A stretch of DNA of 44,712 bases from Thermoplasmata archaeon (GTDB lineage: Archaea > Thermoplasmatota > Thermoplasmata > Lutacidiplasmatales > UBA184), in contig JASHPZ010000086.1 of NCBI GenBank assembly GCA_030037815.1, positions 1-44,712 of the forward strand, written 5' to 3'. The notes under the pieces were generated by a model, which did no database searches, was not told the DNA's origin, and saw only the letters and a list, made by a program, of their open reading frames with translations. Both the position numbers and the translations under genes were made by a program. This document shows positions 1-44,712 of this stretch, in pieces (within the stretch, counting starts at the first letter, position 1; every line of letters starts with the position of its first letter).

Positions 1-735
<735 letters not shown>

Positions 736-779
736 CGCCGCGCCCGAACGACTTATCCTTCGACCCCGGGTGCGCCGCC

Positions 780-2105
780 GTGGCCGCGCCGCTCGGCATC
801 TCGCCCGTCGTGATCACGGACGCGCTCCTCGTCACGCAGGACGCGCGCCGCCGGGTCGTGCGGGGGGACCTCCGGATCGACTCCGGTCGGTTCACCCACG
901 TCGGACCCGGCGCGCCGAAGGAGGGCGCGGAGGTGCTGGACGGCCGCGGGTTCGCGGCCGTGCCCGGGTTCATCAACACCCACGGCCACGTCGCGATGCA
1001 GCTTCTCCGCGGGATCGCGGACGACCGCGACCTCTCGGGCTTCCTCGAGACGTTGTTCCGCGTGGACGCGGGCCGGACCGAAGCGGACGTCGAAGCCGGC
1101 GCGCGCGCGGGAATCGCCGAGATGCTGCTCGGCGGGACGACCGCGTTCCTGGACCTCTACTACCACGAAGACGCGGTCGCGCGGGCGGTCGAGTCGCTCG
1201 GCATCCGGGGGTTCCTCGGCTGGGCCGTCCTGGACGCCGACAAGACGACCCAACACGGGGTCCCGGTCGAGAACGCGCGGGCGTTCGTGGGGCGCTGGCG
1301 GAACCACCCGACCGTCACGCCGCTCGTCGCGCCGCAGGGCGTGTACGTGTGCAATCGGGAGACGTGGCTGGCCGCGAAGGCGGTCGCCGCGGAGTCGAAC
1401 TCGCTCTGCCACTTCCACCTCTCCGAGACGCGCCGGGAGGTCCACGACCACGTCGCGCAGACGGGCCGGCGCCCCGCCGAGTGGCTCGAGGAGATCGGTT
1501 TCTTCGGGCCGCGGATGGTCGCCGCGCACGCCGTCTGGCTGACCGGCCGGGAGATCCAGATCCTGGGCCAGCGCGCAGTCGGGATCGCCCACTGCGCGAG
1601 CTCGAACCTGAAGCTCGCGTCGGGCGGGTCGGCCCCCATCGTCGAACTGCGCGCGGCCGGGGCCCCGGTCGGGCTCGGGACGGACTCGGTCGCGAGCAAC
1701 AACGCGCTCTCGATGCTGCGCGAGATGCACCTCGCCGGGCTCGTGCAGAAGAACGCCCGGTGGGACGCGGCGGTCCTTCCGGCCCAGGAGCTCCTCGACC
1801 TCGCCACGCTCGGCGGGGCGTCGCTCCTCGGCCGCGCCGCGGACCTGGGGTCCCTCGAGGTGGGGAAGCAGGCCGACTTCTCCCTGTTCCGGCTCGACCA
1901 CCCGACCCTCCTGCCCGCCCGTCCCGAGGCGATCGTGTCGCACCTGGCCTACGCGGCGAGCGACGAAGCGGTCGACACCGTGTTCGTCGCCGGCGAGGCC
2001 GTGGTGCGCGGCCGGGCGCTCCAGAAAGGCAGCTGGGCCGCGATCCGACAGGCCGCCGAGGAGCACGCCGCCGCGCTCTGGGCGGCCCGTGGGCCGGCGA
2101 CCTAG
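780..2105 (+). CDS. Amidohydrolase family, 5'-methylthioadenosine/S-adenosylhomocysteine deaminase-like
   Basis: Likely GTG start at 780 inside ORF 648..2105; INTHGHVAMQLLRG metal-binding motif, GVYVCNRETW, CHFHLSETRREV, AHAVWL, HCASSNLKLASG, GLGTDSVASNN. Confidence 0.85.
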   Translation: MAAPLGISPVVITDALLVTQDARRRVVRGDLRIDSGRFTHVGPGAPKEGAEVLDGRGFAAVPGFINTHGHVAMQLLRGIADDRDLSGFLETLFRVDAGRTEADVEAGARAGIAEMLLGGTTAFLDLYYHEDAVARAVESLGIRGFLGWAVLDADKTTQHGVPVENARAFVGRWRNHPTVTPLVAPQGVYVCNRETWLAAKAVAAESNSLCHFHLSETRREVHDHVAQTGRRPAEWLEEIGFFGPRMVAAHAVWLTGREIQILGQRAVGIAHCASSNLKLASGGSAPIVELRAAGAPVGLGTDSVASNNALSMLREMHLAGLVQKNARWDAAVLPAQELLDLATLGGASLLGRAADLGSLEVGKQADFSLFRLDHPTLLPARPEAIVSHLAYAASDEAVDTVFVAGEAVVRGRALQKGSWAAIRQAAEEHAAALWAARGPAT

Positions 2106-2782
2106 GTCGGCGACGCGCCGACCCAGGCGGCCAACCGCGCCGCGAGCCGCGCCGACACGGTCTCGCGCGCGGGACGGCCGGGGAGCTCCTCCCAGCCGCC
2201 CAGCCGGCCGGCCACGACCGACGGATCGATCCCGAAGACGTGCGCGACGGTCGCCCGGTCGACCGACCACGGCAGGATCCCGTGGTGGAGCAGCGACCGG
2301 GCGGTGGCGTGCTGGGCCGCGCCGCCGACCACGGTCTCGCCGACGAGGAGCACCTCCCCGCGCCCGCTCAGGAGACAGTATTCGTCCGAGAGGCCGGGGG
2401 CCGCGGCCCAGCGGCCGACGACCCCGAATTCCGCGAGCAGCCGGACCACCGGCTCGCCGAAGCGAGCGTACGACCGCGTGAAGTCTCGCCCGACGCGCAC
2501 GTCCGACCGCGGCAACACGACCGACCACGCGAGGTCTCCGGGCTGGTGCAGCACGGCCGCGCCGCCGCTCCCCCGCACGAGGCACGGCAGACCGACCGCC
2601 CGCATCCGCTCGACCACGGACGGGGTCAGGCGGGTCCCGGCGCCGACCGTCACGGCGCGGTCCCGGATCACGCCGACCCGCGCCGCCGCCCTCCCCGCCG
2701 CCAGCATCGCCTCGTCGGCCGCGAGGTTCTCCGCCGCCGTCTCCGCACGAGGCGAAGGGCTCCGCGGCGCCGAACTGTCCAT
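2102..2782 (-). CDS. Lipoate-protein ligase A-like (BPL/LPL catalytic domain) protein
   Basis: 226 aa; N-terminal AAENLAADEAML, then RGSGGAAVLHQPGDLAWSVVLP (RRxSGGGxVxHxxGxL-like); convergent with the upstream gene, stop codons overlapping in CTAG. Confidence 0.72.
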   Translation of the reverse strand: MDSSAPRSPSPRAETAAENLAADEAMLAAGRAAARVGVIRDRAVTVGAGTRLTPSVVERMRAVGLPCLVRGSGGAAVLHQPGDLAWSVVLPRSDVRVGRDFTRSYARFGEPVVRLLAEFGVVGRWAAAPGLSDEYCLLSGRGEVLLVGETVVGGAAQHATARSLLHHGILPWSVDRATVAHVFGIDPSVVAGRLGGWEELPGRPARETVSARLAARLAAWVGASPT

Positions 2783-2841
2783 CGTTCGCCGGCCAGCGGC
2801 CGCCGCTCAAAACGCTATGAGGGCGGTCCGCTCGTTCGGGC

Positions 2842-3393
2842 ATGGCCGAACTCCAGGACTTCCGCCTCCACCCGGGCGACCCCGCCCCCGACTTCGCGCT
2901 CCCGGGGGTGGACGGGAAGACCGTCCGCCTCGCGGACTTCTCCGGGCGGAAGCTCCTCGTGGTCGCGTTCTGGTGCAACCACTGCCCGTACGTACGGGCG
3001 TGGGAAGGGCGGATGGTCGCGCTCGGTCGGAAGTACGGCGCGGACGGCGTCGGGTTCGTGCTGATCAACTCGAACGACGCCCGCGCGTACCCGGACGACC
3101 GGCTGGAGGCGATGGTGGCCCGCGCCCGGGAACAGGGGTACCCGTTCCCGTACCTGCAGGACGAGACCCAGGACGTCGCCCGGGCCTACGGGGCCCTGGT
3201 CACGCCACACGTGATGGTGTTCGACGCGGACCGGCGGCTGATCTACCAGGGCCGGATCGACGACAACCACCAGCGGGCCGACCTCGTCACCCACTCGTAC
3301 CTGGATGCCGCGATCGCCCAGGGGCTCCGCGGGGCGCCCGTCGAACCGGCCGAGCTACCGGTGCTCGGGTGCACCGTGAAGTGGCGGGCCTGA
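2842..3393 (+). CDS. Thioredoxin-fold redoxin / AhpC-TSA family protein
   Basis: PGDPAPDFALPGVDGKTVRLADFSGRKLLVVAFWCNHCPYV...; WCNHC active-site motif, ...VTPHVMVFDADRRLIYQGRIDDN. Confidence 0.88.
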   Translation: MAELQDFRLHPGDPAPDFALPGVDGKTVRLADFSGRKLLVVAFWCNHCPYVRAWEGRMVALGRKYGADGVGFVLINSNDARAYPDDRLEAMVARAREQGYPFPYLQDETQDVARAYGALVTPHVMVFDADRRLIYQGRIDDNHQRADLVTHSYLDAAIAQGLRGAPVEPAELPVLGCTVKWRA

Positions 3394-4398
3394 TCGACCC
3401 CGGCCGCGCGGCGACTTCGGGGCACCGCGCCGCGCCTTCAGGTCCGCGCGGCGCGCCTCGAAGGCGCGGGCGAGTTCGGGGCGGACGGGCGCGTGCTGCA
3501 GGTCCAGGCGGGCCGCGATGACGACCTTTCCGGCGAGCGCGCGCGCGAGCTTGCCCCGCTCCTTCCGGGGGGCCGACTGGATCGCGGGGTAGAGGAACAG
3601 GAGCCCGTGGCGGGGCGGGGGCGCGCGGCCCCGCAGGTGCTCGAAGAACGCCCGCTCCGCCCCGAGCACCTGCACGGTGGACGCGGGCAATCGCGCGAGC
3701 CGCGCGAGCCCTCCGGCCTGGGCGAGCATCCGGGCGGCGAGGTCCGGGCCGAGGAGCGCGGCGAGATTCGGGGTCCTCTGCGGGGTCGCGTCCGCGACGG
3801 CCTGGGCGAGCGCGGCCTGCGCGCTCTCGACCTCCCGATACAATTGCGCGAGGCGGCGCCGCGCGTTCCGCAGCGGCTCGTCGCCCGGGCCGAGCGGGCT
3901 CGTCTCGGCGGAGGGCGTCAGGACGCTGTCCGCGGCCCGCCCGTGGTCCCCCGGGTCGAGCCCGGGGGCGTCCCGCGCCGCCCAGCTGCCCAACCGCTCG
4001 CCCACGAGGTTCTTCACGCGGTCCAAATCGGCCGCGGCGCGCACCGCCTCCTCGACGTGGATCGACGGGTCCCACGCCGCGTCCAACGCGCGTTCGGCGT
4101 CCCGGAGGATCGTCGTGCGCAGACGTCCGGGGTCTCCCGCCTCGAGCTCCACGACGCGCGGCGCGCGCGAGTCGAAACGTGGGCCGTGCTCCGCCAGGCG
4201 CCGGTCCGACGTCACCCACGACCCGACGTCGGGGTCGGCGAGCAACAGTCGCTCTTCCGGCGTGAGGTCGCCCGTCCGGCGCATACGCGCGCGTTCGACC
4301 AACGCGTCGACGTCCGGCGGAGCCTCGGCCGAGCGGACGATCCGGGTCCCGTCGAGAAGATACGTCCCCGACCAGAGCGAAACGAGCGTCCGGGGCAT
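3355..4398 (-). CDS. nop5: Nop5/Nop56-58 family C/D box RNP core protein
   Basis: Nop domain: NLAALLGPDLAARMLAQAGGLARLARLPASTVQVLGAERAFFEHLRGRAPPPRHGLLFLYPAIQSAPRKERGKLARALAGKVVIAARLD; basic C-terminal tail. Confidence 0.9.
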   Translation of the reverse strand: MPRTLVSLWSGTYLLDGTRIVRSAEAPPDVDALVERARMRRTGDLTPEERLLLADPDVGSWVTSDRRLAEHGPRFDSRAPRVVELEAGDPGRLRTTILRDAERALDAAWDPSIHVEEAVRAAADLDRVKNLVGERLGSWAARDAPGLDPGDHGRAADSVLTPSAETSPLGPGDEPLRNARRRLAQLYREVESAQAALAQAVADATPQRTPNLAALLGPDLAARMLAQAGGLARLARLPASTVQVLGAERAFFEHLRGRAPPPRHGLLFLYPAIQSAPRKERGKLARALAGKVVIAARLDLQHAPVRPELARAFEARRADLKARRGAPKSPRGRGRSGPPLHGAPEHR

Positions 4399-4580
4399 GA
4401 CTCACTCCGGGCCGGGCGGCGGCCGGGTCCCGCGGCGGCCCGCGATCTCGTCGCGCGGAGCGGCTCCCCGAAACGGCCGGCGGGCGTCGATCCCCCCGGC
4501 CGTCGACAACCTCTTCCCTCGGCTCCGCACGGTCGGCCGAGAGCACCTGAGATAAATAGCGCGGCCCGGGTCCGCCGCCG

Positions 4581-5468
4581 ATGAGCGCGGACCCGACCGC
4601 TTCCCTCGTGCGCGCCGAGATGCGAGGACCCGTCCGGATCCTGACCCTGGACCACCCGCCCGTGAACGTGCTGTCGAAGCCGGTCCTCGAGTCGCTCGTG
4701 GAACGATTGGACGAAGCCGAACGCGACCCGGCGACCCGCGCGGTCGTGCTCGCGAGCGCGGCTCCGAAGGCGTTCGCCGCCGGCGCGGACATTCGGGAGA
4801 TGGCCGGCATGGGTCCGGCCGAAGCCCAAGTGCACGGCCACCGGGGGCAATCCACGACCCGACACATCGAACGACTTCCCCTCCCGGTGATCGCCGCCGT
4901 GCACGGCGTCTGCCTCGGCGGAGGATGCGAGATCGCGCTCGCGTGCGACCTGATCGTCGCGAGCGACGACGCGCAGTTCGGACAGCCCGAGATCAACCTG
5001 GGCGTCATGCCGGGGTGGGGCGGGACGCGCCGACTCCCCCGCCGCATCGGCGCGGCGCGGGCGCGACGTTGGATCTTGACGGGTCGTCCCGTCTCGGCCG
5101 CCGACGCCGCCGCGGCCGGGCTGGTCGACCGCGTGGTCGCCCGGGCCGACTTGCTTCCGACCGCGATCGCGGTCGCGGAGGAGCTTGCGGGGAAGCCGCC
5201 GCTCGCCGTCGCGGCCGCGAAGTTCGCCCTGCTCGCGTCGATCGACCCGGTGGTCGATGCCGGCCTCGAGTACGAACTCGAACTGTGGGCCCGCCTGTTC
5301 GGAACTCGCGGTCAACAGGAAGGGATGTCGGCGTTCCTGGCGAAGCGCGCGCCGGCGCCGCCCCGCCGCGACGACTGGGACTCCGAATCCGCGGGATTCC
5401 CTTGGGCGCGGGGGGAACAGTCGTCGGAGCCAAAGCGAAATAAGGTCGAGCGCCCGGACGGCGGCTAG
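4581..5468 (+). CDS. Enoyl-CoA hydratase/isomerase family protein
   Basis: ILTLDHPPVNVLSKPVLESL..., AAGADIREMA, PVIAAVHGVCLGGGCEIALACDLIVASDDAQFGQPEINLGVMPGWGGTRRLPR. Confidence 0.93.
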   Translation: MSADPTASLVRAEMRGPVRILTLDHPPVNVLSKPVLESLVERLDEAERDPATRAVVLASAAPKAFAAGADIREMAGMGPAEAQVHGHRGQSTTRHIERLPLPVIAAVHGVCLGGGCEIALACDLIVASDDAQFGQPEINLGVMPGWGGTRRLPRRIGAARARRWILTGRPVSAADAAAAGLVDRVVARADLLPTAIAVAEELAGKPPLAVAAAKFALLASIDPVVDAGLEYELELWARLFGTRGQQEGMSAFLAKRAPAPPRRDDWDSESAGFPWARGEQSSEPKRNKVERPDGG

Positions 5469-5469
5469 C

Positions 5470-5542
5470 GCCGCGGTGGCTCAGCTGGCAGAGCGGCTCC
5501 TTGGTAAGGAGCAGGCCGAGGGTTCAAATCCCTCCCGCGGCT
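5470..5542 (+). tRNA. tRNA-Thr (anticodon GGT)
   Basis: Cloverleaf: GCCGCGG/CCGCGGC acceptor, GCTC/GAGC D-stem, GCTCC-TTGGTAA-GGAGC anticodon arm, GAGGG-TTCAAAT-CCCTC T-arm; no intron, CCA not encoded. Confidence 0.95.
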
Positions 5543-5630
5543 TCCAATCACCGTTTTCGGCGGGACGATACCGGCGGGCCGCCGAGCGGTTTTCATAGAA
5601 GTATGACCACTGCGGCCATCGTTCTCGACC

Positions 5631-5741
5631 CTGACGGCAACCGCCATCCCCGTTTCTCCGGAGACGCGGAAGCTCCTGAAGGGACTCAAGACCCGTGGAG
5701 CGAACTATGACGACGTCATTCGCCCGTGGGGCGACCGTTGA
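5631..5741 (+). pseudogene. Possible remnant of a small RHH/VapB-like antitoxin ORF
   Basis: Frame open between TGA 5604 and TGA 5739: ...TATAIPVSPETRKLLKGLKTRGANYDDVIRPWGDR*; resembles archaeal 'tTIpVspETrelLkeLk..getYDdVIrrLl' antitoxins, but no AUG/GUG/UUG start and an aberrant C-terminus. Confidence 0.35.
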
Positions 5742-6035
5742 GCACCGAGCCCGGACGCCAATGCCCCCGGGCCGGCCGGGCTGAGGATACCCGTTCGCCG
5801 CCTCCCTTCTCCGACTCCGTTCCAGCCTGGCTCGTCCCAACTCCCGACGCGTGGATTCACTGCCGGCGGCTCGATGACTCCCCCCGTCCACGCGCCCCAT
5901 CGTACGGGATTGCCTGAGGGAGCCGGTCGAAACCCCGGCGCGGTCGGCGGACCGGGCGTCGATCCGCGCCGTCCGCGGTGTTTCACCACCCCTCCCGGGG
6001 GATTTATTCGACCCCGCGGGGGTGGGCGGGTCGCC

Positions 6036-6425
6036 ATGAGCGGTCAGGTCGGCCACTTCGAGATTCCGGCGGACAACGTCGAGCGCGCGAAGAAGTTCTA
6101 CGCGGGAGCGCTCGGTTGGAAGACGACCGAAGTCCCCGGCATGGACTACACGATGGTCACGACCAGCCCGGTCGACGAGCAGGGCATGCCGAAAGAGCCC
6201 GGCTCGATCGGGGGCGGGATCGGGAAGCGCGGCCCGATCCTCGAGCACCCGGTGGTGACGATCGTCGTCGACGACATCTCGGCGGCGGAGAAGACGATCG
6301 AACGGCACGGCGGGAAGGTCGTCCGCCGCAAGGAGCCGATCGGGGACGGCAGCATGGGCTTCACCGCCTACTTCAAGGACAGCGAAGGGAACACGGTCGG
6401 CCTCTACCAGTGGCCGAAGAGCTAG
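6036..6425 (+). CDS. VOC (glyoxalase/bleomycin resistance/dioxygenase) superfamily protein
   Basis: ATG 6036; MSGQVGHFEIPADNVERAKKFYAGALGWKTTEVPGMDYTMVTT...GFTAYFKDSEGNTVGLYQW; TTTATT element about 33 nt upstream. Confidence 0.92.
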   Translation: MSGQVGHFEIPADNVERAKKFYAGALGWKTTEVPGMDYTMVTTSPVDEQGMPKEPGSIGGGIGKRGPILEHPVVTIVVDDISAAEKTIERHGGKVVRRKEPIGDGSMGFTAYFKDSEGNTVGLYQWPKS

Positions 6426-7723
6426 GCGCGGCCGAACCTCCTCCCGCGGCGGGATCTTCTAGCCCCCACTCCGGATTCCGCCGCGTTCTCCGCACGCCCC
6501 AGGCGATCGCGATCTACGTCAGTTCGGTGCTCGGTTCGGGGATCCTCGTCCTCCCCGGACTCGCCGCGCGGATCGCCGGCCCGGCGTCCCTCGTGGCGTG
6601 GGCGTTGCTCGCCGCCGCGAGCGTGCCGTTCGCCTGGACGTTCGCGTCGCTCTCCGCCCGTCGGCCCGCCGCGGGGGGGATCTATGCGTTCGCCCGGGAC
6701 GCGTTCGGACGGGAACTCGCGACCGTCACCGGTTGGCTGTTCGCGCTCTGGCAGGTCGTCGGCGCCCCGGCGGTCGCGCTGATCGCCGCCTCCTACCTCG
6801 CGTACGCGTTCCCGCTCGACCGCCCCGAGTCGTTCGTGCTCGGTTTCGCGCTGGTCGCGCTCGCGTTCCTGATCAACCTGCGCGGGATCGTGCTCTCGAG
6901 CCGGGTCCAGGTCGCGGTCCTCGCGGCGATCGTGCTCCTGTTGGTCGCGGCCGTCGCGGTCGCGGGACCCCGGGTCCGGCCGTCGCAGTTCACGCCGTTC
7001 CTGCCGGGGGGGCCGCTCTCGGTCGGCGTCGCGGCCGCCCTGATCTTCTGGTCGTTCCTCGGCTACGAGAACGTCTCGAACGTCGCCGAGGAGTTCGCGG
7101 ACCCGCGCCGCGACCTCCCCCGGTCGGTCGGGGCGAGCCTCGCGCTCGTCGGGGGGCTCTACTTCGCCGTCGCGTTCGTGACCGTCGGCACGGGCGCGTA
7201 CCGGGCGGGCGGCGGCGTGGCGCCGTTCGCGGCGCTCCTCGCCGACGTGTTTGGGCCGTACGCGGCGGCGGGCACGGCCGTCCTCGCCGCGGGCGTCGTG
7301 TTCGCGGTGCTGAACGCCTACACCGCGGGGCTCGCGCGCGTCACCTACGCGACCGCGCGCGACGGCGGGCTGCCGCGGGGGCTCTCCCACCTGAACCCGG
7401 TCTCGCGGGTGCCCGACCGCGCGCTGTGGGCGCTGTTCCTCGGGTCGGCCGTCGTCTTCGGCGTCTACTACGTCGCCGACGTCGGCCTGACGACCGCGCT
7501 CCTGGTCGCGAGCGGCGCCGCGATCGTCGTCTACGTGCTCGGCACGGCCGCCGCGTGGCGGCTGTTCCGCCGCATGCGCCCGGTCCCGCAGGGGCTGGTC
7601 GTGACGGCGGGCGTCGCCTGCGGGATCTCGGTCGCGGTCGCGCCGTTCCTGGGAATCTATCTGGCGGTCAGCCTGGCCGTCGGCGCCGCGGCGTTCGCGT
7701 TCGCCCACTTCCGGGCCCGGTAG
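6410..7723 (+). CDS. APC superfamily amino acid permease
   Basis: GTG 6410 overlaps the VOC gene end; FRRVLRTPQAIAIYVSSVLGSGILVLPGLAARIAGPASLVAWALLA... about 12 hydrophobic segments. Confidence 0.88.
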   Translation: MAEELGAAEPPPAAGSSSPHSGFRRVLRTPQAIAIYVSSVLGSGILVLPGLAARIAGPASLVAWALLAAASVPFAWTFASLSARRPAAGGIYAFARDAFGRELATVTGWLFALWQVVGAPAVALIAASYLAYAFPLDRPESFVLGFALVALAFLINLRGIVLSSRVQVAVLAAIVLLLVAAVAVAGPRVRPSQFTPFLPGGPLSVGVAAALIFWSFLGYENVSNVAEEFADPRRDLPRSVGASLALVGGLYFAVAFVTVGTGAYRAGGGVAPFAALLADVFGPYAAAGTAVLAAGVVFAVLNAYTAGLARVTYATARDGGLPRGLSHLNPVSRVPDRALWALFLGSAVVFGVYYVADVGLTTALLVASGAAIVVYVLGTAAAWRLFRRMRPVPQGLVVTAGVACGISVAVAPFLGIYLAVSLAVGAAAFAFAHFRAR

Positions 7724-7763
7724 GGCCCGCGCGCGGTCGGCCCGGTCGAATTCCCGGTCCCGG

Positions 7764-7773
7764 TTACATATAT
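7764..7773 (+). promoter_or_regulatory. Archaeal TATA-box-like element upstream of the ABC permease gene
   Basis: TTACATATAT in a GC-rich background, about 65 nt upstream of GTG 7838. Confidence 0.45.
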
Positions 7774-7837
7774 CGGGGGCCGGCTCCGGGCGCACGGGCC
7801 GCGAGGGGGAGCGGCCGGTATCGCAATCCGACCGAAC

Positions 7838-9046
7838 GTGCGGCTCTCCGTCTACATCCTGCGGCGGGCGATCCTCGTGCTCCCCGTCGTCGTGAGCGTG
7901 ATGACGATCACGTTCCTCCTGGTGAGCGCGATCCCGGTCCAGCAGCGGATGATCGCGACGTTCGGCCCCGCCCCGCTGAAGAACCCGGACGCCTACGACC
8001 CGACCGTCAGCTGCCGCCAGATCGGGATCGACCAGAACGGCTCCTGCGCCAACCCGACGTACGCGCTGTACGCCCACAAGCTCGGGCTCGACCAGCCGGT
8101 GATCGTGCAGTGGGGCGTCTACATGTGGAACACGATCACGCTCCAGTGGGGCTGGGTGAACAACCACAGCATCGCGGCGACCAACCAGCCCGAGATCCAG
8201 GGCCACACCGTGATCACGGTGATCGGCTGGTACCTGCCGTACACGATCGAGCTCGGGTTCCTCTCGCTCGCGCTCATCCTCCTCATCACGTTCCCGCTCG
8301 GCCGCATCGCGGCGGTCCAGCGGAACCGGACGTCGGACCACGTCATCCGCGCCTTCTCGTTCAGCGGGTTCGCGATCCCGTCGTACCTCGTCGGGAGCCT
8401 CCTCCTGTTCTTCACCATCCTCTCCATCGAGCCGAACTACGGGTTCCGCGACCCGTTCTGCCACAGCCAATCGACGTTCCTGATGCTCTACGGGTCGTGG
8501 CCGAGCCGCGCCTGCTTCCCCGGCGGGACGTATCCGGCGTGGCTCCAGAACGGCGTGACGAGCACCCCGACCGGTTTCCCGACGATCGACGCGGCGCTCC
8601 ACCACCAGTACTTCCTCGCGTTCGACACGGTGCTCCGCATGCTGCTCCCGGCCCTCGTGATCGCGATCGGCTCGGTCGCGGGGCTCCTCCGCTTCGTGCG
8701 GAACAGCATGCTCGAGGTGCTCAACCAGGACTACGTCCGCACGGCCCGCGCGACCGGGCTACCGGAGTCGAGCGTGATCAAGAAGCACGCCGGCCGGAAT
8801 TCGATGAACGTCGTCGTGACCGTGCTGGGGCTCACGTTCGCGGGGTTCCTTGGGGGGTTCCCGATCGTCGAGTCGGTGTTCGGCGTCAACGGCGTCGGCC
8901 GGATGTTCGCGCAGTCCGTCGTCAACCCGATCGACTTCGGCCTCCTGTTCGGCACGACGCTCCTGTTCACCTACATCGTCGTCGCGGCGAACCTCATCGT
9001 GGACGTGATCTACTCGATTCTCGACCCGCGCGTGCGGCTCGGCTGA
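7838..9046 (+). CDS. ABC transporter permease, DppB/OppB-like (oligopeptide/nickel type)
   Basis: 402 aa; MRLSVYILRRAILVLPVVVSVMTITFLLVSAIP; EAA-loop-like RFVRNSMLEVLNQDYVRTARATGLPESSVIKKHAGRNSMNVVVTVLGL; ends LIVDVIYSILDPRVRLG. Confidence 0.9.
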   Translation: MRLSVYILRRAILVLPVVVSVMTITFLLVSAIPVQQRMIATFGPAPLKNPDAYDPTVSCRQIGIDQNGSCANPTYALYAHKLGLDQPVIVQWGVYMWNTITLQWGWVNNHSIAATNQPEIQGHTVITVIGWYLPYTIELGFLSLALILLITFPLGRIAAVQRNRTSDHVIRAFSFSGFAIPSYLVGSLLLFFTILSIEPNYGFRDPFCHSQSTFLMLYGSWPSRACFPGGTYPAWLQNGVTSTPTGFPTIDAALHHQYFLAFDTVLRMLLPALVIAIGSVAGLLRFVRNSMLEVLNQDYVRTARATGLPESSVIKKHAGRNSMNVVVTVLGLTFAGFLGGFPIVESVFGVNGVGRMFAQSVVNPIDFGLLFGTTLLFTYIVVAANLIVDVIYSILDPRVRLG

Positions 9047-9124
9047 CGGCGTCGTCGCGCGTTTTCGCCGTCAGCGCGCGCGCCCGCGAAGGCCTTAATA
9101 GAACGGGCTACTCCCCCGCGCCGC

Positions 9125-9229
9125 AGCGGGGTAGGGTAGTCAGGAAAGCGTCCGACCGGTGGTCGGACGTCCTGAAATCCCGACGGGCTCATAACCCGTA
9201 GATCCATGGTTCAAATCCATGCCCCGCTA
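9125..9229 (+). tRNA. Initiator tRNA-Met (CAT) interrupted by a 30-nt intron (9147..9176) in the D-loop
   Basis: Exons join to AGCGGGGTAGGGTAGTCAGGAA|ATCCCGACGGGCTCATAACCCGTAGATCCATGGTTCAAATCCATGCCCCGCTA; A1-T72 pair and GGG/CCC anticodon stem typical of initiators. Confidence 0.9.
9147..9176 (+). other. Non-canonical archaeal tRNA intron (D-loop, between positions 20a and 21)
   Basis: Intron AGCGTCCGACCGGTGGTCGGACGTCCTGAA; central helix CAGG(9141-44)/CCTG(9171-74), bulges AAA(9145-47) and AAA(9175-77), inner hairpin CGTCCGACC-GGT-GGTCGGACG. Confidence 0.85.
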
Positions 9230-9383
9230 GGGTCACGGCGAGTCGCACGACCGAGACGGGCGACCGCGGAGTCCCGCCGAAGACCCTGAGTCGAAGGGGC
9301 GCGTGTTCGGGCTCGGTCGACGGAAGGTACGGTCGAACAGGTGGGCCGGTCGGGCGTCGGCCCGACGCGTCCGGCGGAGGGCG

Positions 9384-9914
9384 TCAGTTCGACGGTTCGG
9401 AGGCGGTGGCGGCACCCGACGACTTCGCCTTTCCGCGCCGTCGCGTCGGCTTCTTCGACGCCGCCGGGTCGGCCGGGGGTTCGCCTTCCGGGTCGGACGG
9501 CACCGGGTCCGCCGCGGGCTCGGCGGCGACGGGCTCCGGGGGCGGGGGGGGTGCGACGGCGGGCACTTCGGGCGCCGGGGGCGGCGACGGTGCGACCGGA
9601 GGGGGAACGGAGGAGACCGGGGGTGGCGTCGGAGGCGCGACCGGAGCCGGGGTCGCCGCCGGCGGGGCCGCGGGAGAGGCCGGACGCGGAGGGATCGGGA
9701 CGAACTCCCCCGGCCGCCACGTGTGGGGCGCCTTGAGGATCGTCGGGTCCTTCATGAACAGGTCGGCGTGACCGCAGCCCCGGCAGATGCGGGTGCCGAG
9801 CGACAGCTCGCCGCCGGACCGGATGGAGAGCGTCCCGCGGCCGATCGTGCCGGTCTTGAGGTCGTTCACCCAGACGAAGTCGTTCGCGCCGCAGTTCGAA
9901 CAGACGGGGGGCAA
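9384..9914 (-). CDS. Zinc-ribbon protein with a long Pro/Ala-rich C-terminal region
   Basis: MPPVCSNCGANDFVWVNDLKTG...LGTRICRGCGHADLFMKDPT, two CxxC pairs; then a low-complexity PPxP tail and KKPTRRRGKAK. Confidence 0.65.
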   Translation of the reverse strand: MPPVCSNCGANDFVWVNDLKTGTIGRGTLSIRSGGELSLGTRICRGCGHADLFMKDPTILKAPHTWRPGEFVPIPPRPASPAAPPAATPAPVAPPTPPPVSSVPPPVAPSPPPAPEVPAVAPPPPPEPVAAEPAADPVPSDPEGEPPADPAASKKPTRRRGKAKSSGAATASEPSN

Positions 9915-10021
9915 GGGAAACCTCTCCGTTTCCCGAGGAGAACGCCCCGTAATAGCCGTTGCTTCGCCGCGGCGCGCGCGCCCACGGAATCCCCATTAAC
10001 CCGCGGACGGTGCGCGGCGCG

Positions 10022-10489
10022 ATGGCGGACCCTTGGCTGCGCCGCATCACGGTCGCGCTCGACGGATCGGCGAACGGGGCCGCGGCGCTCGCCGCCGGCA
10101 TCGACCTGGCGCTGCGATACCAGGCGGAACTCGTGCTGCTCACGGTCGCGCCGTTTGTCCCGGCATACGTCGGGCCGAACGACCCGTTCGTCGCGCCGCC
10201 GATCTCGCAGAGCTCGGTCGCCGAGTACCAGAAGGTGGTCGCGGCGGCCGTCCGGCAGGCCGAGGCCGCGGGCGTCGCACACGTCACGGGAGTCTGCGAG
10301 GAGGGGATCGTCGCCGAGATGATCCTCGACCATCTGGAGAAGCAACCGAGCGACCTCGTGGTCGTCGGTTCGCGCGGGTTGTCGGCGACCCGTCGCCTAC
10401 TGTTGGGCAGCGTGTCGACCGCGGTCGTCCACCACGCACCGTGTCCGGTGCTGGTCGTGCGGCCCGCGCCTACGAAGCCCGGTGCGTGA
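10022..10489 (+). CDS. Universal stress protein (UspA family)
   Basis: MADPWLRRITVALDGSANGAAALAAGIDLALRYQAELVLLTVAPF...SDLVVVGSRGLSATRRLLLGSVSTAVVHHAPCPVLVVRP. Confidence 0.95.
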   Translation: MADPWLRRITVALDGSANGAAALAAGIDLALRYQAELVLLTVAPFVPAYVGPNDPFVAPPISQSSVAEYQKVVAAAVRQAEAAGVAHVTGVCEEGIVAEMILDHLEKQPSDLVVVGSRGLSATRRLLLGSVSTAVVHHAPCPVLVVRPAPTKPGA

Positions 10490-10976
10490 TCACGACGCGG
10501 GTCGGTACCGGCAGCTTGTGGGAGGCCTTCCGGAGGGCCTCCTTCGCGTCGTCCATGTGGGCGAGCGTGGTGTGGATCGTCAGGATCTCGCTGCCGATCT
10601 CCGCCCGGACGGCGTGACCGACCGGCTTGCCGAACGCCCGACGCATCCCGTCCGAGATACGGTCGGCGCCGGCGCCCATCGCCATCTTGTGTTCGCGCAG
10701 GATCTGGTGGGGGAAACGGCGGACCTTGAGGTGGTACTCGTTCGGCGCCGCCTTCTCGAGCACGCGGACCGCGCTGACGCGCGCCGCCTCGAGCGCGACG
10801 TCCCGTACCTGGGCCGCCTCCTCCATCCCGAGGCTCAGGCTGACGGGGAACTCCTGCCGGAGGTTGCCCGTGTCGAATTGCGTGACCCGGACCGCCGGCA
10901 CGCCGCCCATGTACTCCCGGCGGGTGTAGATCTGACCCTCCACCTTCCGGTACATCCGGGCGGGCTTGCGCGTCAT
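10470..10976 (-). CDS. rpl10e: 50S ribosomal protein L10e (uL16 family)
   Basis: MTRKPARMYRKVEGQIYTRREYMGGVPAVRVTQFDTGN...YHLKVRRFPHQILREHKMAMGAGADRISDGMRRAFGKPVGHAVR. Confidence 0.96.
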   Translation of the reverse strand: MTRKPARMYRKVEGQIYTRREYMGGVPAVRVTQFDTGNLRQEFPVSLSLGMEEAAQVRDVALEAARVSAVRVLEKAAPNEYHLKVRRFPHQILREHKMAMGAGADRISDGMRRAFGKPVGHAVRAEIGSEILTIHTTLAHMDDAKEALRKASHKLPVPTRVVITHRAS

Positions 10977-11010
10977 GGGCGCGGCGGAGACGGGGCACCC
11001 GCTAAAAGGC

Positions 11011-11934
11011 TTACGCCGGCCGACCGGCCGGCGGACGCCGGCGACCGGCGCGCGCGCCGCGGACGGCCAACCGGAGTTCGGCGCCGCGGGCGCCGGCGCG
11101 GGTCAGGAACTCGACGGCCCGTGCCCGGGTCGACCCCGCTCCGAGGTCCGCGAAGAACGACCCGCCGAACATCGCTTGGGCGGCCGGGACCCCCCGCCGC
11201 CGGAGACCCCGGAGGAGCGACCGCAGCGACGGCGGCGCGAGTCCGACGCGGTCGGTGAACGCCTCGCTCGCAGCCCAGAACTCGTCCCACTCCGTCCGAG
11301 GGCCCAGACGGTCGAGCGGGAGGGCGGCCGACCGAATGCGCCGGAGCCAGCGCGCGTCGGCGAGGATCTCGGGCGACGGGATCGGTCCCGTGACCGTGCC
11401 GACGAACACGACCCGGTCGCTCGCGGTGTGCGTGACGTGGCCCCACGGCGGCACGCCCGGGCGGTCCCGTACCTCGAGGCCCCCGCCCAGGATCGCGGCC
11501 ACGCCGCCCAGACCTCCGCCGCCGAACAGCTCGGCGAGGTGGGCCGTCTCCCGCGCGGATTGCGTCGACCGGCCGACCAGCGGGGCGACGGCGAGCCCGG
11601 CCGCGAGCGAGCCCGCGGCGCTCATCCCGAACCCCTGGCCGACGGGCAGGTCGTGACGGACGAGGACCACGCACCGCCCGCGCCGGTCTCCGACCAGCCG
11701 GCGCACGACCGTCTCGGAGATCGGGAGCGCGCCGCCCGACGCATCCCGCACGCGGACCGAACGCGCGGGTCCGGGGGACCAGCGCGCGATCGCCGACGCG
11801 CCGAGCTCGAGCACCAGGCCCGCCCCGACGGAGCCGCGGGCGCGCGGGTCCCGTCCCTCAGATTCGGGGCGGAAGATCCCGGTGACGTGGCCGGGCGCGA
11901 AGGCGGTGGAACGCTCGAACTCCGCCGGTGCCAT
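11011..11934 (-). CDS. Pantoate kinase (archaeal CoA pathway, GHMP kinase family)
   Basis: TAFAPGHVTGIFRPE...ARGSVGAGLVLELGA..., LPVGQGFGMSAAGSLAAGLAVAPLVG. Confidence 0.88.
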   Translation of the reverse strand: MAPAEFERSTAFAPGHVTGIFRPESEGRDPRARGSVGAGLVLELGASAIARWSPGPARSVRVRDASGGALPISETVVRRLVGDRRGRCVVLVRHDLPVGQGFGMSAAGSLAAGLAVAPLVGRSTQSARETAHLAELFGGGGLGGVAAILGGGLEVRDRPGVPPWGHVTHTASDRVVFVGTVTGPIPSPEILADARWLRRIRSAALPLDRLGPRTEWDEFWAASEAFTDRVGLAPPSLRSLLRGLRRRGVPAAQAMFGGSFFADLGAGSTRARAVEFLTRAGARGAELRLAVRGARAGRRRPPAGRPA

Positions 11935-11962
11935 CGGTCGGGGAGAATTCGGACGACTGACT

Positions 11963-11970
11963 ACTTATAA
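11963..11970 (+). promoter_or_regulatory. TATA-box-like element upstream of PAN
   Basis: ACTTATAA, about 56-63 nt upstream of ATG 12026. Confidence 0.5.
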
Positions 11971-12025
11971 GCGGGGGCGCTTTGAGAGGGTCGGAAAACG
12001 CCGTGGAGAGACCGTACGGACTACC

Positions 12026-13234
12026 ATGAGCGATTCTGAATCCCCCGCACCGTCGTCGCACGACGCCTACGACCGCGTGAACTTCCTCGAACTGCGGAAC
12101 ACGCAGCTCGCCGAGGCGATCAAGCGGGTCGAGAGCGAGCGGCACTACATGGAGGCGGAGATCCTCCGGCTCCAGCGGGAAGTGAAGCGCCTCAAGACGG
12201 AGCTCGACCGGCTGCGCTACCCGCCCCTCATCGTCGGGAGCGTCCGCGACGTACTGACCGACGGACGCGTCATCGTGAAGTCGTCGACCGGGCCGGACTT
12301 CGTCGTGAACTCGGCCGAGACGGTCGAGCACACGAAGATCACCGTCGGGAGCCGGGTCGCGCTCAACAAGCAGACGCTGGCCGTCATGGGCGTGCTGCCG
12401 GCATCGCTCGACCCGCTCGTCACGGCGAGCGAGATCGTCGACAAGCCGTCCGTCTCGTACGCCGACATCGGCGGGCTCACGGACCAGATCCGCGAGATCC
12501 GCGAGGCGGTCGAGTACCCCCTGCTGCGCTCGGAGCTCTACAAGAAGGTCGGCGTCGACCCCCCGAAGGGCGTCCTCCTGATCGGCTCCCCCGGGACCGG
12601 CAAGACGATGATCGCGAAGGCGGTCGCCCACCACACGAACGCGACGTTCGTGCGGCTGGTCGGCAGCGAGCTCGTCCAGAAGTACATCGGGGAGGGCGCG
12701 CGCCTCGTCCGCGAGCTGTTCCAGCTCGCCCGCGAGAAGGCGCCGACGATCATCTTCATCGACGAGGTCGACTCGATCGGCGCGAAGCGGCTCGAGGTCG
12801 CGACCAGCGGCGACCGCGAGGTGCAGCGGACGCTGATGCAGCTCCTGGCCGAGATGGACGGGTTCGAGCCGCTCTCGAACGTGAAGATCATCGCGGCGAC
12901 CAACCGCCCCGACATCCTGGACGACGCGCTCCTGCGGCCCGGCCGGTTCGACCGGATCATCGAGATCCCAGTCCCGACCTACCTGGGACGGGCGGAGATC
13001 TTCAAGATCCACACGCGCGGGATGGCGATCCGCGAGGCGGTCGACTTCGAGGCGCTCGCCTCCCGGTGCGACGGCGCCACGGGCGCCGACATCCGGGCCA
13101 TCTGCACCGAGGCCGGCATGTGGGCGATCCGCGAGGAACGCGACAGCGTGACGGTCGCCGACTTCGACCGGGCGATCGAGAAGGTCGTCGGCGAGGAAGA
13201 GCTCCGCAAGGAGTCGGTCACGATGTTCGCCTGA
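12026..13234 (+). CDS. pan: Proteasome-activating nucleotidase (PAN), AAA ATPase
   Basis: N-terminal coiled coil, OB domain, GSPGTGKT Walker A, IIFIDEVDSIG Walker B, DDALLRPGRFDRIIEIPVP; C-terminal ...SVTMFA with a penultimate aromatic (HbYX-like). Confidence 0.95.
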   Translation: MSDSESPAPSSHDAYDRVNFLELRNTQLAEAIKRVESERHYMEAEILRLQREVKRLKTELDRLRYPPLIVGSVRDVLTDGRVIVKSSTGPDFVVNSAETVEHTKITVGSRVALNKQTLAVMGVLPASLDPLVTASEIVDKPSVSYADIGGLTDQIREIREAVEYPLLRSELYKKVGVDPPKGVLLIGSPGTGKTMIAKAVAHHTNATFVRLVGSELVQKYIGEGARLVRELFQLAREKAPTIIFIDEVDSIGAKRLEVATSGDREVQRTLMQLLAEMDGFEPLSNVKIIAATNRPDILDDALLRPGRFDRIIEIPVPTYLGRAEIFKIHTRGMAIREAVDFEALASRCDGATGADIRAICTEAGMWAIREERDSVTVADFDRAIEKVVGEEELRKESVTMFA

Positions 13235-13249
13235 CGGCGACGGGGCGCG

Positions 13250-14185
13250 TCAGGCGGTGGTGAACCGCCCGAAGATCCGCGGACCCGCGGGCACCGAGAG
13301 GTCGATCAGGTACGCCGGCGTGCCGGCGCGTTGGGCGACCGGCCGGTCGGCCGTCACCTGGACGGCCGTGCCGGAGAGCTCCTCCAGGGTCGCGGGCACG
13401 ACCTGGAGGCCGAGCGCGAGGTGGAGTTGGGCGCCGACGCCCGCGTCGCCGCGGTAGTACCGGCACTTCGTGAACTCGGTCCCGCGGACGGTCGGCGGGT
13501 CCCGGAGCGCGTCCGGCGGCGCGAGCACCTGGCCGCGGGAGATCTCGTCGGCGTCCGCCCCCTTCAGCGCGACCCCGACCCGCTCGCCGCATCCCGCGTC
13601 CTTCCGGTCGATGTCGTGGACCTGGATCGAGCGGACTTCGACGTCCTTCCCCGTCGGGTGGAGCCGGAGCTTGTCGTGCGCGCGGAGCGTGCCCCGCCGC
13701 ACCACCCCGAGCGCGACCGCGCCGACGCCCTTCACGGGGAACGAGTGGTCGATCGGGACCTCGACCGGGCCGTCCACGGTCGGGGCGGTCCACCCTTCCA
13801 TCATCGCCCGGAGGTGCGGAAAGTCGAGCGGCACGCGCGCGAGCGACTCGAGGCGGCTCCCCTTCAGCACGCGGGCGATCTCCGCGTCGCCGACGTTCGG
13901 GCCGAGGACGACCGTCGTCGGGCGGTCGCTCAGGTCGACGGTCGCGATCGTCTCGGCGACGGCGCGGTTCAGCTCGGGGACGACGAGGAGGCACTGGTCG
14001 GCCATCGCGAGGGCGACGAACAACGGCGCGAGCTTCTCGGGAAACTGGGTCGGCTCGACCAGCGTCACCGCGTGGCCCTCGAGCACGGTGTTGAACATCG
14101 AGACGTCCGAGGTCGTCCCCTTCTTGCCGAGCTCCTTCGCGACCTCGGTCGCGCCGACCACCGCCACCGTCACCCCGGTCGTCAT
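13250..14185 (-). CDS. SelB/EF-Tu-like translation factor homologue with a degenerate GTPase domain (aSelBL-type)
   Basis: Start CAT at 14183-85: [69 protein letters not shown]...; EF-Tu domain-2-like PIDHSFPVKGVGAVALGVVRRGTLRAHDKLRLHPTGKDVEVRSIQVHDID; no GxxxxGK[ST] P-loop and no NKxD. Confidence 0.75.
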   Translation of the reverse strand: MTTGVTVAVVGATEVAKELGKKGTTSDVSMFNTVLEGHAVTLVEPTQFPEKLAPLFVALAMADQCLLVVPELNRAVAETIATVDLSDRPTTVVLGPNVGDAEIARVLKGSRLESLARVPLDFPHLRAMMEGWTAPTVDGPVEVPIDHSFPVKGVGAVALGVVRRGTLRAHDKLRLHPTGKDVEVRSIQVHDIDRKDAGCGERVGVALKGADADEISRGQVLAPPDALRDPPTVRGTEFTKCRYYRGDAGVGAQLHLALGLQVVPATLEELSGTAVQVTADRPVAQRAGTPAYLIDLSVPAGPRIFGRFTTA

Positions 14186-16788
14186 CGGGACTCCTTCGCC
14201 GCGCGGCCCGCGCCGACCGTCAGCCGGATCGCGCCGTCGTCCGCGTCCACGGTGACGGTGCTCCCGTCCTTGAGGTCGCCGGCGAGAAGGCGGGTCGTGA
14301 GCGGGTCGACCACGAGGCGCTGCACGGTCCGCTTCAACGGCCGCGCGCCGAAATCCGGGTCGAAGCCCTCCTGGGCGAGGAGCCGTTTCGCCGGAGGAGT
14401 CGCCTTGAGGGTGATCCGCCGGTCCTTGAGCCGGGCCTCCACCTGCGCGAGCTGGAGCCCCGCGATCTCGGCGATCTGGCTCTCGGCGAGGGGGTGGAAG
14501 ATGACGACCTCGTCGAGCCGGTTGAGGAACTCGGGGCGGAAGTGCCCCCGCAAGGCCCGGTCGATGACGACGCGGCGCTCCGCGTCGGTGGTCGCGGTCG
14601 CGAGCGCGTCGGTGCCGAGGTTCGACGTCAGGATGACGAGCGTGTTCCGGAAGTCGACGGTGCGGCCTTGGCCGTCCGTCAGCCGGCCGTCGTCCATCAA
14701 CTGGAGCAGGACGTTGATCACGTCCGGGTGCGCCTTCTCGACCTCGTCGAACAGGAGGACCGTGTACGGGTGGGAGCGGACCGCCTCCGTGAGCTGGCCG
14801 CCTTCCTCGTAGCCCACGTACCCCGGCGGGGCCCCGATCAGCCGGGCGACGGTGTGCTTCTCCATGTACTCGGACATGTCGATCCGGACGAACGCGCGGT
14901 CGGAGTGGAACAGGAACGCCGCGAGCGCCTTCGCGAGCTCGGTCTTCCCGACTCCCGTCGGCCCGACGAAGAGGAACGTGCCCATCGGGCGGTTCGGGTC
15001 CGCGAGCCCGGACCGCGAGCGACGGACGGCCTTCGCGACCGCCTCCACCGCCTCGTCCTGCCCGACCACCCGGCGCTTCAGCTCGGCCTCCATGTGGAGG
15101 AGCCGTTCGGTCTCCCCTTCGAGCAGCCGCTGGACCGGCACGCCGCTCCACTTGGCGATGATCTGGCCGACGTCCTCCTCCGTCACCTCCTCGCGCAGGA
15201 GGCCGTCGCGCGGTCCCTCGGTCGCCTTGGTCAGGCGCTCGACTTCGCGCTGAAGCTCGGGGACCCGGCCGTACCGCAGCCGCGCGGTCGCCTCGAGGTC
15301 GCCCGATCGCTCGGCGCGCTCCTCCTCGGCCTTCGCGCCGTCCAGCTCGGCGCGGAGCGCCCGCAGTTTCTCGACCTCGGCGCGCTCCTTCTGCCAGCGG
15401 GCCTGGAGCGTCCCTTCCTTCTCCTTGAGGTTCGCGAGCTCCTTGTCGAGCGCGCGGAGCCGCTCCTTCGACCCCGGGTCCTTCTCCCGGGTGAGCGCGG
15501 CCCGTTCGACCTCGAGCTGTCGGATCCGCCGCGTGAGCTGGTCCAGCTCGACCGGCCGGGAGTCGAGCGCGAGCCGCACCATCGACGCCGCTTCGTCCAC
15601 GGCGTCGATCGCCTTGTCCGGGAGGTGCCGGTCGGGGATGTATCGGGCCGAGAGCGTCGCCGCGGCGACCAGCGCCGCGTCGTGGATCCGTACCCCGTGG
15701 TGGAGCTCGTACCGCTCCTTGAGCCCGCGCAGGATCGAGATGGTGTCCTCGACCGTCGGCTCCGCGACGGGCACCGGCTGGAAGCGCCGCTCGAGCGCGG
15801 CGTCCTTCTCGATGTACTTGCGGTACTCCTGGGTCGTGGTCGCGCCGATGCAATGGAGCACCCCGCGCGCGAGCGCCGGTTTGAGGAGGTTGGAGGCGTC
15901 CAGCGCCCCGCCCTCGGTCGCGCCGGCGTGGACGAGCGTGTGCAGCTCGTCGATGAACAGGAGCACCTTCCCCTCGGCCCGCTCGACCTCCTGGAGGACC
16001 GCTTTGAGCCGCTCTTCGAACTCGCCGCGGAACTTCGCTCCGGCGAGCAGTGCCCCGAGGTCGAGCGCGATGAGGCGTTTCTCGCGGAGCGAGTCGGGCA
16101 CGTCCTTTGTGGCGATGCGCAGGGCGAGCCCCTCGACCACGGCCGTTTTGCCGACGCCGGGGTCGCCGATCAGCACCGGATTGTTCTTCGTCCGGCGCGA
16201 CAGGATCTGGATCACGCGCCGGATCTCGTCGTCCCGTCCGATCACCGGGTCGAGCTTTCGGTCGCGCGCGAGGGTGGTCAGGTCCTTGCCGTACTTCTCG
16301 AGCGCCTGGTACTGCGCCTCCGCGCCGCGGCTCTCGACCGGGCGATCGGCGCCCCGCACCCGGTCGAGCGCCGCCTCGAGGTCCGCCCGTCGCACGCCGG
16401 CGTCTCGGAGCAGGTCGGCGGCGGGCGAGGCGACCTCGAGGAGTCCGAGGAGCAGCTGGTCGGCGGTCGTGTACCGGTCCTTGCGCCGGCCGGCCTCCTT
16501 CTCGGCGGCGTCCAGCACCTGCGAGAGCGGTCGCGAGAGGTACTGGTCCGACGGCGCGACGTGCTGGGCCGTCGGAAGTTCGGCCAAGTGACGGTCGAGC
16601 TTCTCCTGGAGCGGCCCGACTGCGACGTGGAGCGACTCGAGCAGCGCCCGTACGGGGCTGTCCGCGGTGGAGAGCAGGGCCGCGAGCAAGTGCTCGGGCT
16701 CGACCGCGGGGTGACGCAGTTCGCTCGCGCGCTGGAACGCGGCTTCGAGGGCCGCCCGGGCCGCGTCCGTGAGGCGCTCGAGGTGCAT
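14182..16788 (-). CDS. clpB: ClpB-type AAA+ disaggregase
   Basis: 868 aa; two AAA modules ([23 protein letters not shown]), middle coiled coil, [37 protein letters not shown]. Confidence 0.95.
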
Positions 16789-16841
16789 CGGGGATGCATC
16801 CGGGCGAGCCGATTTAAGCGGACTCCTCGTGGACCCGCGTC

Positions 16842-17777
16842 GTGGCCGATCTCTCGGTCCAACTCGCGGGCCTTCGGTTCGCGAATCCGTTCTGGCTCGC
16901 CTCCGGGATCTGGGGGGAGAGCGGGGATTCGCTCGCCGGCGCCGTGCGCGCGGGCGCCGGGGGCGTCGTCACCAAATCGATCGGAGCCGCGCCCCGCCCG
17001 GGCTTCCCGAACCCCACGGTCGAAGAGTACGACCGATGGGGGTTCCTCAACGCGATGGGATTGCCGAACCCCGGGATCGCGGAGTACCCCCGGGAGATCG
17101 AGATCGCGCGACGCGCGGGCGCTCCGGTGATCGGCTCGGTGTTCGGCGGGGACGCCGAGGAGTTCGCCCAGTTGGGGGAACGGATGGCCGCCACGGGGGT
17201 GGACGCCCTCGAGCTCAACCTCAGCTGTCCCCACGCCGAGGGGTTCGGCTCCGAGGTCGGAAGCGACCCCGAGAACGTCGAACGGATCCTTCGGGCGGTC
17301 ACGTCGAAGGTCCGCGTGCCGGTCGTCGCGAAGATCACCCCGAACACCGCGGACGCGGCGGCGCTCGCCGTAGCGGCAGAACGGGGCGGGGCGGCCGCGA
17401 TCAGCGCGATCAACACCGTCCGCGGCCTCGCGATCGACGTCCACCTCCGCCGACCGGTGCTGGCCCACGGCACCGGCGGCCTCAGCGGTCCGGCGATCCG
17501 GCCGGTCGGGCTCGCCTGCGTCTGGCAGATCTACGAGAAGGTCCGGATCCCGGTCGTCGGCATCGGCGGCATCATGACCGCCCAGGACGCCCTCGAGTAC
17601 ATCATGGCCGGCGCGCGCGCGGTCCAGGTCGGGACCGCCGTCGCGTTCGACGGGGTCGGGGTGTTCTCCCGGCTCGGGCCGGAACTCTCCCAGCTCCTCG
17701 ACGAGCTCGGCTTCTCCCGCGTCGCGGACGCCGTGGGCGTGGCGCACCAGGGTACGACGGGGCTTCCGCCTCCCTGA
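16842..17777 (+). CDS. pyrD: Dihydroorotate dehydrogenase, catalytic subunit
   Basis: FANPFWLASGIWGESGDSL, LELNLSCPHAEGFGSEVGSDPENV, VPVVAKITPNTAD, GTGGLSGPAIRPVGLACVWQIYEKVRIPVVGIGGIMTAQDALEYIMAGARAVQVGTA. Confidence 0.94.
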   Translation: MADLSVQLAGLRFANPFWLASGIWGESGDSLAGAVRAGAGGVVTKSIGAAPRPGFPNPTVEEYDRWGFLNAMGLPNPGIAEYPREIEIARRAGAPVIGSVFGGDAEEFAQLGERMAATGVDALELNLSCPHAEGFGSEVGSDPENVERILRAVTSKVRVPVVAKITPNTADAAALAVAAERGGAAAISAINTVRGLAIDVHLRRPVLAHGTGGLSGPAIRPVGLACVWQIYEKVRIPVVGIGGIMTAQDALEYIMAGARAVQVGTAVAFDGVGVFSRLGPELSQLLDELGFSRVADAVGVAHQGTTGLPPP

Positions 17778-17818
17778 GCGCGCGTCGCGGCTATATCGCG
17801 CGCCCGCTAGCCCGCGCC

Positions 17819-18595
17819 GTGCGGACCGCCGTCCGGGTCACCGACCGCGTCCAGGAGACCCCCTCGACCGTGACCCTCCGGTTTCCGTACCCGGGCGAGG
17901 CCGCGCCGGGCCAGTTCGTGATGCTGTGGGTCCCGGGCGACGACGAGCTTCCGATGTCGCTCTCGTACGTCGGAGGACCCTCGAAGGGCGTGACGGTGAA
18001 GGTGATGGGCGACACGAGCCGCCGCATCCAGTCGATCGCGCCGGGGGCCTGGGTCGGGATCCGCGGGCCCTACGGCAACCGGTTCGACCTGTCGGCCCGT
18101 TCCGTGCTCGTCGTCGGCGGGGGATCCGGCGCCGCCGTGCTCGCACCGGCCGCGGAAGCGGTCCGTCAACGCGGGGCCGAGGTCGTGGTGGCGCTCGGGG
18201 CGACCCGGGCGAGCGAACTCCTGTTCCGAGGTCGGTTCGAGTCGATGGGGGCGACCGTCGAAGTCGCCACCGACGACGGTTCCGAAGGACACCGGGGGTA
18301 CGTCACGGCGGTCGCCGAGCAGCTCCTCGCGCGGCACCGGTTCGACGCGGTGTGGACCTGCGGTCCGGAAGTGATGATGGGCAAGGTGATCGCCGCCGCG
18401 GATCGCGCGGGCGTGCCGGTCTTCTGCTCGATGGAGCGGCACATGAAGTGCGCGCTCGGGCTGTGCGACGCCTGCGCGCTCGGACCGTACCACGTGTGTA
18501 CCGACGGGCCGGTTTTCGCGGCGGCGCGACTCGCCGGGGTGCCCGACTTCGGGCGGTTCCACCGCGACCCCTCCGGCCGACGCGTCGCGTTCTAG
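17819..18595 (+). CDS. pyrK: Dihydroorotate dehydrogenase electron-transfer subunit (PyrK-like, FAD/2Fe-2S)
   Basis: [50 protein letters not shown]-terminal cysteine cluster [31 protein letters not shown]. Confidence 0.92.
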
Positions 18596-18695
18596 CCTCG
18601 CGGGGACCTTCGGATCGGTCCGGCGCCCGCCGTCGGGCGCGCGCCCCGCCACAGGCTTTATGGTCGCCCCCGCTACGACTCCGCGGGAGGGTGTT

Positions 18696-20330
18696 GTGAA
18701 GGTCATTGTCGTCAGTGGAGGGGTGATTTCCGGGCTCGGAAAGGGGATCACGACCTCCTCCCTCGGACGACTGCTCAAGGCCCGCGGCATCCCCGTCACG
18801 ATCATCAAAATCGACCCGTACCTGAACGTCGACGCGGGCACGATGAACCCGTACCAGCACGGCGAGGTGTTCGTGCTGGACGACGGCACGGAGGTCGACC
18901 TGGACCTCGGGAACTACGAGCGGTTCCTCGGCCAGAGCCTCGTCGGCACGCACAACCTCACGACGGGGAAGATCTACCGCTCCGTCATCGAGAAGGAGCG
19001 TCGCGGCGACTACCTCGGGAACACCGTCCAGATCATCCCGCACGTCACCGGGGAGATCAAGCGCACGATCCGCGAGGTCGCGCAATCTTCGGGGGCCGAG
19101 GTCGTCCTGGTCGAGGTCGGCGGCACGGTGGGCGACATCGAGTCGATGCCGTTCTTGGAGGCCCTGCGCGAACTCTCCTACGAGCTCGGCGAAGGCCACA
19201 TGGCGTTCGTCCACACGACGCTCGTGCCCGTGGTCGGGCCGGTCGGCGAGTCGAAGACGAAGCCGACCCAGCACTCGGTGCGCGAACTGCGCGCGATCGG
19301 GATCCGCCCGAACCTGATCGTGGCGCGCGGCCCGTCGCCGCTCTCGCCGGACATCAAGGCGAAGATCTCGCTCTTCTGCGACGTGCCCCCCGAGGGCGTC
19401 ATCTCGATCCCGGACCAGCCCGTGATCTACGAGGTCCCGCTCGTCCTCGAGGCCCAGGGCGTCGGCACGTTCCTGTCGCGACTCCTCAACCTGCCCGAGC
19501 GGCCGCCGGACTACGGCAGCTGGAAGGAGTTCCTCGCGACGTACCGGCGGGGCGACAATTCGATCGAGGTCGCGGTCGTCGGCAAGTACACCGAGCTCCG
19601 GGACGCCTACCTCTCGCACACGGAGGCGTTCCACCACTGCCAGGGCCACCTCGGGGTCGAGGTCCGCCTCCAATGGTACGACGCGGAGGACATCCCGAAG
19701 AGCCCCTCCGTCCTCGCCCGGATCGAGCGGTCGGACGCCGTCCTCGTGCCCGGCGGCTTCGGAGCGCGCGGGGTCGAGGGGAAGGTGCGCGCGATCGAGG
19801 TCGCGCGCACGCGGGGGATCCCGTTCCTCGGGGTCTGCTACGGGTTCCAGATGGCCGCGGTCGAGCACGCGCGCAACGTGCTCGGCCTCGCGGCCGCCCA
19901 CACGACGGAGATCGAGGCCGACACGAAGGACCCGGTCGTCTGCCTCCTCGAGGCGCAGAAGGGGCAGACCGACCTGGGGGGCACGATGCGGCTCGGCGCC
20001 CAGCGGGTCCAATTGGTCGAGGGCTCTCGGGTCGCCCAGATCTACGGGAAGACCGAGATCTGGGAGCGGCACCGCCACCGCTTCGAGATCAACCCCGCGT
20101 ACGTCGACCGGTTCGAGGCGACCGGCCTCCGCGTGACCGGGCGCGCGGTCGACGGCCGCGTCGAGGTGCTCGAGACGGCCGACCACCCGTTCTTCCTCGG
20201 GGTCCAGTACCACCCCGAGTTCCTCTCCCGGCCGGAGGCCCCCCACCCGCTCTACCTCGCGCTCGTGCGGGCGGCGATGGCCCGCAAGGAGGTCGCGAGC
20301 CCTGTCGCCCCCGCGCCGGCTCTCGCGTGA
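18696..20330 (+). CDS. pyrG: CTP synthase
   Basis: GTG 18696: [77 protein letters not shown]; GATase motif [12 protein letters not shown]. Confidence 0.97.
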
Positions 20331-21612
20331 GCTCAAGGAGCTCGACGGCGCGACCGTCCGGGTCGCCGGCCACCTCGAAGACTACCGCGCGCTCGGGGGG
20401 GTCGCGTTCGCGCTCGTCCGGGACGGGAGCGGGTCGACCCAGGTCACGCTGAAGAAGGGGGTGACGGCCCCCGAGCTGTTCGCGGCGTTCGCCGAACTGC
20501 CGCGGGAGTCGGTCGTCGAGGTCGAAGGGACCGTCCGACGCTCGGAGAAGGCGCAGCGCGGCGTCGAGCTGGCGCCCGCGTCCGTCCGAGTCCTGACCCG
20601 AGCCGGCTCCCCGCTGCCGCTCGGCGTGGTCGACAAGGTCGGCGCGGAGCTCGACACGCGGCTCAACCACCGGGTGCTCGACCTGCGCAAGCCCGCCGTC
20701 CGGGCCGTCTTCGAGCTGCGGACTGCGCTCCTCGCCAGCTTCCGGGCCGCGTTCCTCGACCGCGACTTCCTCGAGATCGAGACCCCGAAGATCCTGCGGC
20801 AGGGGGCCGAGGGCGGCGCGACCCTCTTCGGCCTCGACTACTTCGACGCGCGCGCCTACCTCGCGCAGAGCCCGCAGCTCTACAAGCAGATGCTCATCGG
20901 CGCCGGTTTCGAGCGCGTCTTCGAGATCGCGCCCGCGTTCCGCGCGGAGCCGTCCGACACGATCCGGCACATCACCGAGTTCACGAGCCTCGACGCGGAG
21001 GTCGGGTTCGTGGAGGGCGCCGAGGAGGTCCGCGCGCTCCTGGAGGGGATCGTCGCCGACGCGCTGCGCGCGACGCGCGCGACGCTGGCGGCCCGCGGGA
21101 ATTCGCTCGCGGAGCGGATCCCCGAGATGCGCGTGCCCATTCCCCGGATCCCGTTCCCCCAGGTGGAGGAGTGGCTCGGGCGGCCCGGCAGCGAACAGGA
21201 CCTGGGCACCGAGGACGAGAAGACGGTCGGAGAGCGCGCGGCGCGCGAGCTGGGGGCGGACTTCTACTTCATCACCGACTTCCCGACCGCGGTGAAGGCG
21301 CACACGTTCTACGCGCAGCGCCAGGACGCCGACCCGACGCGGACCCACTACTTCGACCTCGACTTCCGCGGCCTAGAGATCACGAGCGGCGGGCTCCGCG
21401 AGCACCGCCTCGAGCGGCTGCTCGCGAACATGGAGGCCGCGGGGGTGAACCCCGCCGGGTTCGAGGGCTACCTCGAGCCATTCCGGTACGGGATGCCGCC
21501 CCACGGCGGCTGGGGACTGGGCATCGACCGCCTCGTCCAGGTGCTCGCAGGGCTCCCCAATATACGGGAGGCCCGCCTCTTCCCCCGCGACCGCTACCGA
21601 CTCGAACCGTAG
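20302..21612 (+). CDS. aspS: Aspartyl-tRNA synthetase (archaeal type; 5' boundary uncertain, possible CTG start at 20302)
   Basis: In-frame upstream extension [45 protein letters not shown] matches the AspRS N-terminal OB fold; core [75 protein letters not shown]. Confidence 0.9.
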
Positions 21613-21628
21613 CCGGGGGCGCTTTGCG

Positions 21629-24600
21629 ATGGTCGCAGTACGGAGGACCCTCCCCGCGCCGCCCGAGCTCCAGGGCCGCTGGGCCGCGGTCCTCGAGGAG
21701 GCCGGGCTTCGGCCGCGAATCCTCCAGCTGCACGACCGCTACCCGGAGGAGCGGTCGCTCGAGGTGCCGTTCCCCGCGATCGACAGCGCCGACACCGGAC
21801 TCGCCGACCTCCTGTTGGAGCGTCCGGACGAGGTGGTCGACGCCGGGGAGCGGGCGATGCGCGAGCTCCTGCCGGTCGCCGGCCCCGAAGCCGACGGGCT
21901 CCGGCTCCGCGTGATCGAACTGCCGCCGACCGCACACCGCCTCATCCGGGCGATCCGCGAGACCGACCTGAACCGGCTGGTGGCGATCGACGGGATCGTC
22001 CGCCGCGTCAGCGAGGTCCGTCCGCAGATCCGCGACGCGGTGTTCGAGTGCGTCTCCTGCCGCACGAAGTTCCACGAGCCCCAGGACGAGGCGTCCCTCA
22101 TCTTCCGCGAGCCGCTCGAGTGTCCCGAAGCGCAGGGCGGGTGCGGCAAGACGCAGGGGCGCACCCGGTTCCGGCTGGTCGCCGAGGAGTCGACGTACCT
22201 GGACGCGCAGCGCATCGAGGTGCAGGAGCACCCGGAGTCGCTCAAGCACGGCGCGCATCCGCAGGGCCTTTCGGTCTTGCTGACCGAGGACCTGACCGGT
22301 AAGGTCCTCCCCGGGAACCGGATCGTCCTGAACGGGGTGCTGAAGAGCTTCCAGCGGGCGAGCGCCTCCCGCGGCGGCGTCGTCCGGAACACGACGTTCG
22401 ACCTGATGGTCCTCGCCAACTCGTTCGAGTCGAAGACGCAGGAGTACGCCGAGATCGAGCTCTCGCCCGAGGAGGTCACCCTCATCGAGTCGTTCCGCGG
22501 CGACCCGACGGTCGTGGACAAGATCGTGCTCTCGCTCGCGCCGACGATCAAGGGGATGGAGGAGGAGAAGGAGGCGATCGCCCTCCAGCTGTTCGGCGGG
22601 GTGGAGAAGCGGCACTCGGATGGGGTCCGGGTCCGCGGCGACGCCCACGTCCTGATCGTCGGGGATCCCGGGACGGCGAAGAGCCAGCTCCTCCGGTACA
22701 TCGCGGACGTCGCCCCGCGAGGCATCTACACGAGCGGCAAGGGCGCGACGGCCGCCGGGCTGACCGCCGCGGCCGTGAAGGACGATTTCGCCGGCGGCCG
22801 CTGGGTCCTCGAGGCCGGCATGCTGGTCCTCGCCGACGGCGGGATGGCGATCATCGACGAGCTCGATAAGATGAGCCCCGAGGACCGCTCGGCGATGCAC
22901 GAGGCCCTCGAGCAGCAGTCGTACCACCCGACGTTCGAACTGATGCTCTACAACGGGGAGCCCCGCCCGATCGGCCCGCTGGTCGATGGCCTGTTCGCGC
23001 GGTACCCGGAGCGCGTCCTCCCCGGCGCCGACTGCGAGATCCTCCCGGTGCGGGACCTCGGCCTGGCGCTGCTCGGCACCGACTTCAAGGGCCTCCACCG
23101 CGCCCCCGTCGACCGCGTCAGCCGGCACGCCGCGCCCGACACGTTTCTGCGCGTCGGCTTCGCGAACGGGCGCTCGGTGGTCGTCACGCCGGGTCACCCG
23201 ATGTTCCGGTGGTCCCGATCGGCGTGGTCGACCGTCCCGGCGGAGCGGCTTCGGGTCGGCGACCTCGCGCCCGGGGTGTCGGAGTATCCCCGGGAGCGGA
23301 ACGAAGCGGTCCTTCGCGCCCCCGACGCGGAGTCCGCCTCGGGGCACCCTCGATACCCCACGGGATTCGACCCGAGTCTCGCGCGTTTGCTCGGGCTCTG
23401 GGCCGGTTCCACGGCGACGTACCCGGCCGGTCGAGAGCCCACCGACGGCTTCGCCTTCGTCCACCGGGAGCGGGCGCTCGCGGCGGAGGTGGCGCAACGG
23501 ATCGACGCGACCTTCGGGGCGGGCTTGGCAACAGTCGGGCCCGTGATCGCGGCTCCGGGCGGGGGTCGCCCGCGTCGGTGGGCCGCGCGCGTCGACGATT
23601 CGGGGCTCCTCGGGTATCTCGAAGTGAACTTCCCGGAGCTGGCACGAGACGGGTCGGACCGACGGGTCCCGCCCGGGATCTTCCACGCGACGGAGGCGTG
23701 CCGCCGCGAGTTCCTCGCGGGCGCCTACCGCGTCGCCGGCTTCGCGGACGCGCGCCGGATCGGCCTCTCCGCGCCGTCGCGCGCGCTCGCCGAGGACTAC
23801 GCCGACCTCCTCCTCTCCCTCGGGATCCGCACCCGACTCGTGACCCCCCGCGCGCCCGCTCCCGACCGCCGGCACGACAGGGCCCGGTTGGTCGTGCTCG
23901 GGGCGGCGAGCCGGCGTCGATTCTTCGACCTCGTCGCGCACGCGGACCCGCGCGAGGTACGGATCCGGCACGTCGTCGCGCTCGACGAGGCCCGAACGGA
24001 CGCCGACGATCGAGTCCCCCGGGAGTTCGCCCGACGGCTCGTCCGCCTCTCCCACCGCGGGACCGGAACCGGAGGAAGTGCCCGAGGTCCCGTCCGAACC
24101 TCCCGTCTCGGTTGGGCGGAGTTCGCCGCCTCGCTCGCGGAAATCGAGCGTCGATGGGACCGGACCCCGCCGGCGGGCCCCTCGGAAGCGGACCGCGCGG
24201 AACTCCACGCCCTTCGAGCGCTCGCGACGCCGCCGTTCCGCCCGACGCGCGTGGTGTCGGTCGAGCGCGTCCGGAACTCATCCGTTCCGTTCGTCTACGA
24301 CGTCACGGTCGAGCCGGCCCACACGTTCGTCGGCCAGGGCGTCGTCCTCCACAACTCCGTCTCGATCGCGAAGGCCGGGATCACGTCGACCTTGAACGCG
24401 CGCTGCCCGGTGCTGGCGGCCGCGAACCCCAAGTGGGGCCGGTTCACGAACGACCGGTCGATCGCCGAACAGATCGACCTCCCGCCGACCCTGCTCTCGC
24501 GGTTCGACGTGATCTTCTCGATCAAGGACCTGCCGGACCAGACCCGGGACCGCCGGCTGGCGAACCGGATCCTCGCGTCCCACCAGATGGGCGCCGGCCC

Positions 24601-25177
24601 GACCGCGGGGACGGGGGAGGCCACCGCCCCCCCGTTCTCGCCGGACCTCCTGAAGAAGTACATCGCCTACGCCAAGCGGAACGTCCGCCCGATCCTGTCG
24701 GACGCCGCGCTGTCCGAGCTCGAGGACTACTACGTCCGCGTCCGGCGCCAGGGGGAGGAGCCGAACGCGCCGGTCCCGATCACCGCCCGACAGCTCGAGG
24801 CGCTCGTCCGCCTGAGCGAGGCCGCCGCGCGGGCCCGCCTGTCGAGCGTCGTCGAGGTGGACGACGCGCGCCGGGCGACCCGGATCATGGAGAACTTCCT
24901 GAAGCGCGTCTCGATGACGGAGGAAGGGAAGCTCGACATCGACCTGACGCAGGGCGGCGTCAGCCACAGCCAGCGGGAGCGGTTCGACATCGCCCAGCGG
25001 GTGATGCGCGAGCTCCAAGAAGCGCACGACGGCTACTTCACGGTCGAGCAGTACCACGAAGCGATGGAGAAGGCGGAGGTCCCCCGCGCCAAGGCGGACG
25101 CGATCCTCCAGACGCTCCGCAACCAGGGCGAGATCATCGAAGCCCGGCCGAACCAGCTCCAGCTCGTCCGGTTCTGA
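21629..25177 (+). CDS. mcm: MCM replicative helicase with in-frame intein
   Basis: Zn finger CVSCRTKF...CPEAQGGCGK, VGDPGTAKSQLLRY Walker A, DELDKMSPEDRSAMHEALEQQ^[intein]^SVSIAKAGITSTLNARCPVLAAANPKWGRF, LLSRFDVIF. Confidence 0.96.
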   Translation: MVAVRRTLPAPPELQGRWAAVLEEAGLRPRILQLHDRYPEERSLEVPFPAIDSADTGLADLLLERPDEVVDAGERAMRELLPVAGPEADGLRLRVIELPPTAHRLIRAIRETDLNRLVAIDGIVRRVSEVRPQIRDAVFECVSCRTKFHEPQDEASLIFREPLECPEAQGGCGKTQGRTRFRLVAEESTYLDAQRIEVQEHPESLKHGAHPQGLSVLLTEDLTGKVLPGNRIVLNGVLKSFQRASASRGGVVRNTTFDLMVLANSFESKTQEYAEIELSPEEVTLIESFRGDPTVVDKIVLSLAPTIKGMEEEKEAIALQLFGGVEKRHSDGVRVRGDAHVLIVGDPGTAKSQLLRYIADVAPRGIYTSGKGATAAGLTAAAVKDDFAGGRWVLEAGMLVLADGGMAIIDELDKMSPEDRSAMHEALEQQSYHPTFELMLYNGEPRPIGPLVDGLFARYPERVLPGADCEILPVRDLGLALLGTDFKGLHRAPVDRVSRHAAPDTFLRVGFANGRSVVVTPGHPMFRWSRSAWSTVPAERLRVGDLAPGVSEYPRERNEAVLRAPDAESASGHPRYPTGFDPSLARLLGLWAGSTATYPAGREPTDGFAFVHRERALAAEVAQRIDATFGAGLATVGPVIAAPGGGRPRRWAARVDDSGLLGYLEVNFPELARDGSDRRVPPGIFHATEACRREFLAGAYRVAGFADARRIGLSAPSRALAEDYADLLLSLGIRTRLVTPRAPAPDRRHDRARLVVLGAASRRRFFDLVAHADPREVRIRHVVALDEARTDADDRVPREFARRLVRLSHRGTGTGGSARGPVRTSRLGWAEFAASLAEIERRWDRTPPAGPSEADRAELHALRALATPPFRPTRVVSVERVRNSSVPFVYDVTVEPAHTFVGQGVVLHNSVSIAKAGITSTLNARCPVLAAANPKWGRFTNDRSIAEQIDLPPTLLSRFDVIFSIKDLPDQTRDRRLANRILASHQMGAGPTAGTGEATAPPFSPDLLKKYIAYAKRNVRPILSDAALSELEDYYVRVRRQGEEPNAPVPITARQLEALVRLSEAAARARLSSVVEVDDARRATRIMENFLKRVSMTEEGKLDIDLTQGGVSHSQRERFDIAQRVMRELQEAHDGYFTVEQYHEAMEKAEVPRAKADAILQTLRNQGEIIEARPNQLQLVRF
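22919..24355 (+). mobile_element. Intein (479 aa) in MCM with degenerate LAGLIDADG homing endonuclease
   Basis: N-extein EALEQQ; intein starts SYHPTFELMLYNGEPRPIG; block B VTPGHPMF; LAGLIDADG-like LARLLGLWAGS and REFLAGAYRVAG; block F/G VYDVTVEPAHTFVGQGVVLHN; C-extein +1 Ser (SVSIAKAG). Confidence 0.93.
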
Positions 25178-25237
25178 GGCGCCGCGCCCGAGGGCGAGCT
25201 TAAGCCGAGCGGCCCGGTCGTCGGGGACGGAGGGACG

Positions 25238-25555
25238 GTGACGGACGACGGGTTCGTGATGCGGGTCCACCGCGTCCGGGCCGAGTTCGTGGTCGCCGCC
25301 TGCGACGCGGACCTCTTGGACCGCGACCTGCCCGTCGGCGAGAACGGCCAGACGGTGAAGGTATCGAGCCACTTCTACGGGGAGCGGCGCGTCTCGCGGG
25401 AGGAGCTCCTCTGGGCGCTCCAGCGCGCGACCATCGCGAACCTCCTCGGCGCCCGCGTGCTTCAGGTCGCCGCGGAGGGTGGGTTCGTCGAGCCCGGGGG
25501 CACCGGGACGCTCGGGGGCGTGCCGCACGCCGAGATCTTCGCGCTGGTGGGCTAG
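25238..25555 (+). CDS. DUF424-family archaeal protein
   Basis: 105 aa; GFVMRVHRVRAEFVVAACDADLLDRDL...VKVSSHFYGERRVSREELLWALQRATIANLLG. Confidence 0.75.
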   Translation: MTDDGFVMRVHRVRAEFVVAACDADLLDRDLPVGENGQTVKVSSHFYGERRVSREELLWALQRATIANLLGARVLQVAAEGGFVEPGGTGTLGGVPHAEIFALVG

Positions 25556-25568
25556 CGGGCGGTCCGGG

Positions 25569-26354
25569 ATGGCCGACGAGTCGGGCGAGTTCTGCGTCGT
25601 CTGCGGCGCGACGGGCCGCGCGTTGGTGGACGGTGTCTGCGCGGAGTGCGCGGCCGACCGGACGCTGCTCGTCTCCGCGCCCCAGCGGGGCGAGGTCGTC
25701 GTCTGCCCTCACTGCGGGGCGCGGCAGGTCGCGAACCACTGGGACCGGGCCGGGTCGAGCCCGCTCCTCACCGCCGAGGACTTGGCGCCGTTCCTGACCG
25801 TCCACCCCGAGGCGGGGGTCCGGCGGGTCCGGTGGGAGGAGACCCAGGCGACCGCGACCGTCCGCGAGTTCGTCGGTCGGGCGACGGTCGTCTTCCGCGG
25901 CGCCCGCCGCGAGGTCGAGGTCCCGCTGTCGGTGCGGCTCGTGTCGAAGACGTGCCCCGACTGCAGCCGCAAGAGCGGGCGGTACTACACCGCGATCCTG
26001 CAGCTGCGGGGGATGACCGACCGCCTCACGGAGAAGCCGGCGCCGTTGCGCGCGCGCCTCGACGCGGTCTGGAAGGACCTGATGGCCGACGCGCGGTCCG
26101 ACTGGCGCCACGCCGTCTCCTGGCGGGAGGAGCTCCCCGAGGGGTGGGACTGCTTCTTCACCGACACGCTCGCCGCGCGGTCGGTCGCCCGGCTCGCGAA
26201 GCAGCGCTTCGGGGCGAAGCTCACGGAGTCCGCGTCCCTGTTCGGCCGCAAGCACGGCCAGGACGTCTACCGGGTCACGTTCTGCCTAAGGTTCCCGCGT
26301 CCGGCCGACCCACCGGGCTCCGCGGTCGCCGACCCCGCGCATCTGGAAACGTAG
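25569..26354 (+). CDS. nmd3: NMD3-family ribosome-associated protein
   Basis: FCVVCGATGRALVDGVCAECAAD..., VVCPHCGARQVANHW, LVSKTCPDCSRKSGRYYTAILQLR, GWDCFFTDTLAARSVARLAKQRFGAKLTESASLFGRKHGQDVYRVTFCLR. Confidence 0.9.
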   Translation: MADESGEFCVVCGATGRALVDGVCAECAADRTLLVSAPQRGEVVVCPHCGARQVANHWDRAGSSPLLTAEDLAPFLTVHPEAGVRRVRWEETQATATVREFVGRATVVFRGARREVEVPLSVRLVSKTCPDCSRKSGRYYTAILQLRGMTDRLTEKPAPLRARLDAVWKDLMADARSDWRHAVSWREELPEGWDCFFTDTLAARSVARLAKQRFGAKLTESASLFGRKHGQDVYRVTFCLRFPRPADPPGSAVADPAHLET

Positions 26355-26407
26355 CTTTAAGAAGGGACGGCCGCGTCGCACGCTCGGGCAGCGAGGGTCG
26401 ATCCCCC

Positions 26408-26788
26408 ATGATGAAAAAGAGCGGAATTCTCAGACGCCACCACGGTGCGGACACGCTGGAAGAGGGCTCGTTCCTCGACCTCGGCGCGATGCAGTTCGAG
26501 GACGAGGCCGGCGCGCTCGCGGGCGCGCGGGGCACCGTCCGCCTGGCCGAGATCCTCCGCTTCGAGGACCTCCACCAGGTCTCGAAGCTCGCCTACCAGG
26601 GCGACATCGTTCTCCTCGATTATACGTCGATCGCGAACGACCAGATCGCCGTCAAGCGGATGTCCATCGACTTGAAGAACGTCTCGAAGGATACGGGCGG
26701 CGATGTCGCAGGCATCGCGAAGAACCTCCTGGCGATCACGCCCGCAGGGATCCGCATCGACCGGCAAAAAATCCGGCCCTCGTTCTAG
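26408..26788 (+). CDS. sepF: Archaeal SepF (FtsZ membrane anchor / cell division protein)
   Basis: LDLGAMQFEDEAGALAGARGTVRLAEILRFEDLHQVSKLAYQGDIVLLDYTSIANDQIAVKRMSIDLKNVSKDTGGDVAGIAKNLLAITPAGIRIDRQKIR; start within ORF 25646..26788. Confidence 0.88.
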   Translation: MMKKSGILRRHHGADTLEEGSFLDLGAMQFEDEAGALAGARGTVRLAEILRFEDLHQVSKLAYQGDIVLLDYTSIANDQIAVKRMSIDLKNVSKDTGGDVAGIAKNLLAITPAGIRIDRQKIRPSF

Positions 26789-26815
26789 GGCCGTCGCCGC
26801 CCGCGGGGGCGGCGC

Positions 26816-28342
26816 GTGAAGCTCCTGGTCGACCGGCGCGACGCGTTCGCGTCGGCGTCGGACGCGGTCGTGAGCGCGCTCTACGAGCGCGGCGAGAAGG
26901 ACGACACGTTCCCCCGCACCCTCGCGAAGGAGGACGAGGCGACCCGCGGCGCGCTCAAGGCGGCGTGGGCGCGCAAAGAGGTGCGCGGCAAGCGGCGCGA
27001 GGTCACGGTCGTGCACCGCGGAGCGAACCAGGGGCGGCTCGTCCTGGTGGGCCTCGGAGCGCGGGAGAAGTACTCGGCCGAGACCGTCCGCCGGGCGGCG
27101 GCGGAGGCCGTCAAGGCCCTCAAGGGGAAGGGCGCCCGCACGGTCGCCTTCCGTCTCGCCGCGTTCGTGACCGAGGCGGTGGACGCCGAGGCGGCCGCGC
27201 GCGCGATCGTGGACGGGGGGACCCTCGGCGGCTACGAGTTCGTGAAGTACAAGTCCACCACCGAGGGCGGGGTCGAGGAGTCGACCGTCCACCTCGGGGA
27301 GGAGTTCGCCCGCAACGAGGCGGCGGTGAAGCGGGCGGTCGCGCACGAGGTCGAGATCGCCGAGACCGTCGTCTGGACCCGCGACCTCGCGAACCTCCCG
27401 GCCGACACCGCGACGCCCGAGCGGCTCGCGGCGGAGGCGGTCGCGCTTGGCAAGGAGCTCGGCCTCAAGGTCACCGTGTTCGACGAGGAGAAGCTCGCCG
27501 AGATGGGATGCGGCGGGATCCTCGCCGTCGGCGGGGGGTCGGCCCACCCGCCGCGGATGGTCGTCCTCGAGTACGCGGGCGGCGCCCGGCGCGGCCGCAC
27601 GGTCGCCGTGGTCGGGAAGGGGATCACGTTCGACTCGGGCGGGATCTCGATCAAGCCCGCGCCCCACATGAGCGACATGAAGTTCGACAAGTCCGGGGCG
27701 GTCGCCGTCCTCGGCATCCTGCGGGCCGCGGCGACCCTCAAGGTCCCGCCGCGGGTCGTCGGGGTGATGTGCTGCGCGGAGAACCTTCCGAGCGGCACCG
27801 CCTACCGGCCGGGGGACGTCGTGCGGACGTTCAACGGCAAGACGATCGAGGTGCTGAACACCGACGCGGAGGGCCGCGTCGTCCTCTCGGACGGGCTCGG
27901 CTACGTCACGCAGCACTACCGGCCGGACGAGATCATCGACCTCGCGACGCTCACCGGCGCCCAGGTGGTCGCGCTCGGGGACGACACCGCGGGCCTGGTT
28001 GCGAACGACGAGAAGCTCGCGCAGGGGCTCCTCGCGGCGTCCGCCGCCACCGGCGAGCCGATCTGGCGGATGCCGCTCACCGACTACCACCGCGAGCTCG
28101 TCAAGAGCGAGGTCGGGGACGTACGCAACTCGATCGAGATCCCGCTCGCGGGGATGCTGACCGCGGCGGCGTTCCTCGAGAACTTCGTCGGGTCGACCCC
28201 GTGGGCCCACCTCGACATCGCCGGGGCGGCGTACACGACCGTCTCGACCCGCAAGTACCAGCCATCGTACCAGAACGTCGGCGCGACGGGGTTCGGCGTC
28301 CGCCTCGTGACGCGGTACTTGCTGGACGCCCCGCGCGCCTGA
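26816..28342 (+). CDS. pepA: Leucyl aminopeptidase (M17 family)
   Basis: VVGKGITFDSGGISIKPAPHMSDMKFDKSGA and NTDAEGRVVLSDGL signatures. Confidence 0.95.
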   Translation: MKLLVDRRDAFASASDAVVSALYERGEKDDTFPRTLAKEDEATRGALKAAWARKEVRGKRREVTVVHRGANQGRLVLVGLGAREKYSAETVRRAAAEAVKALKGKGARTVAFRLAAFVTEAVDAEAAARAIVDGGTLGGYEFVKYKSTTEGGVEESTVHLGEEFARNEAAVKRAVAHEVEIAETVVWTRDLANLPADTATPERLAAEAVALGKELGLKVTVFDEEKLAEMGCGGILAVGGGSAHPPRMVVLEYAGGARRGRTVAVVGKGITFDSGGISIKPAPHMSDMKFDKSGAVAVLGILRAAATLKVPPRVVGVMCCAENLPSGTAYRPGDVVRTFNGKTIEVLNTDAEGRVVLSDGLGYVTQHYRPDEIIDLATLTGAQVVALGDDTAGLVANDEKLAQGLLAASAATGEPIWRMPLTDYHRELVKSEVGDVRNSIEIPLAGMLTAAAFLENFVGSTPWAHLDIAGAAYTTVSTRKYQPSYQNVGATGFGVRLVTRYLLDAPRA

Positions 28343-28358
28343 CGGCGCGGGGGCCCGC

Positions 28359-29819
28359 TCACGCGGCGACGATCGCGACGCTCTCGCCGCCGTGGCGGGT
28401 CGCCCGCGGGCGGACCTCGCAGAACAGCGGGGTGTGGTAGCCGCCGCCGGTGATCAGCGCGACGCCGACGGGCAGCCCCTGGATCATCTCGGTCATCCCG
28501 TCGGTCAGCCCCTCGATCGACGAGGAGATCGCCTTCAGGTCGAGCGGGTTCGTCACCTGGAGGATCAACTGGGTGTTGCACTGCGAAAGGACGCTCTTGT
28601 CGATCCGCGCGGCGCGCTGGGTGACGACGCACAGTCCGAGCCCGAACTTGCGGCCCTCGCTCGCGATGTTCTTCAGGATCCGCGAGCAGGTCGCCTGCCC
28701 CTGCTGCGGCGCGAAGTTGTGCGCCTCCTCGATGACGAGGAAGAGCGGCGGGATCTTCCCCTTCTTGCGGTTCTCGAACAGCGTCGACGCGAGCCGCGCG
28801 ACCACGAGCTCCTGGACGTCCGGCGCGACCCCGCGCAGGTTGACGAGCGTCGCGTCCCCCTTCTTCACGAGGTCGTTGAGGCTCGTCCCGACCGGCCCGA
28901 GGAGCTTCGACTCCTCGACGTACTCGAGGCGCTCGCGGAGCGTCTCGAGCGCTGCCCCCTCGCCCGCCTCCGCGGCGCGGATCAGGTCCTTCACCGTGTA
29001 GTCGGGGTTCGCCGCGCCGACCCGCTCGATCAGCTGCTTGAGGGGCCCGAGGAACGTCTTGACGTTCGTGAGGCCCATGAAGATCAGGAGGTCGCGCGGG
29101 TCGGTGTGGTGGAGCGAGAACGTCAGCGGCTTCGCCGAGGGGTTGAGCGTGACGTCGGGCGAGTACTCCTGGATCTGCTTCGCGAACCCCTGCGACTCGA
29201 CCCCGAACCGCGCGTGGACGCCGTTCTTCTCAGCCGCGACGCGGAGCGACCCGTACTCCCCGTGCGGATCGATGATGACGCACGTGACGTGGTGCCGGAG
29301 GAGCTCCTCGACCATCACCCCGAGCAGGTAGCTCTTCCCGCCGCCGGACTTCGCGAGGACGCTCACGTGGCGCTGGACGAGCTGGTTGATGTCGAGCTCG
29401 ACCTTGAGCCCGTGGTTCCGCAGCATCCCGACGTACGCGCCGGTCGCGCTGTGGTGCTTGAGGCCGAGCACCTCGGCGATCAGCGGTTCGTCCGCGCGGA
29501 AGACGTGGGCCCCGGGCCGGAACGGGATCGTCGGGACCTTGACGAGCCCCTGGCCGTCCCGGTAGCCGATGATGCGGGCGAGCCCGAGGAGGTTCTCGTG
29601 GATCGGGACCAGGTCGGAGGTGCCGAGGTTCCCCGCGCGCTGGAGGTCCAGGTCGCTCTTCCGCTTCAGGTCGTCCAGCTGGCAGAGGACCTTCCCGTGG
29701 AGCTCGTCGTCGACGGTGAGGTAGTCCCCCCGCTCGACCGGGTGGCTCAGGCTCAGGTGGAACTGGCCCAGCCCGACGTCGCCGAAGATGCGGCCGACCT
29801 CTTCCACGGCGCGATTCAA
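28359..29819 (-). CDS. herA: HerA-type DNA helicase/translocase
   Basis: VSVLAKSGGGKSYLLGVMVEELL Walker A, IIDPHGEYGSL, FLVIEEAHNFAP Walker B, VVTQRAARIDKSVLSQCNTQLILQVTNP. Confidence 0.93.
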   Translation of the reverse strand: MNRAVEEVGRIFGDVGLGQFHLSLSHPVERGDYLTVDDELHGKVLCQLDDLKRKSDLDLQRAGNLGTSDLVPIHENLLGLARIIGYRDGQGLVKVPTIPFRPGAHVFRADEPLIAEVLGLKHHSATGAYVGMLRNHGLKVELDINQLVQRHVSVLAKSGGGKSYLLGVMVEELLRHHVTCVIIDPHGEYGSLRVAAEKNGVHARFGVESQGFAKQIQEYSPDVTLNPSAKPLTFSLHHTDPRDLLIFMGLTNVKTFLGPLKQLIERVGAANPDYTVKDLIRAAEAGEGAALETLRERLEYVEESKLLGPVGTSLNDLVKKGDATLVNLRGVAPDVQELVVARLASTLFENRKKGKIPPLFLVIEEAHNFAPQQGQATCSRILKNIASEGRKFGLGLCVVTQRAARIDKSVLSQCNTQLILQVTNPLDLKAISSSIEGLTDGMTEMIQGLPVGVALITGGGYHTPLFCEVRPRATRHGGESVAIVAA

Positions 29820-29880
29820 CCGACGGGTCCGATATTAGACTGACGCGGCAAACGCAAGCGACCGGGGTTTTCCTCCCGCA

Positions 29881-29890
29881 ACGTTATATC
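29881..29890 (+). promoter_or_regulatory. TATA-box-like element in the herA / coiled-coil divergent intergenic region
   Basis: ACGTTATATC, about 60 nt upstream of GTG 29949. Confidence 0.45.
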
Positions 29891-29948
29891 GGCGCTCTTG
29901 GTCGAACGACCCCCCACCGGGCGATTCCCCCGGTGCGACGGTGCCCGA

Positions 29949-30812
29949 GTGACGGACGCGACCGAGGAGCTCGAACAGCGGCGGGCCGAGTGCAACGCCC
30001 GCGCGGACGAGCACCGGGCCCGTCGCGACCGCCTGAACGCGGAGGCCCGCGCGACCGCCGACGAGCGCGGGCGGATCCTGGACGAGCTCCACGACAAGAG
30101 CGCGGAGGCGCAGGACCACCGGCGGCTCCGCGACATGCTGAACAACCAGGTCCGCGAGGAGAAGCGGCTCCGCGAGGAGTGGAACGGGAAGCTCCAGGCG
30201 ACCGCCGACAAGGTCGCCGAACTGAAGCGGGTCCACGCCCCGCGACCGGGCGCGGTCCCGGTGTGGCGGCTCCGCAAGGACCTCAAGGAGCTCGAGTTCC
30301 GCCACATGACGACCGCCCTCACGGGCGACCAGGAAAAGCGGCTGATCGAGGAGATGAAGCGGCTCGAGGCCGCGATCCGCGACCAGGACGAGCAGCTCCG
30401 CCGCGACCCCGAGGTCGACGAGACGCTGAAGGCGCTCCAGGAGGCCCGGGACGAGGCCGAGAAGCACCACGCCCTGGTCGGCCAGTACGCGGAGGACGCC
30501 CAGCGCGAGCACGAGGCGATGGTCGCGCTCTACGAGTCGGTGGACGAGCTCCGTCGGAAGGCCGACGAAGTGCAGACCCGCCTGATCGAGGTGAAGGGCC
30601 AGGCGGACGAGGCCCACCGGGCCCACATCGCGGCGATCGAGGAGGTCCGCGACATCGAGAAGATGCTCTACGCGGCGCGCGGCGGCCGGGCGCCGGCCGC
30701 CTGGGCCGCCGAGGAGCCTCCGCGCGAGGAGGACTTCCTCGCCCGCTTGAAGAAGGGCGAGAAGGTCTCGACCGAGGACCTCCTCGAACTCCAGAAGACC
30801 GGACGCGGCTAG
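29949..30812 (+). CDS. Archaeal coiled-coil protein (COG1340-like)
   Basis: Long heptad-rich charged sequence; VWRLRKDLKELEFRHMTTALTGDQEKRLIEEMKRLEAAI..., typical of archaeal COG1340. Confidence 0.8.
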   Translation: MTDATEELEQRRAECNARADEHRARRDRLNAEARATADERGRILDELHDKSAEAQDHRRLRDMLNNQVREEKRLREEWNGKLQATADKVAELKRVHAPRPGAVPVWRLRKDLKELEFRHMTTALTGDQEKRLIEEMKRLEAAIRDQDEQLRRDPEVDETLKALQEARDEAEKHHALVGQYAEDAQREHEAMVALYESVDELRRKADEVQTRLIEVKGQADEAHRAHIAAIEEVRDIEKMLYAARGGRAPAAWAAEEPPREEDFLARLKKGEKVSTEDLLELQKTGRG

Positions 30813-30823
30813 CGGGACCGGCT

Positions 30824-31618
30824 GTGACGATCGCGTACGGCGCGGAGACGCTCGACGCGGTCCTGTTCGACCTGGACGACGTGCTCGTGCCGGTCGACAC
30901 GCCGCGGGCGTGGCAGTGGGCGTGGAAGCCGCAGGGACCGCTCCTCGGCGACCGCCGCGTGCGGGCCGCCGTCCGTCGCGCGCTGCGCGCGTGGGACCGC
31001 CGCCGCTGGCTGGGGCTCACCGGCAAGGCGCCGCCGGCCGACCTGGCGGCGCTCCGCGATCACATCGCGAACACGCTCACCGTCCTCGCCGGCCACCCGC
31101 TGCCCGACGTGGAGACGGAGGCCGTCGTCCGCCGCGTGCTGAGGCCCGCCGGCGAGGTCGAGAAGTTCCCGGACGTCGCGCCGGCGCTCGCGCGGCTCGC
31201 GGCCGCGGGCGTGCGGGTGGGGGTCGCCACGCCGTATCCGGCGGAATCCGCGCGGTGGATGCTCCGGCGGTCCGGCCTCGCGCCCGAACTCCTCGTCCGC
31301 CACGGGGACGACCCCGGACCGGCGCTGCCCGACCGCGCGGCGTTCCGCGACGCCGTCGCGCGGCTCGGCAGCGAGCCGAAGCGGACCGGGTACGTCGGCG
31401 ACCTGTTCTGGAGCGACGTCCGGGCCGCCGCGCGCGCCGGCCTGCACGCGGTGCTGCTCGACCGGCACGACGCCTGGCCGAAAGTCCAGTCCGGTCGGGT
31501 CGCGACCCTCGAAGCGCTCGAGGCGGCGTTCGCCCGCGGCGATGTCCCGGAAGGCGGGGATCCCGACGAGGACGCGGAGTCGGGGCACGACGGTCCCGAC
31601 GGAACCGGGCGCGGGTGA
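30824..31618 (+). CDS. HAD-superfamily hydrolase
   Basis: LDAVLFDLDDVLVPVDT (motif I, DxDxV), VGVATPYP, GYVGDLFWSDVRAAARAGLHAVLLDR. Confidence 0.87.
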   Translation: MTIAYGAETLDAVLFDLDDVLVPVDTPRAWQWAWKPQGPLLGDRRVRAAVRRALRAWDRRRWLGLTGKAPPADLAALRDHIANTLTVLAGHPLPDVETEAVVRRVLRPAGEVEKFPDVAPALARLAAAGVRVGVATPYPAESARWMLRRSGLAPELLVRHGDDPGPALPDRAAFRDAVARLGSEPKRTGYVGDLFWSDVRAAARAGLHAVLLDRHDAWPKVQSGRVATLEALEAAFARGDVPEGGDPDEDAESGHDGPDGTGRG

Positions 31619-31670
31619 CGCGCCCCGTTCGCGCGCCCGGACCGATAGGAAAAACCTCGCATTGGCACAA

Positions 31671-31680
31671 CCTATATACT
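31671..31680 (+). promoter_or_regulatory. TATA-box-like element upstream of the V4R gene
   Basis: CCTATATACT, about 25-34 nt upstream of ATG 31705, consistent with a leaderless or short-leader transcript. Confidence 0.6.
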
Positions 31681-31704
31681 CGGGTCGGGGGTGCCCGCAC
31701 CGTC

Positions 31705-32106
31705 ATGCGTCAGGTGAAGCTCGACCAGGAAGAGCTCCGCCAGATCAAGGAACTCTACGAGGGCGTGATGTCCCACGCCTGCCACGGCCTGTTCTTCAAG
31801 GAAGGCTCCGTGATCGGGAGCACGATGGCCGAGGAGGCGCTGAAGGACAAGGCGCACTTCTTCGACCTCGCGGGCAAGCTCCTGCGCGAGCGCGGCTGGG
31901 TCGAGGAGATCCGGTTTTCCGACCACGAAGTGGTCGCGAAAGGGTCGATCGAAGTCGCCCCCAGCGACATCCCGACGTGCCACCGGCTCCGAGGGATGCT
32001 TCGCGAGTTCTACGAACGTTTTAAGGGGGGGCGCGTTAAGTGTACGGAAGAAATGTGCGCTAGCACCGGCAACCCCGAGTGCCGCTTTCGAATCGAGGAG
32101 ATGTAG
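31705..32106 (+). CDS. V4R (4-vinyl reductase) domain protein
   Basis: 133 aa; MRQVKLDQEELRQIKELYEGVMSHACHGLFFKEGSVIG...GRVKCTEEMCASTGNPECRFRIEEM, terminal CxxxxC...C motif of V4R domains. Confidence 0.78.
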   Translation: MRQVKLDQEELRQIKELYEGVMSHACHGLFFKEGSVIGSTMAEEALKDKAHFFDLAGKLLRERGWVEEIRFSDHEVVAKGSIEVAPSDIPTCHRLRGMLREFYERFKGGRVKCTEEMCASTGNPECRFRIEEM

Positions 32107-32118
32107 GGGGGTCGGCGC

Positions 32119-32478
32119 ATGATGGCTACCGGGAACGTCGGCGCAGTCATTAAGGACCTGAAGACCCGCATCGGCGGGATCGCCACCGCGCTCGTCTCGC
32201 GCGACGGCCTCGTGCTCTACGCGGACGTGCCCGCGGGCGTCTACACCGAAACGTTCGCGATCATGTGCGCGACGATCTTGGGCGCCGCCGCGACGGCGAA
32301 CACCGAGCTCAACCGCGCGCCGCCCGAGCGGATCGTCATCGAGGGCAACGACTCGAAGACGATCATCGTCGGCAGCGGCAAGAAGGCGCTCCTGGTCGCG
32401 GTCGTCGACCAGACGGTCGACCTGCAGAAGGTCCTGGGCGAGGTCGTCAAGGTCGCCGACCTCCTGAAGGCGAACTAG
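32119..32478 (+). CDS. Roadblock/LC7 domain protein
   Basis: VIKDLKTRIGGIATALVSRDGLVLYADVPAGVYTETFAIMCATILGAAATANTELNRAPPERIVIEGNDSKTIIVGSGKKALLVAVVDQ. Confidence 0.9.
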   Translation: MMATGNVGAVIKDLKTRIGGIATALVSRDGLVLYADVPAGVYTETFAIMCATILGAAATANTELNRAPPERIVIEGNDSKTIIVGSGKKALLVAVVDQTVDLQKVLGEVVKVADLLKAN

Positions 32479-32507
32479 GCGCGCCGCGGCGCTCCGCGAA
32501 CTTCGAT

Positions 32508-33353
32508 CTACCGGGCGGGAGCGCCCGAGGGAGGCTGGCCGTTCCCGAGCCGGCGGTCGCGGGCCGTCAAGACCCGCGTCACGTAACCCGCGAACGCCGC
32601 GGCGAGGCGGGACCAGGCGATGACCCCCTGCTGGCCGGCGAGGAGCCGGCTCATCCGGTACCGACCCCAGAGGCTGCCCTGCTTCTCGGTGAGCTGCTTG
32701 CGGCCGTAGCCGTTCCAGAACGCCTGCCAGAGGAACCGGAGGAACGTCGCGCGCATGTGGTGGTAGACGACCGCCTCGGGCACGTACCGGATCGCGGCGC
32801 CGGCCCGGACGGCCCGCAGGTTCAGGTCGATGTCCTCGGCGGTGATGAACCGCGGGTCGAACCCGCCGAGCCGGTCGAACAGCGCCCGGTCGTAGGCGAG
32901 GTTGCAGCTCGGGTACGTCACGTCGTAGCCGCTCTGGTACAGCTCGACCCGCTCGAGCTGGCCGTAGGGGTGGGTGCCGGTGACGACGGTGCGTCCGGCG
33001 GCGACCGCGGCGGTCGCGAGCCCGCCCCGCAGGGCGTGCAGCCAGTCCGGCGCGGCGTAGCAGTCGCCGTCGATGAACGCGACGAAGGCGCCGCGCGCGT
33101 GCTCGACCCCGGTGTTCCGACCGATTCCGCGCGACCCCGGGTGCTGGAAGACGCGGACCAGGTCGCCGTGCCGCCGCGCGTACTCCTGGGCGATCTCCCA
33201 GGTGCGGTCGCGGCTCTCCGACTCGACCAGCACGACCTCGAACGGCGGCTCCTGGAGGAGCAGGCTGTCGAGCAGCTGGGGGAGGTGGTCTTCCTCGTTC
33301 CGAACGGTGATGACGACGGAAAGGAGGGGGGCCGGCGCGGCGTTACTTCCCAA
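32508..33353 (-). CDS. Family 2 glycosyltransferase
   Basis: LLSVVITVRNEEDHLPQLLDSLLLQEPPFEVVLVESESRDRTWEIA..., RGIGRNTGVEHARGAFVAFIDGDCYAAPDWL, RFITAEDIDLNLR. Confidence 0.92.
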   Translation of the reverse strand: MGSNAAPAPLLSVVITVRNEEDHLPQLLDSLLLQEPPFEVVLVESESRDRTWEIAQEYARRHGDLVRVFQHPGSRGIGRNTGVEHARGAFVAFIDGDCYAAPDWLHALRGGLATAAVAAGRTVVTGTHPYGQLERVELYQSGYDVTYPSCNLAYDRALFDRLGGFDPRFITAEDIDLNLRAVRAGAAIRYVPEAVVYHHMRATFLRFLWQAFWNGYGRKQLTEKQGSLWGRYRMSRLLAGQQGVIAWSRLAAAFAGYVTRVLTARDRRLGNGQPPSGAPAR

Positions 33354-33585
33354 TGTCCATCACGACGACGTCCTTGACCGCGCGCATGCTCTTGAAGGGG
33401 AGCACGAGCCGGCCCGACGCGTCGTTCTGGAAGAGGCGCTGCTCGACGTCCTCGCTCGGGGTGACGAGGACGTGCGCGATCCCGCCGGTCAGGGTGTCGA
33501 CCACGAAGTTGTCGATCAGTCCGAGGATCTGGCCGTCGTTGGTCATCACCGTCTTGCCGCGGAGCTCGGTCAGGAACTTGCGCAT
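33343..33585 (-). CDS. PRC-barrel domain protein
   Basis: 80 aa: MRKFLTELRGKTVMTNDGQILGLIDNFVVDTLTGGIAHVLVTPSEDVEQRLFQNDASGRLVLPFKSMRAVKDVVVMDIGK. Confidence 0.85.
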   Translation of the reverse strand: MRKFLTELRGKTVMTNDGQILGLIDNFVVDTLTGGIAHVLVTPSEDVEQRLFQNDASGRLVLPFKSMRAVKDVVVMDIGK

Positions 33586-33716
33586 GGGGGGAACGCCTCA
33601 CGCGGCGATGCCCGGGAGCCGTATTTAATCGTTAGCGAGCAACGGCAACGCTCCGGAGCCGGTTCCGGCCGGCGAGGAACCGGTCCGGCGCCGGACGCGG
33701 CATTCGGTCGGGCAAT

Positions 33717-33726
33717 GCTTATATCG
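33717..33726 (+). promoter_or_regulatory. TATA-box-like element of the L18e-L13-S9-RpoN operon
   Basis: GCTTATATCG, about 30 nt upstream of ATG 33754. Confidence 0.6.
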
Positions 33727-33753
33727 GGCACCCGGGTCGAGGGCCTTCCGCGC

Positions 33754-34119
33754 ATGCCCCAATCGATCCGCAAGGACAACCCCGAGCTCGTACGGCTCAT
33801 CGTCGAGCTGCGACGCGCGGCCCGGGCGCACCAGGCCCCGATCTGGGGCGCGGTCGCGGACCGGCTCGAGCGGGCGCGCCACCAGACGACCCCGGTGAAC
33901 GTCGGCCACCTCGACCGGCTGGCGACCGAGGACGAGACGCTGGTCGTCCCCGGGAAGCTCCTCGCCGAGGGCCGGCTGTCGAAGAAGGTGACGGTCGCGG
34001 CGTTCTCCTACTCGGCCCAGGCGCGCGCCAAGGTGCGCGCCGCGGGCGGCTCGGCGCTCACGGTCCACGACCTCGTCAAGGCGAAGCCCGACGGCGCGGG
34101 GGTGCGTCTCTTTGCCTAA
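33754..34119 (+). CDS. rpl18e: 50S ribosomal protein L18e
   Basis: NPELVRLIVELRRAARAHQAPIWGAVADRLERARHQTTPVNVGHLDRLATEDETLVVPGKLLAEGRLSKKVTVAAFSYS. Confidence 0.93.
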   Translation: MPQSIRKDNPELVRLIVELRRAARAHQAPIWGAVADRLERARHQTTPVNVGHLDRLATEDETLVVPGKLLAEGRLSKKVTVAAFSYSAQARAKVRAAGGSALTVHDLVKAKPDGAGVRLFA

Positions 34120-34552
34120 AGCGGCGCCGACGGGTCCGGTGGTCGTCGACGCGAGCGGCCTCGTGCTGGGCCGCGCCGCCAGCCTGATCGCGCAGCGCCT
34201 CCTCGCCGGCGAGGAGGTCGTCGTCGTCAACGCCGAGAAGAGCGTCGTCACCGGTTCGCGCGCGCAGGTCCTCGCCCACTACACGGCGGCCCGCGCCCGC
34301 GGCTCGGTCCGCTCCGGTCCGCACTTCCCGCGCTACCCCGACCGCATCTTCCGACGGACGGTCCGCGGCATGCTGCCGCATCTCAAGACCCGCGGCAAGG
34401 TCGCGATGGAGCGCCTCGACGTCCACATCGGCGTCCCGGACGAGTTCAAGGGCTCGACGCCCGTGACCCTCGACCGGGCGAAGGCGCGGCCGAGCCTCCG
34501 TCCGCCGCTGACGCTCGCCGAGATCACCCGCCTCTTGGGGGCGCACGTTTGA
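34112..34552 (+). CDS. rpl13: 50S ribosomal protein L13
   Basis: TTG start; VVVDASGLVLGRAASLIAQRLLAGEEVVVVNAEKSVVTGSR...FRRTVRGMLPHLKTRGKVAMERLDVHIGVP. Confidence 0.95.
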   Translation: MPKAAPTGPVVVDASGLVLGRAASLIAQRLLAGEEVVVVNAEKSVVTGSRAQVLAHYTAARARGSVRSGPHFPRYPDRIFRRTVRGMLPHLKTRGKVAMERLDVHIGVPDEFKGSTPVTLDRAKARPSLRPPLTLAEITRLLGAHV

Positions 34553-34956
34553 AGGCGCCGGTCGTCGTCCTGACCACGGGCAAGCGGAAGCGCGCGGTGG
34601 CGCGCGCGACCGTGCGCAAGGGCCAGGGCCTCGTCCGCTTCAACGACCTGCCCCTCGAGCTGGTCACGCCCGAGATCGTCCGCCAGAAGGTCTCCGAGCC
34701 GCTCCTGATGGTCGGCGACCGCGCGCGGGCGCTCGACATCACCGTCGCGACCCGCGGCGGCGGGATCATCGGCCAGGCCTCCGCCGCCCGCACCGCGGTC
34801 GCGCGCGGCCTGATCGAGTGGCTCAAGGACGCCGAATTGAAGGAGACGTTCAAGCACTACGACCGCTCGCTGCTCGTGAACGACCCGCGCCGCAAGCTGC
34901 CGAAGCGGCCGGGCGGACGCGGCGCCCGCAAGCGCCGCCAGAAGTCGTACCGGTGA
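34549..34956 (+). CDS. rps9: 30S ribosomal protein S9
   Basis: TTG start; TTGKRKRAVARATVRKGQGLVRFNDLPLEL...GGGIIGQASAARTAVARGLIEWLKD...RKLPKRPGGRGARKRRQKSYR. Confidence 0.96.
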   Translation: MKAPVVVLTTGKRKRAVARATVRKGQGLVRFNDLPLELVTPEIVRQKVSEPLLMVGDRARALDITVATRGGGIIGQASAARTAVARGLIEWLKDAELKETFKHYDRSLLVNDPRRKLPKRPGGRGARKRRQKSYR

Positions 34957-34972
34957 CGGGAGGCGCGCGACG

Positions 34973-35170
34973 ATGACGATGATGGTGCCCGTGCGCTGCT
35001 TCACCTGCGGCGCCGTGATCGGACAGCACTGGGACGAGTTCCGCGAGCGGACGAGCCGCGGCGAGCCCGCGGGCGCCGTGATGGACGGCCTTGGCCTCCA
35101 CCGGTACTGCTGCCGGCGGATGCTGCTCACCCACGTCGACCTCCTGGACGAGGTCGGCCCGTACGGCTGA
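34973..35170 (+). CDS. rpoN: DNA-directed RNA polymerase subunit N
   Basis: MVPVRCFTCGAVIGQHWDEFRERTSRGE...LGLHRYCCRRMLLTHVDLLDEV. Confidence 0.97.
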   Translation: MTMMVPVRCFTCGAVIGQHWDEFRERTSRGEPAGAVMDGLGLHRYCCRRMLLTHVDLLDEVGPYG

Positions 35171-35275
35171 GCGCCGAGTCCGGCGCGCGCCCTCGGGCGC
35201 GTAGCCCCGATCCCGACTCTGGGTTCGGGGAGAAATCGAGAAGAAAGGGTTCGCTCGGGGGCCGGTCCGGCCCCG

Positions 35276-38200
35276 CTAGTCGTCGTCGTCCTCGTCGTCC
35301 GCCGGCTTCTTCGAGCTGCGCTCGAGGCCGGACTTCGACGTCGTGGACTTCCCGCCGGCCTTCCGCGCGGGGCGGCGGTACCACCAGACGAGCGCCAGGA
35401 TCACGACGACCACCACGACCGCGATGGCGACGTACTCGAGCAGCTGGGTGGTCGGGTTCGGCTTCACCGAGATCGACTGCGAGATCGTTCCCGGCGGGCT
35501 GGTCGAGTTCGCGACCCCCGTCCACTCGTTGTTCGAGGTCCCGTTCGCGTAGAAGATGTAGTTGCCCGAGGTCGAGGGCGACCACGTCACCTGCGCGCGG
35601 ACCGTCTTGTTGTACGTCAGGTTCGCGATCGAACCCGTCGCGAACGGCACGGTATTGACCACGCCCGGCGCGGTGTAGTTGAAGAACTGCACCGAGGACG
35701 GGCTCCCGCCGAGCGTCGAGCGGCTGCCGGTCCCGCTCGGGCCGGTGGTGTACCAGGTGACCGTCACGTACTGCGCGGTCGACAAGGAGCCGCCCAGGTT
35801 CGTGATGTTCACCCAGAACGTGTAGCTCGAGCCCGCGGTCAGCGAGGACGGACCGGTCAGGTTCGCCGACGAGATGATCGGCCGGATCGTCGAGTTGGTC
35901 GTGACCGTGACCGACGTGACCGTGTACGCCGAGTTGTTGTTGCGGTCCCAGACCGTCAGGTTCACCGAGTAGCTACCGGTGACGAGCGGCGTCAGCCAGA
36001 GCGCCGGGTAGACGTTCCCCGGCTTCACCTTGGTCGCGTTGATCCCGTCGTGGATCGTGCCGTTGGACGCCGTGACCAGCCAGTAGTACTTCACGACCGA
36101 CCCGTTGTTCGGGTCCGACGAGTTGCCCGCGTTGAACTGCACCTTCGCGGTCCCGTTCGATCCCTCCGTCACGCCGCCGGACGAGGCGATCGGCTTGCCC
36201 GCCGAGTTGAGCAGCTGGATCGCGGGCACCGGCTTCTGCGTGTCGTTGACGAGGACGACCAGGCTCGTCTTGGCGGACTTGCCCGTGCCGGTCCAGACCG
36301 TCAGGGTGAGGTTGTACTGCCACCCCAGGAACGCGATGTGGTTCCCGGCGACGACCCCGCTCGTCAGGTAGACCCCGTTCCCGAGGAACTGGAACGTGTA
36401 GTTCTGCCAGTAGAGCCCGCCCGTGTAGTTCGCGCCCGCGAGCTTGAACCCGCGGCCGGAGTTGGTGAACGCCCCGATCGCGAGGACGTTCGGGTTCGCG
36501 ACCGCGCTCGCGGTCGCGTTGAAGTGGAGCACCGTGCTCCAGTTCACGAACAGGTACGTCGTACCGGCGACCGTCCGGGTCTGCGCCGAAGAGGCGTTCG
36601 AGGCGATCCCCGCGGTCGGCGTGCTGGTGACCACCGAGACGTTGAACGTCGTCCAGTTGACGAGGCCCCCCGAGCTCGTGATCGTCAGGTTCCCGTGGTA
36701 CTGGGTCCCGTTCGCGGTCGCGAGGAGGTAGGTGTGGTTGGTGGTCGCCTTGGTCGTGGTGTTGGTCGCGCCGTCGCCGAACGTCCACTGGAACAGCGTG
36801 CCGTTCGTGCCCGCCGGGTACGTCGAGTTGAGGGCGGAGAACGTGACGTTCTGCCCGACCCCGACCACGAACGTGTAGTTCGCGTGCGTCCCGTTCAGGA
36901 TGTTCGCCGAGGAGAACGCGAAGTTCGCGACCGAGATGTTGACGTTCGCGACCAGGCTCGCCGCCTTGACGATCGTGAACTTCGCCGTCCCGCCCGCGCT
37001 GGGCGACGGGAGGCTCACCAGCGTGAACTTCGTCCACGTCCCGCCGGGGCCCGCCGCGACCAGCTTCGTGTGGGCCGGCGCCTGCGTGTCGGAGGCGAGG
37101 ATGAATCCCGACGGCAAGACGACCGTGTAGTTGTACGAGTTCGCGCTCGTGGGGTGGGCGAAGTTGAACCCGACCGTGTAGGTCGAGCTGTTCAGCGCGA
37201 TCGTCCCGTTGAGCGCGTACGTCGAGTTCCAGCCGTAGGAGATCTTCGCGGTGCTCGCGATCCCGCAGGCCCCCGAGCAGGTCGGGTTCCAGTTGAGCAG
37301 CACCGGGGTCGTCTTCGGGGCGAGGAAGCCGGTCGAGTTGACGACCGCGCCGGCCTGCACCGCCGGGAGGAACGGACCCTGCGAGGCGACCCAGGACTGG
37401 AGCTGCGCGAGGTCGGAGCTGGGGAACGTCAGGGAGTGGTTGAAGTCGAGGCCGAGCTGCGCCCACAGTTGACCGACCGAGCCGTTCGGAAGGTACGGGA
37501 ACACGGAGTTGTTCCCGAGCTGGACGTTGGTCGTGACGGTGAGGTTCCCCGTCCCGTTCAGGATGTCGATCCCGGTGTAGTTGAGCGTGGTCGAGTAGTT
37601 GCCGAGGTTCGCGAACGGCACGTTCGCGACCTGGACGTTGTGGACGACGCGGCCCGGCGCCGTGACGGTCACGGGGTACCAGGTCGTCTGGTAGCCGACC
37701 GTCGAGACGATCGTGTCGAAGCTGCCGGGGTACGTCCCCAACGTGTAGTACCCGCCCGCCGGCGTCGTCTGGGAGTAGATCGCGCCCGTCGAGGGGTTGA
37801 ACAGGGTGACGTTGCCGCCGTCCGGCACGGGCGAGAGCGGCGCGCTCGCGAGGTAGGAGTTCCCGGCGAGGACGTAGCTCTGCAGCGAGATGTTCAGCCG
37901 CGGCGGGCTGCGCGAGGCGATCGTCAGCGCGGTCGTGTTGAACAGCGCGGGCCCCTGCGTGAACGACGTCTGGAGCGTCCAGTTGCCGAACGGCGCCAGG
38001 AGCGTGAACGTCCCGTTCGCGGGCGTCGTGTTCGTGACGAGCGTCACGCCGTTGTACTGCGGGGCGAGGAGGCGGAGGTTGGCGCCGCCCTCGGGGTACC
38101 CCTGGGACGAGACCGTGCCCTTGACGGTCGAGTTGTACGGCAGGGCGAGGACGTTCGAGATGACCCACCGGAACGTGCCGGTCGGGGAGAGCTGGCTCGA

Positions 38201-38599
38201 GTTGAGGTACTGGTAGACCGGGTTCTGGTTCTCCGACAGGATGGCGTACGGCGTCGTCGAGGAGCCCGAGAACGTGACGTTCGTCTGGGTCGGGACCCAG
38301 ATCCCCCAGTAGCCGGGCGAGAGCGCGGAGCTCGTGCTGGTCGCCGTGAAGGTGAACTGGCCGCCGCTTCCGACGTTGGCCGTGTAGACCACGCCCGTCG
38401 CCTGCGACACGAGGTCGACCTGCACGCCCGACGGGACGGGTCCACCGAAGCCCGCAGGCTGGTAGACGAACCCGGATAGGGTGTAGTTCGGCGTCGCGGC
38501 GGCGACGGTCCCGGTGAACGTGAAGAGCGTGCTCCCCACGATCGCCAGCACCAGGGCCCACAGGGCGGTGCGATAGAGCGGCCGGTCCAACTGTTCCAC
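35276..38599 (-). CDS. Large secreted/membrane-anchored surface protein (signal peptide, PKD- and CARDB-like domains, C-terminal TM and acidic tail)
   Basis: 1107 aa; N-terminal hydrophobic segment ALWALVLAIVGSTLFTFTGTVAAA; FQWTFGDGATN PKD-like motif; numerous N-x-S/T sequons; C-terminal LLEYVAIAVVVVVVILALVWWYRRPARK...DDEDDDD. Confidence 0.88.
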   Translation of the reverse strand: MEQLDRPLYRTALWALVLAIVGSTLFTFTGTVAAATPNYTLSGFVYQPAGFGGPVPSGVQVDLVSQATGVVYTANVGSGGQFTFTATSTSSALSPGYWGIWVPTQTNVTFSGSSTTPYAILSENQNPVYQYLNSSQLSPTGTFRWVISNVLALPYNSTVKGTVSSQGYPEGGANLRLLAPQYNGVTLVTNTTPANGTFTLLAPFGNWTLQTSFTQGPALFNTTALTIASRSPPRLNISLQSYVLAGNSYLASAPLSPVPDGGNVTLFNPSTGAIYSQTTPAGGYYTLGTYPGSFDTIVSTVGYQTTWYPVTVTAPGRVVHNVQVANVPFANLGNYSTTLNYTGIDILNGTGNLTVTTNVQLGNNSVFPYLPNGSVGQLWAQLGLDFNHSLTFPSSDLAQLQSWVASQGPFLPAVQAGAVVNSTGFLAPKTTPVLLNWNPTCSGACGIASTAKISYGWNSTYALNGTIALNSSTYTVGFNFAHPTSANSYNYTVVLPSGFILASDTQAPAHTKLVAAGPGGTWTKFTLVSLPSPSAGGTAKFTIVKAASLVANVNISVANFAFSSANILNGTHANYTFVVGVGQNVTFSALNSTYPAGTNGTLFQWTFGDGATNTTTKATTNHTYLLATANGTQYHGNLTITSSGGLVNWTTFNVSVVTSTPTAGIASNASSAQTRTVAGTTYLFVNWSTVLHFNATASAVANPNVLAIGAFTNSGRGFKLAGANYTGGLYWQNYTFQFLGNGVYLTSGVVAGNHIAFLGWQYNLTLTVWTGTGKSAKTSLVVLVNDTQKPVPAIQLLNSAGKPIASSGGVTEGSNGTAKVQFNAGNSSDPNNGSVVKYYWLVTASNGTIHDGINATKVKPGNVYPALWLTPLVTGSYSVNLTVWDRNNNSAYTVTSVTVTTNSTIRPIISSANLTGPSSLTAGSSYTFWVNITNLGGSLSTAQYVTVTWYTTGPSGTGSRSTLGGSPSSVQFFNYTAPGVVNTVPFATGSIANLTYNKTVRAQVTWSPSTSGNYIFYANGTSNNEWTGVANSTSPPGTISQSISVKPNPTTQLLEYVAIAVVVVVVILALVWWYRRPARKAGGKSTTSKSGLERSSKKPADDEDDDD

Positions 38600-38706
38600 G
38601 TCTCCCCTTCGGTATGCCCTCTGACGAAGGCGGCGCGCCGAACTTGGCCCCTCTACTTATAGATTGCTCGGACGAGAACTCGCGCGCCGACCGGCACGCG
38701 CTCCGG

Positions 38707-40932
38707 CTATCGGTAGATGACCTCCGCGGGCGAGTCGCGGCGTCGCGCGACCCGTTCGCGAAGGAGGTGCTTTTCGAACTCCTCGTAGAACTTGAGGCTC
38801 TCGGGATCGACGGACGCCCGCACGGTCTTCATCGCCGCGTCGAAGTGGGCGCGCGTCACCTTGGACGCCTTCAGGTTCTCGCGGATGGCGGTGAGTCCCG
38901 CCTCGCGGCAGAGCGCGGCGATGTCGCTGCCGACGTACCCTTCGGTCCGCCCCGCGAGGTCGGCCAAGTTGACGTCGTCGGCCAGCGGCATCCTTTTCGT
39001 GTGGACCTTGAAGATCTCCGTGCGGCCGGCGACGTTCGGCGGCTCGACGTAGAGGAGCCGGTCGAACCGGCCCGTCCGGAGGAGCGCCTCGTCGATGATG
39101 TCCGGGCGGTTGGTCGCGGCGATCACGAGGACGCGCTCGAGCGTCTCGAGGCCGTCGATGGAGGTGAGGAGCTGGTTGACGATCCGCTCCGTCACGCCGC
39201 TCGACGTCTGGAGCCCCCGCCGCGGCGCGATCGAGTCGATCTCGTCGATGAAGACGATCGACGGGGAGGCCTGCCGCGCCTTCTTGAAGATCATCCGGAC
39301 GGCCTTCTCGCTCTCGCCGACCCACTTGCTCATCACTTCGGGGCCCTTTACCGAGATGAAGTTCGCCTGGCTCTCGGTCGCCGCCGCCTTGGCGAGGAGC
39401 GTCTTCCCGACGCCGGGCGGCCCGTAGAGCAGGATCCCGCGCGGCGGCTCGATGCCGATGTGGCGGTACACCTGCGGGTTCTTGAACGGCAGTTCGACCG
39501 ACTCCTCGAGGATCCGTCGGACGCGCTCGACGCCCCCGACCTCCTCCCAGCGGGTGGTCGGCACCTCGACCGCGACGTCGCGGAGGCTGGACGGCTCGAT
39601 CTGCTTCAGCGCCTCCTTGAAGTCGTGTTCGGTGACCTTCATCCGCTCGAGGAGCGAGAGCGGGATCGGCTGGTCGAAGTCGATCTCGGGCAGGTACCGT
39701 CGCAGCGCGCGCATCGCGGCCTCGCGCGCGAGGGAGGAGAGGTCGGCGCCGACGAACCCGTGGCTCAGCGCCGCGAGCTCCTTCAAGAGCTTCTCGCGCT
39801 CCCGCTCGCTCCCGTCGATCGGCATGCCGCGGGTGTGGATCTGGAGGATCTCGAGCCGGCCGTCCTGGGTCGGGACGCCGATCTCGATCTCGCGGTCGAA
39901 GCGGCCGGGCCGCCTGAGGGCGGGGTCGATCGCCTCCTCGCGGTTCGTGGCCGCGATCACGATCACGTTCCCGCGCCCCGAGAGGCCGTCCATCAGGGTG
40001 AGCAGCTGCGCGACGACGCGGCGCTCGACCTCGCCGACGACCTCGTCCCGGCGCGGCGCGATCGAGTCGAGCTCGTCGATGAAGATCACGCTCGGGGCGT
40101 TCTTCTCGGCCTCCTCGAACTTCTCGCGGAGCTCCTTCTCGCTCTCGCCGTAGTACTTCGAGATGATCTCCGGCCCCTGGATCCCGATGAAGTGCGCGCC
40201 CGCCTCGTTCGCGACGGCCTTCGCGATCAGCGTCTTGCCGGTCCCGGGGGGGCCGTAGAGGAGCACCCCCTTCGGCGGCGAGATCGCGAGCCGGTCGAAC
40301 AGCTCGGGGTGCTTCAGCGGGAGTTCGATCATCTCGCGGACGCGCCCCAGCTTCTCCTTGAGGCCGCCGATGTCCTCGTAGGAGACCCGCGGGGCGGCGA
40401 CCTCGGTCTCGCTGACGGTCTCCTCCTTGATCGTGATCAGGGTCGCCGGGGCGACCTGGACGATCCCCTTCGGCTGGGTCGAGACGACCATGAACGGGAG
40501 CGACCCGCCCATCAGGAACACGCCGGGAATGACGAACACGTCCCCGCGGACGAACGGCCGTCGGGTGAGCGCCTTCGCGACGAAACTCTCGAGTCCGGGC
40601 CCCAGGTCCATCCGCGCGGAGCCCGCGTAGATCGGCGCGATCGTCACCGCGTCCGCGTTCGGCGCGTCCACCCGCTGGACCGAGACGCGGTCGCCGATCG
40701 AGACGCCGGCGTTCCGGCGCACGACGGCCTCGATCCGGACGAGCCCCTTCCCCTCGTCGTCCGGCTGCGCGCGGCTCACGATCGCGGGGGTCGCCTTGCG
40801 GCCGCGGATCTCGACGATGTCGCCGAGCCCGACCTTGAGCCGCTGGCGCGTCTGGACGTCGAGCCGGGCCGTTCCGAGGCCAATGTCCTGCTGGAATGCC
40901 TCGGCGACCCGGAGCGGTATCGCTTCGCCCAT
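38707..40932 (-). CDS. cdc48: CDC48/VCP-family AAA ATPase
   Basis: N-domain [20 protein letters not shown]...; two GPPG(T/V)GKT modules; [13 protein letters not shown] and [19 protein letters not shown] / HTKRMPL. Confidence 0.97.
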
Positions 40933-40975
40933 CCGCGGGGTTTGGACCCGCTCTCCGAGGGATAAGGATTGCTTT

Positions 40976-41806
40976 CTACGGTGCGTCCGCCGCCGGTCCG
41001 GCGCCGTCCAGGGCCCGCTGTCCGGGGGCCCGGGCCGCCCGCCCGAGGTCGGGCAGGGGGAGCCCCAGCTCGCCGGCGAACGACCGCACGGTGCCGGGTC
41101 CGAACCCGACGAAATGGTTGTTCGCGTAGGCGAAGACGTTGCCGGTGTCCCGCCCTTCCTCGTCGATCCGGCGGTGCATCTGGGAGTACTCGGGGCCGGC
41201 GTCCCGCTGGATGCGGTCGAACTTCGTCAGCGCGCGGTCGCCGACGAACCGCGCGTAGAGGAACGCGCCGGTGACCCACGGCGGCGGGCGCGTCTCGGGA
41301 ACGACGGACCAGACGAGCGCGGCGCCCCGCTGTTCGAGCCGACGTCGCGTCGCCTCGTTCCACCAGGAGGCGTCGCGCAGCTCGACGGCCAGCGCGAACC
41401 GGGTCGGGACGGCGTCGAGGAGGTGCTCCAAGCGGGCGCTGCCCGCGGCCGCCCGGAACGACGGCGGGAACTGGAGGACGACCGGCCCGAGCTTCCCCCG
41501 CTCTGCGAGCGGCGCGAGGTGCGCGAGGAATTCGGCGAGGACGGCGTCGCCGCGCGCGGCGTCCTTCTCGTGGGTGACGTCCCGCGGGACCTTGAGCGCG
41601 AAGCGGAACCCGTCGGGCGTCCGCTCCGCCCACCGGCGCACGAGACCGAGCGACGGGGCGCGGTAGAAGCTCGAATCGACCTCGACGGTGCGGAACACTT
41701 GGGCGTACCGCTCGAGGAAGTCGCCGGGCGGAGTACCCGGCGGGTAGAACGGACCGACCCAGTCGTCGTACGCCCAGCCGGAGCAGCCGAGCCAGTACTC
41801 GGGCAT
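40976..41806 (-). CDS. DUF72-family protein
   Basis: MPEYWLGCSGWAYDDWVGPFYPPGTPPGDFLERYAQVFRTVEVDSSFYRAPS...LGPVVLQFPPSF...RFALAVELRDASWW; start at 41804-06 inside a longer ORF. Confidence 0.9.
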   Translation of the reverse strand: MPEYWLGCSGWAYDDWVGPFYPPGTPPGDFLERYAQVFRTVEVDSSFYRAPSLGLVRRWAERTPDGFRFALKVPRDVTHEKDAARGDAVLAEFLAHLAPLAERGKLGPVVLQFPPSFRAAAGSARLEHLLDAVPTRFALAVELRDASWWNEATRRRLEQRGAALVWSVVPETRPPPWVTGAFLYARFVGDRALTKFDRIQRDAGPEYSQMHRRIDEEGRDTGNVFAYANNHFVGFGPGTVRSFAGELGLPLPDLGRAARAPGQRALDGAGPAADAP

Positions 41807-41881
41807 CGCCCCGAGGTAGTTCCCCCGCGGTATCTCCCTTCCGCGCGGCGCGGGAGGGCCCCGAGGAACGGAACCGAGATA

Positions 41882-42802
41882 ATGGACCACCCCGGTGGCT
41901 CGCGTGTGTCGCGCCCACCGGCGCCCTCGTCGCTGCTCGGTCGCCTCCTCGACGCGGCCGGCTACCGCCTCGAGCACCGCCCCGAGGCGACCGTCGCGGT
42001 CCGATCCCGCGACCACCGGGCGGTCGTGATCTCGGCGTCGGCCCGCTCGCCGGCGGCGCTCGACGCCCTGTTCCCACCGGACGCGGTCCGGAAGACGATC
42101 GTCTACGACGAGGACCCGGGCGGGGTCGCGCGCGCGGTCGCGGCCGACCGCGGGATCGAGGTGCTGGACCCCTCGACGCTCGGCCCGGCGCTCGGCGAGA
42201 TCTTGCTTCCGGCCGCTCCGGAGACGCCGGGGGCCGGCGGGGCGCTGCCGCCGCTCGAGCGGCCGCTCGCGATCGCGCCCGAAGGACGGCGAACGGTCCG
42301 CCCGCGGATCGGCCGAGCGGCGGCCGAGTCGCTCGCGGGCGTCGACGGAACCCGATACACGCTCGCCTTGGTGCCGTTCCGGGTCGCGGCGTACGAAGCG
42401 CGACCGGCGTCCCCCCACGGCGGGACCGGCGGGGTGGTCCGCCAGCTCGTGGCGGTGAACGCGGTCAACCGTCGCACCGAGATCTGGGAGGAAGGGGATC
42501 GGGAGCTCGTCGGGGCGCTCGACGTCCCCCACGAGGAGATGGCCCCGCAGCTCTCGGAGTCCCAGGCGGTTCCGCTCGCGCTGGAGGCGATCCGTCGGCG
42601 GCACACCGTCCACGTCGACCACACCGAACAGCACGGCGGGGCCCTCGTCATCGAGACGCGGCGGGTCGCCCCAACGTCGGACGACATCCGGCTCGGGCCG
42701 TTCTCGCTGCTCTACGTCCCGTATTGGTACGTCGAAGGGAGCGAAGGCCGCGTGGTGCTCGACGCGGTCACGGGGCGCCGGGCGGCGGGCGCGGCGGAGT
42801 GA
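41882..42802 (+). CDS. Hypothetical protein; N-terminus weakly reminiscent of a restriction-endonuclease-like fold
   Basis: 306 aa; LLGRLLDAAGYRLEHRPEATVAVRSRDHRAVVISAS...GIEVLDPSTLGPALGEILLP; C-terminal DDIRLGPFSLLYVPYWYVEGSEGRVVLDAVTGR. Confidence 0.6.
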   Translation: MDHPGGSRVSRPPAPSSLLGRLLDAAGYRLEHRPEATVAVRSRDHRAVVISASARSPAALDALFPPDAVRKTIVYDEDPGGVARAVAADRGIEVLDPSTLGPALGEILLPAAPETPGAGGALPPLERPLAIAPEGRRTVRPRIGRAAAESLAGVDGTRYTLALVPFRVAAYEARPASPHGGTGGVVRQLVAVNAVNRRTEIWEEGDRELVGALDVPHEEMAPQLSESQAVPLALEAIRRRHTVHVDHTEQHGGALVIETRRVAPTSDDIRLGPFSLLYVPYWYVEGSEGRVVLDAVTGRRAAGAAE

Positions 42803-42851
42803 GCGAGCGCCGCCGCCGCACCCCTAAATAGCGACGGTCGGTCGGCCGGCC

Positions 42852-43463
42852 GTGATCCTCGACCAGTTCCGCGTCGGGCCGTATCTCAACTTCACGTACC
42901 TCGTCGCCGAGTCGGACGGCGGGGACGCCGTCGTGATCGACCCGTCGTACGGGATCGAGCCGGTCCTCGCCGCGGTCGACGACCGGCGGGTCAAGGTGCG
43001 GTACATCCTGAACACGCACAGCCACCGGGACCACGTCGCGGGCAACCAGGAGGTGCGGGAGCGCACCGGGGCGAAGGTGGTCGCCCACCGCGTCGCGCCG
43101 CTCGGACAGGACGTCTCGGTGGAGGACGGGGACGCGGTCGCCGCGGGCCGGCTGCACTTCGAGGTCGTCCACACGCCCGGCCACACGAAGGACAGCGTCC
43201 TCTACGTGTTCGAGGGCCAGGTCGCGACCGGCGACACCTTGTTCGTCGGAGAGTGCGGGCGCACCGACCTCCCGGGCGGGGACCCGGCCGAGATGTACGA
43301 GAGCCTCCAAGGGCGGGTCCTGGCGCTCGACGACGCGCTGGTCGTGCTACCCGGCCACGACTACGGGGTCACGCCGACCTCGACGATCGGACGGGAGCGG
43401 GCGGAGAACTACACGCTCCAGCCGAGGACGCGCGACGAGTTCCTCGCGTTCATGCGGGAGTGA
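42852..43463 (+). CDS. MBL-fold metallohydrolase (glyoxalase II / persulfide dioxygenase-like)
   Basis: GTG start; ILNTHSHRDHVAGNQEV, HTPGHTKDSVLYVFEGQVATGDTLFVGECGRTDLPGGDPAEMYESL, LPGHDYG. Confidence 0.92.
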   Translation: MILDQFRVGPYLNFTYLVAESDGGDAVVIDPSYGIEPVLAAVDDRRVKVRYILNTHSHRDHVAGNQEVRERTGAKVVAHRVAPLGQDVSVEDGDAVAAGRLHFEVVHTPGHTKDSVLYVFEGQVATGDTLFVGECGRTDLPGGDPAEMYESLQGRVLALDDALVVLPGHDYGVTPTSTIGRERAENYTLQPRTRDEFLAFMRE

Positions 43464-43466
43464 GCC

Positions 43467-44033
43467 GTGGCCCCGCTCCCCCCGGTCGACGAACGGACGC
43501 TCCGGGCCGCCGGCGCCCGGCGCGTGAACCCGGGATCCCCCACCACCCCCCAGGTGGTGGCGACGCTCCGCGAGATCGCCGCGGAGTCGCCCGCGTTGGT
43601 CGCGCTGTTCGACGCGACCGCCGTCGCGGGGGAACGCCATCTTCTCTCCGCGTGGGCGCACCTCGGCCGGTCGCGCGCGCGCGGCGAAACGCGCCTGCGC
43701 GACCGCGGCGCCGAGTTCGCGCTCTACGTCGCCGGCGACGACCAGCTGCCGCGCGCGCTCCAGAAGGTCGGGGTGCGGGCCGACGCCGAGCAGTTCGTCC
43801 TGGTCGCCGAGCGGCCGCTCGACCCCGTCGCGCTGCTCCCTCGATTCCAGCTCGCGCCGGACCCGACCGCCTACCCCCGACCGGTCGACGAGGGGACGCT
43901 CGACCGGCTCGGGATCGACTCCGTCGAGCGGTCGACCGTTCCGCCCACCGCGTGGGAAGCGCTCGTCTTGGAGCGGGTCGCGCTGGTCGACCTGAGCGCC
44001 CCCGCCGGCCGCGGCGCCACCACAAAGACTTAA
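43467..44033 (+). CDS. cgi121: KEOPS complex subunit Cgi121-like
   Basis: ALFDATAVAGERHLLSAWAHLGRSRARGETRLRDRGAEFALYVAGDDQLPRALQKVGVRADAEQFVLVA. Confidence 0.75.
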   Translation: MAPLPPVDERTLRAAGARRVNPGSPTTPQVVATLREIAAESPALVALFDATAVAGERHLLSAWAHLGRSRARGETRLRDRGAEFALYVAGDDQLPRALQKVGVRADAEQFVLVAERPLDPVALLPRFQLAPDPTAYPRPVDEGTLDRLGIDSVERSTVPPTAWEALVLERVALVDLSAPAGRGATTKT

Positions 44034-44074
44034 CGCGCGGGACGGGTCCGCGGCCCGGTCCGCGGGCTCTCCGT

Positions 44075-44175
44075 GCAGGTGTAATCTAGCGGTAGGATGT
44101 CAGCCCTCCAAGCTGACCGCCCGGGTTCGAATCGGGGAAGGGCGCCCCTTCCTCGCGGATCTCCCGGCACCTGCA
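44075..44175 (+). tRNA. tRNA-Gly (TCC) interrupted by a 30-nt intron (44132..44161) in the T-loop
   Basis: Exons join to GCAGGTGTAATCTAGCGGTAGGATGTCAGCCCTCCAAGCTGACCGCCCGGGTTCGAA|TCCCGGCACCTGCA; acceptor GCAGGTG/CACCTGC, T-arm CCGGG-TTCGAAT-CCCGG restored only after intron removal. Confidence 0.92.
44132..44161 (+). other. Non-canonical archaeal tRNA intron (T-loop, between positions 59 and 60) with strict BHB motif
   Basis: Intron TCGGGGAAGGGCGCCCCTTCCTCGCGGATC; outer helix CCGGG(44121-25)/CCCGG(44163-67), central helix TTCG(44126-29)/CGGA(44156-59), bulges AAT(44130-32) and TCT(44160-62), inner hairpin CGGGGAAGGG-CGC-CCCTTCCTCG. Confidence 0.9.
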
Positions 44176-44232
44176 TCGTCCGCCCGCGGGCCGACGCGAG
44201 GTTTATTCCCGCCGGTCCCGGTACGCGGCTGC

Positions 44233-44316
44233 GCTGAGGTAGCCTAGTCCGGCAAGGCGCCAGCCTTGAAAGCTGGTGGCGGCGACGCCACGGGAGTTCA
44301 AATCTCCCCCTCAGCG
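44233..44316 (+). tRNA. tRNA-Ser (TGA)
   Basis: Acceptor GCTGAGG/CCTCAGC with G73, anticodon arm CCAGC-CTTGAAA-GCTGG, long variable arm TGGCGGCGACGCCA, T-arm GGGAG-TTCAAAT-CTCCC. Confidence 0.95.
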
Positions 44317-44357
44317 GCGGCGTCCCGGCCGACCGTTCCGCCCGGCCCCGCCCCACC

Positions 44358-44367
44358 GATTATATCC
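44358..44367 (+). promoter_or_regulatory. TATA-box-like element upstream of mutS
   Basis: CGATTATATC region about 26-35 nt upstream of ATG 44393. Confidence 0.55.
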
Positions 44368-44392
44368 CGCGCCCGGCTCCGACGCCCACCCG

Positions 44393-44712
44393 ATGCCGGA
44401 GGCCGCGCTGACCACCCCACTGCTCGAGCAGTACGCCGCGGTCAAGTCGCAGTACCCGGGTCACCTCGTCCTCTTCCGGGTCGGAGATTTCTTCGAGACG
44501 TTCGGGGACGACGCGAAGCTCCTCGCCCGGGAGGTCGACGTCGTCCTCACGGCCCGGGCCCCGGATACGCGGGGCGAGCGGACGCCGATGGCCGGGGTGC
44601 CCCACCACGCCGTCGAGACGTACCTCGGCCGGCTCGTCCAGCGCGGCTACAAGGTCGCGCTGTGCGACCAGGTCGAGGACGCCCGGTTCGCGAAGGGGCT
44701 CGTGCGCCGCGA
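44393..44712 (+). CDS. mutS: DNA mismatch repair protein MutS, N-terminal part (3' truncated by window edge)
   Basis: TPLLEQYAAVKSQYPGHLVLFRVGDFFETFGDDAKLLAREVDVVLTAR...TPMAGVPHHAVETYLGRLVQRGYKVALCDQVEDA. Confidence 0.96.
   Translation, partial: MPEAALTTPLLEQYAAVKSQYPGHLVLFRVGDFFETFGDDAKLLAREVDVVLTARAPDTRGERTPMAGVPHHAVETYLGRLVQRGYKVALCDQVEDARFAKGLVRR

Follow-up and report, generated by a model that had tools for sequence, protein, structure and literature searches.

The window, i.e. the whole stretch of 44,712 nucleotides that was analysed, carries an initiator tRNA gene (iMet) at positions 9125-9229 on the forward strand. This segment matched the Rfam tRNA model with 54.7 bits (E 3.5e-9), with 37 nt placed in the D-loop. 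ARAGORN, run without introns, made no call at 9125-9229, and returned a tRNA-Met(CAT) of 75 nt when 9147-9176 was deleted. Removal of exactly these 30 nt thus restores a normal tRNA-Met, as is characteristic of bulge-helix-bulge (BHB) introns. The marks of an initiator are an A1-U72 pair, a CAU anticodon and three G-C pairs at the base of the anticodon loop, read in AGCGGGG..CCCCGCTA and GGGCTCATAACCC; the anticodon arm (GGG-CTCATAA-CCC) is of the initiator type. The intron is located in the D-loop, between positions 20a and 21 (the '20/21' site). The features of the locus are listed below, where a caret marks a predicted cut.

9093..9101, plus strand: TATA-like CCTTAATAG, 24-32 nt upstream of the iMet gene, read in the sequence
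9125..9146, plus strand: 5' exon of tRNA-iMet (CAU), A1 to position 20a, with CAGGAA at its end (Rfam alignment)
9141..9144, plus strand: 5' strand of the BHB central helix, CAGG, with G18 and G19 (each position paired in 46-48 of 48 relatives)
9145..9147, plus strand: 5' bulge AA^A, predicted cut after 9146 (register from a relative with AA^C)
9147..9176, plus strand: intron, 30 nt, D-loop 20a/21 (removal restores tRNA-Met; junctions conserved in relatives)
9148..9170, plus strand: inner hairpin of the intron, 9148-9157 pairing with 9161-9170, 10 bp, loop GGT (minimum free energy fold)
9171..9174, plus strand: 3' strand of the BHB central helix, CCTG (pairing in relatives)
9175..9177, plus strand: 3' bulge AA^A, predicted cut after 9176 (register from relatives with AG^A; fold)
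9177..9229, plus strand: 3' exon of tRNA-iMet, A21 to discriminator A73, CCA not encoded (Rfam alignment, relatives)

The initiator tRNA gene and its intron

The predicted fold of the pre-tRNA combines the intron hairpin, the CAGG/CCTG helix and the cloverleaf arms (minimum free energy -55.8 kcal/mol, z -6.7 versus shuffles). The 4-bp central helix lies between two 3-nt bulges, as in a BHB motif. The motif departs from the strict hBHBh' form, with a T/T mismatch followed by a 3x3 internal loop beside the 3' bulge. This bulge sits in an internal loop, as no outer helix forms beside it. The motif is accordingly relaxed and HBh'- or BHL-like.

GAAA flanks both sides of the intron, and hence five cut registers lead to an identical mature product. 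The ambiguity is broken by one relative with CAGGAA^C and two with CTGAG^A, which place the cuts after the second A of each bulge; the spliced junction would read CAGGAAATCCCGACGGGCTCATAACCCG. The first-pass annotation had described an initiator tRNA split by a D-loop intron, with these helices, bulges and cuts and with a weak outer helix. The Rfam match, the ARAGORN call after removal, the fold and the register-breaking relatives all bear this description out. The upstream CCTTAATAG is a possible box A promoter of the gene, judging from its sequence.

A second initiator was not found in the 1.565-Mb genome. The anticodon loop sequence CTCATAA occurs at four places, and the idea of a hidden second initiator was rejected, since the other three are not tRNAs. 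The elongator tRNA-Met is a separate gene with a canonical intron (G000:C38), as it is in the near-complete genome G042. The assembly is 89% complete in 94 contigs, and the distribution among relatives therefore matters for the claim of a sole initiator.

Distribution of non-canonical introns in Lutacidiplasmatales

The same insert with the same junctions was present in 63 of the 106 genomes searched in Lutacidiplasmatales, spread over three genera of one family. Within the genus of the window, 54 of 78 genomes carried it (53 recovered by the first pattern, plus G029 with a 32-nt intron); the other 24 gave no initiator match in either form and stand outside the intron/intronless count. The two sister genera had the intron in 4 of 6 and 5 of 6 genomes (9 of 12 together). 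Four other genera of the family, as well as the sister families f2 and f3, have an intronless iMet gene. None of the 106 genomes of the order had both forms, in line with the earlier claim that this is the only initiator type. Contigs with the intron belong, among others, to the assemblies AcS4-93, AcS5-58, SubAcS13-64, SubAcS15-31 and UBA184, which have been placed in Lutacidiplasmatales (Thermoplasmatota, acidic soils; PMC9287336). The host had rightly been presumed to belong to Thermoplasmatota.

Two patterns were applied across the phylum. The first stops at 27-nt introns and hence showed only intronless genes, while the second covers longer introns; both miss initiators departing from AGCGGGNTNGGG, and families f4, f33, f34 and f42 remained unscored. 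An intron at the same D-loop position of iMet was found in three further families of the class (G409, G439, G442). In L207 (G146:C2:26465-26700), an intact intronless iMet gene has a degenerate initiator copy, itself with a D-loop insert, immediately upstream; this copy is possibly a pseudogene remaining after intron loss. Archaeal initiator tRNAs were also encountered on contigs labelled Acidobacteriaceae (JASIAO010000353, L084) and 'bacterium' Centralia_MAG_577 (L086), which are probably mis-binned.

Several other tRNA genes carried introns as well. At least 13 of the approximately 36 tRNA genes found in the genome of the window have introns at non-canonical sites, mostly at 59/60 in the T-loop. 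Using R1, a covariance model of such genes built from a six-sequence alignment, we found T-loop introns in the genes for Glu(CTC), Arg(TCG), Arg(TCT), His, Ala(GGC), Lys(TTT), two Gly(TCC), Ser(CGA), Ser(GGA) and Ser(GCT). Besides iMet, Arg(GCG) has a D-loop intron. R1 replaced a simple T-loop intron pattern that was too noisy in AT-richer genomes; it also matches ordinary tRNAs at lower scores, and intron-bearing genes are recognised by the length of the match. The window itself contains a second gene of this kind:

44075..44175, plus strand: tRNA-Gly(UCC) with a 30-nt T-loop intron at 59/60 (44132-44161; R1 66.3 bits)

Removal of 44132-44161 restores tRNA-Gly(tcc), and the BHB of this intron is near-canonical. 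Together with tRNA-Ser(UGA) this gene forms a pair (44075-44316) that recurs at G000:C66:12-259, at the start of a 5.6-kb contig, where the intron sequence differs from the window copy. The repeated pair is either a real duplication or a strain variant in the assembly. Furthermore, tRNA-Lys(UUU) at G000:C45:5117-5256 (L383) apparently has two introns, in the D-loop and the T-loop.

A comparable set was found in G042, where 13 of approximately 40 tRNA genes had non-canonical introns (11 with a T-loop intron, Arg(GCG) with a D-loop intron, and iMet). A single rule, to cut after 59 and before 60, restored a five-pair T-stem in 44 of 44 genes from eight genomes, and ARAGORN then gave the expected tRNA, except for genes with a further intron. 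T-loop introns also occur in G006, from a genus with intronless iMet, in G001 (f2) and in G003 (f3). Those of G001 measure 13-14 nt and often share their gene with a 37/38 intron; its tRNA-Arg(CCG) (L347, G001:C22:61976-62094) seemingly has three introns (D-loop, 37/38 and T-loop). Applied to the whole order, R1 gave its strongest matches listed (at least 88 bits, approximately 100-107 nt, intron-bearing) exclusively in family f1, and among the matches listed the strong ones were spread across the sampled kinds of genus in that family. The D-loop intron had been regarded as an unusual case. With the same intron in three genera, and at least 13 genes with non-canonical introns in this genome, this view did not hold.

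Most T-loop introns have a near-canonical motif, with a centre of 3-4 bp, 3-nt bulges and the 5-bp T-stem as outer helix. They pair with T54T55C56 and position 57, just as the CCTG of the iMet intron pairs with exon CAGG holding G18G19. Both classes thus pair with the most constant letters of the exons, which suggests that one kind of intron could settle in many tRNAs.

The splicing endonuclease and predicted processing

A single gene in the genome of the window encodes two tRNA_int_endo domains (PF01974) in one frame, and nearly all relatives likewise gave two domain matches. Aligned to solved EndA structures, the 354-aa protein comprises two complete units; the epsilon2 form, with three units (alphaN-alpha-betaC), was not encountered. 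Its second unit has the catalytic Y/H/K (segments FKYG, AHFR and RVAQGVRK), and residues align with R280 and K287 of A. fulgidus, which act in bulge and substrate binding (PMC12397907). An insert of the CSL/ASL type, with a Lys before the LxLSL strand of the catalytic unit, is absent; the segment that holds this insert in broad-specificity enzymes is here YGSRVGDRLELSL, which matches A. fulgidus without gaps. Chain 3p1y, which we take to be an A. fulgidus EndA engineered to carry a loop, diverges exactly at this segment. Across the order, the segment was present in 34 of 35 loci, and no such insert was seen in any of the 34. By sequence, EndA is of the alpha'2 type without a loop. Within its non-catalytic N-unit, residues 107-122 (L225) contain a strictly conserved VLPRGG..P..YW that is shortened in A. 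fulgidus and might stand in for the CSL/ASL loop.

The iMet gene is very probably a sole initiator gene with a conserved BHB intron that belongs to a lineage-wide set of non-canonical introns and is spliced by alpha'2 EndA and RtcB. After transcription of the gene, the intron CCTG would pair with exon CAGG around G18G19 to form the relaxed BHB. Both AAA bulges would then be cut behind their second A by the single two-unit EndA, leaving RtcB to join CAGGAA to ATCCC. The iMet intron is almost certainly spliced.

This assignment would conflict with an accepted rule. Intron diversity in archaeal tRNAs is considered to have co-evolved with the type of endonuclease, with alpha'2 enzymes keeping to canonical introns (PMC4090602, PMC4033280, PMC12397907). 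Euryarchaeota mostly have alpha4 or alpha2 enzymes and few introns, at the canonical site only (PMC4090602). Korarchaeum cryptofilum, described as the only archaeon that combines an alpha2 enzyme with non-canonical introns, likewise has a two-unit EndA, but its enzyme is reported to have a specific loop that is lacking here (PMC4033280). Alpha'2 enzymes without the loop are described as strict (PMC12397907) and are rated poor on relaxed motifs (PMC6379350, PMC12397907). Even so, the alpha'2 enzyme of A. fulgidus is reported to remove BHL introns from full pre-tRNA (PMC6379350), and homodimers are stated to cleave BHL-like motifs (PMC8707768). The EndA of Ferroplasma acidarmanus (288 aa versus 354 aa here), which is used in biotechnology, is of the homodimer type and cleaves a minimal BHB (PMC8707768).

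In the reviews, relaxed or non-canonical introns go together with CSL/ASL-loop enzymes of the (alpha-beta)2 or epsilon2 type (PMC6379350, PMC12397907), and splicing might accordingly involve a second subunit or helper that escaped detection. We consider this unlikely, given the one tRNA_int_endo gene of this genome and the two domain matches in nearly all relatives. The first-pass annotation had expected a broad-specificity endonuclease, and the enzyme found is instead a single loop-less EndA of the alpha'2 type.

Because their motif is near-canonical, most T-loop introns might be cut even by a strict enzyme, so that their position alone would be unusual. The iMet intron is the harder case, since its adjoining outer helix is missing. 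An order-wide reading of loop-less splicing thus depends chiefly on iMet and other relaxed cases like it. On balance we lean towards such a reading, in which the whole order has non-canonical introns in about one third of its tRNA genes, the sole initiator of three genera among them, and relies for their splicing on an alpha'2 EndA that never gained the loop. If true, it would break the accepted rule, by which these introns could spread only once the enzyme had gained a specificity loop or a heterotetrameric form. The clade offers a natural test, with sister genera that share the same enzyme and differ in the initiator intron; if the enzyme alone cuts these precursors, the loop rule is wrong or incomplete.

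Conservation of the intron and comparison with other archaea

The predicted excision from iMet can be weighed against the possibility that the insert is kept in the mature tRNA as an extended D-arm. Its hairpin is indeed very stable, and we compared 48 distinct iMet genes. Their spliced exons occur in three versions, one of which is shared by 42 genes, and the 5' exon is invariant except for A/G at position 9. Intron lengths range from 27 to 32 nt, and the intron sequences differ as well. The intron structure cells were paired in 94.8%, against 88.8% in shuffled alignments and at most 49.7% when the partner was slid by 1-3 columns. Cells changed on both sides numbered 29 versus 7.8 in shuffles, and none of 500 shuffles reached any of the measures; the shuffle test may be inflated by relatedness, which the slid control preserves. 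The inner helix covaries, with double changes in 7 of 8 scored pairs, while the central helix is nearly fixed. The junction tetranucleotides and the AAA bulges stay constant as the hairpin sequence drifts. Moreover, intronless sisters have the spliced form. In tRNA structure G18G19 contact the T-loop, and a retained insert would leave them locked in the central helix, unable to meet it. Retention is thus very unlikely.

Even less credible is a pseudogene or decayed duplicate with the true initiator on a missing contig. Although the assembly leaves room for such a contig, the near-invariant exons and covarying hairpin imply a conserved intron rather than a pseudogene or artefact, and an intronless copy was found in none of the 63 intron-bearing genomes. 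An assembly or binning error, conceivable for a source in 94 contigs, has a negligible chance, as the intron was recovered from many genomes that different studies had assembled separately, some of them in as few as 5 and 7 contigs. Retention, pseudogene and assembly error were all rejected on conservation, covariation and recurrence. With excision as the preferred reading, translation initiation in these species sits behind a splicing step, and intron-blind tools undercount their tRNAs.

Non-canonical BHB introns are a known kind, and what appears new is their extent in Thermoplasmatota and their occurrence with an alpha'2 enzyme. Among the papers searched, largely non-subscription ones, none was found that describes these introns in Lutacidiplasmatales; an earlier description, or a listing in tRNA databases, may exist. 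Introns at 20/21 and 59/60 are known mainly from Crenarchaeota and Nanoarchaeota (PMC4090602), and share with the present ones the sites, the BHB-type motif, the 3-nt bulges and the occurrence of one or more per gene; here, in contrast, the host is a thermoplasmatote with a loop-less alpha'2-type enzyme. Initiators also depend on splicing in Nanoarchaeum equitans (trans-split at 37/38) and Thermofilum pendens (permuted at 59/60), with other sites and other enzyme types (PMC3218864). Ferroplasma acidarmanus, like the present host, belongs to Thermoplasmatota.

In this analysis, iMet genes of Nitrososphaeria were also found to have a D-loop intron. It differs in length (14-24 nt), is apparently cut before G18G19 (CAG..GGTCATCCC) and lacks the long hairpin; thaumarchaeal splicing enzymes are reported to be heterotetrameric (PMC3218864). 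The two iMet introns are likely independent. D-arm inserts of various kinds were furthermore observed in initiator-like genes of Woesearchaeota, Hadesarchaea, a Lokiarchaeon and other archaea (L071, L078, L085, L108, L109, L140, L160, L169). Disruption of iMet looks widespread, and has probably arisen repeatedly.
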